Part shown: positions 1-64,000 of the stretch, one piece after another
How positions within the stretch are numbered: position 1 is the stretch's first letter
Layout of the letters: every line of letters starts with the position of its first letter
Translations under genes and position numbers: made by a program
NCBI GenBank assembly: GCA_949751835.1
Contig: CATKHK010000016.1
Span: 492,522-556,521 of the forward strand
Reading direction: 5' to 3'
Length of the DNA stretch: 64,000 nt
From: Blepharisma japonicum
Lineage: Eukaryota; Ciliophora; Heterotrichea; Heterotrichida; Blepharismidae
The notes under the pieces: generated by a model
What the model was told of the DNA's origin: nothing
Seen by the model: the letters and a program-made list of their open reading frames with translations, nothing else
The model's database searches: none

Positions 1-143
1 TTTGCATCTTTAAACAAATAATTTATAGCAAGAAGGGCTTTTGAGTAAGATTTGCTGGCATTTTCAATTTCCCCAAGCTTAAAAAGTCGATTTCCTTCAT
101 CTTTTTCTTGATAAGGGATAAGGAGTTTTTCTTCTTCTTCCAT
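1..143 (-). CDS. TPR-domain protein, N-terminal part (runs off the window)
   Basis: Only the first 47 or so codons are present; the rest lies before base 1. Translation starts MEEEEKLLIPYQ and continues KDEGNRLFKLGEIENASKSY, the usual shape of the first helix pair of a tetratricopeptide repeat (G-N-x-L-F-K at the first helix, a small residue then Y in the second). The layout (short acidic leader, then a TPR with a long second helix) resembles the TPR region of AIP/FKBP-type co-chaperones, but that is only a guess from 47 residues. The start is the only ATG in the frame. The next gene upstream on the same strand ends 36 bp away. Confidence 0.6.
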   Translation of the reverse strand, partial: MEEEEKLLIPYQEKDEGNRLFKLGEIENASKSYSKALLAINYLFKDA

Positions 144-179
144 AATAAAAAATAATTATATATTTAATTGTCAATTAGC

Positions 180-653
180 TTAAAATGGAGCTTTACCTCT
201 AGGTGGGGCTTTTTTAAACTTAAAAAACATCAAAAGTCCAAAAACCGCCTCAATCACTTGGAAAAATAATAAAATCGCATTTGTTACGACATCAGCATTA
301 AATCTGAATAAAAAATACACAAAAGTTTGTAGTGCTATATAAAAGATGCTGGCTAAAATAGCTGGGATCGATAAGGCAAGAAACCACAAAACAGCACTGA
401 CCCCTTCACTTTTATTAGCTATTGAGCCTATATGATTTTTACCTACGAAAATCCTAAAAAATTGTAAAACAGCAAAAAAACACAGCCCGGCATATTCAGG
501 AGCAATTGTATTATAAGGGTAAATCAAATAAGAGCCTTTGTATATATAAATCATAGTAGCTACTACAAAGTACCAAGCTGAATACAGTCAGTCAAAATAC
601 AGCAAAGTCTGTAAGGGAAGAATTGTCAGCGGCTTATTTGCAAGATTTATCAT
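180..653 (-). CDS. TMEM216: TMEM216/TMEM17-like transition-zone membrane protein
   Basis: A 157-residue protein with four hydrophobic helices (roughly residues 20-40, 53-72, 85-108 and 118-142). The family signs are a short N-terminus ending PLTILPLQ, a Y-x-A-x-Y-F segment in helix 1, then IYKGSYLIYPYN after it, and a third helix beginning SIPAILASIFYIALQTFVY. This matches the TMEM216/TMEM17 group, which sits in the ciliary transition zone with the Tectonic/B9 (MKS) complex and gates membrane protein entry. Codon 24 is TGA read as Trp (YFDWLY); treating it as stop would remove helix 1. The start is the first ATG in the extended frame, and the stop is TAA. Identification is from remembered family pattern, not from a search. 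Confidence 0.72.
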
Positions 654-672
654 TTATTTTTAATTTAACCAA

Positions 673-2361
673 TTAATTCGTGCATGACTGGACTGGGAAT
701 AATAAATTTTCTTCTGTGTCATACTTATAAATAAAGAACTTCCTGATGAAAAACACTGATTTTTCATTGAAAACGTAGCTTGCAGGGCTCCATCAGTCCT
801 CTTCAGACAAATCCTTTATATCTTCAATATTCTGAGGATTGAAAGGATCGATTTTTGTGATTTTTTTGCCGTGGAAAATGATCAATTGATTCTCAATAGG
901 AAACATAAAGCACCGGAGACTGTCTTGGATTTTTATTTTTAATTGCGAAAACCTATTTCCTGCGATATTATAAGCTTCAATAGTTTCTGCACCTCCTGCT
1001 ATATAAATATTTCCTTTAATAAATGCAGCTGAGCAGCTTTCTCTAGGACTATTTAAATTTGCGATTTTCTGCCAAGTTCTTTGAGAGACGTTTAATCTTT
1101 CGCATTCTTTTAGAGTCCCATTGTTAAAACCGCCAAAAACATATACAAATTCTCCAATATTCAGAATCGCATGATTAAACCTAGGATTTTTCATAGCAGG
1201 GCCTATAGTAAGGTCTTGAGAAACCACATTGAAAATCCATGTAGACCGTTTTGGAGATATTTGTAAGCCTCCTGTGACCACAATTAGCCCATCTGGAGTA
1301 ATAGTCCAAGCGCTCCCATCAAGCCCTACATCGCGACTTTTTATATTAATTTTGGAAAATTCTTCAATAGAGGTATTAAAAGTCGTCAAAAATTTCACCC
1401 CAGGGATAAAGCAATATAGCATAGCAGAAATTATTTTTTTCCTAGAAACAGAGCTGCTTCTCTGCATTCTTGATTTTATTTCTCTTTGTGTTTGGGCTGT
1501 TGACATCCTGGGAGCTTCGTATTCTGAGATTTCTCTTGAGGTCAAAGCGACATAATTTTCATCGTCTGAAAATTCAAAAGGATTTTGGGTTTTTGTCCTT
1601 TTTACGTCCCGAAAGCCCACTTTTGGGGTTGTTATTCTTGATTTTTGCTTGGGCATAGAAATTTGCGAGACTTTTTTAGATGAAGTTGTGTCAATTATAG
1701 GCGATTTTGCTTGCTTTGGATCTGGTGCTGGGGTGTTAGAGTTGCTGCTACTTTTAAGCCCAACCTCAAAAATAAACTGGCTTACTATGGTATTTTTCAT
1801 ATCAGTTTGGCTGTAATCTACCCTTTTCTTGAGAATTTCGAACTTATTGACTTCTTCACAAGTCAAACAGCTTGTCAGTGCATTCGCAAGCTCATTGTAC
1901 TGGTAATCTCCTTTTTTGATCATATCTAAAGCTTCAGTTATTTGTTTTTTCACAATCCCGCATTGGTTGATTACTTTTAAAGTCATATCTTCAGCTGCTG
2001 AGAGCAGATCTCGCTCTATCACTTTTACGATTTCTGTAATAAATTGAATGGAAAGATTTTGAAATTCGTCGACTGCTGAGATTTCTTTTTCCAAACGCGA
2101 TTTTATATATGCTAAAACCTCTTGTTTTTGAGACGCCTGGGCTAAAATCTGTGCTTCAGTTGCACAGAGTTCTTGCCAATTTTCAGCCATCAAAGAAGTC
2201 AATTGGCTTTCGCTCAGCGCGACTGGCTTATGACTAGAGCTTATATCTGAAATAATATGCCTTCCTACACAGCTGCTACACAGAATGGCCTGCTTGCAAA
2301 AGCAAATTAGCTCCCCAGGCCCATTGCAAATTTCACATGTTTTTGTATTCATCATAAACAT
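673..2361 (-). CDS. B-box zinc finger / Kelch-repeat protein
   Basis: 562 residues. The N-terminus has a B-box-type zinc finger (residues about 8-45: CEICNGPGELICFC, then CSSC and later H residues). A helical, probably coiled-coil stretch follows to about 190, then a low-complexity Ser/Lys-rich linker. The C-terminal third carries Kelch-like blades (GLIVVTGG, FVYVFGGFNNGTLKE, GNIYIAGG). An in-frame TGA (Trp) near the C-terminus (SEEDWWSPASY) extends it by 39 residues, to TAA. The order B-box, coiled coil, beta-propeller recalls TRIM-like scaffolds, but no RING is visible, so ubiquitin-ligase activity should not be assumed. The ATG is only 3 bp after the stop of the WWE gene upstream and in the same frame (see findings). 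A start at Met3 or Met4 is equally possible. Confidence 0.7.
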
Positions 2362-2364
2362 ATT

Positions 2365-3132
2365 TTATCCTATAATTAAATTTCTTATTAATCCAGTCCT
2401 CATTTCCACCATACACTTCTTATGCAGATTTATCTGATAGCCTACTCCATCTAGCGTAAACGAAAAAATTCCTTCAGTGAAGCTCAAAATGTCTTCAATT
2501 TCTTTAATAATTGGCCTTGCAGTCTGATCATTAGCATACCACCAATATTTTTCTTTGGCAACTGCCGTTCTGCTTATAGGGTAAATCATTTTTTCTCCAC
2601 TAGGGTCAGTTACAGTCATTAAGGTTTCTCTGAATAAAATTTCTGCTTGGCTGCCTGAGAAGTTAAACTTGCTTCGGATGTTTCCGGAAATAAAATCCCG
2701 CTCAATTTCATCAGAGGTGGCCTCTGGGAATTCAATTTCAGAAGACTCCATGTGGTAAATCCATTTGCCTTGGAGTGTACAGGTTTGAGAGTAAAATTCA
2801 GGTACAGAGGAAAGGTCTTGGGGCTCTGGATTTTGTCGCTCTTCAGGTTCTTCGGCGTCAAAAAGAATATCAGGGGCGTCTTCTTCTTTTTTACCTTGGG
2901 GAGGGGATTGGTGAGCTCTAGGAGGGACTGGTTTCTTGGGAGGAGAACTAGATGGCGGGGGTTGAAAGTTTGGAAGACTTGGAGCTGATGGTAATTCTGG
3001 GTAAAGAGAAAGAGAAGGAGCACTGGGAATTGGCATAGGTGGGGGTGGAGGAAGGGAGACTGGCTGGAATCCTGAAGCGGTAACAGTTATTGGCTCTTTT
3101 TGCTTATTTTTTTTGCTTGATGTGCTTCCCAT
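2365..3132 (-). CDS. Myristoylation-type N-terminus, proline-rich, WWE-like protein
   Basis: 255 residues. It opens MGSTSSKKNK, a good N-myristoylation signal with a basic follow-up, suggesting membrane attachment. Residues about 20-80 are proline-rich (SLPPPPPMPIP). Two related C-terminal segments then follow: one starting GKWIYHMESSEIEFPEATSD and one starting WWYANDQTARPI and ending TGLIRNLI. Both have the W-x-Y start, an I-E pair and a hydrophobic R-x-I/L end typical of WWE domains, which bind ADP-ribose derivatives in the known families. WWE is my reading of the pattern and needs a profile search. It ends TAA, then AAT ATG opens the B-box/Kelch frame without a frame change. Confidence 0.6.
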   Translation of the reverse strand: MGSTSSKKNKQKEPITVTASGFQPVSLPPPPPMPIPSAPSLSLYPELPSAPSLPNFQPPPSSSPPKKPVPPRAHQSPPQGKKEEDAPDILFDAEEPEERQNPEPQDLSSVPEFYSQTCTLQGKWIYHMESSEIEFPEATSDEIERDFISGNIRSKFNFSGSQAEILFRETLMTVTDPSGEKMIYPISRTAVAKEKYWWYANDQTARPIIKEIEDILSFTEGIFSFTLDGVGYQINLHKKCMVEMRTGLIRNLIIG

Positions 3133-3266
3133 TTATAGATAAATAACTTTATTTTGTTTCTAAATATCTAAATGATAGAATTTATAAATTAAAAATTTAT
3201 CACAGGCAACAGATATTTATATTAATAATTGCAGATCTCACTTACATTGATCTAAAGATTGCCAAT

Positions 3267-4055
3267 ATGAAAAATGAGCTATCATGAAGATTATATTCGC
3301 TATCACATATCGATTTATCACGAAATTCAAACACCGTGAAGCTTGATCTCTCTAATAATGAAGATTTGTTTGACTTAGAGTTATTAAGATTTTTCCCAAA
3401 TTTAAAAGAGCTCGATCTGTCATATTCCTATTATCTTTGCGATAATTATCAGGCAATCATATATGTTCCTAAGCTTGAAAGTTTAAATATACACAGCGCA
3501 GGCTTAACAACAGCAAAATATTTAGTCCCTCTGAAAAATCTCAAATATTTAAAGGCGACTTTTGCAAATATTGGAAAAGCTGTGGAACACCTTATTCAAT
3601 TATCAAGCTTAGAAGATCTAGATATTCAAGGAGGAATAGAAGGCATAGAAGAGCTTGGATGTTTAACTTCTTTGAAAAAGCTGACTTTAAGAGGAGTGTT
3701 TAATAACTACGGAGAGACTGATGATTTTGATGCTCCTCCAATAGATTTTCTAGCCTCTTTGGTAAATTTAAGAGAACTGGACCTTTCGTTTAATGATTAT
3801 ATAAAATTCATTGAGCCGATTACGAGGCTGCCGAACTTGCAGTATCTTGATCTATCGTATAACAAAGGGATTCAAGATGTGCCTTTGCTTAGAAATTTAG
3901 TATCTTTGGTTACAGTGGATCTAAGATTATGTACACCGACGCTTGAAAATGATTTGTATTATTTAACAGAGCTTCCAAATCTGAAAGAATTAAGGATTTT
4001 TTATTATATTACTCCTCCAAAGTTCAATGAGCAGGTTAAAGTTGTTATAGACTAA
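3267..4055 (+). CDS. Leucine-rich-repeat protein
   Basis: 262 residues made almost entirely of LRRs of about 22-24 residues with L-x-x-L-x-L-S pattern (VKLDLSNNEDL, LKELDLSYSYYL, LRELDLSFNDYI, LQYLDLSYNKGI). The start is the first ATG in the frame; it gives MKNELSWRLYSLSHIDLS, with one TGA read as Trp at codon 7. The gene is divergent from the WWE gene, with 134 bp between the starts. There is no kinase, F-box or membrane segment, so it is probably a protein-binding solenoid. No specific function can be given. Confidence 0.75.
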
Positions 4056-4736
4056 AAATATTTTGATAGTTTTTAAAGATATGCTTATATAGTAACTTGA
4101 AGAGAAGACAAATGAGGGAGGGTGAGAACTGAGATTATGGATAATTAAGAAAATAGCGATTAATGAATCAATAGTTTAGTCTGGGAGATGATATTGGTTA
4201 GTTTAGTTATCTTAAAGTACTTTTTCATTTATACTTCTCCACGGCTATTCTAGGTTATTCATTAAAGACAAGCTCAGTTATATCGGTGATAAATCTCTAA
4301 GATGTCCACAATGAAGTCTACCCGGCTAGAGGTATAATCTATATAACTATTTTTATAGCTTTGCATTTCTATTTTTCATAAATTTATCAGTGCACCAATT
4401 TAGCTTTCGCATCTAAGTTAATTGTTTTGTAGTCATATTATAGCCTTCTATTTCTGGAATTGATAAGCTTGATAAGCTTTTGGAATTTTCTGGGGTTTTT
4501 GCCATTAGTAATTATAAAATGGGCTCTCTTCTCCATGAAATTAATAAATAGCATAAATAATCTTTAAAGTTAGGCAATTTGATGCAATATAGGTTTTCTT
4601 TACTAAAATCTTTATATAATAGAATTAAAATCTATGTTTGATGGGATGTGAGAGTTAATGTAGCAACCCAAACATTTTATTTTAAAATCGATTTATAAAA
4701 TTCAAATTTAAATAATAATATAATTATGTTTTCTAA
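4056..4736. other. Intergenic, no feature seen
   Basis: About 680 bp of AT-rich sequence between the convergent LRR and ABC transporter genes. All frames are broken by TAA/TAG. I see no RNA gene and no repeat beyond simple AT runs. Confidence 0.6.
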
Positions 4737-7700
4737 TTAAGCTTGTGATAGCTGGCACAGTTGATAGTAATAGCCACTTGTATTCTTTGACAACTCCTCA
4801 TGAGTTCCTTTTTCCACTAAAATTCCTTTTTCAATCACAAGGATTTCATCGCAGTCTTTAATAGTCCTAAGCCTGTGAGCAATAGAAATGATTGTAAACT
4901 TTTCTTGTTTCAGCACTTCTTGTAGATTAGACTCTACAACAGTGTCTAAGGCGCTTGTTGCTTCATCTAAAACCAAAATTTTTGGCTTCCTAATAAGAGC
5001 TCTCGCAATGGCAACTCTTTGTTTTTGTCCTCCACTTAGTTTGCTTCCTCTAAGTCCTACATCGCTATCTAGACCATATTTCTCTAAGAGATCTCCTGCT
5101 TGCGCTTTTATTAAAGCTTCTCTGGCTTCTTCTTCAGTAGCCAGCTGATTGGCAAGTCTTAGATTGTACATCATGGTGCCTTTAAATAGAATAGGCTCTT
5201 GGCCGACCCAACAGACGTATTCTCTGAGATGCCTGATATTGTAGTTTTGAATCAAAATGTCGTCAATTTTGATAAGTCCTGCCCTTGGGTTATAAAACCT
5301 CAATAAAAGTTGAGCAATGGTGGATTTTCCTGAGCCTGTTGAGCCTGTTACGCCAAGAGTATGTCCTGCTGGAACTTCGAAACTGACATTTTTGAGAACT
5401 GAGTTAAGTCTGCCTTCATATTTAAAGCTGACTTTTTCGTATGTAACTTTTCCAGAAATTGGGTCTGTGACTCCATCTTTTGAATCTCCATTTATTTCAG
5501 GCTCATACTCAATTATGTCACTCATTTTAATAGCACTTTTAATTGCCGCATCTGTATCCTGAGGCAAATATGAAATCACAACTGCGCTATAAGTTGAAAG
5601 CAAACTTATAAAGAAAATATAAATCAAATCGTCTCTGCTTAAGTGATTTTCTTTGAGTCGTGCCCCACCTATCCAAAAACACAATCCCCAAACAAAAAAT
5701 ATCACAGATATTTTAAATGCAAAATGAAAAGCATCAGGATAATAAGAAGCTATAACCTGTCTATTGGCATCTCTACAAGAATTCACATATCTGACATGGA
5801 AATAGTCTTGCTTATTTAAAGAAGCCACTGTTTTTATATTTGTCAAACTGTCAAAAGCGATATGGGTCGTTTCAGGTGGAGTCATTTTATCATTCTGCCT
5901 AAAAACGTCACCACCCATATTCACAATAACCATAGCAGAGAAAAGGCCTATTGATATTAAACCATAACTCCAGTCTCTGCAAAGGACCCATACAATAGCT
6001 AATGTCAAGCTTGAAACTGCAAGCAGCTGGAACATCAAGACTGGGCCTCCAATTGAGGAAATTTTATCACAGTCGTTAGAAAACGTATAAGACAACGATG
6101 ATGGGTTATTGATTGGCTTGTCGAAAAATTTTTGGTCATAATAAAGTATAGCATTCATCCCTCTCATTCTGATATCATCTGTGAACAGTGCAGCAATCCT
6201 GCCTAGCGCACTAAACGAAATAACAATCATAACGAAAACAAATATAGCCAAGAATATACACCCCCACATATTTTCCCAAGTATTGTCTTGATACTCAGCG
6301 CCGTCATCTTCTGCAGTTATTATGACATCATCTCCATAGTAAAATCCCATGACAGGATAGCAAAGTCCAGCTAAAATAACACCTATAGCAGCTACAATCA
6401 TCCAGTCCCACTGTTTAAAAAGCTGAACTCGGATCCCTTTCATGTATTTGTTTTTTTCAGCTTTGACTCTATGGGAGATTGAAGTTTGGTAGCTCATAAC
6501 GTCTAGGTCTTTTGCTGTTTCTACTTTTTCTTCTGGGACTTCTTCTTCCAGACCTTCTTCAGTCTTAGATTGGATTTCGCAGTATCTGGCATATCGACCG
6601 TTAAGCTTAATCAAGGACTCGTGGTTTCCTTCTTCAGCGATCACTCCTTCAGAAATTACGATGATTTTATTCGCGTTTTTGACTGAGCTGAGCCTTTGAG
6701 CAACTATGATGGTTGTTCTGTTTTGAGATACTTTATCAAGAGTAATTTGGATTTTTTTCTCAGTTTTTACATCTAATGCGCTTGTGGCTTCATCAAGTAG
6801 TAAAATGCTTGGATTCTTTAGCAAAGCTCTTGCAATGGCTACTCTTTGCTTTTGTCCTCCAGACAGCAAAGACCCTTTAACACCTACATCTGTGTCGAAT
6901 TTATTTTCCAAGTCTTCAATAAAAGCTGCTTCGGCTTCTCTTGCGGCATTCTCAATTTCTTCATCAGTCGCATCCATTCTACCGATTCTGATATTTTCCC
7001 TTATCGACGTGTTAAATAAAATCGGCTCCTGGCTTACCAAGCCTATAAATTCTCTTAAAGCTGAAATATCATACTGTGTGATATCAACCCCGTCAATCAA
7101 TACTGTACCTTTTTCAGGGTAATAAAATCCTTCAATAAGCTGAATTATCGTACTTTTGCCTGACCCAGTCTGCCCTACAATGGCTAATGACTCTTTTTCT
7201 CTGACTTTAAAAGAAATCCCATTTAGGATTGGTACATCTTTTTTGGTTGGATACCTGAAATAAACATTTTCAAAGTCGATATCTCCTTTGATTGATTGAG
7301 GTTTTAAATACCCTCCATATTTTTTATCGCTCTGTATCACTTCATTGACTCTAGCTGCTGCCACTTTTGCATTGCTAAGTACATTGATCACTGTAATGAA
7401 AGTTCCTTGATAAAAAGCAGTCATCATAAAGCAGAAGGACACGACCACGACATCTTTGCGCTCCATTTGTGCGTCAAGTGTCCAGTTATACCTGTCGTCT
7501 CTTATGAAAATGGACCCAAAATAATACACCATGCCACCCATTATAAAGAATATGGCAGCTGTGAGACCATATAGAAATCCTTGAAAGATCCCAGTTTTTG
7601 TGACTTCATCTTTCAGATCTTTTAGCTCTGATTGATAAAGTTCAGTTCTTGGCTTCTGCGCATTGCAAGAAGCGATGGTTTTGACTCCTTCAAAGCTTTC

Positions 7701-8390
7701 TTCAGCAATTCCTCCTGCTGACTTATACTTCTCTTGTTTGCTATAGGACGAATTAATTGTTACTTTCTCGTAAACAACAAATCCAAAAAACTGTAATGGT
7801 ATCGGTATGAGGGCGACTAGAGTCAGCTGAAAGTTAATGATCGCTGCACCTATAAAAAGCCCTACATATGAAATAGCCATTGGTAACTGTAAGAAAAACT
7901 TTAGCCCAACACCTTGCTCTATTGCATCAATATCCATATCAATTGCACTTGAAAGCTCAGAGGCGTTGTTTCTGTCGTACCATTTGGCAGGCTTGTTTAT
8001 AATGCTGTGAAAATAGGCACTTCTCCACTTCAGTGATATTCTTTTAGCTGCTATTAAAATTAAGAGAACAGCAATCCAGCCTACTAATAAGCTTAAGACG
8101 CCTCCTATAATCATCCATATAGCAGCATCTCTCATTTGATCATAGACCTTATCATCATTGTCTGGGTTTTCATAGACCGCTTCAACGACTTCTCCCATTT
8201 CGTAAAACAAAAATATTATGAACAATCTAAAAATCAAGCACAGTGAGGAGCCGACGGCTAGTAAAGTTAACTCACATTTATTTGCATATGAAAAAAGAAG
8301 CTTTAAGCTAGCTTTTGAGTTGATATCTTCTTGTTTTATGAGCGGTTCGGAGTCCTGGCTTTTGTCTTTGTTTTCAGAACTTTTTGACAT
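4737..8390 (-). CDS. ABCB-type full ABC transporter, copy 1
   Basis: 1217 residues with order TMD1-NBD1-TMD2-NBD2, the layout of P-glycoprotein/MDR exporters. NBD1 has Walker A GQTGSGKST, signature LLSGGQKQR and Walker B ILLLDEATSALD. NBD2 has GSTGSGKST, KLSGGQKQR and ILVLDEATSALD, plus an H-loop IAHRLRT. In NBD1 the H-loop reads IIVAQRLSS, Gln in place of the usual His, so one of the two ATP sites may be altered. The N-terminus MSKSSENKDKSQDSEPL is cytosolic with no targeting peptide. It is the downstream member of a tandem array with a relic and a second intact copy, all on the minus strand. The substrate is unknown; plasma-membrane or vesicular efflux is the family role. Confidence 0.93.
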   Translation of the reverse strand: MSKSSENKDKSQDSEPLIKQEDINSKASLKLLFSYANKCELTLLAVGSSLCLIFRLFIIFLFYEMGEVVEAVYENPDNDDKVYDQMRDAAIWMIIGGVLSLLVGWIAVLLILIAAKRISLKWRSAYFHSIINKPAKWYDRNNASELSSAIDMDIDAIEQGVGLKFFLQLPMAISYVGLFIGAAIINFQLTLVALIPIPLQFFGFVVYEKVTINSSYSKQEKYKSAGGIAEESFEGVKTIASCNAQKPRTELYQSELKDLKDEVTKTGIFQGFLYGLTAAIFFIMGGMVYYFGSIFIRDDRYNWTLDAQMERKDVVVVSFCFMMTAFYQGTFITVINVLSNAKVAAARVNEVIQSDKKYGGYLKPQSIKGDIDFENVYFRYPTKKDVPILNGISFKVREKESLAIVGQTGSGKSTIIQLIEGFYYPEKGTVLIDGVDITQYDISALREFIGLVSQEPILFNTSIRENIRIGRMDATDEEIENAAREAEAAFIEDLENKFDTDVGVKGSLLSGGQKQRVAIARALLKNPSILLLDEATSALDVKTEKKIQITLDKVSQNRTTIIVAQRLSSVKNANKIIVISEGVIAEEGNHESLIKLNGRYARYCEIQSKTEEGLEEEVPEEKVETAKDLDVMSYQTSISHRVKAEKNKYMKGIRVQLFKQWDWMIVAAIGVILAGLCYPVMGFYYGDDVIITAEDDGAEYQDNTWENMWGCIFLAIFVFVMIVISFSALGRIAALFTDDIRMRGMNAILYYDQKFFDKPINNPSSLSYTFSNDCDKISSIGGPVLMFQLLAVSSLTLAIVWVLCRDWSYGLISIGLFSAMVIVNMGGDVFRQNDKMTPPETTHIAFDSLTNIKTVASLNKQDYFHVRYVNSCRDANRQVIASYYPDAFHFAFKISVIFFVWGLCFWIGGARLKENHLSRDDLIYIFFISLLSTYSAVVISYLPQDTDAAIKSAIKMSDIIEYEPEINGDSKDGVTDPISGKVTYEKVSFKYEGRLNSVLKNVSFEVPAGHTLGVTGSTGSGKSTIAQLLLRFYNPRAGLIKIDDILIQNYNIRHLREYVCWVGQEPILFKGTMMYNLRLANQLATEEEAREALIKAQAGDLLEKYGLDSDVGLRGSKLSGGQKQRVAIARALIRKPKILVLDEATSALDTVVESNLQEVLKQEKFTIISIAHRLRTIKDCDEILVIEKGILVEKGTHEELSKNTSGYYYQLCQLSQA

Positions 8391-9956
8391 TTTTTATAAT
8401 TTGCAGCGATAACGCATATAAAATCTTTATTAATAAATTTTTAAGTAAAAAATGAAGATTAACTCAGATAAATGAATAGGTGAAAATTAGTTAATTTTTA
8501 GCAGAGCTACAGCTCTGAAAGAGATAAAGGTTAGTAATTATTAATTCCTCCAATGATCAACTTATTTTACTATTAAAAAGTGAATTAATTTTTACTTTAG
8601 CTAGTAGAAACTATAAAAGTAAATCGATCGAAATTTGAATTTCCCGAATCCCTCTTTAATATGTATTCGAAGCCTTATGATGAAAACTATTTAGTTTTCA
8701 ATCAATTTTATAATGTAAAAATCATATAGATAAAATAAGTATGTACAATTCATAAGCGAAAAACGTATATATAAGATTTTAGTTAAACTAGTCATGAGTT
8801 TTAGTATATTTTCTTGCTTTGCAATCAATGAATATATCGAGGAATCTTGTTTTAAATTATTAATTTTAATTTTATTCAGAATCCTTTATTATTTATTAAA
8901 TATTTCTCAATACTGATAGCAGACTCGAAATATTTGATGACCTATTAATTATTAGAAGTGGATTTTTTTAATTCATTGGTAAACAAATTATATTGGTGGA
9001 GAAAGTAGCATTATTTGAGTCTCTACTCCTAGTGTATAAATATATGAATTATTGTGAAATCCCTCCAAAAACTTCGTCATATAAATTGGATTCGCGGAAA
9101 TTTTAGATTCAAAAGCTATGATATCAACTATCCCCATATCTTTGAGTTAGTTAATGCGCTTAGTTTAGCAGCTTAATTCTTATTATGGGATATCATTCTA
9201 GAGTTAGAGTTACATTATAGTCCGAATATTTATCAACAATTCTTGAGGAAGTTTGCTGACAAAGCTATTTATATTAAATGATATTGGCTGTCGGCTCTTA
9301 AAGTAGTCTTCTTGGGTAAGAAATTGTAGGGATGGAATACTTATACAACTAGATTTGTTGTGATTCAGGTGCCAAGTATTATCGATGATCCCTTAAAACA
9401 TCCAGACGAAATTACTCTATTTCCTGATACAGCTACAATGGCAAAAGCTATTGTCGAAATTCTAGTAATAATCACTGCGTAAAGCAGGTGCCATTCCTGC
9501 TACTCTTTGGAAGAGTGCGTCCTTATCAAAAAGGAGATAGAGCTAACAGTTCTAAATATTCTGGAACGGAGTTTAAAATTTGCATAATTGGCATTTAGAT
9601 TCAAAGGCAAAGCAATAAAGATATATGATGCAATCTTTTGACCTTAATTGCTGAAATAAATATTTCTACGGGATCTCGATATTGAAAATTATATTTAGTT
9701 ATATAGTAAAATTAATTTAAGGGATTGAAAATAATTTTATTGTGATTTTGTTCATTATTATAGATTCCTAAGATAAATTTTTCACTGCTTTGCTAGTTTT
9801 TAAATGGGAGAGTTAAAATGATAATATAGCTGAGCTAATTAACTTATCATAAGCTTTCTTTATTAATAAAATAATGGAATTAACCATCTGGCTATCTCAT
9901 AATATCACAGAGTTGTATAAAATAATTGAATAAAATATATAATTAATATATTCTAA
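8391..9956. other. Intergenic between ABC genes, with a weak gene relic
   Basis: About 1.57 kb of AT-rich DNA upstream of ABC copy 1. Most has no coding character. The exception is the open stretch at about 9177-9482, entered separately. Confidence 0.5.
9177..9482 (+). pseudogene. Decayed coding fragment, unidentified
   Basis: On the plus strand a frame reads about 45 codons (KFADKAIYIKWYWLSALK..., with a TGA as Trp), hits one in-frame TAG inside a 14-nt intron-like string (GTAAGAAATTGTAG at 9316-9329), and then continues in the same frame as VPSIIDDPLKHPDEITLFPD and AKAIVEIL to TAA. Amino-acid composition is protein-like, with no ATG at its head. The second part faintly recalls ligand-binding domains of ANF-receptor type (x-A-K-A-I-V-E-I-L), but that is weak. 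Flanking frames hold further scraps. I call it a relic, not a working gene. Confidence 0.35.
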
Positions 9957-11382
9957 TTAAGCTGCTGATAGCAGGCACAGTTGATAGTAATAGCTGCTCG
10001 TGTTCTTTGACAGCTCCTCATGAGTTCCTTTTTCCACTAAAATTCCTTTCTCAACTACAAGGATTTCGTTGCAATCTTTAATAGTCCTAAGTCTGTGAGC
10101 AATAGAAATGACTGTAAAATTTTCTTGCTTCAGCACTTCTTGCAGTTTTGACTCTACAACAGTGTCTAAGGCACTTGTAGATTCATCTAAAACCAAAACT
10201 TTTGATTTTTTTAATAAGAGCTCTTGCAATAGCAACTCTTTGTTTTTGTCCTCCACTAGGCTTACTTCCTCTAAGTCCTAGACCGTATTTTTCTAAGATA
10301 TCTCCTGCTTGAGCTTTTATTAAAGCTTCTCTGGCTTCTTCTTCAGTAGCCAGTTGATTGGCAAGTCTTAGATTGTACATCATGGTCCCTCTAAATAGAA
10401 TAGGCTCTTGGCCGACCCAACAGACGTATTCTCTGAGATGCCTGATATTGTAGTTTTGAATTAAAATGTCGTCAATTTTGATAAGTCCTGCTGTTGGGTT
10501 ATAAAACCTCAATAAAAGTTGGGCAATGGCGAATTTTCCTGAGCCTGTTGAGCCTGCTATGCCAAGAATGTGACCTGATGGGACTTCGAAGCTGACATTT
10601 TGAGAACTGGATTAAATCTGCCTTCATATTTAAAGGAGACCTTTTCGTAGGTAACTTTTCCAGAAAGTGTGTCTCTGACTCCGTCTTTTGAGTCTCCGTT
10701 GACTTCTGGTTTGCACTCAATAATATCGTTCATCTTAATAACACTTTTAATCCCTTCATCTGTATCCTGAGGCAAATACGAAGCACAACTGCACTCTAAG
10801 TTGCAAGCAAAACAGTAAAGAATACATAAACCAAGTTATGTCTGCTCAAATGATTATCTTTTACGAGTGCTGCACCAGTCCAAAATAAAAATCCCATACC
10901 CAAAATATCACAGCTATTTTAAATGAAAATCTAAAAGCATCAGGAATATAAGAAACTGCAATCTCTTTATTTTACTTCTTTGTAAGAATCCACATACCTT
11001 ACATGGAAATAGTTTGTTTATTTAAAGAATTCACTGTTTTTATGTTTTTCAAACAGTCAAAAGCAATCTGGGTTATTCGAGCATGGGTCATCTTATCATT
11101 TTGTCTGAAAACGTCACTACTTAGATGCACTACAGTCATTATACCAAAAAAGAATATCACTATTAAAGCATAGAACCAATCTTTGCAGAGGGTCTATATA
11201 ACAGCTGACACAATGCTTGAAATAGTGAGCAGCTTGAAAATCAAATCTGTACCTCCAATTGAGGAAATTTTATCGCAATCATTAGAAAATGTATAAAACA
11301 GCAATGCTGGGCTATTGATTGGCTTATCGAAGAAGTTTTGGCCATAATAAAGAATATAGCTCGATTGTTGAACAACTCTCAA
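9957..11382 (-). pseudogene. Truncated, frameshifted ABCB transporter relic
   Basis: This 1.4-kb segment is clearly homologous to the end (TMD2-NBD2) of the two flanking ABC genes, about 90 percent alike by eye at DNA level in NBD2. It lacks the whole first half. Lesions visible: an extra T in the run before AATAAGAGCTC (near 10210), a 12-bp in-frame loss near 10277, a missing T near 10600 (GACATTTTGAG against GACATTTTTGAG), and more indels at about 10780-11000. NBD2 fragments keep the signature SGGQKQR and LVLDESTSALD, with Ala changed to Ser. Homology ends abruptly near 11382. It lies between the two intact copies in the same orientation, as expected from tandem duplication and decay. Confidence 0.9.
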
Positions 11383-12485
11383 TTTTTATACAACTTTTTG
11401 GATCCCCTATAATGAGTGAATTTTTAATAAATAAATTTAATGCTAAATTAAGATAATTCAAAGCTAATTTTAGGCAATTAAAATGGAATGCTGAGGTTTA
11501 GTGAGGGAAATTACTTAATTATCAGCAAAATTTATTAATCCTATTTATTTTAAAAGAAGCAAAAAATGGGAGAAAATAATATAATAATAATTTTCATATT
11601 TATGCAGGAACTGCTTATAGATAATTAAGCAATCATTATGTTGGCTATTCAGCAAATTCACAAAAAAAATCAGAATTTGATTTGAGTATCATCTCAAATA
11701 CATCTCTCCAAAATTTAAATCCTTAATAAAATTTGTATAGAATGTTCTATAGAATATAGGATTAGTTTTTCATGGCACCAAAAGCAGAGCAATATATTTT
11801 TTATTATTAAATTATTCTTTTTCGTATATTATTATTATTATTAGTTATAGAAATAAACACTTTATCTAATCTATTAACATAATTAATCTAAGTTTAAAGC
11901 AATTTAATAAATGTTTAATTTATTAGATAAGATTAGAATTTTATTCAGCAGGGGTTTGAGAATGAAAGCTTTTTGGAGATTTCAGATGGTTTCTTCAAGG
12001 ATCTTAGAAGATTTCTTCTTTTTTTCCTCTCAGATAAATAAATTTTACAGAGTAAAAATAATACACCGAAATGCCCTTAAAAGCTAAAATATTTGGTTAT
12101 AAAGACTTCAAAATAAGGCCTCAACGTCTTGCCATCATCAATTAAATATAATAAAATTCTTTTGGAGTAATATTTTGTCTCTCTCTCAAAAAAATTTTAA
12201 GTCTATTGATGCCTGACCCTTAATATTTTATATTAAATTTATAAATAGTAACTTAACAAATTTTCTTACTGAAAAAGCCCTCTAAAAACTGCGCGAGAAC
12301 CCTTTGAAAAATATTACAATATAACTTAAGAGTCCGATTCCCTTATTTGTAGCTAAATATATTGATATAGTAAAGTAGCATTACTTGAATATTTTTATCT
12401 TTACTTTAAAAATCCAAATTTTTTACTTAAAAAATAATATTCTTTAAATTAACATTCAAAATATAATATAATCATTTTTATCTAA
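11383..12485. other. Intergenic, no feature seen
   Basis: About 1.1 kb of very AT-rich DNA between the ABC relic and ABC copy 2. No open frame of note and no RNA gene recognised. Homology to the ABC genes stops at the left edge. Confidence 0.6.
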
Positions 12486-15400
12486 TTAAGCTGTTGATAG
12501 TTGGCACAATTGATAGTAATAACCATTTGGATTCTTTGATAACTCCTCATGACTCCCTTTTTCCACTAAAATTCCTTTTTCAATCACAATTATTTCATCG
12601 CAGTCTTTAATAGTTCTCAGTCTGTGTGCAACAGAAATGACTGTAAAATTTTCTTGTTTCAGTACTTCTTGGAGTTTAGACTCTACCACAGTGTCTAAGG
12701 CACTTGTAGCTTCATCTAAAACCAAAATTTTAGGCTTTCTTATAAGAGCTCTTGCAATGGCAACTCTTTGTTTTTGTCCTCCACTAAGCTTGCTTCCTCT
12801 CAGCCCTACATCGTTGTCTAGACCGTATTTTTCTAAGATATCACCTGCTTGAGCTTTTATTAAAGCTTCTCTAGCTTCTTCTTCAGTAGCCAGTTGATTG
12901 GCAAGTCTTAGATTGTACATCATGGTCCCTCTAAATAGAATAGGCTCTTGGCCGACCCAACAGACGAATTGTCTGAGATGTCTTATATTGTAGTTTTGGA
13001 TTAAAACATCGTCAATTTTGATAAGTCCTGCTGTTGGGTTATAAAATCGTAATAAAAGCTGAGCAATGGTGGATTTTCCTGAGCCTGTTGATCCTGTTAT
13101 ACCAAGGGTATGTCCTGCTGGGACTTCGAAACTGACATTTTTGAGAACTGGGTTAACTCTGCCTTCGTATTTAAAGCAGACACCTTCATAGGTAACTTTT
13201 CCAGAAATTGGGTCTGTGACTCCATCTTTTGAATCTCCATTGATTTCTGGCTCATACTCAATAATATCATTCATCTTAATAGCACTTTTAATCCCTTCAT
13301 CTGTATCCTGAGGCAAAAACGAAAGCACAAGCGCACTATAAGTGGCAAGCAAAATGATAAAGAAAACATAAAGTAAGTTGTCTCTGCTCAAATGTTTCTC
13401 TTTTACTTGTGCCGCACCAATCCAAAGTGAAAATCCCCACACAAAAAACATAATAGCTAATTTCAATGAAAATCTAATAGCCTCAGGAATATAAGAAACC
13501 ACAATCCCTTTATTAGCCTCTTTACAAGAATTCACGTATTTGACGTGGAAATAGTCTTGTTTATTTAAAGAATTTACTGTTTTTATGTTTGTCAAACAGT
13601 CAAAAGCAATCTGGGTTGTTTGAGGAGGAGTCATTTTATCATTCTGCCTGAAAATGTCACCGCCCATATTCACCACAATCAAGATGGAGAACAGCCCTGT
13701 CACTATTAAAGCATAAACCCAATCTTTACAGAGAACCCATATAATGGCTAGTATAAGGCTGGAAATGGTAAGCAACTGGAAAATCAAAACTGAGCCTCCA
13801 ATTGAAGAAATTTTTTCGCAATCTTTTGAAAAGGTATAAGACAGTAATGCTGGGTTATTAATTGGTTTGTCGAAGAATTTTTGGTCATAATAGAGAATAG
13901 CGTTCATCCCTCTCATTCTGATATCGTCTGTAAATAATGCAGCTATCCTACCCAGCGCACCATATAAAGTAACAATAGTGACAAAAGCAATTGCTCCCAA
14001 TATAACAGACCACCACAAATTGTCCCATGTAGTGTCTTGTAGCTCTGCACCTTCATCTTCTGTAACGCTTATGATATCATCTGCATAAAAAAATCCCATG
14101 ACAGGATAGCAAAGTCCAGCTATAATTGCGCAAACAGCAGCTAAAAGCATCCAATCCCACTGTTTAAGAAGTTGGACTTGGATTCCTTTCATGTATTTGG
14201 ATTTGTCAGCTTTGACTCTCTTGTAGATTGAGGTTTGGTAGCTCATCGCGTCTTGGTCTCTTTCTGATTCAGCTTCTTTGGAAGATGGGGCGTCTTCTTC
14301 CATAGCTTTTTCAGTCTTAGATTGGATTTCGCAGTATCTGGCATATCGACCGTTAAGCTTGATCAAGGACTCGTGATTTCCTTCTTCAACGACCACTCCT
14401 TCAGAAATCACAATGATTTTATTCGCGTTTTTGACTGAACTGAGTCTTTGAGCGACGATAATTGTTGTTCTGTTTTGGGACACTTTATCAAGGGTGACTT
14501 GGATTTTTTTCTCAGTTTTTACATCTAAGGCACTTGTTGCTTCATCTAGTAGTAAAATGCTTGGGCTCTTAAGCAAAGCTCTTGCAATAGCAACTCTTTG
14601 CTTTTGGCCTCCAGAAAGTAAAGATCCTTTAATCCCTACATATGTGTTGAATTTATTTTCAAGATCTTCAATAAACGTTGCTTCAGCTTCTCTTGCAGCA
14701 TTCTCAATTTCTTCATCAGTCGCGTCCATTCTGCCAATTTTGATATTTTCCTTTATAGTTGTGTTAAATAAAATTGGTTCCTGGCTAACTAAGCCTACAA
14801 AGCCTCTCAAAGCTGAAATATCATATTGTGTAATATCAACCCCATCGATCAATATTGTCCCTTTTTCAGGGTAGTAAAACCCTTCAATAAGCTGAATTAT
14901 CGTACTTTTGCCTGAGCCAGTCTGTCCTACAATGGCTAATGACTCTTTTTCTTTGACTTTAAAAGATACCCCTTTAAGGATCGGGACGTCTTTTTTGGTT
15001 GGGTACCTGAAATGAACGTTTTCAAAATCGATGTCTCCTTTGATTGATTTTGGCTTTAAGTATCCTCCATATCTTTTATTAACCTGGACAATTTCATGGA
15101 CTCTGGCAGCTGCCACTTTTGCGTTGTTAATTACATTGATTACAGTGACAAAGATGCCTTGGAAAAAGGCTGTTATCATAAAGCATAGAGACACGACAAT
15201 AATATCTTTACGCTCGATTTCTTCGTCAAGAGTCCAGTTGTACCTGTTATCTCTTAAGAAAATGGACCCATAGTAGAAAGTAACACCAGTTAGCACAAAA
15301 AAAATCACTGCTGTTATACTATATAGAAACCCTTGGTAAATCCCAATTTTTGTAGTTTCATCTCTTAGGGTTTTAAGCTCTGAGTGATAAAGCTCAGTTC

Positions 15401-16142
15401 TTGGTTTCTGTGCATTGCAGGAAGCAATTGTTTTGACCCCTTCAAAGCTTTCTTCTGCAATCCCTCCAGCTAATTTGTACTTTTCTTGCTTTGTTATTGC
15501 GGAATCAATTGTTATTTTCTCGTAAACTACAATCCCGAAAAACTGGAATGGGATCGGAATCAGAGCAATCAAGGTCAGCTGCAAGTTAATGATTCCTGTA
15601 AAAACAAATAGTGCGAAATATGAAATAGCCATTGAGAGCTGCAAGAAAAACTTCAGCCCGACCCCTTGTTCAATTGCGTCAATGTCCATATCAATAGCAC
15701 TTGACAGCTCAGATGGATTGTTTTTGTCGTACCATTTGACAGGTCTGTTTATAACAGTATAAAAATAGACACTTCTCCATTTCAGTGAAATACTTTTAGC
15801 TGCTAATAGCAAGCAGATAACAGAAACCCAGCCTAACATTAAGCACAAGACTCCTCCTATAAGCATCCATACACAAACATCTCTCATTCCTTCATAAAAC
15901 TCATCATCGTCTTCTGGATTCTCATAGACCGCTTCTATACCTTCTCCTAGTTGGTAAAACAAATAAAATGGGAATAATCTGAAAATCATGATCATTGTAA
16001 AGCCAACAGTAATTAAAGTTCATTCATATCTTCCTGCATATGAAAAAAGAAGCTTTATGCTGGCTTTTGAGCTCAGATCTTCTGATTTGACGAGGGGCTT
16101 TGAGTCCTCGCGTTCATCTTTGTTTTTAGAAGATTTTGACAT
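12486..16142 (-). CDS. ABCB-type full ABC transporter, copy 2
   Basis: 1218 residues, a close paralogue of the gene at 4737-8390 throughout. The true start is MSKSSKNKDEREDSKPLVK at 16142. An in-frame TGA (Trp, at RYEWTLITVG) near residue 43 would otherwise cut off the N-terminus. NBD1: GQTGSGKST, LLSGGQKQR, ILLLDEATSALD, H-loop IIVAQRLSS (Gln again). NBD2: GSTGSGKST, KLSGGQKQR, ILVLDEATSALD, VAHRLRT. The shared Gln in the NBD1 H-loop means the change precedes the duplication. The N-terminal start matches copy 1 (MSKSSENKDK), which supports both choices. Expected to be a membrane exporter of unknown substrate. Confidence 0.93.
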
Positions 16143-17721
16143 TTATATAATTTCGCAGCGAAACGAATATAAAAAGGTTTTTATAAGAGGTTTAAACTCA
16201 ATAGGTAGATACGCTTATTAAAAGGGATGAAGATTAAGCGAAAAACGGCTAGGTCAGGGAAAGATAGTGTAAAGAGTGCGTATTGGAAGAGTTGAAAAAA
16301 TAAGGGGTTGAGAGGGAAGATAGAAGCTAAGGAGAGGGCCCTATTAAAAAATTTGCTGCTTCAAATTCTTATGTTTTTAAAAAAAAATTAGATTAAATAA
16401 TAGTAAAGAATTTAGGCTATTTTGGTATAGTATTTTCGAAAGAATTATTTCTTTATGATTTTTGGATAATATGCTGAATTTGTTTGGCCCATTTTATTTT
16501 CATTTAAATATGTTCATTCATAATATAAATTTCATATTTTATGCCTATTCTATGGAAAGTGTTATGGTATGATTATTCATATAATTTTAGGCAACAATTT
16601 CTGTAATACAATCTTATCAGCTACTAATAACAGGATTGACGTTTTATTATAAGTATATTTTTCTGTTTTATTTCTCAATTTAATATTATAATTATTAGAA
16701 TTTTTCTTATTAGTTAAATGATGAATAAAAACTTTTTATTCGCTTCATGAGGAGCTATTAGTTAAATGCCGACATTTTGTTTTAATGAGACATTTATGCA
16801 AGGCTTAGCTTCTTTGTAGCACCAAGATGAGCTTTAATCAAGATTCAGCAGTTTTTTCTTCTAATTTTGCACAAAGGTATCTTTTTCAGATAAAATTTCT
16901 AACCAACAGGATGATAAAAAGTCCAAGCCTATTTGAAATCTTGGAGCTTTGCATTCGATTATATGGGTAGCCAAAGAATATAGGTTTATGAATGAATAAC
17001 TTATAAGCTTCGTTAATTTCTAAAGTAAAATTTCATTTTTTACGTTCCTGGATTTCATGGGATCATTCAAGCTTATTGACCCTTTTATCTTATTTGAATT
17101 TGTTCTATCCTCTTCAAATTTGCTTTTTTGAGGTTGGTGATTTTCAGCAGAATCTTTAATTCCTCTGCCATAAATTAAAGAGAATAGGAGAAAAATAAAG
17201 AGCGAGCTTAATTTCTTCAGCAGAGTTTTAAATCTCGAAATTCGTTTTTTTTATTAATCGTAAGTCATTCACTTTAGATGCAGTTTTTCTTATATTCAAT
17301 GCAACTTTTTTAAGCTTTCACCTTCTTTTGGTTGTTCTAGCCTTTTAACTAGTTATATTTGGGGAATTATAATTCCCCAAATCTTTATCAGTCTCAAATA
17401 TGATTTTATAGCATCCTCTCAGACTTCACATCTTAAATTGAATTCTTTCTTTCGATAAGAGAGTAAATGGAAGAGAAATATGAAATCCATAAAGATTTCA
17501 GAAGCAATTTTTCGTTAATAAATAATGCCCTAATGGCTAAGTCATAATAATTTTATGTTATGATATAAACCTTAGCATTTAATATCAAAATTTTTATTAT
17601 CAATTCAGAGTGCCATTATTATGCAGCATTGTTATGAACTTATTTATGCACAATTTTCTATCCTTTTTAAACTCTCTTTCACTTCAGCTTTTCTTATTAA
17701 TCTCAGCTTAAATCTGACAAA
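16143..17721. other. Intergenic, possible minus-strand relic
   Basis: About 1.6 kb of AT-rich DNA. On the minus strand between roughly 17240 and 17020 an open frame reads a signal-peptide-like stretch (LLKKLSSLFIFLLFSLIYG) followed by a hydrophilic tail ending NEILL and TAG. It has no ATG, because a TAA lies just upstream in frame. After the TAG the same frame stays open for about 55 more codons. This could be a dead secreted-protein gene. I cannot show that it is expressed. Confidence 0.35.
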
Positions 17722-19155
17722 ATGTTAGCACTAAATATGTCAAGGATCAAAGTCAAGTGGAACAAGCAAGAGTTCTCTGTCGACGTCGACCTCAACGAAC
17801 AAGTTTCCCTGCTCAAGAGCCAGTTACTTTCACTATCAGGTGTCCTCCCTGAAAAACAAAAACTTATGCTGAAAGGCAAAGTTCTGCAAGATTCCCAGAT
17901 TCTTAGTCAAGCGGGAATCAAAGAAAACATCACCATCATGATGATGGGAACCGCCACTGAGTTTGTCGAGCCAAAAGAAGAAATAAAGTTCGTAGAAGAC
18001 CTCACCCCTCAAGAAAAAGCCCTTGCTTACAAACAATCAGAAGGTGTCCCTATCCCTGCTGGCCTGGTCAATCTTGGGAACACCTGCTATATGAACAGCA
18101 CCCTGCAGTGCTTACGCCGAGTACCTGAGCTGTCGCAAGCCTTAGGTAACTACAGCTTGACGAATCCTAATGATTTGACCCAGAAATTGACCCATGAGCT
18201 TAAAGAGCTCTTCAAAAATATCGAGCTTGTAGGGAATGCATTTACCCCATTTACCTTTGTCCACGCCTTAAGGACGACTTTTCCGCTGTTTGACGAAACA
18301 GATGAAGAAGGAAGACACAAGCAGCAGGACGCTGAAGAGTGCTTGACTAATGTGCTAGAAACAGCAAGGACGCAGCTGAATGTGCCGAATGGGACAGGGT
18401 GGAGCGGAAATGTGATTGAAGACCTGTTTGGGATTGAATTCCAGACGACTATTAAATGTGAAGAAAGCCCTGAGGAGCCGCCACAGACGATGGTTGAGTA
18501 TTCAAAGAAACTTATGTGTATTATTGATAATGAAGGACAGCCAGTAGACCATTTGCCAGATGGGATTAGAGCAGGGCTGGAAGGGGTCATTGAAAAACAG
18601 TCAGAATCACTGGGGAGAAATGCACAGTACAAAAAGACCCAAAGAATAAACAGACTGCCAGGGTACCTTGTGGTGCAGTTTGTAAGGTTTATTTGGAAGA
18701 GGGCTTCATCTGTAGCTGGGACAAAAGATGTTAAAGCAAAAATCCTCCGCTCAGTGACCTTCCCTAAGGTCCTTGACACCTATGAATTTTGCAGTGATGA
18801 TCTTAAAAACAGCCTTAATATCGGCAGAGATATGGAAGCCCAGGTAAGAGAAAGAGAGCTCGAAGAAAGCAAAGAAAAACCAAAAGAGCACAAAAGCGGC
18901 ACTTCAGAGTTCGGAACTGGCTTAGACACTGGACATTACCAACTCGTCGGCGTTGTAACACACAAAGGCCGATCTGCAGACTCAGGACATTACGTAGGCT
19001 GGGCATATGTAAAAGACGACATATGGATGAAATATGACGATGATTTTGTGACCCAAGTGACAACTGAAGACATTCTTAATTTGAGAGGTGGAGGGGACTG
19101 GCATATGGCATACTTATTGCTCTATAGAAAAATGCAATTCATGCCTCAAGAATAA
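17722..19155 (+). CDS. USP14: Proteasome-associated deubiquitinase USP14/Ubp6
   Basis: 477 residues. An N-terminal ubiquitin-like domain (about residues 6-80, beginning MSRIKVKWNKQEFSVDV) docks USP14/Ubp6 on the 26S proteasome in other eukaryotes. A USP catalytic domain follows: the Cys box NLGNTCYMNSTLQCL near residue 118 and the His box DSGHYVGWAYV near 420, then WMKYDDDFVT. The UBL-USP order and size fit USP14/Ubp6 (about 480-500 residues). It removes ubiquitin from proteasome-bound substrates. The start may be Met1 or Met6; Met6 fits the UBL start better. GC content is higher than in neighbours, as expected for a highly expressed housekeeping gene. Confidence 0.93.
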   Translation: MLALNMSRIKVKWNKQEFSVDVDLNEQVSLLKSQLLSLSGVLPEKQKLMLKGKVLQDSQILSQAGIKENITIMMMGTATEFVEPKEEIKFVEDLTPQEKALAYKQSEGVPIPAGLVNLGNTCYMNSTLQCLRRVPELSQALGNYSLTNPNDLTQKLTHELKELFKNIELVGNAFTPFTFVHALRTTFPLFDETDEEGRHKQQDAEECLTNVLETARTQLNVPNGTGWSGNVIEDLFGIEFQTTIKCEESPEEPPQTMVEYSKKLMCIIDNEGQPVDHLPDGIRAGLEGVIEKQSESLGRNAQYKKTQRINRLPGYLVVQFVRFIWKRASSVAGTKDVKAKILRSVTFPKVLDTYEFCSDDLKNSLNIGRDMEAQVRERELEESKEKPKEHKSGTSEFGTGLDTGHYQLVGVVTHKGRSADSGHYVGWAYVKDDIWMKYDDDFVTQVTTEDILNLRGGGDWHMAYLLLYRKMQFMPQE

Positions 19156-19176
19156 ATAATCGCTATTAAGATTAAT

Positions 19177-19950
19177 ATGGGGAACAACATTTCGAAAATA
19201 TGTAATGCGTGTATGAGGGATAGTGAGTCGTCAGAAATTGTATTATTAGAAAATAAAGAAAAAAATAAGCCAACACAAACAATCCCAATGGTTATTAAAG
19301 GGTTTAATACATGTGAAGTTGTGAATAAATTGGAAATTGTGAAGGCGGAATTTATTGGATTGATAAATGAAGGGATTGAAGGAGGAGACTGTGAAATCGT
19401 TGTGGATAACCCAGATTGCAGAGTCTCTGGAAAAGAAACAGCAGATGGGTATCTGGTTAAGTATCAATTTTTGATGCCATATGAGCCCAGTGTTCTTTTA
19501 TCATTTTTGCAAAAACTTGACAAAAGATCTATATGAGATAAAAATGTGCTGTCAACTGAAAAAATTGCACAAATCGATTTCGATACATGTATAATTCGAA
19601 CAATCTATAAGAAACAATGGACTATTGCATCCCGAGAAAATTTAATTGCTTGTAGAAAGGCAAAAATCGGGAACGCAATCGCAGATTTCAGTACCTCAGT
19701 CGAATCTGACGAATTTCCTATCCAATGCGACTATGTAAGAGTCAAGCTATTTGTAGGTGGATATTATTATGAGCCTATAGAAAAAGATGAAAACGGGAAT
19801 ATTACACGCGTGACGAGTGTTTCACATGTAGATATTGGAATGACCAATGTGATGAATAAATTAGCAAGAAAATTGACATCTACAGGCATTCCAAAATATG
19901 TGAAAACCTTGTTAGGAGAACTAAAAAAAGATTTAGGAGATGCTAATTAA
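19177..19950 (+). CDS. START-domain lipid-binding-like protein, N-myristoylation signal
   Basis: 257 residues. It starts MGNNISKICNACMRD, a myristoylation signal with nearby cysteines that could be palmitoylated, so membrane attachment is likely. From about residue 45 on the sequence has the START pattern (strands with YLVKYQFLMPYEPSVLLSFL; later VRVKLFVGGYYYEPI and DIGMTNVMNKLARKL for the closing helix). One in-frame TGA is read as Trp (SIWDKNVL) in the middle; with TGA as stop the domain would be split in two. It begins only 21 bp after USP14. The START assignment is from fold-like pattern only and needs a profile search. No catalytic role is expected. Confidence 0.65.
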
Positions 19951-19963
19951 TAATATATATTCA

Positions 19964-21265
19964 TTAAGGGTTGACTTTTGGGTGCTTACTGGGGTCTCCT
20001 TCTTCATGCTGTGAATTGGTATTGAGGTTTTCTTGGGATTCTTCTCGCTGCCTCTTTCCAAAAATCCCTAAATCTTTGACTTCAGGTTCTTCAGTTTTTG
20101 CGAGATTTTTAAATAAAGCTTCTGGCTCAGCTTTTCTTTTCCCAAAAATCCCCATATCAACAACTGGCCCTCCAAAAATAGAAGGCTTATTTTCCTCATT
20201 TTTTGCAAAAATATCTTTATTTTCCCCATTATTCTGCTCTTTTTTCCTTTTTCCGAAAGTCCCTAAATCTTTAACTTCCCCTGAAATAGCTGACGATGTA
20301 AACCCTTCATTTGCCTTTTCTTCTTTCTCTTTTTCTTCTTGTAGTATTTTTAAGCTTTGTTCTTGCTCAATAGCGTCTTCTCTCTTCATTTTTACCTCTT
20401 CAATGATATCAGTTAATTCTTTAATTATTTCATAGTCAAAAACTCTCATTTTCACCATTTCCAGCTGTTCTAAAGCCTTTGTAAAATTTTCTGTGGCTTC
20501 TTTTTCTTTTCCTGGCTGATTCAAATAAGTAGTTCCAATAAGAAAATAAAGCTCAGCTTTTCTCCTTGAAAAAATGTCCCCTTCTAGATGTAAAAGCAGC
20601 CCAAGAGCTTCTGAGTATTCTTCACAAGCCCCATTAAAATCTTCATTCCAATTTTTTACATCTCCAAGCCTTGTATAAGTTTTTAGCAAATATTCAGGGT
20701 CATTTTGGTTGCTTTTTAGAATAATTCGACAGGTTTCTAGATTTTCCCATACAATTTGTAAATCCTCAAGCTCATCTTTTTTCTCTGCTGAGGGGTTCTG
20801 TTGTTCTTCTGATGGGCTTGGCTGCTGTTCCTCTTCTTCTGGTTCTTCTTCTGACGACTCGCTTTGCTGCTCGTTAGATTCTCCTTCTCCTTCACTGTTG
20901 CTATTTTCGTTTTCTTGAGAGCCTTCTTGGCTTTCGCCTTCTTCTGCAGATCCTGATTCATTTTCTTCATCATTAGAGTCTTCTTCCTCTTCCGGTAGCT
21001 CAGTTCCAAACAAGTTATCTCCTTGTTCTTCTTCATATTGAACTAGCAAAGCGTCTGCATAGTGATAATAGTATTTGTAAAGTGACATGTCCAGCTCTCC
21101 TCTTTTCGCGCTAAATATCCGTAAACTTTTCCCGAGTTTGTTTACAGCCAGTTCAGTGTTTTTTTCTTTTAGGTCAAAAAGGCCTTGATTAAAAAGTTCT
21201 TCTGGGTCGATTTCAGGGGCTGTGTCTTCTTGAGGCTGGATAACAGGGATGTTAGAGTTTTCCAT
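19964..21265 (-). CDS. NASP: NASP/Hif1-like histone chaperone (SHNi-TPR)
   Basis: 433 residues. The first TPR (about 25-80: ELFNQGLFDLKEKNTELAVN) is interrupted by a very acidic Glu/Ser-rich insert (about 85-165), and TPRs resume (about 170-300). This interrupted-TPR plan is characteristic of NASP/Hif1/Sim3, which carry histone H3-H4. The C-terminus has three copies of a short motif, DLGTFGKRKKEQ, DMGIFGKRKAEPE and DLGIFGKRQREE, each basic and probably part of nuclear import or histone binding. Start MENSNIPV, stop TAA. It is convergent with the START gene, with only 13 bp between the stops. Confidence 0.82.
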   Translation of the reverse strand: MENSNIPVIQPQEDTAPEIDPEELFNQGLFDLKEKNTELAVNKLGKSLRIFSAKRGELDMSLYKYYYHYADALLVQYEEEQGDNLFGTELPEEEEDSNDEENESGSAEEGESQEGSQENENSNSEGEGESNEQQSESSEEEPEEEEQQPSPSEEQQNPSAEKKDELEDLQIVWENLETCRIILKSNQNDPEYLLKTYTRLGDVKNWNEDFNGACEEYSEALGLLLHLEGDIFSRRKAELYFLIGTTYLNQPGKEKEATENFTKALEQLEMVKMRVFDYEIIKELTDIIEEVKMKREDAIEQEQSLKILQEEKEKEEKANEGFTSSAISGEVKDLGTFGKRKKEQNNGENKDIFAKNEENKPSIFGGPVVDMGIFGKRKAEPEALFKNLAKTEEPEVKDLGIFGKRQREESQENLNTNSQHEEGDPSKHPKVNP

Positions 21266-21305
21266 TTGTAATAGTTTAAATATTATATAATTATTTATAA
21301 ATAAA

Positions 21306-22379
21306 TTACGAAGTTATTGATATGTCGAAGCTAACAATTTTATTGGTGTATGGACTTTCTTCAGGTGAGCTCCAATTCCAGGTCTCCCCAAAATTTTTGG
21401 AATTTTTTAAGATGCTGTTTTTCTTTAGGCCAGCTTCATAAATTCTCGCAATTTTGTCCATTTCGAGCTTTTTTTGTGTAATTATTTCGTCAGTTTCCCT
21501 CAGAAGCTTCATATCAAGGCTGATGTTCTGATGAGGCTTGAAGGAAAAATCTTTATTTATTCCGATCTGGTTCTCGATTTCTTCAATTGGGAGAAATCTC
21601 GCAGGTTTTTTCGTATAGTTTTTGCTTCTTGATTGCAACTTTCTGATACCATCATGATGGTGGGGGGTAATTGAAGGCACTATTTTCGGGTCATTCGTAT
21701 TTTCTCTTGTGGTTAGAGCTCGTTGGTGCTTCGGGGCGTATTCTTGGATTAGCTTTTCTTCAGGGATTTTTATAGGAGGCAGCTTATCTTCCATAAACGC
21801 TTGTTCACCTCTTAAGATTTTGGCATCTACTAAGGCTTCTAAGTGTCGGATTTCGACAGATATTTTCGGTCTAATATATTTCTGCTTTTTTTCTTTTGGT
21901 CTTGTATTTTCTGCAAATCTCTCTGGAATTTTGAATTTCATAGTAGGAAGCTTTTTATCCTTTAATTTTATTTGATTTGGTACGTTATTCGTGTTTTCCT
22001 TTAATAATTGTAATTTAACTCGGTTTAAGATACATTTCCCAGTATTTTCAAAATCTCTCGAAATTAGCTCATCGCACTGAGTTGACACATTTATGCGTTC
22101 TTGGCTAGACTCATCAGTAGGCGGCTCAGTAGAATGACTCCTAGGGTTCGAGTTGATGAATTTTCCTGTATTTTGCTTTTGCAGTATGTGCAACAGCGAA
22201 TTCTGCATTAAGTTGAACGAGAACTGGTTTGTCGGTGTATTATGCGAAATTGTGCGGCTCTTTTGATGTTTCGGTGTTTTTACTGATCAATTTGCAGCAG
22301 GGGAACAAGAAAACTGCCTACTATGCCGAATTGAGAATTTGTTAGATGACAAATTAAGTGTGGCTTCTTTATCCTGCAT
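21306..22379 (-). CDS. Unknown basic protein
   Basis: 357 residues, no domain recognised. The frame opens MQDKEATLNLSSNKFSIRHS and passes one TGA (Trp, AANWSVKTPK) before the rest of the protein. It is Lys/Arg/Asn-rich and probably largely disordered, with a helical stretch near residues 290-325 (MKLLRETDEIITQKKLEMDK) and the ending FDISITS. There are no membrane segments. It is divergent from the gene at 22511 (131 bp between ATGs), which is of the same style (short basic disordered protein); the two could share a promoter. Function unknown; a cytoskeletal or basal-body protein would fit the composition but is a guess. Confidence 0.65.
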
Positions 22380-22510
22380 ATTAATTTTATCACCTTTGTT
22401 ATCATGAATGGATATTATTTACAGTATTTATCAATTTTTCTTATAAATAAGCTGAGTACACGCACACGTTTATAGGAAAAATTTTTATTAAAGTTATTAA
22501 TTCACAGTAA

Positions 22511-23263
22511 ATGGATCTCTTAAAATTCAATTCAAGACCAAATGAAACAGATAGGTGCAACAGCAGCTCTCCGGTCACTAAACTTTCGGAACGCAGCTAT
22601 ATAAAGAAAATAGAAAAAATCTGCAAGTCGCCTAATGATTCTTGCGATTCTAATATCAAGACTGTACCTTCAGATCATTATTTGGAGAGAAGATTCAAGC
22701 CTTATCATAGGGCTTCTCGACAAGTGAATTCAGTGATTAAGACTTTTAATAGAAGGAGAAGTCCTTATTTTGACCAAGCCAAAGAAGATTTAAACACTTT
22801 TTTACAAAAAATGCCGTCGAACGATCAATTCGCGAAATTCCCAATTCCACCAAAAATTAATGAAGATAAAAAAATTCAGTCACAGCGATCTTTGAGGTCA
22901 GAAAACCAACGTAGCAGAGAAAATTCGTTAAGAGAAATAAGCCCGAAAACTCGGCGGTTTTTAATATCACAAAGTCTTAGCAATAATTCGGCTAAGATGT
23001 ATCAAGATTCTTTACAAGAGTATAAGATTGTAGAGTCAATATCAAGCATTCATAGTAAAGGGCCGATTTCTAAGTTTAAGCTTAGAAATCACCAGAGATA
23101 TAGATCATTAGAATTTGGGCTAAATATAAGCAAAATTTCAGATAATTCGTTAGAAAAGTTCTCTGTGATCCATTCACATGAGCTATCTAACTCAGCTTCC
23201 CCAAACAAAAAAAAGCCCAAGCAGCTGCTGGTTCATCTAGGAGTGAATTTATCAGAAAATTAA
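22511..23263 (+). CDS. Unknown basic, Ser/Arg-rich protein
   Basis: 250 residues, no domain recognised and no TGA codons. It begins MDLLKFNSRPNETDRC. Rich in Ser, Arg and Lys with scattered SP and RSP motifs (RRRSPYF, SENQRSRENS, EISPKTRRF), consistent with a disordered phosphoprotein. It ends PKQLLVHLGVNLSEN and TAA. The upstream region is shared with the divergent gene at 21306-22379. The convergent amino-acid permease ends 53 bp downstream. Confidence 0.65.
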   Translation: MDLLKFNSRPNETDRCNSSSPVTKLSERSYIKKIEKICKSPNDSCDSNIKTVPSDHYLERRFKPYHRASRQVNSVIKTFNRRRSPYFDQAKEDLNTFLQKMPSNDQFAKFPIPPKINEDKKIQSQRSLRSENQRSRENSLREISPKTRRFLISQSLSNNSAKMYQDSLQEYKIVESISSIHSKGPISKFKLRNHQRYRSLEFGLNISKISDNSLEKFSVIHSHELSNSASPNKKKPKQLLVHLGVNLSEN

Positions 23264-23316
23264 TGCTAAGATATATAAATTTAAACGTATTAAATTCTAA
23301 TTTTATATGTAATGAA

Positions 23317-24528
23317 TTATAATTCTTTATCATTACTTGTTAAGATCAAACCCTTTAATTCAGGATTAATGCTGCAAATAAATACCAAAAATAGGACTAT
23401 CGAGACTCCATACAAAATCTTTTTAAACATCGGACCATCCTCTTTAATATAGAATAAATAAGGATTCAAAACACAAAAAATAAAAAGCATGATTCTTCTA
23501 AATGTAATAAGCAAAGGAATATTATCAAACGAAAAAAACACAACTCCAAACAGCAGCAAGCCTGTAAAGATCATTAATGGCGGCCTTCTATTAAAAGCTT
23601 CTTCAGTGAAATGCTTTTCTTTATACTCTATTAAATGTGCCAATGATACTCTAACAGGATTCAGTACAAGTAGTGCCAAAATAAATAGAGAAATAATTAA
23701 AGCAACAAGACCTGTAAAAATCGACCAGCTGAATGGAATTTCTTTTAGGTTTTCTAAATCAAGACTGACATGAATCATTGACATCAAATTTAAATTTCCT
23801 AAGTGATACCTAGATCCCAGCCATGCTGCTGAAGAAGATACCAAGAAGGCAGTCCACAAGCCATATTTTATTGCTTTTCCCGTCACATCAGCATCATTAA
23901 CATCATAATACAATAGTGCTATTCCATGAATGGAATTAAAAGCCTCTATAGCACTTCACACAATCTCATCAGCCTCTTCAAAGTTATATACTGGCACTGA
24001 TAATGTCTTGATTTTATCGTTAAATAATACATCACTAATTGCAAGCCATATAAAATATATTCACCCAGCTAAATTTAGTAATGAAATTCATCTAAAAGAT
24101 TTGAATCCTTTATAATTCCCACACACTAATAGCAAGAAGCACAAAATTAAGACTGTATATTGTTTAAATTGTTTTGAATCTTCATTTCTGGTGAGGGTTC
24201 AGTTTATAAGAAATTCTATCAGCTTTGCCTCTCGAATTATCATAAGACATAGGAGAAGATAAATGTGACAAACTATTAGGGCCGAGCAAAATAGCGAAAA
24301 ATATTGCCCGTAGAAGTTGCTGATCAAGATATGCAAATGTGAACTGGCTCCCTTTTTCATCAAGTCAATGAGAAATAGGTAGATGCTCAAAAAATAAAAA
24401 GGTACAGCACAGAGAACAATTATGCTCAGTAATCAGCCTGATTGAGACATAGCCATCGGTAAAGCCATGATGCCTCCTCCAATAGTCAAAGCACAGAAGA
24501 TTGAGAAAGCTTCAAAAGTGTTTAACAT
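23317..24528 (-). CDS. AAAP-family amino-acid permease, copy 1
   Basis: 403 residues with about ten or eleven hydrophobic helices. It opens MLNTFEAFSIFCALTIGGGI; a GGG-I-M-x-L-P motif in helix 1 is typical of the amino acid/auxin permease (AAAP, SLC32/36/38) superfamily. Five in-frame TGA codons are read as Trp, all at positions where Trp is reasonable for a membrane protein, so a standard-code reading would fragment the gene. The family moves neutral amino acids with protons or sodium across plasma or lysosomal membranes. A paralogue lies at 26115-27272 on the same strand. Confidence 0.85.
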
Positions 24529-26114
24529 TTTTATAGAATCAAATAGCTAATTGATCAATAATGGCAAATTCATGAAAATACAATTAAAATCAAATATTTT
24601 TTTTTCAAGTATTTTGTATAAACATATAGGAAAAATTTATGAACTTTTCTGTTGTATTAATAACAATAATTCTATTGAAAACTTACTATTTTAAGAATAT
24701 AAATGCAGTGAAATAACATTGAAAAAAAGGAGCCTAAAAATCGCCCATGCTATAAGTATATGCAAGGGTTTATTTAATAAATTTTTTATTTTGAAGAAAT
24801 CAATGCTATTAGCGTGATTGCTACTTTTAACTTGAAATGCATTTCAATCGATAGGCACTCATGGGAAGATAATATTTAAAATATTTTTTAAATATTTTAA
24901 ATCAATAATCCCTTGGCTTGGTTTTTCAGATATTCCATCCATTTAAATTATCTAAATCTTTAAAAATAATGGGAGCGCTAAGCTATTTTCTGATTGATTA
25001 TGGGCATTACATATTTTAAAATGTCACACTCTAGAAGTGTTTAGAGATCCACCTATGTTATAATTCGTCAAGGACCGCTGCAATTGCAATTCGTATGACT
25101 GTGCTTTCACTTTTATATAGATATTGCTTCAATGATGTCGTGGAAAGCTTAGCAATCCGAAAAAGACAAGTTTTACCAAGCGCAAAGCTTTAAAAAGTAT
25201 GAATTCCTATAAGAGACCAAATAAATATAAAACTTTGGGAAAGTATAAATCCCTGTGAGAATCCTGGAATATCATCACAAATGTTACATATGGGAGCACC
25301 TATATCAGTGATGCTGATGGGTAAAAAAAATTTTTTGACTAGTCAAAAGGTAATGCTGTTGCATCTAAAGCAATTCATTTAAGACAATATTATGCAGAGA
25401 TTCCAAGAGACTTAACAGGAAATCACTTACTTATAATAAAACACTCGATTCAGGGGTAATTTAGTAGAAATTACTTTAAAAATAACCTTGACTGATGATG
25501 AGCCAATAGTTACGAATGCATTTACGATTTCTAATTTGACTGTGCTATGAAATATATGAAGAAAAATGAAAAAATCACATCAAAAATTAGGAATTCATGA
25601 TATGATTCATAAAATGGTATAGCCTTTAGCAATTGTGTATCTTTTATAGATTAAAGCTGCTATTAATTTGTATCTTTGAGTACAACTTTTGGAGATCTTA
25701 AAGAAAATTTAAAAAAGGCTCTACAAGAGAACTTGACTCTTAAAAAAGATGTAGAGAAGCTCAAAGAAAAACTTGAAATCGCTAAAATAAAGCTGGAATT
25801 AAATACTGATAAGAATTGGCTTCGAATTACTCAATGCCAAGCATCTGCAATCGAAACGATGCTAAATCGCAATCATCTGTAATTTTAATAAACTTTAAAT
25901 GTAATATTTACCTTCATTTAAAAGCACGTTTTCCTCGCTGTCTAAAATATTTTAGACTTTTAAAATCACTTGTTTTATTATCTTTATCTTATTCCTTAAT
26001 GCATAAACAATGAATGGCAAACTGATTAAATACCAAAGGTGGATGCAAGGCACCCTTATCTACCTTTTCGCATATTAAATTAACGAGTTTATCATATTAT
26101 TTATTCTATTTCTC
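24529..26114. other. Intergenic between the two permeases, with decayed coding scraps
   Basis: About 1.6 kb. Short protein-like runs occur on the plus strand around 25240-25560 (NIITNVTYGSTYISDADG, then LTDDEPIVTNAFTISNLTV) but are broken by TAA/TAG and frame changes. A better fragment, 25676-25882, is entered separately. The segment looks like a gene graveyard inserted between duplicated permeases. Confidence 0.4.
25676..25882 (+). pseudogene. C-terminal coiled-coil relic (shared family with 45-47 kb)
   Basis: An open run of 68 codons without an ATG at its head, ending TAA. It reads LKEN..., then LTLKKDVEKLKEKLEIAKIK and ITQCQASAIETMLNRNHL at the C-terminus. The same ending pattern (QAPAIEDMLRKQ and ITQNQLLIIKDLSENNR) appears in broken frames on the minus strand near 45330 and 46600, with LDLKKAIEKLKEN upstream of the latter. 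The three are therefore copies of one coiled-coil gene family in various states of decay. This copy has lost its 5' part. Whether any intact copy exists lies outside the window. Confidence 0.5.
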
Positions 26115-27272
26115 TTACCAACCCATTCCATAAATGCAAGCAAAAAACAAAAACCCTATCCAGATCCCAAAAGCGATTTTCTTTACTAAAGATTTATCAA
26201 CCATCATATAAATCAAAAATGGATAACAAAGGCAAAATAGCAGTTTTGAAACTTTTCTCACAAACTGGAAATCAGTCAAATCAAAAGAAAAAATCAACGG
26301 TAAAACCATGCTAACTATCAATATTGAATAAGTAATGAGATGATGCTCGAGTTTATTATAGCTGAAATAAACCCCCTTCACCAATTGGTTGACTGAGAGT
26401 CTTGCTGGGCTTATCAATAAAAGAATTGAGAAAACCAAAGCAGCAATAATCCCTATAATCCCGATAACCATAAAATAATCAATTTCTCTCTTTAAATTTG
26501 CATTATTAATGCTGAAATGGACCAATGATAGATCTGTGATTGATCCTTTGTGGAAGTTTGATCCTAGTATTCCTGATACTGAAAACAGCAAAAACGAAAT
26601 AATAAGTCCTTTTGTAATTGATTTCCTAATTAAAACGCTGTCTTGTGTTTCTTGATAAATAATAGGGACACACTGGATTGCATTAAAAGATTCAATGGCT
26701 GTCCACAAAATATCAGTGCTGTTATTCATCTCAATAGCAGGTGGGTCTGTTTCCCTTACATTCCCAAATAAAATATCTTTAAGTGCTAGCAAAATTAAAT
26801 AGACCCATGCAAAAAATATGAAGATTGGGATATATTTCAGTGTATGAAGCCGTATATATGACCCAAAAATAAATAAAGGAATAGAAATTATCATGATGAC
26901 AAGCGTGTCTACCCATAATGTAAAATCTTCTTTAGAAAAAATCCCTATTCAAGCAGTAACGAATTTGAATAATTCCATTATACGGATAAAGTGGATACTC
27001 ATAAGAAGCACGCAGTGGATACAAATTGCAACCAGAACTCCCCTGGCAGGCCAAATACCGTAGTAGAATTTGACTACTGCAGCGTAGTTGTGGTTAGCAG
27101 AGCCTTCGATAGCGTAGATCAAGGAATTGTAAATTATTCAATATGTGAAACAAATAAGGCAAAATACAGTAATGCTGAGCAACCATCCAGAATTCATCAT
27201 GGCCTTAGGTAAACCCATAATCCCACCTCCAACTGTAAAAGCAATGAAGGTGTAAAGAGGTGTATTCTTCAT
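26115..27272 (-). CDS. AAAP-family amino-acid permease, copy 2
   Basis: 385 residues, paralogous to the gene at 23317-24528. It opens MKNTPLYTFIAFTVGGGIMG with the same helix-1 GGG-I-M-G-L-P-K motif. About ten hydrophobic helices follow. Shared inner features are the DILWTAIESFNAIQ segment (copy 1: EIVWSAIEAFNSIH), then ARLSVNQLVKG (copy 1: VRVSLAHLIE). Two in-frame TGA codons are read as Trp (FTYWIIYN and TAWIGIF). Stop TAA after GMGW. Amino-acid transport is the family role; substrate unknown. Confidence 0.85.
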
Positions 27273-29124
27273 CTTTAAAGATCTACTAAATACTTATTTT
27301 ATTTCACATAAGCAATTTATTAAATTCTATTAAGCTATTTTTCATTAATTTAATGCAATTGCAATGCATTGCTGTCTTTTGCTAGCTTCGTGCAGTTCTT
27401 TTGAAAATTAAAATAAGCTTGAGATTCGAAGCCTATAATAAATAAATAATACGCATTTTAGAATAGTTTAGTAACAGATTTTGACTTAAATAATCATGAA
27501 TATTTATTAAAATTTCAATCATTTTGACAACTTAAAAAAACACTTTATTTTCTGATAAATGGCTAACTCAAATTATAAGCTATTCTTCATAAAATCTTAA
27601 TAATAAGCAATTATAGTTTTATCAGTTTCAATTTTGAGATTTAATCCAATTAAAATCAAATACTATTCATCTGGCAGATAGATTTTTTCAAATTCAAAAA
27701 CATTTTCAATCTTATCCGAGAATTTCTTAGACATAATCTTTGGCTCATATAATCATTATTAAATCCTATATTGAGCTTTTTCATTAACTTAAAATTTGAT
27801 TTCTTACTGTTAACTTTTAGACTGAAGTCAATTCAAATAATTATGAATTTGATAAGGATTCAAATAATTGAGATCGGGACTTCTCCATTTTTGAAAAATT
27901 CTAGGCCATTAGAAAAGCCTGTTTTAATTAAAACCGTCTGAAAATTCAGATATTTTATATTAAGTTAGTCAAAAATCGAAGTATAATGCACTAAACACGG
28001 GTTTAGCTTCAGAGTTTCTAAGTTGGTTAATCTACACTAGCTTAGAAACTTACTCAGAGTGTTGGTAAAGCTGTCCTCAAATTTAATTGAGTAATATTCG
28101 AAGAGTTGAAGTGGCTAAAAAAAGCCATCTAAATTAGCATATAGGATATATTTGTAATCAAATATTTCTTTTATTTTATTAATCAGCTCTTTATCATTAA
28201 AGTTGATGATATCAGCTAAAATTATAGCTGAATCTACTCCATATGATGTTAAACATTTTTGATTAAGAGATTTATCCTCTTCTTTGCCTTTATAGGTTTA
28301 GCGAGATTATTATTAAAAACTAAGTGATCAATCAAGCCTATCCTTAAATAAATTGCTATTTTGGTAATTATTAAGATAATATCTTAAATTAATGATTTTC
28401 TGAAACGCACGAATATATTGTATTTAGTATTAAATTACTGCTTAAAATAGAAAACTTGGTGAAATATTTCAAGCTTAAAAGAGCAGAATTTATTTAATCA
28501 TAAAAATCAAAGTCATCAGAAGCAAGCCATTTTCCCACTTTGTGACGACGAAGCCAAGCCATATTTAATAATTTTCTTGCAGCTACTTAAGTAGCTCAAT
28601 TCATTTTGGAGCCCTCTCATACAAGCAAGCGAGATGAAAAGCTAAATTGAAGTTTAATGACTGATCTTGACATTTTAATTTCAAAAATGCAACAAAAAAA
28701 AATTTATTTGAAAAAATAAAAATTAACAATTAGAAGCGTTTATCTACCCAACTTCTATTTTTCTTTTGAAATCTGCAATTTAATCAGTTTGAAACTTAAA
28801 TTTGCCTTCAAAGCAATCTCCTCTCAAAAACCCAAAAATTTTTAACTGACACTTCACATTTAAGCCTCCTGAAATCTTCAATCTTCACGAAAACACCTCC
28901 TTTCTTTTTTCCTCAAAAAGTCTTATTCCTCCAAATTCTTCCTTTCTTTTAAACTGAATTTTCCTTAACCTTCAAATTTTAAACCCAAAATTTCACCCCA
29001 CACCTTCTACTAAAATAAATCCATAATTCATATCTAAATCTTCTTCCTAGCCACAAATGGTGGCCTTCAAAGGCCTACCAACTGTTAATCTCTTTCAATC
29101 TATTAAAACTTTATAATTATATAA
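27273..29124. other. Long intergenic, no firm feature
   Basis: About 1.85 kb of AT-rich DNA between the permease and the kinase. One minus-strand open run (28115-28297, about 60 codons: CLTSYGVDSAIILADIINFN, then ELINKIKEIFDYKYILYANL, ending TAG) looks protein-like but has no ATG and starts right after a TAA. It may be the last exon of a dead gene. No RNA gene seen. Confidence 0.4.
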
Positions 29125-30561
29125 ATGTCAGCTATCGATAACTATCGAATCTTAGGCCATTTGGGTCACGGTACTTATGGCCAGGTTAAGCGTAAAATCT
29201 AAATAGTTGCTGAGCATCTTTCGAGCTCTACAAACGTCGCCATCAAGGTCCTAAAAAAGCGAGTCATCCTCGAGAAAAATATGGTCTCCAAGGTAAAACG
29301 AGAAATTCAAGTACTCAAGCTGTTCCATCATCCTCATATAATCCGACTCTATGAAGTGATAGAAACCCCAAAAAGCCTTGTCCTAGTTCTCGAGTATCTC
29401 CCAGGAGGCGAGCTTTACAATTTGATAGATCGGTATGGGAAACTCCATGAAGATCAGGCACGCAACTATATTCAGCAGATCCTTTCTGGGCTTGCTTATT
29501 GTCACTCTCACAGAGTGGCCCACAGAGATATAAAGCCAGAAAACCTCCTGCTTGATATTCATGGGAACGTTAAAATAGCCGACTTTGGACTTGCAAACCT
29601 GATGCCTGATGGCAACTTCTTGAAAACATCCTGTGGGACACCCAATTATGTTGCCCCTGAAGTCATTTCGGGGTATCGGTATTGTGGGCCTGAAGCCGAT
29701 GTCTGGAGTACTGGCGTTGTCTTGTTTGCCTTGTTGGCAGGGAGTTTACCGTTTGACGATGTGTCGATCCCTGCGCTGTTCACAAAGATTAAAAGTGGGA
29801 ACTTCGTGATGCCTTATCATTTTTCAGAGCCTGTGAAAGACTTGATTATGAGGATGCTGACCCCAGACCCGATCGCAAGAATAACGATACAGCAGATACA
29901 AAGCCATCCGTGGTTGACTCATAAGGTGCCAAAACACCTGAGCTCAAATGTGTACATTAAAAGAAAATATAAAATTTCAGAACCACTTATAGATGAAGAA
30001 ATCCTTCAACAAGCCCTGGTTCTTACTCGCAAACAAGGGATGGACAAGAAATTTGCCCGTGACAGAATTTTGAAGCGAAAAAGTGACAGCATAGTTGTAT
30101 GCTACGAAATTTTGTTAGATCAAAAGTTATCAGGTAGTACCTCAAAGTATAATATTACTGCTAATCATACCCCTCTATTTAAACAAGAGTCGTGTGAGGT
30201 TTCCACTGCTGAGTTGTCCACGATCGCATCATCAAGGTGTGACTCCTCCGAGATCGTACCAGCAGTTGAGGATCCTAATAACTGGGCGTTTGGGATAAAG
30301 TCAACCCTTGAACCTTCTCAGTTTTTGTTGAATCTCCAATTAGCGCTTCGTGATGCTGGCTTGGAGTGAAAGTCGACATCAGCCTTTAGTCTGAATGTCA
30401 AATCAGTTGATTGTAGGAAAGACCTGAAAATGCGAGCAGACATTTACAGGCACGAGGGGTCGTTTGTTGTTGATTTCAAACTTAGGAATGGAGTAGTCAT
30501 GATATTCCTTGACGTTATCCAGCAAGTCTATAGTCAGTTGAAAGGGCTTGCTTGCAAATAA
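29125..30561 (+). CDS. SNF1/AMPK catalytic alpha subunit
   Basis: 473 residues after removing one 15-nt intron (29192-29206). Exon 1 encodes MSAIDNYRILGHLGHGTYGQ (Gly-rich loop); the intron contains an in-frame TAA and TAG. The kinase domain (about 8-260) has VAIKVLKK, HRDIKPENLL, DFGLAN and the activation loop KTSCGTPNYVAPE, whose Thr is the LKB1-type phosphosite in SNF1/AMPK. A helical UBA/autoinhibitory-like region follows (DEEILQQALVLTRKQGMD). A TGA read as Trp (GLEWKSTSAFSL) leads into the KA1-like C-terminal domain (DFKLRNGVVMIFLDVIQQVY), ending TAA. It is the central energy-stress kinase; partner beta and gamma subunits are not in the window. Confidence 0.88.
29192..29206 (+). other. 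15-nt spliceosomal intron in the SNF1-like kinase
   Basis: GTAAAATCTAAATAG. Removing it joins VK to LAEHLSSSTNVAIKVL in frame and restores the kinase N-lobe. Left in, it gives TAA and TAG stops. Canonical GT...AG at the 15-nt length typical of heterotrich ciliates. Confidence 0.92.
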
Positions 30562-31079
30562 GATTTAATAATCTTAAAATTTTATGTTTATAGGATTTTT
30601 TGTAATTTTTGGAGTTTTTGTGTGTTTTCTTGATATATTATTTTAAAAAATAGAAATCGAGTTTTTGCTGGTTTTTTCTTATCAATTGATATTTTATGAG
30701 TTATTAACACTGACTGAATTCAAGCAATGAGATTTATTGAGTTTAGATAAGGCATGAATATCTGGAAGATTTCGAAAGATTGCTTTTAAAATAGAATCGA
30801 AATTAAGTTCTAAATAGGATATAAATAAAAAAAATGATTATTTTTAAAATGAAATTTACTTGCATGATTCTTAAATGATATTTATGAATGTCCTAAAATA
30901 GTTTAAGAATTATAACTTATCATAATGATAGAATAGTTGTTTAAAATAAATCTCAGAAAGAGCAAACTTTAAATTGCTTATAAATATTTTTGCATCTTAT
31001 CGTTAATAAAATAAAAAATTGCATAGAAACCCAAGATCTTTTAAGTTCATCTATTTAAAAACAAAGCAAAACTAAAAAA
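30562..31079. other. Intergenic, no feature seen
   Basis: About 520 bp of AT-rich DNA between the kinase stop and the tRNA pair. No gene or RNA motif recognised. Confidence 0.6.
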
Positions 31080-31152
31080 CGCCCACTGGGGGGCTCGAAC
31101 CCCCGACCACCAGCTTAAGAGGCTGGCGCTCTACCGACTGAGCTAAACGGGC
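31080..31152 (-). tRNA. tRNA-Lys (anticodon CTT)
   Basis: 73 nt, full cloverleaf: acceptor GCCCGTT/AGTGGGC (with G-T wobbles), D stem GCTC/GAGC, anticodon stem CCAGC/GCTGG with loop CTCTTAA (anticodon CTT, codon AAG), T stem GGGGG/CCCCC with TTCGAGC loop. No intron. CCA is not encoded, as is normal in eukaryotes. Closely related to the next tRNA. Confidence 0.96.
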
Positions 31153-31210
31153 TATACCTTCTACTTTGCAACTCAATAAATACCCCATTTCACTTCCACT
31201 GCATAAAAAA

Positions 31211-31283
31211 CGCCCACCGGGGGGCTCGAACCCCCGACCACCAGCTTAAAAGGCTGGCGCTCTACCGACTGAGCTAGACGGGC
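31211..31283 (-). tRNA. tRNA-Lys (anticodon TTT)
   Basis: 73 nt cloverleaf with acceptor GCCCGTC/GGTGGGC, anticodon loop CTTTTAA (anticodon TTT, codon AAA). Differs from the upstream copy at only three bases: the wobble base of the anticodon and both members of the 7:66 acceptor pair (T-A there, C-G here). The two are tandem, 58 bp apart, on the same strand. Confidence 0.96.
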
Positions 31284-31355
31284 TGGTATCTCTATATATC
31301 CTCTTCTTAAATACCTATTTTAAAAGAATCTAGCTTTAATTCTTAATTAAAATCC

Positions 31356-33579
31356 TTACTGGCAGCATTTTTTGCAGCTCTCTTGACAGGTTTGCTGGCA
31401 CCATTCTCTACACTTTTGTTGGCATAATTCTCTGCAGCATTCTTTATCAGCTTCTGCACAGTTTTTAACGCATTCTTCACAGCACTTTTCTAAGCATGAT
31501 TCTAAGCAATGCTTTAGGCAGGCTTCTTGGCAAACTTCTTTTCCTTCTTTACAGCAGGCTTGACAGTACTCTTCACAGCACTTTTTGCAGAATTCTTTGC
31601 AAAGCTGTTCACAGGATTTCTCGCAGCATTCTTTGCTTTCTTCAGAGCAGCATTCCTTTCTTTCCTCACAACAATTCTCTTGGCATACTTGTTGGCACCA
31701 TTCTCTGCATTTCGCTTCGCATATTTCTCTGCAGCATTCTTTGCCAGATTCTTCGCAGCTTTTTACGCATTCTTCACAGCATCTTTCTAAGCATGATTCT
31801 AAGCAATGCTTTAGGCAGGCTTCTTGGCTAACTTCTTCTCCTTCTTTGCAGCAGTTTTGGCAAAATTCTTCACAGCATTTCTTGCAGAGCTCTTTGCAAA
31901 GCTGTTCACATGATTTCTCGCAGCATTCTTTGCTTTCTTCAGAGCAGCATTCCTTTCTTTCCTTACAACAATTCTCTTGGCATACTTGTTGGCACCATTC
32001 TCTGCATTTCGCTTCGCATATTTCTCTGCAGCATTCTTTGCCAGATTCTTCGCAGCTTTTTACGCATTCTTCACAGCATCTTTCTAAGCATNNNNNNNNN
32101 NNNNNNNNNNNNNNNNNNNNNNNNNNNNNNNNNNNNNNNNNNNNNNNNNNNNNNNNNNNNNNNNNNNNNNNNNNNNNNNNNNNNNNNNNNNGATTCTAAG
32201 CAATGCTTTAGGCAGGCTTCTTGGCTAACTTCTTCTCCTTCTTTGCAGCAGTTTTGGCAAAATTCTTCACAGCATTTCTTGCAGAACTCTTTGCAAAGCT
32301 GTTCACATGATTTCTCACAGCATTCTTTGCTTTCTTCAGAGCAGCAAGGGTGTGCTAGTTCAGCAGCCAAGACTTCAGCCAATTTGTTGAAAAATTCTTC
32401 AGTATTAAGCCAATGTTCTCTTCTCATTTGGTTTCCATGGACACATAAAGCTAAATCTTTAGTCATAAATCCAAGCTCGATTGTCTTTATAGTTGCTGCT
32501 TCTAAGGTTTCGCAGAAATGTTTAAGTTCTTCATTCCCATCAAGCTTAGCTCTGTGCAGCAGTCCACGAGTCCAAGCAAAAATGGAAGCTACTGGGTTTG
32601 TAGACGTCTCTTCTCCTTTTTGCCACTGTCTATAATGTCTTGTAACAGTACCATGAGCAGCTTCAGCTTCAATAGCGCCTGAAGGGGAGACCAAGACGCT
32701 GGTCATAAGTCCTAATGAGCCATATCCTTGAGCTACGACGTCACTTTGAACGTCCCCGTCGTAATTCTTGCAAGCCCACACAAATCCACCATTGCTCTTG
32801 ATAGCTTGGGCGACCATGTCATCAATAAGCCTATGTTCATAGTAAATCCCTTTTTCTTGGAATTTTGGTTTATATTCTCTGTCATAAATTCCTTGGAAAA
32901 TATCTTTGAATCTTCCGTCATATTTCTTTAGAATGGTGTTTTTGGTTGACAAGAAGAGTGGGTAGCATCTGTCTAAGGCATATTCAAAGGACGATCTTGC
33001 GAATTCTTCAATTGATTCGTCAGTGTTGTACATTGCCAGCCCAATTCCAGCCCCTTGGAAAGCGAAAACTTCATATCTTTGGCCTTCAGAGCCGTCATTA
33101 GGAGTAAAGACAACTTCGTACTTGCCAGCTCTGTCCACTGTGAAGTCAGTAGCTCTGTATTGGTCAGCGTGGGCATGTCTTCCAATGATAATTGGTTTGT
33201 TCCAGCCTGGGACAATTCTTGGGACATTCTTGCAAATGATTGGCTCCCTAAAGACAGTTCCTCTAAGCTCATTTCTAATAGTTCCATTAGGAGATTTCCA
33301 CATCTTTTTGAGGTTGAACTCTTCTACTCTGGCTTCATCTGGAGTGATTGTGGCGCATTTTATTCCAACTTTACAGTCGAGAATAGCTTTTGCAGAGTCT
33401 AAAGTTACTTGATCATTTGTGGCATCACGGTTCTGGATCGAAAGGTCAAAGTATTGGATTGGAAGGTCGAGGTATGGGAAAATTAGCTTGTCTTTAATAA
33501 GCTGCCAAATAATTCTAGTCATTTCATCCCCATCAAGCTCTGCAACAGGATTTGCTACTCTAATCTTTTGAGTTGCCAT
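31356..33579 (-). CDS. IDH: NADP-dependent isocitrate dehydrogenase with a giant cysteine-rich repeat tail
   Basis: Residues 1-411 are a complete NADP-IDH of cytosolic type (start [20 protein letters not shown], no targeting peptide). Recognisable motifs include [31 protein letters not shown], the substrate/metal region [18 protein letters not shown] and the NADP region [13 protein letters not shown] and [15 protein letters not shown]. It converts isocitrate to 2-oxoglutarate with NADPH production. After AAELAHP comes a 296-residue tail made of three 99/99/98-residue units, each with about 27 cysteines, ending CKKCCQ and TAA. A 100-N assembly gap (32092-32191) lies inside unit 1. With the Ns removed the frame is continuous (708 codons). 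No known IDH carries such a tail to my knowledge. An upstream in-frame TTG is not needed as start. Confidence 0.88.
31359..32346 (-). repeat. Cysteine-rich tandem repeat array (297-bp unit, at least 3 copies)
   Basis: Unit 1 is 31950-32346 (297 bp plus the 100-N gap), unit 2 is 31653-31949, unit 3 is 31359-31652 (294 bp, more diverged). Units 1 and 2 are almost identical at DNA level. Landmarks (start of [10 protein letters not shown]) are exactly 297 bp apart. Each unit encodes CC and C-x3-C spacings ([19 protein letters not shown]), which on a helix would form a cysteine stripe, mixed with Glu and Lys. In-frame coding continues through all visible copies. Confidence 0.95.
32092..32191. other. 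Assembly gap of 100 N inside the repeat array
   Basis: Exactly 100 Ns, a usual placeholder for an unknown length. The flanks (TTTCTAAGCAT before, GATTCTAAGCAATGC after) abut exactly as in the intact copy at about 31785-31811, so the gap falls between two identical points of the repeat. The true gap may be zero or any whole number of 297-bp units. Confidence 0.95.
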
Positions 33580-33848
33580 GCCAAAAATTATTATAAGCAA
33601 TCATGGCCACTAATTTTAGCCACATCAAATATCCAGTGAAAAAGACTGCAAGGGCAATAAACATTTTTAAGTTAGAAAATGGCTTCGAGAATAATCGTCA
33701 AAGCAGATAATTTTTTTTTAACTTTTCAGAAATAAAGACTTTGGTATATAATTAAGCAGCAATATTTGCCAAAAAATTATTATAATAAGTCTATATAAAG
33801 AAATAATTATTTTTATTTTCTTTAATTATAAACTTTATTAAATCAATA

Positions 33849-34088
33849 ATGGAAACTGATGACAATTCTCCTTGGTACGGAATTTTAATAGGCCTTATCC
33901 TTATTTTAATTATGCTAGCCCCAAGCTATCTATACCCTCCACTTCCCACACACAAATCCCTACGAGACGACTACATTAAAGCAATGATCGCCCTCGCTGA
34001 AAAAAATATTAGCGAAAAAGAAGCAAGGAAACTTGAGAAAAAGAAAAAAGCAAGCGAAGAAGCAGCTGGGGAATACCAGAAACTCTAA
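33849..34088 (+). CDS. Small single-pass membrane protein, unknown
   Basis: 79 residues: a short acidic lumenal or extracellular start (METDDNSPWYG), one strong hydrophobic helix (about residues 11-29, ILIGLILILIMLAPSYLYPP), then a charged Lys/Glu/Ala helix (EKEARKLEKKKKASEEAAGE). No TGA codons. The topology suggests a tail in the cytosol. No family recognised. The reading frame is well used (GC higher than flanks) and ends TAA, so I accept it as a gene although small. Confidence 0.6.
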   Translation: METDDNSPWYGILIGLILILIMLAPSYLYPPLPTHKSLRDDYIKAMIALAEKNISEKEARKLEKKKKASEEAAGEYQKL

Positions 34089-34149
34089 TAACCATATATA
34101 AATAATACAAGATTTTAAATTTAATCAGAAGGGTTACACTTCCAGATAA

Positions 34150-35008
34150 ATGGAAATCAATTCTGAGTTCACCTCAATGGAGCCAACTACATCAAGCTGA
34201 ATGGAAGAGTGCATCCCATATATCAAGGACAAATAAATGTCTTCACGAAATTTTAATCCCTGGCTCTCACAATTCAGGAACTTACAGATACACATGCTGC
34301 ATAGCAGCTCCCTGGGTTCGAAACCAATCAGCTGACTTCTATGAGCAGCTGGAGAGAGGCATTCGGTATTTTGACTGCCGACTGAGGTACATTCCTAAAG
34401 ATTCTTACGATATTTTTAAATTTTCCCATGAAAGCTGGGTCTGCGATGTGTGCGTGTTCGATCTGTTTGAATCTATAGAAAACTTTTTAAGCCTACACAA
34501 CAAGGAAATCATAATTTTGGATTTCAGCCACTTCAGGAAGTTTACAGAAAGCGCATATGTCGAGCTGAACTTGAGATTTGAAAAAATAAAAGAAATTGTA
34601 ATTACGAAGAATTATATTAAAAATACGATAGGAGAAATTTTGAAAACAAATAGAAGAATTGTGATGCTGAGTAGTGAAGAAAGGTTTGGGAATGGGGAGT
34701 ATGCGAAATCGCTTAATCATTATGATGAGTGGCCAAATACTGATAGGCCAGAAAATTTAAAAAAGTTCATTCAAAAGCAAATTTGTAAAGAAACGAATAA
34801 GCTTAGACTGTTTCAATGCATATTATCTACTCAAAGAATTGCACATAATTCGTATTTGGCTAATTATTTGAGGCCCTATTTGGAGGACTGGATTGAAAAT
34901 GAATGATGGGATAAATTGAATATAATTTTTACAGATTTCAGTGTCAATGATAAGCTTGTCGAAATAGCTATTAAAGCAAATAAAAAGCGAGGATTACAAA
35001 TTTGTTAA
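34150..35008 (+). CDS. PLC-X (phosphatidylinositol-specific phospholipase C X-domain) protein
   Basis: About 280 residues. PLC-X signs: EILIPGSHNSGTY (catalytic His), LERGIRYFDCRLRY, FSHESWVC, and a C-terminal NEIIILD-like strand (HNKEIIILDFSHF). It resembles the short PLCXD proteins rather than multidomain PI-PLC. It ends in NEWWDKLNIIF (one TGA read as Trp) and then TAA. The 5' end is uncertain: the catalytic frame has no ATG after its upstream TAA. The only nearby ATG (34150) is in another frame and would join through a 16-nt candidate intron at 34167-34182, giving MEINSDQLHQAEWKS. The enzyme would cleave phosphoinositides or act as a lipid-binding relic. Confidence 0.72.
34167..34182 (+). 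other. Possible 16-nt intron in the PLC-X gene
   Basis: GTTCACCTCAATGGAG. Removing it links the ATG at 34150 to the PLC-X frame. 16 nt is an accepted minor intron size in Blepharisma-type genomes. The 5' site GTTC is weaker than the GTA of the other introns, so this is tentative. Confidence 0.4.
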
Positions 35009-35523
35009 ATTAAAATTTATTAAAAATAGCCTATTCACTAAAGTTATAAATAAACTGATTAAGATAATCACAACCTAGATCATCTCTTGGCTTTAAGAAG
35101 CGCTTTAATTGCTCAGTGGTTATAAAACAGAAGTTATGTCTTGCTCATCTAAAAACAGAGTAATTTAGCTTCCTAAATGATTACTTTTAAATTAGTATTT
35201 CTGAGTTGCTTTTCGTTTGATTTATCCTTTTCATTCCAATTTCATGCCATGTTCAAATTTTAAACGCTTTCTGAATTACTAATATAAATGAATTATCAAT
35301 AGCCTTATTTCAAGCGCCTAAATTTCATAAGGCCTGATAAAGGTCTCCAAATATTTCCAAGCTTACCCCATATGCCCAGCATCAAGCCCTTTACCGCTAC
35401 TCAGTCACTAATACTGCTTAAAACCAGAAACAAAAAAAAACAAGGATTTTACGTTTCAAAAAACTTTACCTCCCATTATTGCATATTTCAACATCTATTT
35501 AGTTAAGAATAAATCATACCAAA
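35009..35523. other. Intergenic, no feature seen
   Basis: About 515 bp of AT-rich DNA between convergent genes. Nothing recognised. Confidence 0.6.
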
Positions 35524-36369
35524 CTAAATCTTCTTGAACTCCAAGCTCTTGATCTGGTCTTTGGTATGCTTAAGGTGCTCTTGAAGAGTCATCATTTTTT
35601 CATACAGGTCCTTTATTTTCAGCCTCTTCTCTTCTTCTGACAGCGCCGACATTTCTTTCGCTGCAACCATAAGTTTTTCCAGCGACAGCGCTTCTTCTTT
35701 GGGCTTTGCCTTGGCCTTGCTGGGCTCTATAAGAAAACTATCAATAATCTGTTCTTCCTTCCAAATTTTCTCAGTCACTGGCTCTGGTTTATCCGGAGTT
35801 GTGACGTCAGACACTATATCGCTGACTGGCTCATTTTGTTTTTGGATCCTTTTTTTGATGGTTCCATAAAATCTGTTTTTTACAGCATCAGCTGGTCTAC
35901 CTTTTAAACAAGCGGTTATCTTTTTCCAGTTTCCGCCGTAGTTTTTATACAATTTTAATATAAGCTCATCCTCCTCTGGTGTCCATCTGGTTTTAATTAC
36001 GTTCGGGTCATGCTTATTTGCCCATCTTCGTTGGACGGCCTGAGCATTTTTATCGGGAAAATAGTTACTGATAATGTCCCAGCGCTTCTTGTATTTTTTT
36101 GTAAGTTGGCTTAGTAGTTCGTCCTCTTCTGGAGTCCAGACTGTTTTGCCTCTACGAGATTGCGAGCACTGGGTGGAGAGTTCGACATCTCTTACTTCAT
36201 TATATATGGGCTCAGGGGAGAGAGCCAAAGGGTTCAGTTGAAAACTGCAGCTTATAGTTTCATTTGGACAATCAAATTCTTCTAAATCAGAAGGGACAGA
36301 AAAGTCGAGGTTGGGGAGTCCCATATCCCAGTGATCACTTGCACGCTCCAAAGCACTATTCCATGACAT
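35524..36369 (-). CDS. Two-repeat MYB-type DNA-binding protein
   Basis: 281 residues. Two SANT/MYB repeats at about 77-175: GKTVWTPEEDELLSQLTKKY with RWDIISNYFP and AVQRRW, then TRWTPEEDELILKLYKNYGG with NWKKITACLKGRPADAVKNR. The N-terminus is acidic (possible activation region) and the C-terminus has a helical coiled-coil-like segment (EEKRLKIKDLYEKMMTLQEH). No TGA. Predicted nuclear transcription factor of the R2R3 class or a SNAPc/telomere-binding relative; targets unknown. Confidence 0.85.
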   Translation of the reverse strand: MSWNSALERASDHWDMGLPNLDFSVPSDLEEFDCPNETISCSFQLNPLALSPEPIYNEVRDVELSTQCSQSRRGKTVWTPEEDELLSQLTKKYKKRWDIISNYFPDKNAQAVQRRWANKHDPNVIKTRWTPEEDELILKLYKNYGGNWKKITACLKGRPADAVKNRFYGTIKKRIQKQNEPVSDIVSDVTTPDKPEPVTEKIWKEEQIIDSFLIEPSKAKAKPKEEALSLEKLMVAAKEMSALSEEEKRLKIKDLYEKMMTLQEHLKHTKDQIKSLEFKKI

Positions 36370-36885
36370 TGGCTTATTTTATATATAATTGGTTCCAAGT
36401 TAAAAAGAAATGGCTTTCCTCAGGCATAAATTTTAAATCGAAAAGACACACAAAGATAATTAGCGAATAAATTTAAATTCTGATTGAACATATTTTAAGA
36501 ATATCGATGGTGAAATTTAGAAAATGTCGTCAGCAGCTGAGGAATTAAACAATAATGTTGAATAATTCTATTAAGGAATAAAGTGAAATAAAACTGGCGC
36601 CTTGCGATTTTGAGAAAAGGTAGCTTTACTAGAAGCATTTTCTTCTAGTAGGATGGTCTTAGAAAATATGCAAAGATTTTGAAAAAATGAGCAGATGCAG
36701 GTGTGCAGGTTATGCGATCACTTTTTATATAAATTGCTAAATAATTATTCCTAGACTATTTTTTACTATTTTCTCTAATAAGGAGCTTAAAAATAAAATA
36801 ATATTCTCCATCCTTTTAGTAGATTTACTCAGAATAAAATAAAGGGGAAAATTTAAATAGATTTTTATAAGAGGAGAAAAGCTGC
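36370..36885. other. Intergenic, no feature seen
   Basis: About 515 bp of AT-rich DNA upstream of the MYB gene and downstream of the next minus-strand gene. Nothing recognised. Confidence 0.6.
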
Positions 36886-37584
36886 TTAATTTGTAATTAA
36901 AAGATCATATTTTGCATAGAAATTAATATTTTCCATTAAAATCTCCATCAATTTGTTCAGCAATGGAGGTTTCGAATATGTTAGAATATTCACACAATGC
37001 TTCGGAACAAGTGACCACTTGTAGTAATAAACCATATAGGTAATGCATTCTATTTGAGCTTCAGTATAATAATCATACAAGTGTAAAAAGGCTATCAAAG
37101 CGACTGAAAATGACTTAGGGTTATTCCTCATATTGTTTAGCAGAGGTACAATTTTTTCGTAATAAAGACTATGGAATTTCCCCTCTTTTTCAGGTATTTT
37201 TGTCAGCAGATGCAAAAGCTTTACTCGGCTGTCATCTGTAAGTTCATCAAATCGCTCATAAAGCACCGAATAAAATTTTTCTGCTGTATATAGATGTTTT
37301 GTAAGGGAAATTGTGTTTGCAATATCAGTGATAACATTTGCATCCCACTTTTCTCTATTTTCGTTAACTTCCTCTAAAATAAGTGGTAAAAGGCTTCCAA
37401 ATTGTTCATTTTCATTTTCTGAGAGCTTTTTAAATCCTTCTGCCACATCTTCGAATCTCTGATTCTTAATCATGTGCTCAAAAGCAGTGATAATATAGGA
37501 TGTGTTATCACTAAATCGCTTGGCAAGAAAAGCAGAAGATGATAACCAAAGAGCAGTCCTATTTGCTCTTTTTAAAATCATCAT
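36886..37584 (-). CDS. Unknown helical protein with a possible mitochondrial targeting peptide
   Basis: 232 residues. The N-terminus MMILKRANRTALWLSSSAFL is basic, Ser/Ala/Leu-rich and lacks acidic residues, fitting a mitochondrial presequence. The remainder looks like alpha-helical repeats (EDVAEGFKKLSENENEQFG, YSVLYERFDELTDDSRVKLL), which recall FAST-kinase or octotricopeptide-like mitochondrial RNA proteins, but no defining motif is visible. Starts 28 bp after the CFAP70 stop on the same strand. No TGA codon; ends TAA. Confidence 0.6.
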   Translation of the reverse strand: MMILKRANRTALWLSSSAFLAKRFSDNTSYIITAFEHMIKNQRFEDVAEGFKKLSENENEQFGSLLPLILEEVNENREKWDANVITDIANTISLTKHLYTAEKFYSVLYERFDELTDDSRVKLLHLLTKIPEKEGKFHSLYYEKIVPLLNNMRNNPKSFSVALIAFLHLYDYYTEAQIECITYMVYYYKWSLVPKHCVNILTYSKPPLLNKLMEILMENINFYAKYDLLITN

Positions 37585-37612
37585 TTTCTTTGATTATTAT
37601 TTCATATTCTAT

Positions 37613-40453
37613 CTACTTTATATTATTTAAAACTTCTTCCTTTGACCTCTGAATTGAATCAATCAATTTTGCATCCAGCTTATTATTGCCCCGAGTTTTC
37701 AAAGAGTCAAAAGCGTCAGTTATTGTCCTCCGTAAGTCATCGATAGGCTTGTTTTGCTGCTTCAGAATCTCGCAGGCTCTTTGATAGCACATCAGTGGCT
37801 CACTGTGGTCAAGTTTCTGGGCATGAGTTCCTGAGCCATCTAAATAAAACTTCTTGATGTACTCGTGACCGATGTTCATTAACAAATAAGAGTCGTCAAG
37901 CTTCAGCTCAAAAGCTTCTTTTAAGCACTGTCTAAACTGAATATAACGTCCAGGAGGAGATTCAGTCCGTTTTAGGCATAATAAGGCTAAAGCAGCCCAT
38001 GTATAAGCATTTTTATCATTCATCATATTTGCTTGGGTTAGCGCATCTTCTGCTTCGTTTAGTTCTCCTAGATGTAGACAGGCAAGTCCTAAGCCTTCCC
38101 ATGACAAAGCTGTGGCTGTTTCTTCGCAGCATCTGGAGAAAACAATTTTCGCATCACTCCATGCCCTTCTTTTTATATAAATCTGTCCAAGCCTTAATAA
38201 AATCAGCGACTCACCATATGCATTTGGTTTAATGAACGCTTTTGGAGCTTTTGAGGAATATCTGATTGCTTTTAGATAGCTTTCTTCAGCATCAAAAGCA
38301 GAATTTAAATAGAAAAGAGCATGCCCTCTCAAAATCCAACCTTGTTCATGTCTTGGCTCGAATTGGAGTAGCTGTGAAAGCACATCTGAGCACTCTTGAT
38401 ATTCTCCTTTCCAAAAGAGGATTTGTGCATTGCAGAAGGTAAACCTTGCTATTGAGCTTTCTTTGTCAGTGATTTCTTCTAATGCTCTGCTTGCTAACTC
38501 TATTAGTTTTTCTTTTAGGCAGTAATCAACAAGGACGTAGTACATATCGTCAACTTGGGCAACAGTCAAATTCTTAGTATACTCTCCTGGAGCAGTTTCG
38601 ACCCTAAAGCTTGTGCCTTCTAAGCTTTGGTTTACACCTGACTTACTTCCTTTTTTGGGGAGAAGGCCCAGATGTCTCATGCAGAGTCGTTTTGCTATTG
38701 CTGAGTATTTCTTTTCAAGGCCAGGCTTATCAGAGAGCTTGTACATAAGAGAAGTAATAAGGTTAGCAATGACATGGTAAAAGTCTTTATCCAAAGCTCC
38801 ATGCAGTAATAAAGCAGCTTCATGGAACCTTCTCCTTTGAAGATACAAAGCCCCAAGAAGTATTATATGGTCAATAGACGCCTCATTTCCTGATATTGAA
38901 ATCACTTCTCTCAGAGCTTCTTCTCCTCTAGCGATATCCCCATTCCTCAGACAAAACCGTGCATAGTCCATCCAAATTGAAATATTCCTCTGATCCCTGC
39001 ATGCTCTTTCTTTATGATATGTGCTGGCCCTCTCAATAAGCCTATTAATTTCGCTTTCGAAGGCAAGTCTATTTAGCCTTTCATCTGTAGTCTCATGCAT
39101 CGTGGTTGCTAAAAGTGTTTCTTTCTCTCTTGCTGCCAGCTCTCTAGGAATTACAATATCTTCATGCAGCTGATTTTTATTTTCGCTGATGACCTCATCT
39201 ACAGTTAATTGCATTTGGTCAGTCAAATATGCATATAATTCAGAGAAAAACCTGTCTTTGTCAGTAAAACTTAGCCCTTTAAGGCTCATCACTTTTTTGA
39301 ATTTTTCTCTGGCGATTTTTACAATACTTTTTTTAAGTTTAGTTTTCAAGATTTGGGCTTTTCCTGATAAGTTGAAATCATAGAGAAAAGTTTCTTTTCG
39401 AGACTCTCTGAGCTCTTTTTGACGGGCTACAGCTAGCTTGCGCTGATTGTTGTCGCCAAGTTGGTCAGAAAACATATGGTGGTATTCGGCAGCGATGGCT
39501 TTTGTAGCAAGCTTTATTTGTCTCCGAAAGTCGTGGGTTGCATCTTTGGAAGGAAGGAATTTGGGAACTGGCGGCTTTGGGGGAATTAGGTCTTGAGGAG
39601 CTGGGGCTGGTTCTGCAGCAGATAGAGGAGTAATAGGAGGGTCGACCTTAATTCTTAAGTAAATATAAGATGAATTTGCCTCTGTAAAGAATGGAACTTC
39701 AGCTCCTTCAGGATCTTGAAGCTTTGGACGGAGATAAAGCTCATTGCTTCCAATTTCTTGGAGTCCTTTTAGGTTAAGCCAAGCTCGGGCAAATGTAGGT
39801 TTTGCTTCTTCAAGGGCTGCTTTTCCTTTAGCTGGCTTCTTCTTTGTGTCTTCTTCATTGATTTTTGGTAGGCGGCCAAATTCAAGCCAACAGCCTTCAT
39901 CGATCTCTACAAATTCTTCTAGCTCCACAAGTTCATCATTTTCCTTAACTGCTGAAACTGGGTAACTCTTAATATGTCTTGGATCTTCATGGTTATCAAT
40001 TTCCCAAGCCACACAAGGACTCTTATAAATATCTTCACAAGTTTTATAAAACTTGGTTTCTTCGTCTAGTTTGTTCCATTCTTCTTCTTTTCTGCGCCTT
40101 TCTTCTTCTTTAAGCTTTCGCTGCCTTTCTAATTCTTCGAGCTCTTCAGGAGTAGGCTCATCTTGGCCTTTCTTCTTTGGAGGCTCCTTTTTTTTGTTTT
40201 TTGACTCTTCAGCTGCCTTGATCTCTTCCTCGGTGAGTTCTCTACGTCTGGTCTTGCCGTTTGAAATTTGGATGCCGGCTACAGTTACTTGATAAGTGTA
40301 TTCGACGAGTTCTTGATCTGCAGGTTTCCAGACATCTGGAAGAGAGAAGAGTCCAAAGACTTCCACTTCGAGGTTTACCTGACTAAGAGGTTCTTTGACC
40401 TTCGCAAGCAAGGACTGGAGCTTTACTGTAGGAATAGTTGAAGATGCTTCCAT
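37613..40453 (-). CDS. CFAP70: Cilia- and flagella-associated protein 70 (CFAP70)
   Basis: 946 residues. The N-terminal region has an Ig/C2-like beta region (about 20-80: VNLEVEVFGLFSLPDVW) followed by a charged linker (KKKEPPKKKGQDEPTPEELE). The middle has helical stretches, and the C-terminal half (about 480-930) is an array of TPR helices (NISIWMDYARFCLRNGDIAR, EQGWILRGHALFYLNSAFDA). This N-terminal domain plus C-terminal TPR plan and length fit CFAP70, a protein of the outer dynein arm region needed for ciliary motility. No TGA in the frame. Clear start MEASSTIPTVKLQ. Confidence 0.78.
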   Translation of the reverse strand: MEASSTIPTVKLQSLLAKVKEPLSQVNLEVEVFGLFSLPDVWKPADQELVEYTYQVTVAGIQISNGKTRRRELTEEEIKAAEESKNKKKEPPKKKGQDEPTPEELEELERQRKLKEEERRRKEEEWNKLDEETKFYKTCEDIYKSPCVAWEIDNHEDPRHIKSYPVSAVKENDELVELEEFVEIDEGCWLEFGRLPKINEEDTKKKPAKGKAALEEAKPTFARAWLNLKGLQEIGSNELYLRPKLQDPEGAEVPFFTEANSSYIYLRIKVDPPITPLSAAEPAPAPQDLIPPKPPVPKFLPSKDATHDFRRQIKLATKAIAAEYHHMFSDQLGDNNQRKLAVARQKELRESRKETFLYDFNLSGKAQILKTKLKKSIVKIAREKFKKVMSLKGLSFTDKDRFFSELYAYLTDQMQLTVDEVISENKNQLHEDIVIPRELAAREKETLLATTMHETTDERLNRLAFESEINRLIERASTYHKERACRDQRNISIWMDYARFCLRNGDIARGEEALREVISISGNEASIDHIILLGALYLQRRRFHEAALLLHGALDKDFYHVIANLITSLMYKLSDKPGLEKKYSAIAKRLCMRHLGLLPKKGSKSGVNQSLEGTSFRVETAPGEYTKNLTVAQVDDMYYVLVDYCLKEKLIELASRALEEITDKESSIARFTFCNAQILFWKGEYQECSDVLSQLLQFEPRHEQGWILRGHALFYLNSAFDAEESYLKAIRYSSKAPKAFIKPNAYGESLILLRLGQIYIKRRAWSDAKIVFSRCCEETATALSWEGLGLACLHLGELNEAEDALTQANMMNDKNAYTWAALALLCLKRTESPPGRYIQFRQCLKEAFELKLDDSYLLMNIGHEYIKKFYLDGSGTHAQKLDHSEPLMCYQRACEILKQQNKPIDDLRRTITDAFDSLKTRGNNKLDAKLIDSIQRSKEEVLNNIK

Positions 40454-41366
40454 ATTAAATTATAAAAATACTTATACAAAGAAAGTATGCTGCTTAGTTA
40501 ATTGCAAGGTAAGTGTTATTTTTGCTTTGTTGTTTTGGATTACTTGCTTAAAAACAAATATTGATTTTTTGACTTTGGAAAACCTCAACTTGACTTTTTC
40601 TTCCTTGATTATTACGGAAATGTGATAAAATCTCATTATATGCAGTTTCATTAATATCAAACTTCATGAGTTGATTTTTTAAGAAAGCTTTGGTCTTAAA
40701 GATCTTGAAACAGCTGTGATGAGATTTTTCCAATCAGAAATAAAGTAAAGTTTTTCCAAAATAAAATGTATTGGGCTATCACCTAAAACTAGAAAAAGTT
40801 ACATTTTAAAGTTTAAGAACATTTCTTAATGAAAATTATCTTAATAAGTTGAAACTCGATTGCTTGTGTCATTTTCTGCAAATAGTTTTTAGACCTTTTG
40901 GAGATTATGGTCCCTTATTTCATACAATATTTAATTTTGCAAGACCTAATCTCAATATAACTCTTTTTAATTAGCAAAGCTATATTCTACTAGCGCAAAA
41001 AATATATTAGAACCTTTCTATTTGGCATTGCGCTGAATTGATAAAAAGACTTCATAGATTTTATAATTTTTCAGTTAATAAAATTTAGGTAGTTTATAAT
41101 TAAGTAATGCTTTATTAATAGGTTTTCGTATAGCTCATTTTTTTAATTTTAATATTTGTTCTACATTATTTGGCATTGTGCACATGAAATGCCCTTTAAA
41201 TATATTTTAATAATAATCGTTAAAATCTCTCTCATTATCTCAGCCTGGATTACATCAAAACAGTAGTCTAGATAATTTTATAAATATCCCAAAATTTAAA
41301 AATTAGGCAAAAAAGCATTGATTCTCTATAAACTAAGATTTCAATTCAAAATGGGCAAGTCTAATA
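40454..41366. other. Intergenic, no feature seen
   Basis: About 0.9 kb, AT-rich, containing the promoters of CFAP70 and of the secreted cysteine-rich gene. Only short unconvincing open frames. No RNA gene seen. Confidence 0.55.
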
Positions 41367-41882
41367 ATGAATAAAATCCTTGTGACGGTATTTTTAACTT
41401 TATCAGTCCAATCATACACCATCCCACCCACAGACAACCCAGCAGAGGAGCCAGTCTATGATCGGCAAACTAATGAGTTTCAAAATAATTGTAGTGTCGA
41501 CCAGGATTGTCCAGTGATAAACTGCATCAGAGCACCTTGCCCAACCTACGTGTGTCGTAATGAACACTGCGTAATAAATGTTCCAAAAGAAGAATGCATA
41601 GTAGACCAAGACTGCCCAGTGATTAATTGCATTAGAGCTCCTTGTCCATCTTACGCATGCAGAAATAATCACTGCGAATTCCAGCTACCTCAGCAAGATT
41701 GCATAGTTGCAGGCTGCTCCGGACAGCTCTGTGTTGGCTCTCACGAAAATGGCACTTCTACATGTGAATGGAAAGACTCATATTCCTGTTATGCAGAATT
41801 CGGAAATTGTGCTTTTATTAATAGACAGTGCCAATGGGAGCCTACTGAGAAGCTTCTGAACTGCATTCGGGATAGAAGCTAA
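41367..41882 (+). CDS. Secreted cysteine-rich protein with two 8-Cys-type repeats
   Basis: 171 residues. Signal peptide MNKILVTVFLTLSVQSYT, then two near-identical repeats with DQDCPVINCIRAPCP, each followed by a C-RN-HC end. A third cysteine-rich segment follows (CIVAGCSGQLCVGSHENG, then CEWKDSYSCYAEFGNC and CQWEP). The third part matches my memory of the bacterial eight-cysteine-cluster pattern (C-x-x-x-G-C-S-G-Q-x-C). No TGA codons. Predicted extracellular or vesicular disulfide-rich protein; function unknown. Transfer from bacteria is possible but not shown. Confidence 0.72.
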   Translation: MNKILVTVFLTLSVQSYTIPPTDNPAEEPVYDRQTNEFQNNCSVDQDCPVINCIRAPCPTYVCRNEHCVINVPKEECIVDQDCPVINCIRAPCPSYACRNNHCEFQLPQQDCIVAGCSGQLCVGSHENGTSTCEWKDSYSCYAEFGNCAFINRQCQWEPTEKLLNCIRDRS

Positions 41883-42023
41883 GCTTAAATAATAGAAATT
41901 TCAAAAAATATTAAGAAATTATGCATAAATGGATAAAGTGTGAATCATGGAGACTTATTATGAAGAGAGAGCAGGAAAATATGTGAGTTTAAATTTTGGC
42001 TTCTATAATATTTTGGTATTATT

Positions 42024-42644
42024 TTACTTATGCCAAGAGTCCAGCATACTTTTCAATCCCTTATTTTCAAGCTTCAAAATGGCGTTTTCTCTATTCAGCT
42101 CCTCTGCCTTATTGGTTAGCTTTAAGAGTAAGTCATCTTTGTTTATACCATTGCTTATTAACTCTGACATAACTGTTTTTTCAATATTAAGTGTTTCTTG
42201 GAACTACTTTGCTATTACTTTTAAGAGTAAAAACTCACTCATTTTACTGATAATTTTTGAAAGGCATTCCCCATTACAATCTTGTGAGAAATCTGAAATT
42301 CTCCCTTTAGTCTCAGCATTATTTTGTATTATAGATACCATTTTTCTTTTAAATAAAGGCTCAGGTTTCTAAGTAAAAGATACAGAAAGAGGAGTTGTCT
42401 GGATTAAAGGGTCGTTGATATTTGTAATCTGCTTATTTTTTGCAGACGAAGGCTCCGATCGAGCGTCGCCATCTGATTTAAGGTCTTTATCTTCTGTATA
42501 TACATCGTCTTCTTCTAGATAGACACTTCTGCTGGGATGCTTTTGAGGCTCTCTATCAGATTCAATGGCATCAGCTATTGTGCTCAACTTATTTCCTTTA
42601 GCTCTTTTTGCCTCAGCGTTATATAAGTGATAGACACTATTCAT
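42024..42644 (-). CDS. Coiled-coil protein with two 15-nt introns
   Basis: 196 residues after removing introns at 42369-42383 and 42204-42218. The first exon encodes MNSVYHLYNAEAKRAKGNKL and an acidic Ser-rich region; exons 2 and 3 form a helical C-terminus ending LTNKAEELNRENAILKLENK and LKSMLDSWHK, then TAA. Both introns contain an in-frame TAG at their 3' end. Without splicing the frame stops twice, and the plus strand then shows a misleading open frame (41947-42372). Function unknown; the C-terminus would dimerise. Confidence 0.75.
42204..42218 (-). other. 15-nt intron (second) in the coiled-coil gene
   Basis: On the minus strand GTAATAGCAAAGTAG, joining EFLLLK to FQETLNIEKTV in frame. 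Confidence 0.85.
42369..42383 (-). other. 15-nt intron (first) in the coiled-coil gene
   Basis: On the minus strand GTATCTTTTACTTAG, joining TTPLS to KPEPLFKRKMV in frame. Confidence 0.85.
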
Positions 42645-42969
42645 AATTTTGTTAGAAAATTAATGATCAGAAAAAATAAATTAAACTGCATTACGGCTTT
42701 CTTGTAAATTCAAACCAATTCTGAGGCTTTTATTGTCTTCCTGCAATTTTTAAGAAATATTAGCTTGATTTCACTAAGAAAATTTATCAAATTGATGCTT
42801 AACATGAAAATTAATATTATTATATTAATTGTCCGCAAGCTGGTCTAGCTCAAGAAATCCACTTTAGGACAATCCATGATAGATCTCAATCAATAAATTA
42901 AATTTAAAAATCAAGCCTAAAACCAAAATAAATTCAAATTTATAAATTTTGTATTATAATTAATTCAAT
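42645..42969. other. Intergenic, no feature seen
   Basis: About 325 bp of AT-rich DNA between two minus-strand genes. No coding or RNA signal recognised. Confidence 0.55.
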
Positions 42970-43716
42970 CTAAGGATTCACATCATTTGAATGAACTGAA
43001 GCAATAGGTGTAGCAAACCACTCATCAATATACTGATACGATTTCTCTTCTTTAATATCCTGCCCACAGAATTCGCATTTTTCAGAATTTTCAGTTATCG
43101 TCACCCTTCTCTCCTTCACTTGAGGATTATTTGCCTTGCAGTTTGAACAAATCGGTGCTTTATACATCTTTGGGTTTTTATCTGAGTCTTCATAAATGAT
43201 TTGTTTTTGGATTGCTTCGACTTTCTCAATTCCCCCTTGGTTCAGCTGATTCAAGTGAGCATTATCAGCGACCAAGCTTGAGTCCCTTACAATATATCCC
43301 AGCATTCCTGAGAGCGCCACCAGCAGTGCTAAAGAAATCCTCAGAAGCCTGATAGCTAAATGGTCATTTTCTACAGTATCAGGATGACGAATATACTGAA
43401 GATCATCTAAACCTTCCCTAATGATAAGAACTATTGCATACGACATTGAGCTATATATCACTTACAGCATTACGAAGAATAAAATCCTGGTTTTATACCT
43501 CGTAAATACAGCATAAAGGCCAAAAATTTGTAGCAGAAAATTCCAAATTGCCTATATATCTTATACAATCTGAATGGGTTCAATCTTATCATGGATCCCA
43601 AGCTTGTAAGAAGCTACCAGCATTGCTACAATGTCAATAAGAATGAGAATCGATATTATTCACATGGTAAACTTGGCCTGGAGCGACCTCTGCAGCAGTT
43701 TTGACCCCTCGTTCAT
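42970..43716 (-). CDS. Multi-pass membrane protein with a C-terminal zinc-ribbon-like motif
   Basis: 238 residues after removing two 15-nt introns (43552-43566 and 43451-43465). It begins MNEGSKLLQRSLQAKFTMWI (one TGA as Trp) and has about four hydrophobic helices (IISILILIDIVAMLVAS; AIWNFLLQIFGLYAV; RILFFVMLSMSYAIVLII; LLRISLALLVALSGMLGYIV). A soluble tail has CSNCKANNP and CEFCGQDI, a four-Cys zinc-binding pattern, and ends TPIASVHSNDVNP with TAG. Family not recognised. Confidence 0.78.
43451..43465 (-). other. 15-nt intron (second) in the zinc-ribbon membrane protein gene
   Basis: On the minus strand GTAAGTGATATATAG, the most canonical 5' site in the window. Removing it restores FFVMLSMSYAIVL. 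Confidence 0.9.
43552..43566 (-). other. 15-nt intron (first) in the zinc-ribbon membrane protein gene
   Basis: On the minus strand GTATAAGATATATAG, joining KIEPIQI to AIWNFLLQIF. It contains an in-frame TAA and TAG. Confidence 0.9.
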
Positions 43717-43799
43717 TACTTGCTAATATTTTTACGAGTAACATTTAATGACTCTAGTAAATTACGATTTAATTTACCCACAAATGCTTAACTTGTTAC

Positions 43800-44693
43800 C
43801 TAGTTTGAGCAGGAATCCAAGCATTTAGCTTGCTCTTCTATGCTCTGAATGATCGTCCTCGAGGTAATCGAATGATTAACTGTCATGTCTCGATAATCAG
43901 GTGACACGTAGTATAGCACTTGAACTGGCTGCTTCTCAGGAGTCCACATCTCATAAGAGATTTCCGTCTCCCTCGGCTCAGGAGTCATCGCCACAGGCAA
44001 CTCTTCTTTCTCTTCAGCCTGCACAGCCTCACGCTTCAGGCCATTTTCTTCCATTTGGAGCTTTAAAAAGGCCGTCAGTGGGTCGTCAGGGCTCGTTTTC
44101 TTCTTTGCTGGATTCGCGGCTTCAGCCAAAAACTCTTTCTTGGACAACTTGATTTTCCGCTTAAGCGTGGAGTTCCAGTGGTTCTTGATCGCGTTGTCAG
44201 TTCGGCCTGGAAGCCTCTTTGCAATTTCAGCCCAACGGTTTCCCAGTTCCTTGTGTGCTTGGATTATGGCGATGTCTTCTTCTGTGGTCCATTCGTCACG
44301 CTTTATATTGGGGTTCAAGTGGTTGTGCCACCTCTCTCTGCACTGTTTGCCGATTCTCCCTGGCAGGTTGCTCGCAATTGTGCTCCAATATCTGGGTCCG
44401 TACTTTTTTACGAGCCTTACAACAATCTCGTCCTCTTCTTTGGTCCAAGGGCCTTTAACCAGATCTGGATTGAGGACCTTCTGCCACCTGTGCAAGCATT
44501 GGACGTCTGTGCGACCATCAAAGTACCGAGCTATGGCTTTTCAATTCTTAGCGCCGTGAGTTTTCACAAGCTCGCGAAGCTTTTCATCTTCTTGAGCTGT
44601 CCAGAGTCGTTTGTTTCGAGTTTGCGATTTTTTGGAGCCCTCTTCGAAGGTGCTCTGACTATCAGAATTGTAGTCTGGGTTTTCCATCTTCAT
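43800..44693 (-). CDS. Three-repeat MYB protein (3R-MYB)
   Basis: 297 residues. Three consecutive MYB repeats at about 30-185: R1 [19 protein letters not shown] with NWKAIARYF; R2 [20 protein letters not shown] with [22 protein letters not shown]3 [20 protein letters not shown] with [21 protein letters not shown]. The third Trp of R1 (KNW) is encoded by TGA (44541-44543), a strong argument for the code because this Trp is nearly invariant. R2-R3 match the c-Myb/plant 3R-MYB class, often cell-cycle regulators. The C-terminal part is acidic and Pro/Glu-rich. Start [11 protein letters not shown]; the second Met is also possible. Confidence 0.93.
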
Positions 44694-44917
44694 TGAAGAA
44701 TAACGTATCTGAGATTCTAAACAAAATAATTAGGATGGGTTAAAACGCATTGTGAAAATAAAGAAGAGTTAGAGATGACTGTTGCTTAATAGAAAATTAT
44801 ATATTAATTACTGTGAAAATAAGTAGATGATTTTGATTTATTAGGGATTGGGTAAAAGCTAAGCATATTTTATAAAGACTTATGATCGTTAAGATTTAAA
44901 TAATTTTTATTTTGTAA

Positions 44918-45290
44918 ATGGCTTCAACTTATCTTATCAGTCAAAATGACCTTTGTCAGATAAAAGAGCCGCTAATTCAAAACCAAGAGATAACAAGAGC
45001 TATTTTAAAAGGCTTAAAATATTATTACTGGTCACCTAAATGTAAAAATAAATTATCAGGTTATAGTTTATTATACCATGGCAGAGCTTATTATCTATAT
45101 GAAGAAATTCATGCATAATGATAAACTATAAAAAATTTGAAGTGCAGGCGGAAGCTAAAAAATTATCTTCAAAGCTGTAAAAATGCTAATGATTAAAAGT
45201 TCAAAAATAAAAATCCAGAAAGACTGATGCTTAATAACTTGTGCTAAAAACACAATTATGAAGGCATTCAAATTTATAATAGCATTTTAT
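44918..45290 (+). pseudogene. Decayed copy of the small lysine-rich family (copy A)
   Basis: Starts MASTYLISQNDLCQIKEP and aligns with the intact copies at 46120 and 48355 to about residue 65 (SLLYHGRAYYLYEEIHA), where it meets TAA at 45116-45118. The homologous tail continues downstream in pieces (KFEVQAEAKKLSSKL, then stops). The middle is also shortened. A 66-residue product is possible, but the loss of the conserved C-terminal helix argues for a dying copy. Confidence 0.6.
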
Positions 45291-45309
45291 TAATTATACA
45301 AATTATATT

Positions 45310-45790
45310 TTATTGTTTTCTCAGCATATCTTCAATTGCTGGCGCTTGGCTTGAGCTATATTAATTCAATTTTTGTCTTTGCTAACTTTAGCCTTGATTT
45401 TTATGATTTCAATTTTCTTTTAACCATCTATGTTCTTCTTCAAATCCAGATTTTCTTGAAGGGTTTGCCCAAACATACTTTCATCTCAATCATCAATGTA
45501 TTTCTTTCATCAGAAGCTTGCGTAATTGAGCTGATTTCTAAAGAAAGACTCATGCGTGCTCTCTTATAATGATTGAGACTGTCTTAATTCATGAAGCTCT
45601 TTTTATCTGTTTGAGCTCATTTTTTGAAGAGGTGAGTCTTTCAATTAGCTTTTTTGTAGAGCTTTTTTTACAGTTTCTATTTACTTAAATTATAATAGCC
45701 CAAGCAGTTTAAGAGAGAGCTCATCTGCAGAAATGAGCTCTTTCTGCCATATTCTGCATTCAATAGTTTCATATTGAGCACTTGTTAAGG
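45310..45790 (-). pseudogene. Coiled-coil gene relic convergent with copy A
   Basis: Minus-strand fragments without a continuous frame: near 45790 ERALTSAQYETIECRIWQKE and LISADELSLKLLGLL; further down QENLDLKKNID and KKIEIIKIKAKVSKDKN; at the end SSSQAPAIEDMLRKQ and TAA. The ending matches the relic at 25676-25882 and the one at 46600. Several TAA/TAG and frame changes interrupt it. Confidence 0.5.
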
Positions 45791-46119
45791 CCCTTTCTTT
45801 TATATAAAAATGAAAATAGAAATATCTTATTATTATAGTTGTTTGTAATAAGTCAAATAATTATAAATTAATTAAAAGCAGCCATACTGGATATTCAAAT
45901 ATTCAATTTGAAAATACAAATGGATCTCAAAATTTTTCTTTAAAATCCTTATAGTAGATATTTAAAAATCAAAAAGAAAACATAAAAATCGATATATAAT
46001 GAGCTAGGCATAGTTGCGCTTTGATACAATTATAAAGTTAACACTTTTGATGTGGGAATAAGTCTTAACTTTAGAAACTATACATAAATTGACTAAAATT
46101 TTAATTATTTTACCTTAAA

Positions 46120-46542
46120 ATGGCTTCATCTTATCTTATCTGTCAAAATGATCTTTATGAGATAAAAGATCCGATGAAGCGCAAAAAAAAGCTGAAAACA
46201 AAAAATTCAAAGCCAAGAGTGAAAAAGAAATATCGATTTAAGTGATGAAACAAATATTTTCGATGGTTTGGAAAATATCATGCTCCTAAATGGAAAAATA
46301 AAAGATCAGGCCATAATCCATTATATCATGATGCAGCTTATCAGTTGTATGAGAAAATTCAAATCCAAATTGAAGATCATAAAAAATTTGAAGAGCAAGT
46401 AGAAGCCAAAAAATTATCCTTAAAACAGTCAAAAATGCTGATGGCAAAAAGTTCAAAAGGAAAAAAAGAAAAATTGGCGCTTAATAGCTTACATGGTAAT
46501 TGTGTTAAAAATGCAATTATAAAGGCACTACAAATTTTATAA
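46120..46542 (+). CDS. Small lysine-rich protein family, copy B
   Basis: 140 residues, start MASSYLICQNDLYEIKDPMK, with two consecutive in-frame TGA codons as Trp (FKWWNKYFRWFG). A conserved core follows: HAPKWKNKRSGHNPLYHDAA, YQLYEKIQIQIEDHKKFEEQ, VEAKKLSLKQSKMLM. The C-terminus NGCV-like tail is LHGNCVKNAIIKALQIL, then TAA. Very basic, no membrane segment. The same architecture is seen in copy C at 48355 and in decayed copies at 44918 and 50286. Family not recognised; the lysine load would suit nucleic-acid or polyanion binding, but that is a guess. Confidence 0.65.
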
Positions 46543-46559
46543 TTAAATTAAAATTTATA

Positions 46560-47330
46560 TTCTATTGTTTTCTGAAAGATCTTTAATTATTAATAATTGA
46601 TTTTGAGTAATTTTTAATTCAACTTTTCCCGGTTCACCTCTAACCTGATCTTAAATATTTCGATTTTCTTTCAACTTTTCGATAGCTTTCTTCAAATCTA
46701 GATATTCTAGTTAATTTTTCTAAATTTTCTTTTATCAAATTGTTAGTTATCATAATTTTCGATTCTCTATTGAGGCTTATTAGAGCTTCAAAAGTATAAC
46801 TTCCTAAATTATCTTGAATGATCATTAAATTGCTATTTCTTCTGAGATTTACTGAAGAATATACTTGCATTTATTTTGGAATCGGTTTGAAATTTCTTCA
46901 GAAATATCAATCTTTTATATATGAGAAGACCTGGCTTAGATAGCGTGAAGATTGAGAGTTGGCTAAGTGAAAAACTGTGTCATCGAAGTTCGGGCTTTCA
47001 TAATTATTTATCTTTTCTTAGAGCACCTTGGTGAATTGGTGTAGGTTTTCCTAAAAGTGCTGCCTGATTTTCAGAACTTTTGCTTCAAAGTCTCTCAACT
47101 GGTGTTTGAAACTTAAAATTTCTTCTCCAGGTTTTTAATATTTTTTCTTGAGAGACTTTTTGCTTTTGAGTAAACTCAGAATCTACGAAACTCTCCCGAT
47201 CTTGTAAGTCTTTTGAAATTTAAGTTTTTTTTCCATTTGCTGGAGATTTGTATAAGAACGATTGATTGTCAAGAACTCTTCAGGAATTTCATCTTGGTTA
47301 AAAGCTTAAAAATCTTTTAGATGAGCATTT
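46560..47330 (-). pseudogene. Coiled-coil gene relic convergent with copy B
   Basis: Minus strand. The upstream part (about 47330-47004) reads EEFLTINRSYTNLQQMEKKL, shifts frame once, then KDLQDRESFVDSEFTQKQKV and NQAALLGKPTPIHQGALRK to TAA at 47004. The lower part (about 46870-46570) has LEYLDLKKAIEKLKEN and KITQNQLLIIKDLSENNR in broken frames. The ending aligns with the relics at 25676 and 45310. A protein-like composition with frame changes and stops marks a relatively recent pseudogene, possibly two fused fragments. Confidence 0.55.
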
Positions 47331-48354
47331 AAAATCACTAATGCATTAGCCCCCTTAATTTTTGTATTTACTAAGCTTATATGAACAATTATTGTTATTT
47401 TGATAAAAGCAATTCTATGCGATAAAGAGATTCTCCTGCATATATAGTTGAAAATTCATTATTTAATGGTTTTATATGAAAAATCAAGATACATAAAATT
47501 TATCCTTTTATATACCAGCAGAATCATTTTTTCTCCCTGTTATCCTTATATCATTTAAATTTAATAGCTCTTATGATTCTAATTTTTTCTTCCCAGTAGT
47601 TTCTTTATAGTTTCTTACTTTTCATTTTTATTCAGGGTTTATACTATCTCCCTAAAGAAAAACTGATACAGAATAACTTTAAAATAAGAATTCACAGTCT
47701 TATTGGTATTTTCAGATCAATTTTTGATTGAAGAGTAAATTCAAAAGTAATTCCCAAGTTGAAGATCTTAATATCTCTTAAGTGTAAGTCAAATAAACAG
47801 TTTTAGCTATAGCAGACTCCTTCTCTATAATAAAGCACTTATAATTAATAAATTTCAGTACCATCATAAATTTGCTAAATTAACACTCTGTCCTCTTGCA
47901 TAAATCTTTTGTTTAATCTCTTATTAATCATAATTTCTTCCTTAAATCGCCGAGCACTATAAGCATGAGATTTTGCTTTTGAGGTCTTGTCTCTTATCCT
48001 CAATTTTAGAAATAATTTTAGAAATGACTTCTTTTTTGATCTAATTTTATAATCTTCTTTATAAGATTAAATAATTATTAATCTTTTAATAGCTTTATTT
48101 ATCTCTTTATGTTTATCAATAAAGATTAACTAAGGCCATTATCTCAAGCTAGAGAAAAAAGATTGATTTAAAAAGTCTCATATATTTATAAGGGCCTTGA
48201 AAATTATTGCTTTCTTACTATTTCTCCAAATTATATTAACCGCAAACTTCGCTGAGCTTCTCTCGAATTGCTTTCTTTTATTCTCAACTTTAAGATAGGT
48301 GTATAGATTGAAATCTTATAATCGCTAAAATATTTAAAATATTTTAATTTGTAA
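47331..48354. other. Intergenic, no firm feature
   Basis: About 1 kb of AT-rich DNA with no open frame I would defend. Possibly more decayed sequence of the same duplicated module. Confidence 0.5.
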
Positions 48355-48759
48355 ATGGCTTCATCTTACCTTATCTGTCCAAGTAAACTTTTTCAGATAA
48401 AAGACCCGATTAAGAACCAAAAAAGGCTGAAAATAAAAAGCTCAAAGCCAAAGGAAAAAAAGAAAAAGAAAATCTTTCACTATTATTTTATATATCATCC
48501 TCCTAAGTGGAAAAATAAAGGATTAGGCTACAACCCATTATATCATGATAAAGCTTATGAGCTGTATGAGAAAATTCAAGTTCAAATAAAAAATCATAAA
48601 GCATTTGAAGAGCAAGTGGAAGCTAAAAAGTTATCTTTAAAGAAGTCAAAAATGCTGATGATTAAAAATTCAAAATGAAAGCAAGAAAAATTGATGCTAA
48701 ATAATTTGCAAAGTAATTGTGTTAAAGACTCAATTATAAATGCATTACAAGCTCTATAA
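48355..48759 (+). CDS. Small lysine-rich protein family, copy C
   Basis: 134 residues: MASSYLICPSKLFQIKDPIK, a Lys-rich linker, then HPPKWKNKGLGYNPLYHDKA, YELYEKIQVQIKNHKAFEEQ and VEAKKLSLKKSKMLM. One TGA is read as Trp (NSKWKQEKLMLNN) before the shared C-terminal tail LQSNCVKDSIINALQAL and TAA. It aligns with copy B from end to end with conservative changes, suggesting the protein is under selection. Function unknown. Confidence 0.65.
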
Positions 48760-49421
48760 TTCAATTTTACTATTAAATTACATTATTTTTATTGTTATAT
48801 TATAGCTTATAATTTTAATTTTATTACCACCATTTCAATTACATATGCTTGCTATTGAGCGAAATTAATTGATTTTGAGGGTCCGGCTGAATAAAGTACA
48901 GCATAACTTTTTAGTGTTGATTATTGTACCACTTAACTGATTAAAGATTAAAAATAATTACTGCAATTTAGTGCAGAAGATAAAAAGTAGTTTCCAGCTC
49001 GAAAAACTTTAGTATTATTTTATCTGCCACCTAATTTTTTTCTTCAAATTTTGATAGATTGCTATATTATAGTAAGCATATAGTATTTTTCACATTTATT
49101 TTAGTTATTTTAAAGAATCTCTGCTCATCATTATTTATTTCTATCAGAGTTTTTTTCTACTCTGCACTTTTTATCTTTCTTTTTACTTTTTATAAATTGT
49201 ATGAAAAAAGTATAATAGTATTTCATCTTTTTAAATACCGAAAACACGCAAAGAAATACTTTTAATGGTCCTTGAGATCTCTTAAAATCTATTGATGATT
49301 CAACTTTTATTTAATGGAAGGATACTATATGATAGCTCTTTTCCTTCTTTTATTAAAGAAGGTGGAACATCATACGAGAAACTTTTTGAACTTTTTTCTA
49401 TTTACATCAAAATAATTACAT
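48760..49421. other. Intergenic, no feature seen
   Basis: About 660 bp. A hydrophobic open frame at 49059-49265 is AT-rich low-complexity translation (Phe/Ile/Tyr) and is not accepted as a gene. Confidence 0.5.
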
Positions 49422-49859
49422 TTGGATGAAGAAATCGATTTACTCATTGAAGAAAGTGAATCAGAAATTTTTACAGGCCATGATGATGAAGCCGAAGATG
49501 ATGATGATTATGATGAAACTCTATCAAACATAGAAGAAATAATACTTGCTTCAATAAGCAATCTACAAGGTGACATCTTAGGCAATACTGAACTTATCCA
49601 AAATATCCTCAACAATAGGTCCTGACTATGGAATTGCTAAATCAATTATAATAGAAAATACTAATAAAAGGCTTGGCGATAGCATGCCCGAAAAGATTAA
49701 AACCTATTATGAAGTCTCACTATCTGATAGTCGAAGAAATACATATGCAAATATCAAGCAAAAAAATTAGACAGTATTGGGCTTATAACGAAATTAAAGA
49801 AGGATAGCAATAATGATAGGGATCAATTGATTGAATTATTGAATAGAAAAACTGATTAA
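49422..49859 (+). pseudogene. Acidic protein gene, frameshifted
   Basis: An open run begins just after TTG (no ATG): LDEEIDLLIEESESEIFTGH, a DDEAEDDDDYDE acidic patch, then SNIEEIILASISNLQGDILG. The coding sense then changes frame near 49618 to GPDYGIAKSIIIENTNKRLG and EVSLSDSRRNTYANIKQK, and changes again in an A-run near 49770 (seven A's where eight keep the frame) to KLDSIGLITKLKKDSNNDRD and LLNRKTD, ending TAA. It has no visible start and two frame changes, so it is a relic or a mis-assembled gene. Identity unknown. Confidence 0.45.
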
Positions 49860-50285
49860 CGACAAGAAAAATCTCAAGAGATTTTGGGATGATAGTTAGT
49901 GAAACAAAAAACTGCTTTTTGGAAATCATGGAAAGCAAGAAAAAGAAAGATTTTAAGAAGAAAATTTAATGAATTTAAGGGCAGCCTGATTGAAGGCATA
50001 TGTAATAAAAGCAATCCTTAATCCTTATTGATGACTTTAACTTATTATTTATAGGAACGAGCTTTCCAAAATAATTCTATCTGAGTATTTAACTCTCAAA
50101 GTCTTGCTGTATTTTTTTCTCTATCTTTTAGGTTAGATTTCTCTTCATGGCTCATCAAGCGTGGTGAAAACGAATAATTTGTTAATTATTCTTGAATTCT
50201 TCCTTTCAGCTTCAAGGAGAGAGCTAATTTTATAATAGTTATAACATTTAAAGAAATTTATTTTGGTATAATAATTTTATCCACC
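49860..50285. other. Intergenic, no feature seen
   Basis: About 425 bp of AT-rich DNA with short broken frames only. Confidence 0.5.
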
Positions 50286-50440
50286 ATGCTATCTTTTAAG
50301 ATAAAGACCCTATGGAGAGAAAAAGCTATTCAATTAAAATATCACACAAATATTTAGGATTTAGAATATATCGTCTTCTCAAATTTAAATATAAACGATA
50401 GGCAGTAAAATTAAACGGCAAATACCATATAATAATATTT
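50286..50440 (+). pseudogene. Strongly decayed fourth copy of the lysine-rich family (copy D)
   Basis: DNA-level similarity only: CTTTTAAGATAAAGACCC corresponds to CTTTATGAGATAAAAGATCC of copy B, and the AAATATTTAGGATTTAGAAT run corresponds to the region around FKWWNKYFRWFGKYH. No frame survives. It shows that the array once held at least four members. Confidence 0.4.
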
Positions 50441-50636
50441 GTCTTATTTGTTAAATAAATTAAGTCTGGTAGTAAACAAACTAAATTGAGATATTAAAGA
50501 TAACTTCTGGATAAACGCCTCTTAAGCATTTTTAATTGCCAATTTACTAATAGCAATCAATCAGCATATTATTAAATAACTCTATCTATTGATTTATCCT
50601 AATACTGTTTATTTTAATCATTTATATCATAACTTC

Positions 50637-51809
50637 TTATTTTTTCTTTGCAATGATTTCTTCATAATTTCTTGCATTTCTCTTCAGGATATCTTCGACT
50701 GGCCCCAGTAGCCGCTTAAACGAGTGCCTGTCCAAACTGACACACTTCAAACGAGAAGTAGCAATTACATTGGCAGCTCTTGGTTCATTCTTAATAAGAG
50801 CTAGCTCTCCAAAGTAATCTCCGGCAGAATATCTTAGTACCTCCTCTGGAGCATGTCCTGAATGAATTGTTTTAGTAGCAACTGCAGTGCCTTCTTCTAT
50901 AATGAAAAACTCGTTTCCTTCATCTCCTTCTCGGATTATATACTCTCCATCATTAAATATAACATTAGCAAAAGCATCTGAAAGCTGAGATCTCTCATAT
51001 GGGTCCATGCTTTCTAAAAGCTTTACTTTTGACAAAAATTGGTCATATCTTTCTCTTTTTCTAATTGCTGAGCCCTTTACAATGTGATTAAAGCATTCTC
51101 TATCCAAAGACCACAAAACGCAGTCAGATGAAGCTGTAATTGTAGCAGCCCTTGGGGCATTATAAAGCATAGCTAGTTCCCCAAAGGCTTCTCCAGGGTT
51201 GTAATCCTTTAAATACTTATTTTGCCCATTAATGACTTTAAAGCACTGCAAAGTCCCTGAATCAACCACAAACAACTCAGCGCCATCATCACCTTGTCTA
51301 ATAACAGTCTGTCCTCTACCAACAATCCTCTCTTCCATTGCATTAATCACTATTTCTTTCTCATGCTCATCAAGTGCGCTAAACATGAAAGCCTTGCTTA
51401 GCCTTTCTATAATTCTTTCCTTTTGGTCTTGGCTTTTCGGGATAATTCTTGGGCGGAAGTCTTCTTTTTTGTTTCAGTCCCCATAAGCTTCAGCAGAAAC
51501 AGCAGCCCGATGAGATTTTTTCTCTCTCTTAGCCTGAAGGTCTTCCTCTTCAAATTCTCCTTCAGATTCATCACTCTGTTCTTCTTCTGACCCAGCGTTT
51601 TTATTTGCCTTGAGCCTTGCGACCTCTTGTCTGAGAATCCTCAGCTCTTCTTTTTCACTTGGCCGATCTTGGACATTGAGCCGTTGCTTCATCCAGTCTA
51701 CCATAAAAGGGATAGGATCGTCAGGCTTGGATATAAGAAGGGCTGAGACCATGTCTTGGAGAACAGGATTGAGCACATTTTGAATGTAATCTTTATGTAC
51801 TCCACTCAT
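50637..51809 (-). CDS. cAMP-dependent protein kinase regulatory subunit (PKA-R)
   Basis: 390 residues. N-terminal dimerisation/docking helices (about 3-42: SGVHKDYIQNVLNPVLQD, PFMVDWMKQRL), an acidic linker, the pseudosubstrate-like inhibitor site HRAAVSAEAYGDW (about 98-112; Trp from TGA), then two cyclic-nucleotide-binding domains with phosphate-binding cassettes FGELAMLYNAPRAATI and FGELALIKNEPRAANV. It holds the PKA catalytic subunit inactive until cyclic nucleotide binds; in ciliates PKA regulates ciliary beat. Start is the ATG giving MSGVHKDY; an upstream GTG is not needed. Ends TAA. Confidence 0.94.
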
Positions 51810-51922
51810 ATTTATGAAAATCACATATAACTGCAGTCATTAATTAAGATGATAGCAAGTGGAAATGGAAATTTTCAAAATTCAAAACCCTTAAAATCTT
51901 TTTTTCTGTTTATATTTTCTAA

Positions 51923-52531
51923 ATGGCGTCATCTCAATTCAATGAGCGATTCAAGAATAGATCACAAGTTCTGGGAAAGTATGGGGAAATGCAAATTTCG
52001 CCTTCGAGCAGTATCCTGAAATCTCCTATCCAGCAGTCGCCGATTCTTAGTTCAGCATCAAAACAGGCCTTACATACTTTAAACGGTGGGTCAGGATCAT
52101 ATGCAGATCTTTCAAGGCCTTGTGCTGTAAAATCTCAATTAGCAATTCCATACGATCCGGATGCTTTCTGTCCTTCCATTGCTGAAAGCCCGATTGAAGT
52201 TTCAAGGAGAGCTATTAATTTAACTCCCTTAAGAAGTAAAATAGTTCAGGTTTCATATAAGGAACTAATTAAACAAGGAAAAACAGGTACTTTCACCCCA
52301 TATACTTTAAAAGACTATACAAATATAAAACCTGAGGGATATTATATGCTTGGAAGCTTAGGACCATCAACAGGAACTGAAGTTTGAAAAGCGTATAAGG
52401 AAAAGGAAGAAAGAAGAAAATTGTATATAAATAGACTGCAACCATCTCAAAGCAAAGTAAACCAAGATTTAAACCAAGCTCGGCAGTCAAAATCTGTGCT
52501 AAGATCTTCTTTAAAGGTACTGTTGGAATAA
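51923..52531 (+). CDS. Unknown protein, divergent from PKA-R
   Basis: 202 residues. MASSQFNERFKNRSQVLGKY, a Ser/Pro-rich first half (PSSSILKSPIQQSP), then a more conserved-looking segment (PYTLKDYTNIKPEGYYMLGS, LGPSTGTEVWKAYKEKEE, Trp from TGA) and a basic helical end. No domain I can name; the GYYMLGSLGP block could be a short interaction motif. The ATG is 113 bp from that of PKA-R on the other strand, so the two may share a promoter region. Ends TAA. Confidence 0.65.
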
Positions 52532-53970
52532 TTATATTGAAAGTTATAATTTAATTTTTGAAAAGTGAATGATTGATTTACATTAAAATTTTTAATAAAT
52601 CCATATATGCTTAATGGTAAACTGACAAAATTTCTACAAAGCTTAATCTTAATTTAATGAGAAGTATAAATAATTTAAGTATATAATTTTATTAACTTTT
52701 CAATTTAGTATATATTTAATTACATTTTAGTATTATTTAATTATGAGCAAATTAACTCTAAAAAACCTTCACTTCTTGTAGCATACTTAAATGTATAAAT
52801 TAATAATTCTCCACTGGCTACAATTTATGGAATCGGAATGAGCACTATTGCATATTGTAGCACTAAATAGTTGCTTGGCTTTATTACTGTTGATTATGAA
52901 TTAATACTTTAATAGATTTGAAGGAATTAAGCATAAATTAAATAAATAAATTCTAGCAGCTTTGAATAGAAACTATACCTATGCACAGTTATTTATTGTG
53001 TTTAAATTATTTATATCATTTATTTTTGTAACTCTAAGCCATTTCTTGATGTTTTCTATTTTCTATAAAATTGAATTTTTATTAAATCCATAGTTTATAG
53101 AGAAAATGTTTGCCTGGCTCTTCAATTATTTGCATAGCAGCTTATTTATTCTATTAAGTTAAATAAATTATGCTGCTAACTACTAATATTTACTTTAAAA
53201 AATGCTAATCTTAAAAGTTACAAGGTATTATAAATTTGGTTTAATTTAGAATTTGGGAGAGCATAACCACTAGTAAGGCCACTTTAGCTTAATGGGATGA
53301 ATGGCAAGAACTTCAGTGTCTATTGTAAGATTCTATAATTTAATTAAGCTTTAGTATTAAACACAATTTATTCTCAAATTATTAAATTATTGTTTCAGCA
53401 TAAGCTGAGGCAAGCTTTTTTAAGAAGCTTATTATCATTCAAAATAAATTCATATAGGAAGTGTTGACTAAAATATTGAAGGAATTATCTTCATTGAAAT
53501 TCATGGTATGATCTAATTTTGTTGTTGATTATATAAAAACTAAGTAATCAATAAGCATGCTAAAATTTTGTTTTTTAATTGAGATAAATAAAAAAGATTG
53601 GCTGGATATTAGCTTCAAGCAGCTATTTATATCTGAGGCAAAATTCTTTTGATATTTGCAGTCTCTGCTATAGATTTAGTAATTATTTGTTTTTTCAGAG
53701 TATTTCGGTGATCATTATTATAAACCTTTGTGCCGGGCTATTCATTATTATAATATTTTGAGACTTTAATTTTCATTTATTATACAATTAATCTAATAAA
53801 GCCTTAAATACTCATTTAGACAAACAGTTTAAATTAAAAAGAATTCATTTATATTAAATCAATACTTTTAAAGCTTAATTAATAAGAAATAGAAAATTTC
53901 ATTGCAATTAATATACTCTCTTTCAAAATTCAGCATATTTTATTATTTGGTTACTTATCATTAATCAATT
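52532..53970. other. Long intergenic, no feature seen
   Basis: About 1.44 kb of very AT-rich DNA. All frames are closed by frequent TAA/TAG. No RNA gene motif seen. Confidence 0.6.
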
Positions 53971-54540
53971 ATGGGAAAGGCGTGCTCAAAAGACCAAGAT
54001 TCATCCCCCAGAACTTCATCCAGATTCTCCACATCAGGTCAAAACGAAAACGCAAAAGAAAATGGTCTTTCTCAGTGACGAAGTGCCAGTTTCGGCTCAA
54101 AAGGCAGAAATGACAGTGCGAATTCTTGTCGGACATCAATAGATTCCACTTCAGCTGGGATATCAAGGAATAAGGTGCTGATCGCTGCTTACATGGGAAA
54201 TCCTGACGCTGTGCTTGAGTTTATTAACTCTGGATTTCCCATTGACCACACTTTAAACGAATCAGGATGGACACTTTTGCATGTTGCAGCACAAACAGGC
54301 GATTTGGCCCTATTGCAGCTTATTATCGACCTAGGCGCTTCAATAGATGTAAGAGAAGAAAGCGAGGACTGAACACCTTTGATGGTAGCTGCTCTAAATG
54401 GAAAGTTGGAAGCTGTCAAAGCTCTGATTGCCAGAGGAGCGGAACCGAAATTGATAAATAAGTCCAACAAAAGAGCACTAGATTTAGCGCTCCAGTATAA
54501 CTGTTCGACTGTGTATCAGTATTTAAAATCATTCTCGTAA
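53971..54540 (+). CDS. Ankyrin-repeat protein with acylation-type N-terminus
   Basis: 189 residues. MGKACSKDQDSS is a myristoylation-plus-palmitoylation type start. A Ser-rich linker follows, with a TGA Trp (LSQWRSASFG), then three ankyrin repeats (about 68-180): NKVLIAAYMGNPDAVLEF, GWTLLHVAAQTGDLALLQLI, and a third with a second TGA Trp (SEDWTPLMVAALNGKLEAV). Ends YLKSFS and TAA. Likely a small membrane-tethered adaptor; partner unknown. Confidence 0.82.
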
Positions 54541-54698
54541 TTTTTCCTATCATATTTATTTATAAAAATAGGAGTTTCTTTATTACGTAGTAATTTTATA
54601 ACTTAATATAAATCAATTTTAACTAATTTTTATATAAAATCATGTAAACCTTCACAATCTACAAATGCATTAAGCAAGAAGCTATTAAAACAGCTGAA

Positions 54699-55373
54699 TT
54701 ATGAGTATAAACAGTTGTTCGATTTATGCCCAAACGCGCAACAGCGGAAACATCTAATATCTTTAGTTTTTGAATCATCAGGGGATGGACACTGAACTGG
54801 CAAGTGCCCAAAACAATTACATCGGAAACAATACTCAAAAAATTGGGAATAGCTCACCACTGCTGCATTAGGGTGAAATTTGTAGTAAGCATCTTCAAGA
54901 AACGCCTCATCTACACTGTCAATATGTGCTTTAGGGCAAGTCTCCCCCAAAGTGCATTTCCCAGTTTCCATGAACGGAATACAGAGTTCTTTTTTCGCGT
55001 GCTTGTATTTGCACTTTTTCCCATTTTCACAGAAGCCCATATTATATCATGTACATTCCTTTTGTTCTCGCTTCTCCGAGCTGTGCTTAAATTTGCATGT
55101 AGGGATGTTGCAGGCTCCTTCAGACATGAATTTTCGACACTCAGGGATCTTATCTTCAATTATTTCGTGGAGAAAAGGACAGAGAGAACCTTTAGAGCAT
55201 GTATTGTTCATGAGGAGATATCTGCAAACTACTTCACGAATTGGAAATGTGTGCTTTAGAGGGCAAGATGACCCAGCTTCGCAGTTTCCTGAGAAAAACA
55301 TTTTGCAGACCCTTTGGTCCCAGTTATCGGTGCCATCCAAAGCTGTTCGAATCCTTTGCACTTGTCTTGCCAT
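54699..55373 (-). CDS. CPSF4: Cleavage and polyadenylation factor CPSF30 (Yth1/CPSF4)
   Basis: 224 residues. Five consecutive CCCH zinc fingers (CKMFFSGNCEAGSSCPLKH; CRYLLMNNTCSKGSLCPFLH; CRKFMSEGACNIPTCKFKH; CTWYNMGFCENGKKCKYKH, Trp from TGA; CIPFMETGKCTLGETCPKAH) and then two CCHC knuckles (CFRCNCFGHLPVQC; CFRCCAFGHKSNNC). This 5xCCCH plus knuckle order is diagnostic for CPSF30, which recognises the polyadenylation signal in the mPSF/CPF complex. Metazoan CPSF4 has one knuckle; two here is a variation. Divergent from DNAAF1 with only 38 bp between ATGs. Confidence 0.92.
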
Positions 55374-55411
55374 TTATATTAGGATTATAGATCTGAACTT
55401 TTAATAGCAAA

Positions 55412-56413
55412 ATGTCAAGCTTGAAGCCAATGACAGAGCCAGAAAAGGATGAACATGGAAACAGGATTATTACGGTTAGGTTTATAAAAAGCTTGTGTGA
55501 GCAGCAAGGATTTTTTGATACCCCCAGATTAAATAAAAGACTTTTTTTGCATTTCCAAGGGTTCATTGATATTCGAAACTTGGAGGAGTACACTAATTTG
55601 AGAGCTTTATGGCTTGAAAATAACTGAATTCGCAAGATTGAAGGTATAAGCAATTTGGTGAACTTGCGCTGCCTTTATTTGCAGAATAATCAAATCGAGA
55701 AGCTTGAAAATCTCGATACATTGACTGAGTTGGTGAACTTTAACGTCTCTAATAACAGAATTTCCAAAATTGAGGGCTTGGAAAGGCTGGCTTCACTTGA
55801 AGATTTGCATATTGCACATAATAAAATCACAAGCTCAGAAAATTTGCGTGGGTTAATTGATGTCCCATCATTGATGACCTTGGATATTAGCAGCAATGAG
55901 CTTGAAGATAATGCGCATGTATTGCAAGTGCTTGAATCTCTACCAAATTTGGCTTGCTTATATGTTAAAGAAATCGAGTGAATTAGAGGCATTGAAAACT
56001 ATAGGAAGATTTTGATTGTAAAATTAAAAAATTTGAATTATTTGAATGAAAGGCCAGTCTCAGAAAGGGAAAGGGTAAATTCAGAGATGTGGTGGGAAAG
56101 CCAAAGCTCAAGAAGTTTAGAGGAATTGTGATTGAGAAAGATTGAGGATGCTACTGTAGAAGCGGCTGAAGAGGAGAAAGAAGAAGAAAATGCTCATGAT
56201 CAGGATCCTGACTCTGAAATCAAGTTTGAAAAGTTGCCAATTTCAGAGCTAAGTATTGAGAAACTGGAACAGCTGCTTATTGACAACTTTTTTAACTTTG
56301 AAAAAGTTCACAGCTTATTAGCTTCTAAATTTAAGTGCTCTCCAGAATCAATTAGGCTTAAATGAAGTGTGCATGAGCTTGAAATAAGGGCAAATTCTAC
56401 TGTATTATTGTAA
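55412..56413 (+). CDS. DNAAF1: Dynein assembly factor DNAAF1 (LRRC50/ODA7)
   Basis: 333 residues with four in-frame TGA codons as Trp. N-terminus: ITVRFIKSLCEQQGFFDTP, NKRLFLHFQGFIDIRNLEEY, as in LRRC50. SDS22-like LRRs: LRALWLENNWIRKIEGI, LRCLYLQNNQIEKLENL, LVNFNVSNNRISKIEGL, LEDLHIAHNKITSSENL. The LRR cap is ENYRKILIVKLKNLNYLNER and PVSERER. An acidic C-terminus follows. The family is needed for cytoplasmic preassembly of outer and inner dynein arms. Human DNAAF1 is about twice as long at the C-terminus; here that part is short. Confidence 0.86.
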
Positions 56414-56514
56414 TTATTTTTTAATTTATTATCATATCATAAATCCTTTTTCTAAGGCTATTTCTGTATAATTTTTACATTTAAATCAATTTGGAGGGTA
56501 TAATAATTTATAAA

Positions 56515-58800
56515 ATGAAGCCAAGCACTCCATATTCTGCCTTTAAAAAATTTTACAGACCTTCGAAATCCAACAGCGAAAATAAGCCAAAAGGAGATGG
56601 AAGCTTAGCTAAATTAATTAAAAGACGAGCAGACGCAAGCAAAGAGCTAAATCCCACAAATATTAAGCTTAATGACTCTCTTCCCTCGTTGCTGCTAAAA
56701 CCAAAATCATCAGAAGATATGCCCCCAGACCAATTCAATGCAACGCCGCAGAAGAAGCCTCAGCTAAAGCAGCTCCCTTCCCTCTTAGTCAGCCCAAGCC
56801 GAAAATCAGAAATAAAGCTCGACATTGATAAAGTGAACCAGACAATATTTAACAATACAAATTTCCTCCCATCTCAGCGCGAAATCATTGAATCGACTTT
56901 AAAAGGAAACGATGTCTTTGTCTGCTTGCCTACAGGAGCAGGGAAATCCCTCACTTTCCAACTGTCAGCAGTCGTATCAGAAGGGCTTACCGTTGTAGTC
57001 ATGCCGCTTATATCATTAATTCATGACCAAAGTGTCCATCTCCAGCAACTCGGTATAAACTCAAGGGTATTCAATTCCATGCAGTCATTAGCTGACCAAG
57101 ATAGGATTTTTTGAGAAATTGAAGAAGACGAAAGCATAAAACTGCTGTTTGTGACTCCTGAAAAAATATCCCAAAGCGACAGAATTAATGATTTATTTGC
57201 GACTCTTTATAGGAATAAGAAATTAGCGAGGTTTGCAATAGATGAAGCACACTGTATAAGTAAGTGGGGAAGAGATTTTAGGACTGATTATTTGAAGCTG
57301 GGATGTTTGAGAAGCCAATATCCGAATGTGCCGATTATGGCTTTGACTGCTTCAGCGACAGAAAGAATTAGAAAAGATATCATCACATTGCTTGGTATGA
57401 GAAATCCTCAGCTTTTTCTAAGCAGCTATAATCGGCAGAACTTGTTCTATGGAGTTTTTAAAAAAGGCACAAATGTCAATGAAGAAATTGCCCATTTTAT
57501 TAAAGAAAATCATCCTAATTCTTCTGGCTTGATCTATTGCTTATCTAAAGAAGAATGCTCTCATTTAGCTAAAGTACTCAAAAGGACTTACAAATTTAAA
57601 GCTGAAGCTTACCACTCAGAAATTGACGCTTCCCAAAAAACTGAGATCCATGAAAAATGGAAAAGAGGAGAGTTGCAGATTATCGTCGCGACCGTTGCAT
57701 TTGGGATGGGAATTGACAAGGCAGATGTCAGATTTGTCATTCATTGCTCTTTTCCGAAGTCATTGGACTCTTATTATCAAGAAACAGGGAGAGCAGGAAG
57801 AGATGGAAATATAGCTGATTGCATTCTTTATTATGCATCTAATGATAAAAGCAGGCATGGATTTATCATTGGGTCTACTTATCAAGGAAGCACCCAAAAA
57901 GATTATAATGAACTTTCAAAAATGATTGATTATTGTGAGAACCGACTTGCCTGCAGAAGAACTCTACTACTTGGCTACTTTGGTGAAGATTTTCAAGCAG
58001 AAAATTGTAATAGCATGTGCGATAATTGTAAGGCGAAAAGATTTGGAGAAGAAAAAGACTTCACAGAAGAAGCAAGAAAAATTATTGAAGTGCTGGAAGG
58101 ACCTAGAAATGGGATAAATACGCTTATCCAGCTTACAAATTTTCTGCTTGGGAAGAAAGAAAAAACTAATAATCATAGCTTGATGGAGCACTTTGGTCTA
58201 CTACAGAAGCTTCATCCTGATACTATTTCTAAAATTTTAAAGAAAATGCTTTTAGAAGGCGTTCTTCAAGAAAAAGCTGTATCATCTGCATATGCAGGGA
58301 CTTTTGCGTATATTGAAATTGGGCCCAACGTGCTTAAATTCAGGAGAAATGAAATTAATATTGTCGTTTCTGTAGAAATCAAAGGATTAGAGCTAGCTAA
58401 AAAGCTGAAAAATGATGTAAAAATAGAAATTAAAATGCCAGCAATTAATGAAGAAGAAAACAGAAAGTATGGAAAATGCCAGCAAAAAGAAACTTTTGAA
58501 GAAATTAAAAGCAGACTTACTATGACTTTGAAGAGACTCTCCAAGCAGAAAGGAGTCGAGCCAGAAGAAATTATTTCTGAGCAAAGCTTAGATCGACTAT
58601 GTCGAGATCTGCCCGAAAACTGTGCTAACTACCCATCGGAAATTAGTCAGGAAATCAAGCACTTTAAAAAATTAAATGGGATTGAACAGCGATATGAGTT
58701 TGAAATAGACCTGGAAGCTGTTGATTTCGAATCAATTGAATTGAAGAGGAAGCCAGCTACAGATGATTCAGGAATAAAGAGAATAAAGCCTAATTGTTAA
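56515..58800 (+). CDS. RecQ-family DNA helicase
   Basis: 761 residues. Non-conserved N-terminus (about 1-115), then the helicase core: motif I CLPTGAGKSLTFQL, Ia MPLISLIHDQ, motif II IDEAHCISKWGRDFR, motif III ALTASAT, then HSEIDASQKTEIHEKWKRGE, VATVAFGMGIDKADVRFVIH and QETGRAGRDG. The RecQ zinc-binding region (CRRTLL with CNSMCDNC) and a winged-helix RQC follow. A C-terminal helical part near 640-720 is HRDC-like. One TGA is read as Trp (RIFWEIEEDES). It unwinds DNA 3'-5' in recombination and replication repair. A TTG further upstream is not used as start; MKPSTPYSAF is the first ATG. Confidence 0.93.
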
Positions 58801-58881
58801 ATAAATAATTTATTTTTGAAATTATTGAGTCATAATGGTAGATTTTCGAGATAAGTAGATAATTAATTCTTCTCTTTTTTA

Positions 58882-59775
58882 TTATTGATGAAAGACACCC
58901 TTCTTAATTAGAAACCCTGAAAGCCCAATTCTTAAGCTCTCTGGCAAAAACCCAAGACCCCACCCAATTAACTCATGGCCTGGAGCCCCATATGATAATT
59001 TTCTTGTGCCTAAATCCCTAAGAGCTCCATCAGCTACTTTATCAGGAAGAGGGCAAAAGAAGTTAACTTTTTCATTCGCATTCATATTAGTTTTGACTCT
59101 TCCAGGACACACTGTCAATACATCTGCAATATCTTTATATTCATGTGCCATAGCCATCGAAAATCCATAATTATAGCACTTGGTAGCACTATACACGGTT
59201 ACCCCACACAAAGGATACTTGCCTAAAATACTTGAGACATTTATAACTGCACTCCTAGTTCTTCTGTGAGCGAACTGATTTAAAAGGATATTCGTGAAAT
59301 GAGCCATTGGATAACAGTTTACTCCATTTAATCTGTTGATTTCTTCAGGAGACATAGCTCCTATTGTTTTTCTGATAAGCTGCCCAACGTTATTAACCAA
59401 AATTGAGATGTCATATTGTTGAAGGTGACTTTTTATTTCTCTATATTTTTCAACATTTTCATGAATTTCTTCTAAATCTGCAGTTATGGTCACTACTTTT
59501 ACCTTAAATTCTCGCTCGATTTCTGATTGGACGGTTCCAAGTTTTTCTTTATTTCTTCCTACAAGGATTACGTTGAGTCCTTGGGCTGCAATTGCTCTGC
59601 TGAAGGCTTTTCCGATTCCATCACTTGCACCTGTAATTAAAGCATAGCTGCCGCTACCATAGTTCTTTTTGAGATCTATAGGCTCTTTATAGTTCCACTT
59701 ATAAGCATAGTAGATTGGATCATATGAAAATGCCGCAAGAGTTCCTGCGCCCAAATAAAGCAAAAACCTTTTCAT
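58882..59775 (-). CDS. Very-long-chain 3-ketoacyl-CoA reductase-like SDR (HSD17B12/KAR family)
   Basis: 297 residues. N-terminal membrane segment (about 3-20), then the classical SDR fold: nucleotide-binding TGASDGIGKAF, VGRNKEK, ILVNNVGQL, catalytic Ser in NVSSILGKYP and YSATKCYNYGF (Tyr and Lys). The spacing and the NNVG box fit the HSD17B12/KAR group that reduces 3-ketoacyl-CoA in ER fatty-acid elongation. A steroid or retinoid dehydrogenase is an alternative. Convergent with RecQ, about 80 bp apart. No TGA. Confidence 0.88.
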   Translation of the reverse strand: MKRFLLYLGAGTLAAFSYDPIYYAYKWNYKEPIDLKKNYGSGSYALITGASDGIGKAFSRAIAAQGLNVILVGRNKEKLGTVQSEIEREFKVKVVTITADLEEIHENVEKYREIKSHLQQYDISILVNNVGQLIRKTIGAMSPEEINRLNGVNCYPMAHFTNILLNQFAHRRTRSAVINVSSILGKYPLCGVTVYSATKCYNYGFSMAMAHEYKDIADVLTVCPGRVKTNMNANEKVNFFCPLPDKVADGALRDLGTRKLSYGAPGHELIGWGLGFLPESLRIGLSGFLIKKGVFHQ

Positions 59776-60627
59776 TAAAATTTCTATTTATAGATTTGCT
59801 TTTGAAGAAAAATGATTAGCCAAGTTTGACTTTATAAAATCAAAACTAAATATTTCCGTTAACAAATTTTCGCAGTGAAGTTTACAATCTTAAAATTCAT
59901 TTCTAAATGTATCGTTCAAAACTTTATAGATTTATTTAATCAAATAAAGACTTTCTTAATTTTACAGTCTTAATTTATTTGGAAATTATGCTTTAAAAGT
60001 TAAATTGATATACAAATATGTCACTCAAGTGCCAGCGCTAGCTATTGAAATCTAGATGATCTTTCAGATTTCTGAAAAGTTTGCATAGGATATTCCGACT
60101 TTCGCCAACCATTCAAATTCAACATATTCATCTGACTTTATTCTTTTAAGATTGAATTTCCTATATTTGAATTAAAATTAATAGAATCTTAAAGTTCCAT
60201 CTTCTTTGAATGAACGCTCCACAGTGATATCCTGCGCTATTGCAGTGAGTATCCGTCTTAAACCTGGAATGAAGATCCCGGTTTTCTATAGAGATAAGAT
60301 CTTAAGCTATTTATTGGCTTCACTGGCCACCTCCATTTTCAACTCACGCTGTCACCCAAATTTTACACCAACCCTGCCCCTTCCAACACTAGGTCTTTCA
60401 CTTATCACGAAGTATTTTCAACGAGAGGACCTATTTTCGTCGTCTAATTCACCTCCCCTCTTATCCGGCCATCTTGAGAATAACTCAACAGATTTCGCAA
60501 TTTATTCTGGGCAAGCGGCATAAACAGCTTAAGAAATAAAGCAGTTGATTTTTGCCCTCATCCCTGCCGCAAACTCTTGCTTGACTTAATTTCCTGTCTT
60601 ATTCGTTAGAAATCATTTCATAGGCTT
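59776..60627. other. Intergenic with a GC-rich island
   Basis: About 850 bp between an SDR gene and the frameshifted coiled-coil locus. Most is AT-rich, but 60195-60540 is about 45 percent GC and is entered as a candidate RNA. Confidence 0.5.
60195..60540. ncRNA. GC-rich island, candidate structured RNA, identity and strand unknown
   Basis: Base composition jumps to about 45 percent GC, against about 25 percent in surrounding intergenic DNA and above that of most coding regions here. The only long open frame (60206-60523, plus) lacks an ATG and gives an unlikely peptide, and the minus strand is closed in all frames. Short complementary parts exist, such as CTGC/GCAG near 60231-60246. I compared it from memory with snRNAs, SRP RNA, RNase P and MRP RNA and found no clear match. 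A non-coding RNA of 300-400 nt is the best explanation but unproved. Confidence 0.35.
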
Positions 60628-63434
60628 TTATAGGTTCAAGGCCTTTCTTCATATGGTGTGCTGTATATTGAAGATGTTCCATTCAATTTGCTCAGTCTCT
60701 TCGGATCTCAAAAATTTAATAAGTGCTTCTCCAAACTTCTGTTCGCTTGCGAAATAGTTGCTGATCCAAGTCAATGCATGATTTATGCATATGAAAATTT
60801 CATCTCGAATGCCTGATGGCTTTGGAGAACCATTAGGCGTGCTCCTTGGAGTTCTTTTGGAGTCGAATTGGGGGCATCGCTTGGTGTGGAGGACCTAGTG
60901 GCCCTTGGAGTTTGTCTTGGAGTTGCTTTTGGGGTGGTTTTTGGAGTGCTTTTTTGGAGTAAGGTTTTTGTCCCGAACCGACAGTTTTTAAGCTGGTTGT
61001 AAGAGTGCCTCATTTTGACCAAAAATAGAGCTAATCCATGACTAAAAGCACTCGGACTCTCAACTAATAAATTGTAATAAAACAAATAATATTCATCATC
61101 GTCTTTATACTTTATTAAGGAATCTATGATTTTCTGCTTATTTCTATCTTGGAAGATTTGGATCCCATATTTTCTTTCTAAAAATTCATCGATAAACTTA
61201 TTCATTGGCATTAGTTTTTTGCCAGCTTTCAAATGTCTCATTTCCAGCTCGTATCGATTGTGAATCAACTCCTCTAAAATTTATTTAGAAGATGCGATTG
61301 AATTATTTTGAGCGTTGAAATTTTTCTTTTCTTTGGGGTAAAAGTGGAAGAGTCTGCAGTAATGCTAAGGTCTCTGTAAATCAATAGCTTAGATCTTTCG
61401 TGGAGAATTTGTTCAGATTCCTTATCAAAAATTCTGAGTGTTTTTCGTCATATTGATGCAGAGAAGTGTCAAGCTCATTTTTCAAATACATTAAAAGCAA
61501 AACTAATTCTGTCAAGCGACTCTGCATGTATAGCTAAAGCATTTTTCTTTTTTTTCGAATGACTCAAGCTCATATTTCCCCATGTTGCGATACTCTTTAA
61601 GACTTTCAGCATATTGCTCTTTAAACCTCAATAAATTTTCCTTGATATCTTCAGCTGCAGCTTCGAAGTTTAATTTGCTTTGATTAGCATACCAATCAGT
61701 ATCAATTTGTTTTTCGAGTTCATATATTTTATTTGGTCGATTAGATTTTTCATTTCTTTTGTGAGAAAATCATTGACAAAATCTTGAACTTGCAGTAAAT
61801 TGTCTCTAATAGCATTTATATCTACTTTTAGTTGGCCAAAAACAGAGTTTTTGACTCCATTTACGTTTTTGATTGCAGCAATAACAATGCTGAATTTTCC
61901 GATGATTGAAATCTTTTCTTTTTCGAAGACTTCCTTACAACTCTGCAGCTCAGAGTCTTTGACTTTCTCGAAGTATTGGGCAACTTTGTCAATCTCTTCT
62001 TGGTGTTTAAATTCATTTGCCTCTGCTAGGTTTTGTGTGACTGAATTTCATTTTCAAGAAGAAGTCTTATATCCGAAATTTCCTTTTCAAGTGCTTTTTT
62101 TCTGCTATTTAACTGATCAATCTGAGAATCTTTTTCATTTATCTCTTCATTCATCTTCTTTGTACGTCCTTCAAAAATTCGATTGCTCTCTGCTAAGACT
62201 TTGTTCGACTGAATTTCATTTTCAAGATGAAGTTTCACAGCCGAAATTTCCTTTTCAAGTGCTTTATTTCCATTATTTAGCTGATCAATCTGAATCTTTT
62301 TCATTTATCTCTTCATTCATCTTCTTTGTGTGTCCTTCAAAAATTCGATTGTTCTTTGTTAGAATTTTGTTCGACTGAATTTCATTTTCAAGATGAAGTT
62401 TCACAGCTGAAATTTCCTTTTCAAGTGCGTTATTTCCATTATTTAGCTGATCAATCTGAGAATCTTTTTCATTTATCTTTTCTTTCAGCTTCATTATGCA
62501 TCCTTCAAAAATTCGATTGTCCTCCTCCGATAATACCAAGCTGCCTTGTAATTCTTTTACTTTTGCATCAAGTTGTGCTACTTGCAATATATAATATTCA
62601 TTTTCTTTTGATGAATCTAACAACTTTTCCTCTAATTCTTCTGTTCTGAGAGCAGCGCTAAAAATTTTGATTGAAGTATTGAATTTTCCTCTTTAGAAAT
62701 GCGTATTTGCTCTTCAAGTGACTGCACTTTTTTTTTGAGATTATTAATTTCATCATTTAAATCTTTTTCTTACTTTCTAAGCTGTTTATTCGATTGTTGA
62801 GTTCTTCAATTTTCATTTGCAAACTTGAACTTCTGTCAGTTACAGCTAAGAGCCTTTTCTCTAAATCACTACTTTTTAGACTCAATCTTTGAGTTTCTGA
62901 TTTTAAATCAAAATTTTCATTCATCGTAGCACTTAATTTGCTTTTTAATTTATCAGCCTGAGATGCTAATTCTTCATTCTTTTCATTTACTACTTCCAAG
63001 CCATGCTTCTTCTTTTTTATATCATCTTCAAGCAGCAGAGATTTTAGTGATTCGTTCTTGAGTAGTTTCTGAAGCTGATTGTTTTTCAATGGATTTTTCT
63101 TTAAGCTTTTCAAAATCAGAGGCTAAGAAATACAAGTCTTGCAGCTTTCTTTTATTGAGGTGGCCTACAAGTAAATTTGCTTTTTCCTCAACAGAGTAAT
63201 TAGTCCTTGCCCACACCATCTCTCTAGCATTACTGCACATCTTTCTGAGTTCAAAATTAGGTCTTTTAGATAATGCTGCACTTCGTGCTGATCCACAACA
63301 AGATTTATTGCTCTGTCTTTTATATTTTCAGGGGAATAAAGATATTCTATTTTCTGAGGTAGGCTTCTTTGGGCTGATTCTAGTTTATTAATCACTTCTA
63401 GTGCTTTTACAATATTGGTCGGTAGGTCCCACAT
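60628..63434 (-). pseudogene. Long coiled-coil protein locus broken by about ten small indels
   Basis: Following coding character across frames gives a protein of roughly 930 residues: MWDLPTNIVKALEVINKLES, helical domain to about 110, long coiled coil with three 56-residue repeats (NRIFEGHTKKMNEEINEKDS type, around 62020-62560), a middle helical part (LKVDINAIRDNLLQVQDFVN), FERKYGIQIFQDRN-like segment, a TPKTTPKATPRQTPRATRSS stretch and a compact end (ALTWISNYFASEQKFGEALI, NLY stop TAA at 60628). Frame changes, plus-strand positions approximate: 63240, 63095, 62766, 62675, 62291 (2 bp, non-homopolymer), 62031, 61725, 61555, 61276, 60857. Nearly all lie in A/T runs, and no TAA or TAG occurs inside the stitched frame. 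It could be a recent pseudogene or an uncorrected assembly. No family recognised. Confidence 0.6.
62010..62560 (-). repeat. 168-bp (56-residue) coiled-coil repeat, three copies
   Basis: The string TCCTTCAAAAATTCGATTG recurs at 62167, 62333 and about 62501 (spacings 166 and 168 bp). Each unit encodes NRIFEG, an INEKDSQIDQLN block and LEKEISAVKLHLENEIQ. The 166-bp spacing reflects a 2-bp loss in one copy. Confidence 0.85.
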
Positions 63435-63537
63435 TTTCCGAGGATATTTCGAGGTTTGCTAGAGATAAAGTATAAACTAAGATACAATTATGCAATTATT
63501 CTGAACCATCATTTCGGAAGATAATTATAATATAGAG

Positions 63538-64000
63538 ATGTCACTTTTTCCTGAAGAGCTAACAAATGTTTTTGAAGTTAAGGATCATATCAACGGTGAA
63601 GCTTATGGGACTATTTATAGAGTCATAAAGATAAGTAATTTTTATTCAGGCAATCAAAAAATGTATGCAATGAAGGCTATCGTCAGAGCAAACAAAAAGT
63701 CAAGCTGGAAGGACATTGAAACTGAGATTCAAGTACTTTCATGGGCCAATCCATATAAGCTTCACTTAGACAGCTTTTTTGTGAGTGGCAATACTTTCTT
63801 TATGATCATAGATTATTGTGGAAATGGCGACCTTCTTAAAGCCATAGCTGACAAGATTCACATTCATGAACTCTTTGAAGAAGACGAAATCTGAAAATAT
63901 TTTATCCAGATCTGCTTTGGGCTCGAGTCTTTGCACTACAACGGATTTATTCATCGAGATCTTCATCCACAAAATATCCTTTTAGACGAAAACAAAGACA
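63538..64000 (+). CDS. Protein kinase, N-terminal part (runs off the window)
   Basis: About 154 codons present. Starts MSLFPEELTNVFEVKDHING; glycine-loop-like GEAYGTIYRVIK, Lys in YAMKAIVRANKK, an acidic Cα Glu (TEIQVL), hinge MIIDYCGNGDLLKAIADK, then after a TGA Trp (DEIWKYFIQICFG) the catalytic loop HRDLHPQNILLD. The usual HRDxKxxN has His in place of Lys (HRDLHPQN), which would be unusual for an active kinase. The overall look is NEK/ULK-like. Divergent from the coiled-coil locus, 103 bp apart. Confidence 0.82.

Follow-up and report, generated by a model that had tools for sequence, protein, structure and literature searches.

The window analysed here is a 64,000-nt stretch of DNA corresponding to positions 492522-556521 of contig C16, in a genome of 45.2 Mb (224 contigs) that was also searched. 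A minus-strand gene occupies window positions 33579-31356, with its ATG at 33579-33577, and encodes an isocitrate dehydrogenase (IDH) whose reading frame continues beyond the enzyme into a tail rich in cysteine. The gene and its surroundings contain the following features:

35527..36378, minus strand: Myb-domain gene (Pfam PF00249, E 2e-26), upstream of the IDH gene and syntenic with its counterpart beside the closest paralogue (83% at the amino acid level over 282)
32347..33579, minus strand: NADP-isocitrate dehydrogenase core, 411 codons (TIGR00127, PF00180, PDB 1lwd)
32192..32346, minus strand: Cys-rich tail, initial 155 nt (start of unit 0, the unit in which the gap lies), in frame with the core and with no gap between them, as read from contiguous sequence and the open reading frame
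32092..32191, no strand: stretch of 100 N interrupting the tail, the sole N run in the window, with flanks adjacent in repeat phase
31950..32091, minus strand: rest of unit 0, 99% identical to the corresponding part of unit 1
31653..31949, minus strand: tail unit 1, 99 codons, 27 Cys
31359..31652, minus strand: tail unit 2, the last, 98 codons, followed by the stop codon TAA (31358-31356); its divergence from unit 1 appears to be under selection
31284..31355, minus strand: 3′ flank resembling that of the tail-less paralogue (alignment)
31211..31283, minus strand: tRNA-Lys (TTT), syntenic with the paralogue
31080..31152, minus strand: tRNA-Lys (CTT), syntenic with the paralogue

Judging from its sequence, the core is a complete eukaryotic NADP-isocitrate dehydrogenase with predicted NADP-linked activity. 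Residues 4-409 align to positions 1-408 of the 409 in the NCBIfam model TIGR00127 with a score of 715.1 bits, and this full-length match above the curated cut-off (397.15) is that of a eukaryotic-type NADP-dependent IDH. In addition, Pfam PF00180 is matched with an E-value of 2.3e-61, the top PDB match is 1lwd (E 1.2e-193), and substrate-site motifs, which we take to be those of the active site, are present at residues 96-279. A complete NADP-IDH core of 411 residues had been proposed in a preliminary description of this DNA, whose coordinates proved to be right. The protein begins at the core, with no N-terminal extension ahead of it, and comprises 707 residues including 90 Cys if the gap is closed at zero length.

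While the whole core is shared with the TIGR00127 family, the window protein has in addition at least 296 aa at its C-terminus; this tail contains 83 Cys (28.0%, gap flanks abutted), and its units start 99 aa apart. The preliminary description had given at least 296 residues with about 27 percent Cys in 99-residue units, a figure with which these counts agree, and the in-frame fusion that it claimed is confirmed at the DNA level in contiguous sequence. Its statement that it knew of no such IDH in the literature is in line with a search of open papers, none of which reports a protein of this kind, judged by titles and the beginnings of abstracts. In the main text of the Blepharisma genome paper, the word "isocitrate" is absent and the two "cysteine-rich" passages concern PiggyBac proteins.

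The 100-N gap, on which the preliminary description was silent, splits the tail, and its literal length would shift the frame and leave two open reading frames (ORFs) in different frames. However, in the array the 25 nt leading up to the gap are found again at offsets 272 and 569 and the 25 nt that follow it at offsets 0 and 297, which means that the two flanks are exactly adjacent in the 297-bp array and in matching phase. Therefore, the N run is most likely a placeholder, either for no sequence at all or for n x 297 bp; the frame would be kept either way, and the full tail would most likely measure 296 + 99n aa, with n depending on the content of the N run.

The presence of a scaffold gap inside the tail raises the question of whether the tail is missing from the mature protein, either through misassembly at the gap, because the repeats belong to a separate gene, or because they are spliced out. 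The core-tail junction (32347/32346) lies outside the gap, and the tail sequence on the core side of the gap is contiguous with the core, that on the far side with a 3′ flank and tRNA genes shared with the paralogue. A separate gene, by which the preliminary description considered that its reading could fall, is unlikely: there is no Met in the sequenced tail, which could hardly be a gene of its own for that reason, and the sequenced part is bounded by the core on one side and by the paralogue-shared 3′ flank on the other. As for splicing, most Blepharisma introns have a length of 15-16 bp according to a passage of PMC9942806, and GT..AG strings of 15-16 nt occur eight times in the abutted gene, four of them in the tail at codons 472, 571 and 670 (one per unit) and at codon 642. 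The other four are found in the core, which nevertheless fits the IDH model over its length, and the frame conserved between units is the unspliced one. A 15-nt GT..AG intron is present elsewhere in the window (29192-29206), in a protein kinase gene whose frame is joined by its excision. That intron is AT-rich and ends in TAG, unlike the strings that recur once per unit. Overall, we regard an artefact of this kind as improbable.

A PF00180 profile search of the genome returned at least eight matches, including seven full-length genes (the window gene among them) and one fragment, L012. The C-termini of all seven full-length Iso_dh genes were read, and the tail was found in the window gene only. 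The paralogue closest to it, L009 (contig C140), is 91.7% identical in the core (377/411) and ends with LAAPASS followed by a stop at the very point of the junction, without a tail. The two loci are syntenic, each having a Myb gene, the IDH gene and then tRNA-Lys TTT and tRNA-Lys CTT, and the flank after the L009 stop resembles the flank after the tail stop, so the tail separates the core from a flank common to both loci. The synteny is imperfect, as none of the C140 ORFs compared matched either of two window ORFs (33807-34088 and 34106-34906) that lie between the Myb and IDH genes. Two more distant NADP-IDHs, L010 and L011 (60.7% and 71.7% identity, respectively), are also tail-less, and because of this the sequences are most simply read as a gain of the tail by the window copy after duplication, with loss from L009 being a less simple but conceivable alternative.

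Several other observations were made around these loci. L012 (C89:173270-173521) is a partial IDH frame beside a copy of the RING-type neighbour of L011 (contig C101), and the partial frame and shared neighbour suggest that a further duplication took place here and that its IDH copy has decayed. Two copies within locus L013 on C140 (24106-24498 and 26085-26477) match window positions 41358-41876 with equal score and identity; together with a third related ORF beside them, they may represent a small repeated gene family common to both syntenic regions. The ORF at window 34106-34906 has no Pfam match at E<=0.001 and contains SHNSG and RYFDCR motifs, which in our view resemble the X domain of phosphoinositide phospholipase C.

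The cysteines of the tail favour certain spacings. Within the 296 aa there are 50 C-x3-C, 21 CC and 10 C-x2-C motifs, with no C-x-C and no CCC. The favoured Cys-Cys lags are 4, 8, 12, 16 and 20, the lag of 4 being represented by 50 pairs compared with 23 expected, and pairs at lags 2, 10 and 18 do not occur at all. The same periodicity is visible in the DNA, where the self-identity of unit 1 is 0.53, 0.52 and 0.54 at lags of 12, 24 and 36 nt, respectively, and only 0.13-0.33 at lags 3, 4, 6, 9, 15 and 18. When Cys positions were held fixed and Cys-Cys pairs excluded, identity still exceeded that of shuffled sequences at codon lags 4 (P 0.0005), 8 (P 0.014) and 12 (0/2000 shuffles), which shows that the 12-nt periodicity extends beyond the cysteines; lag 11 gave P 0.03. 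A unit can be read as tetrapeptides with slips and has the appearance of a tetrapeptide (12-nt) array that has decayed, and we infer from these patterns that growth of the 12-nt unit came first and amplification of the 297-bp unit followed.

Such a hierarchical tandem structure would also be consistent with near-neutral growth, in which 12-nt slippage, harmless at a free C-terminus, produced a functionless extension, and the occurrence of the tail in only one of the seven full-length Iso_dh genes read points the same way. The comparison between units argues otherwise. Tail units 1 and 2 differ with dN 0.118 and dS 0.79 (dN/dS about 0.15) and units 0 and 2 with dN 0.109 and dS 0.87 (unit 0 read across the gap), while three sites distinguish unit 0 from unit 1; for the pair of IDH cores (411 codons), dN is 0.044 and dS 1.28, a dS value that is high and rough. 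Unit 2 has 49 nucleotide differences from unit 1 over 98 codons and no stop; it retains 26 of the 27 Cys of unit 1, six of those through synonymous change, and has three Cys of its own. In 5000 neutral simulations, which randomly placed transitions and transversions in the observed numbers, without gene conversion or mutation bias, the mean number of amino acid differences was 33.6 (minimum 24) compared with the 20 observed, and a mean of 9.5 Cys (minimum 2) were lost compared with the single loss observed. Thus, with a dN/dS of about 0.15 at a dS of about 0.8 and Cys retention far above this neutral expectation (gene conversion and mutation bias left out of the model), a functionless tail appears unlikely.

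The units look to be evolving under purifying selection in which the Cys frame is kept. Reading the two other forward frames as coding gave 31 amino acid differences each and 3-9 stops (standard code), and the best antisense frame had 25 differences with 0 and 2 stops, whereas the Cys frame had 20 and none (standard code). Antisense or shifted ORFs that run across the array, of up to 267 aa from stop to stop or 241 aa from an ATG under code 4, were judged to be by-products.

With respect to structure, AlphaFold predicted a helical fold for the 244-aa stretch after the gap when no alignment was used (one sequence; pLDDT 80.4, pTM 0.43) and three helices for unit 1 when the other tail pieces served as the alignment (four sequences; pLDDT 80.7, pTM 0.67). 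C-x3-C and CC spacing on a predicted helix, as reported in the preliminary description, is therefore recovered in both motif counts and models. The further suggestion of a cysteine stripe of the kind found in Csps, the copper storage proteins, was not supported: on a helical wheel of 100 degrees per residue, seven of the eight predicted helices had no significant Cys one-sidedness compared with shuffles, and one reached P 0.036. The cysteines are not significantly one-sided in most helices because each i+4 step turns by 40 degrees, which makes them wind around the helix. Foldseek searches of the PDB yielded no hit at E<=0.001 among 9 rows for the 244-aa model and 42 rows for the unit model. 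At the top of the PDB list for the unit model stood the Csp 6ek9, which was not significant (E 1.2, TM 0.25, rmsd 13.4). In BFVD, none of 94 rows for the unit model reached E<=0.001, the best being a fragment of viral B602L (E 0.24, TM 0.58).

Sequence searches gave a similar picture, and no metal-binding family was matched by the tail in Pfam, NCBIfam, the PDB or Foldseek. The Csp profile DUF326 (PF03860), named in the preliminary description as a possible relative, returned no row for the tail at E<=1 or for the units at E<=10, and a DUF326 profile search of the genome found none, with a positive Bacillus subtilis control. The Pfam rows obtained for the tail (FAM25 with E 0.006, COG4_C, Sec6 and TryThrA_C) were below cut-offs and judged compositional, as was one NCBIfam row (E 0.0039, 16 bits versus a cut-off of 540). 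A PDB sequence search with the 244-aa stretch gave three rows at E<=10, the best being a designed helical repeat protein (E 0.099), and a search with the unit profile gave seven, the best being Huntingtin interacting protein B (E 0.024); none of these is metal-storing. No tail relative was detected in a plasmid collection of 72,556 records (tblastn, E<=0.01). Peptide-pattern searches, which reach close relatives only, yielded 11 matching stretches in the genome_contigs collection, none of which is a tail relative, and no match in viral_contigs. Searches of the tail's own genome with the tail protein, with a shorter piece (E<=10) and with unit DNA returned at least four matches each (best candidates scored, simple repeats skipped), every one of which lies in the IDH gene.

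Two known types of thiol-rich protein offer the closest comparisons. Like Csps, the tail has many C-x3-C motifs (50) on predicted helices. However, Csps are described in a passage of PMC5519932 as four-helix bundles with Cys-lined cores, whereas the model of the tail unit has three helices, and a unit contains 27 Cys in 99 aa compared with 13 and 18 Cys per monomer reported there for MtCsp1 and MtCsp3. In addition, the tail differs from Csps in being fused to an enzyme, in having Cys that do not occupy one face, and in lacking both DUF326 and a significant fold match. Compared with metallothioneins (MTs), its Cys share of 28% is inside the standard range of 16-32% given in PMC4862169, and modular tandem growth is a feature in common with ciliate and fungal MTs in the passages available from PMC4862169 and PMC4755600. 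The same passages present MTs as free-standing proteins with an abundance of C-x-C, CC or CCC clusters, whereas the tail is fused to IDH, predicted to be helical, and has 21 CC with neither C-x-C nor CCC. The longest MT in the relevant part of PMC4755600 (2016) has 257 aa and 57 Cys, compared with at least 296 aa and 83 Cys in the tail. Membership of the Csp or MT families is not claimed for the tail, because defining features of these families were looked for and were absent.

The reading that we tentatively put first, while giving it somewhat less than even chances, is that the tail serves as a cytosolic thiolate buffer or store for soft metals, most likely Cu(I) or Zn, on an NADPH-producing enzyme. 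A cytosolic NADP-IDH would have undergone segmental duplication, after which one copy would have gained a C-terminal tail through in-frame tandem expansion of a 12-nt unit coding for a C-x-x-x tetrapeptide and, later, amplification of a unit of 297 bp. Most of the 83 or more tail cysteines would remain thiols in the reducing cytosol and give the tail a high capacity to buffer or store these soft metals, with each C-x3-C pair on a helix providing a two-sulphur site; NADPH from the attached IDH, through the glutathione or thioredoxin systems, would help to keep the tail thiols reduced. Expression, metal binding, the redox link and the order of the amplification steps are what we infer at present, as is the cytosolic place, since the protein starts at the IDH core and has no N-terminal extension. 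Metal-thiolate storage is ranked first because of the reducing conditions in the cytosol, the large number of thiols and their conservation, and the tendency of Cu(I) in Csp3 to prefer C-x3-C motifs. The latter tendency was noted for Csp3 crystals in a passage of PMC5519932, which also states that the reducing cytosol helps to keep thiols. Points against this reading are the distribution of Cys away from a single helical face, the lack of a family match and of C-x-C or CCC motifs, and structural models derived from one and four sequences.

Selection on the cysteines would likewise be expected under a structural or a redox role. In the latter case, the tail would be a metal-free thiol redox store or sensor, whose cysteines are oxidised and then re-reduced by NADPH from the same chain, or whose disulphides regulate the IDH. 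Cysteines kept by selection, a core that is NADPH-forming by family, and the 21 CC pairs and 10 C-x2-C motifs are all compatible with this proposal, which comes second in our ranking as a possible but rather unlikely explanation, given that no thioredoxin-like or other redox family was matched in Pfam or NCBIfam. Alternatively, the tail might act in assembly or anchoring, with Cys cross-links or helix packing leading to oligomers or to attachment to the cortex, granules or cyst wall. The predicted helicity of the repeats and the winding of cysteines around the helix, by which they could face several neighbours, would suit such a role; on the other hand, no extension suggestive of secretion precedes the IDH core, and synthesis of isocitrate dehydrogenase was reduced during encystment in another ciliate according to a passage of PMC8891572. 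We consider this role unlikely, on a par with near-neutral growth and behind the redox store, and an artefact ranks last.

A more far-reaching proposal, which we regard as doubtful, is a bifunctional protein of a new type in which an NADPH-making enzyme carries its own metal-thiolate or thiol reservoir, built from scratch after duplication by growth of a C-x-x-x array; its helical i+4 Cys lattice would be a way of binding metal or thiols distinct from those of MTs and Csps. IDHs of the TIGR00127-type family are dimers; if the window protein is dimeric as well, the tails of one IDH dimer would together hold 166 or more cysteines. Binding of metal or storage of thiols by the tail would mean that a single chain links the supply of NADPH with thiol capacity and, if true, would represent a route to such proteins other than that of MTs or Csps. 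The tail-less syntenic twin offers a before-and-after view of a large domain that was, most simply, born on a central metabolic enzyme.

Some features of the genome bear on its genetic code and host. TGA occurs once in L010 (contig C76) at a position aligned with Trp in other IDHs, and twice in an SNF2-like gene that follows the IDH gene of L006 (contig C3), at two sites where Trp is presumably expected. The genome therefore probably reads TGA as Trp, and the tail frame is identical under either code. The repeat CCCTAACA, in three copies, has 168 occurrences in the genome, many of them at contig ends, compared with 0 for a backward control. Both TGA as Trp and the CCCTAACA repeat agree with what is reported for Blepharisma stoltei in a passage of PMC9942806, and a heterotrich would fit as the host on account of these two features. 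Finally, a second tandem array is present in the window at 62009-62519, with a period of 166 bp, 3.1 copies and 88% matches.
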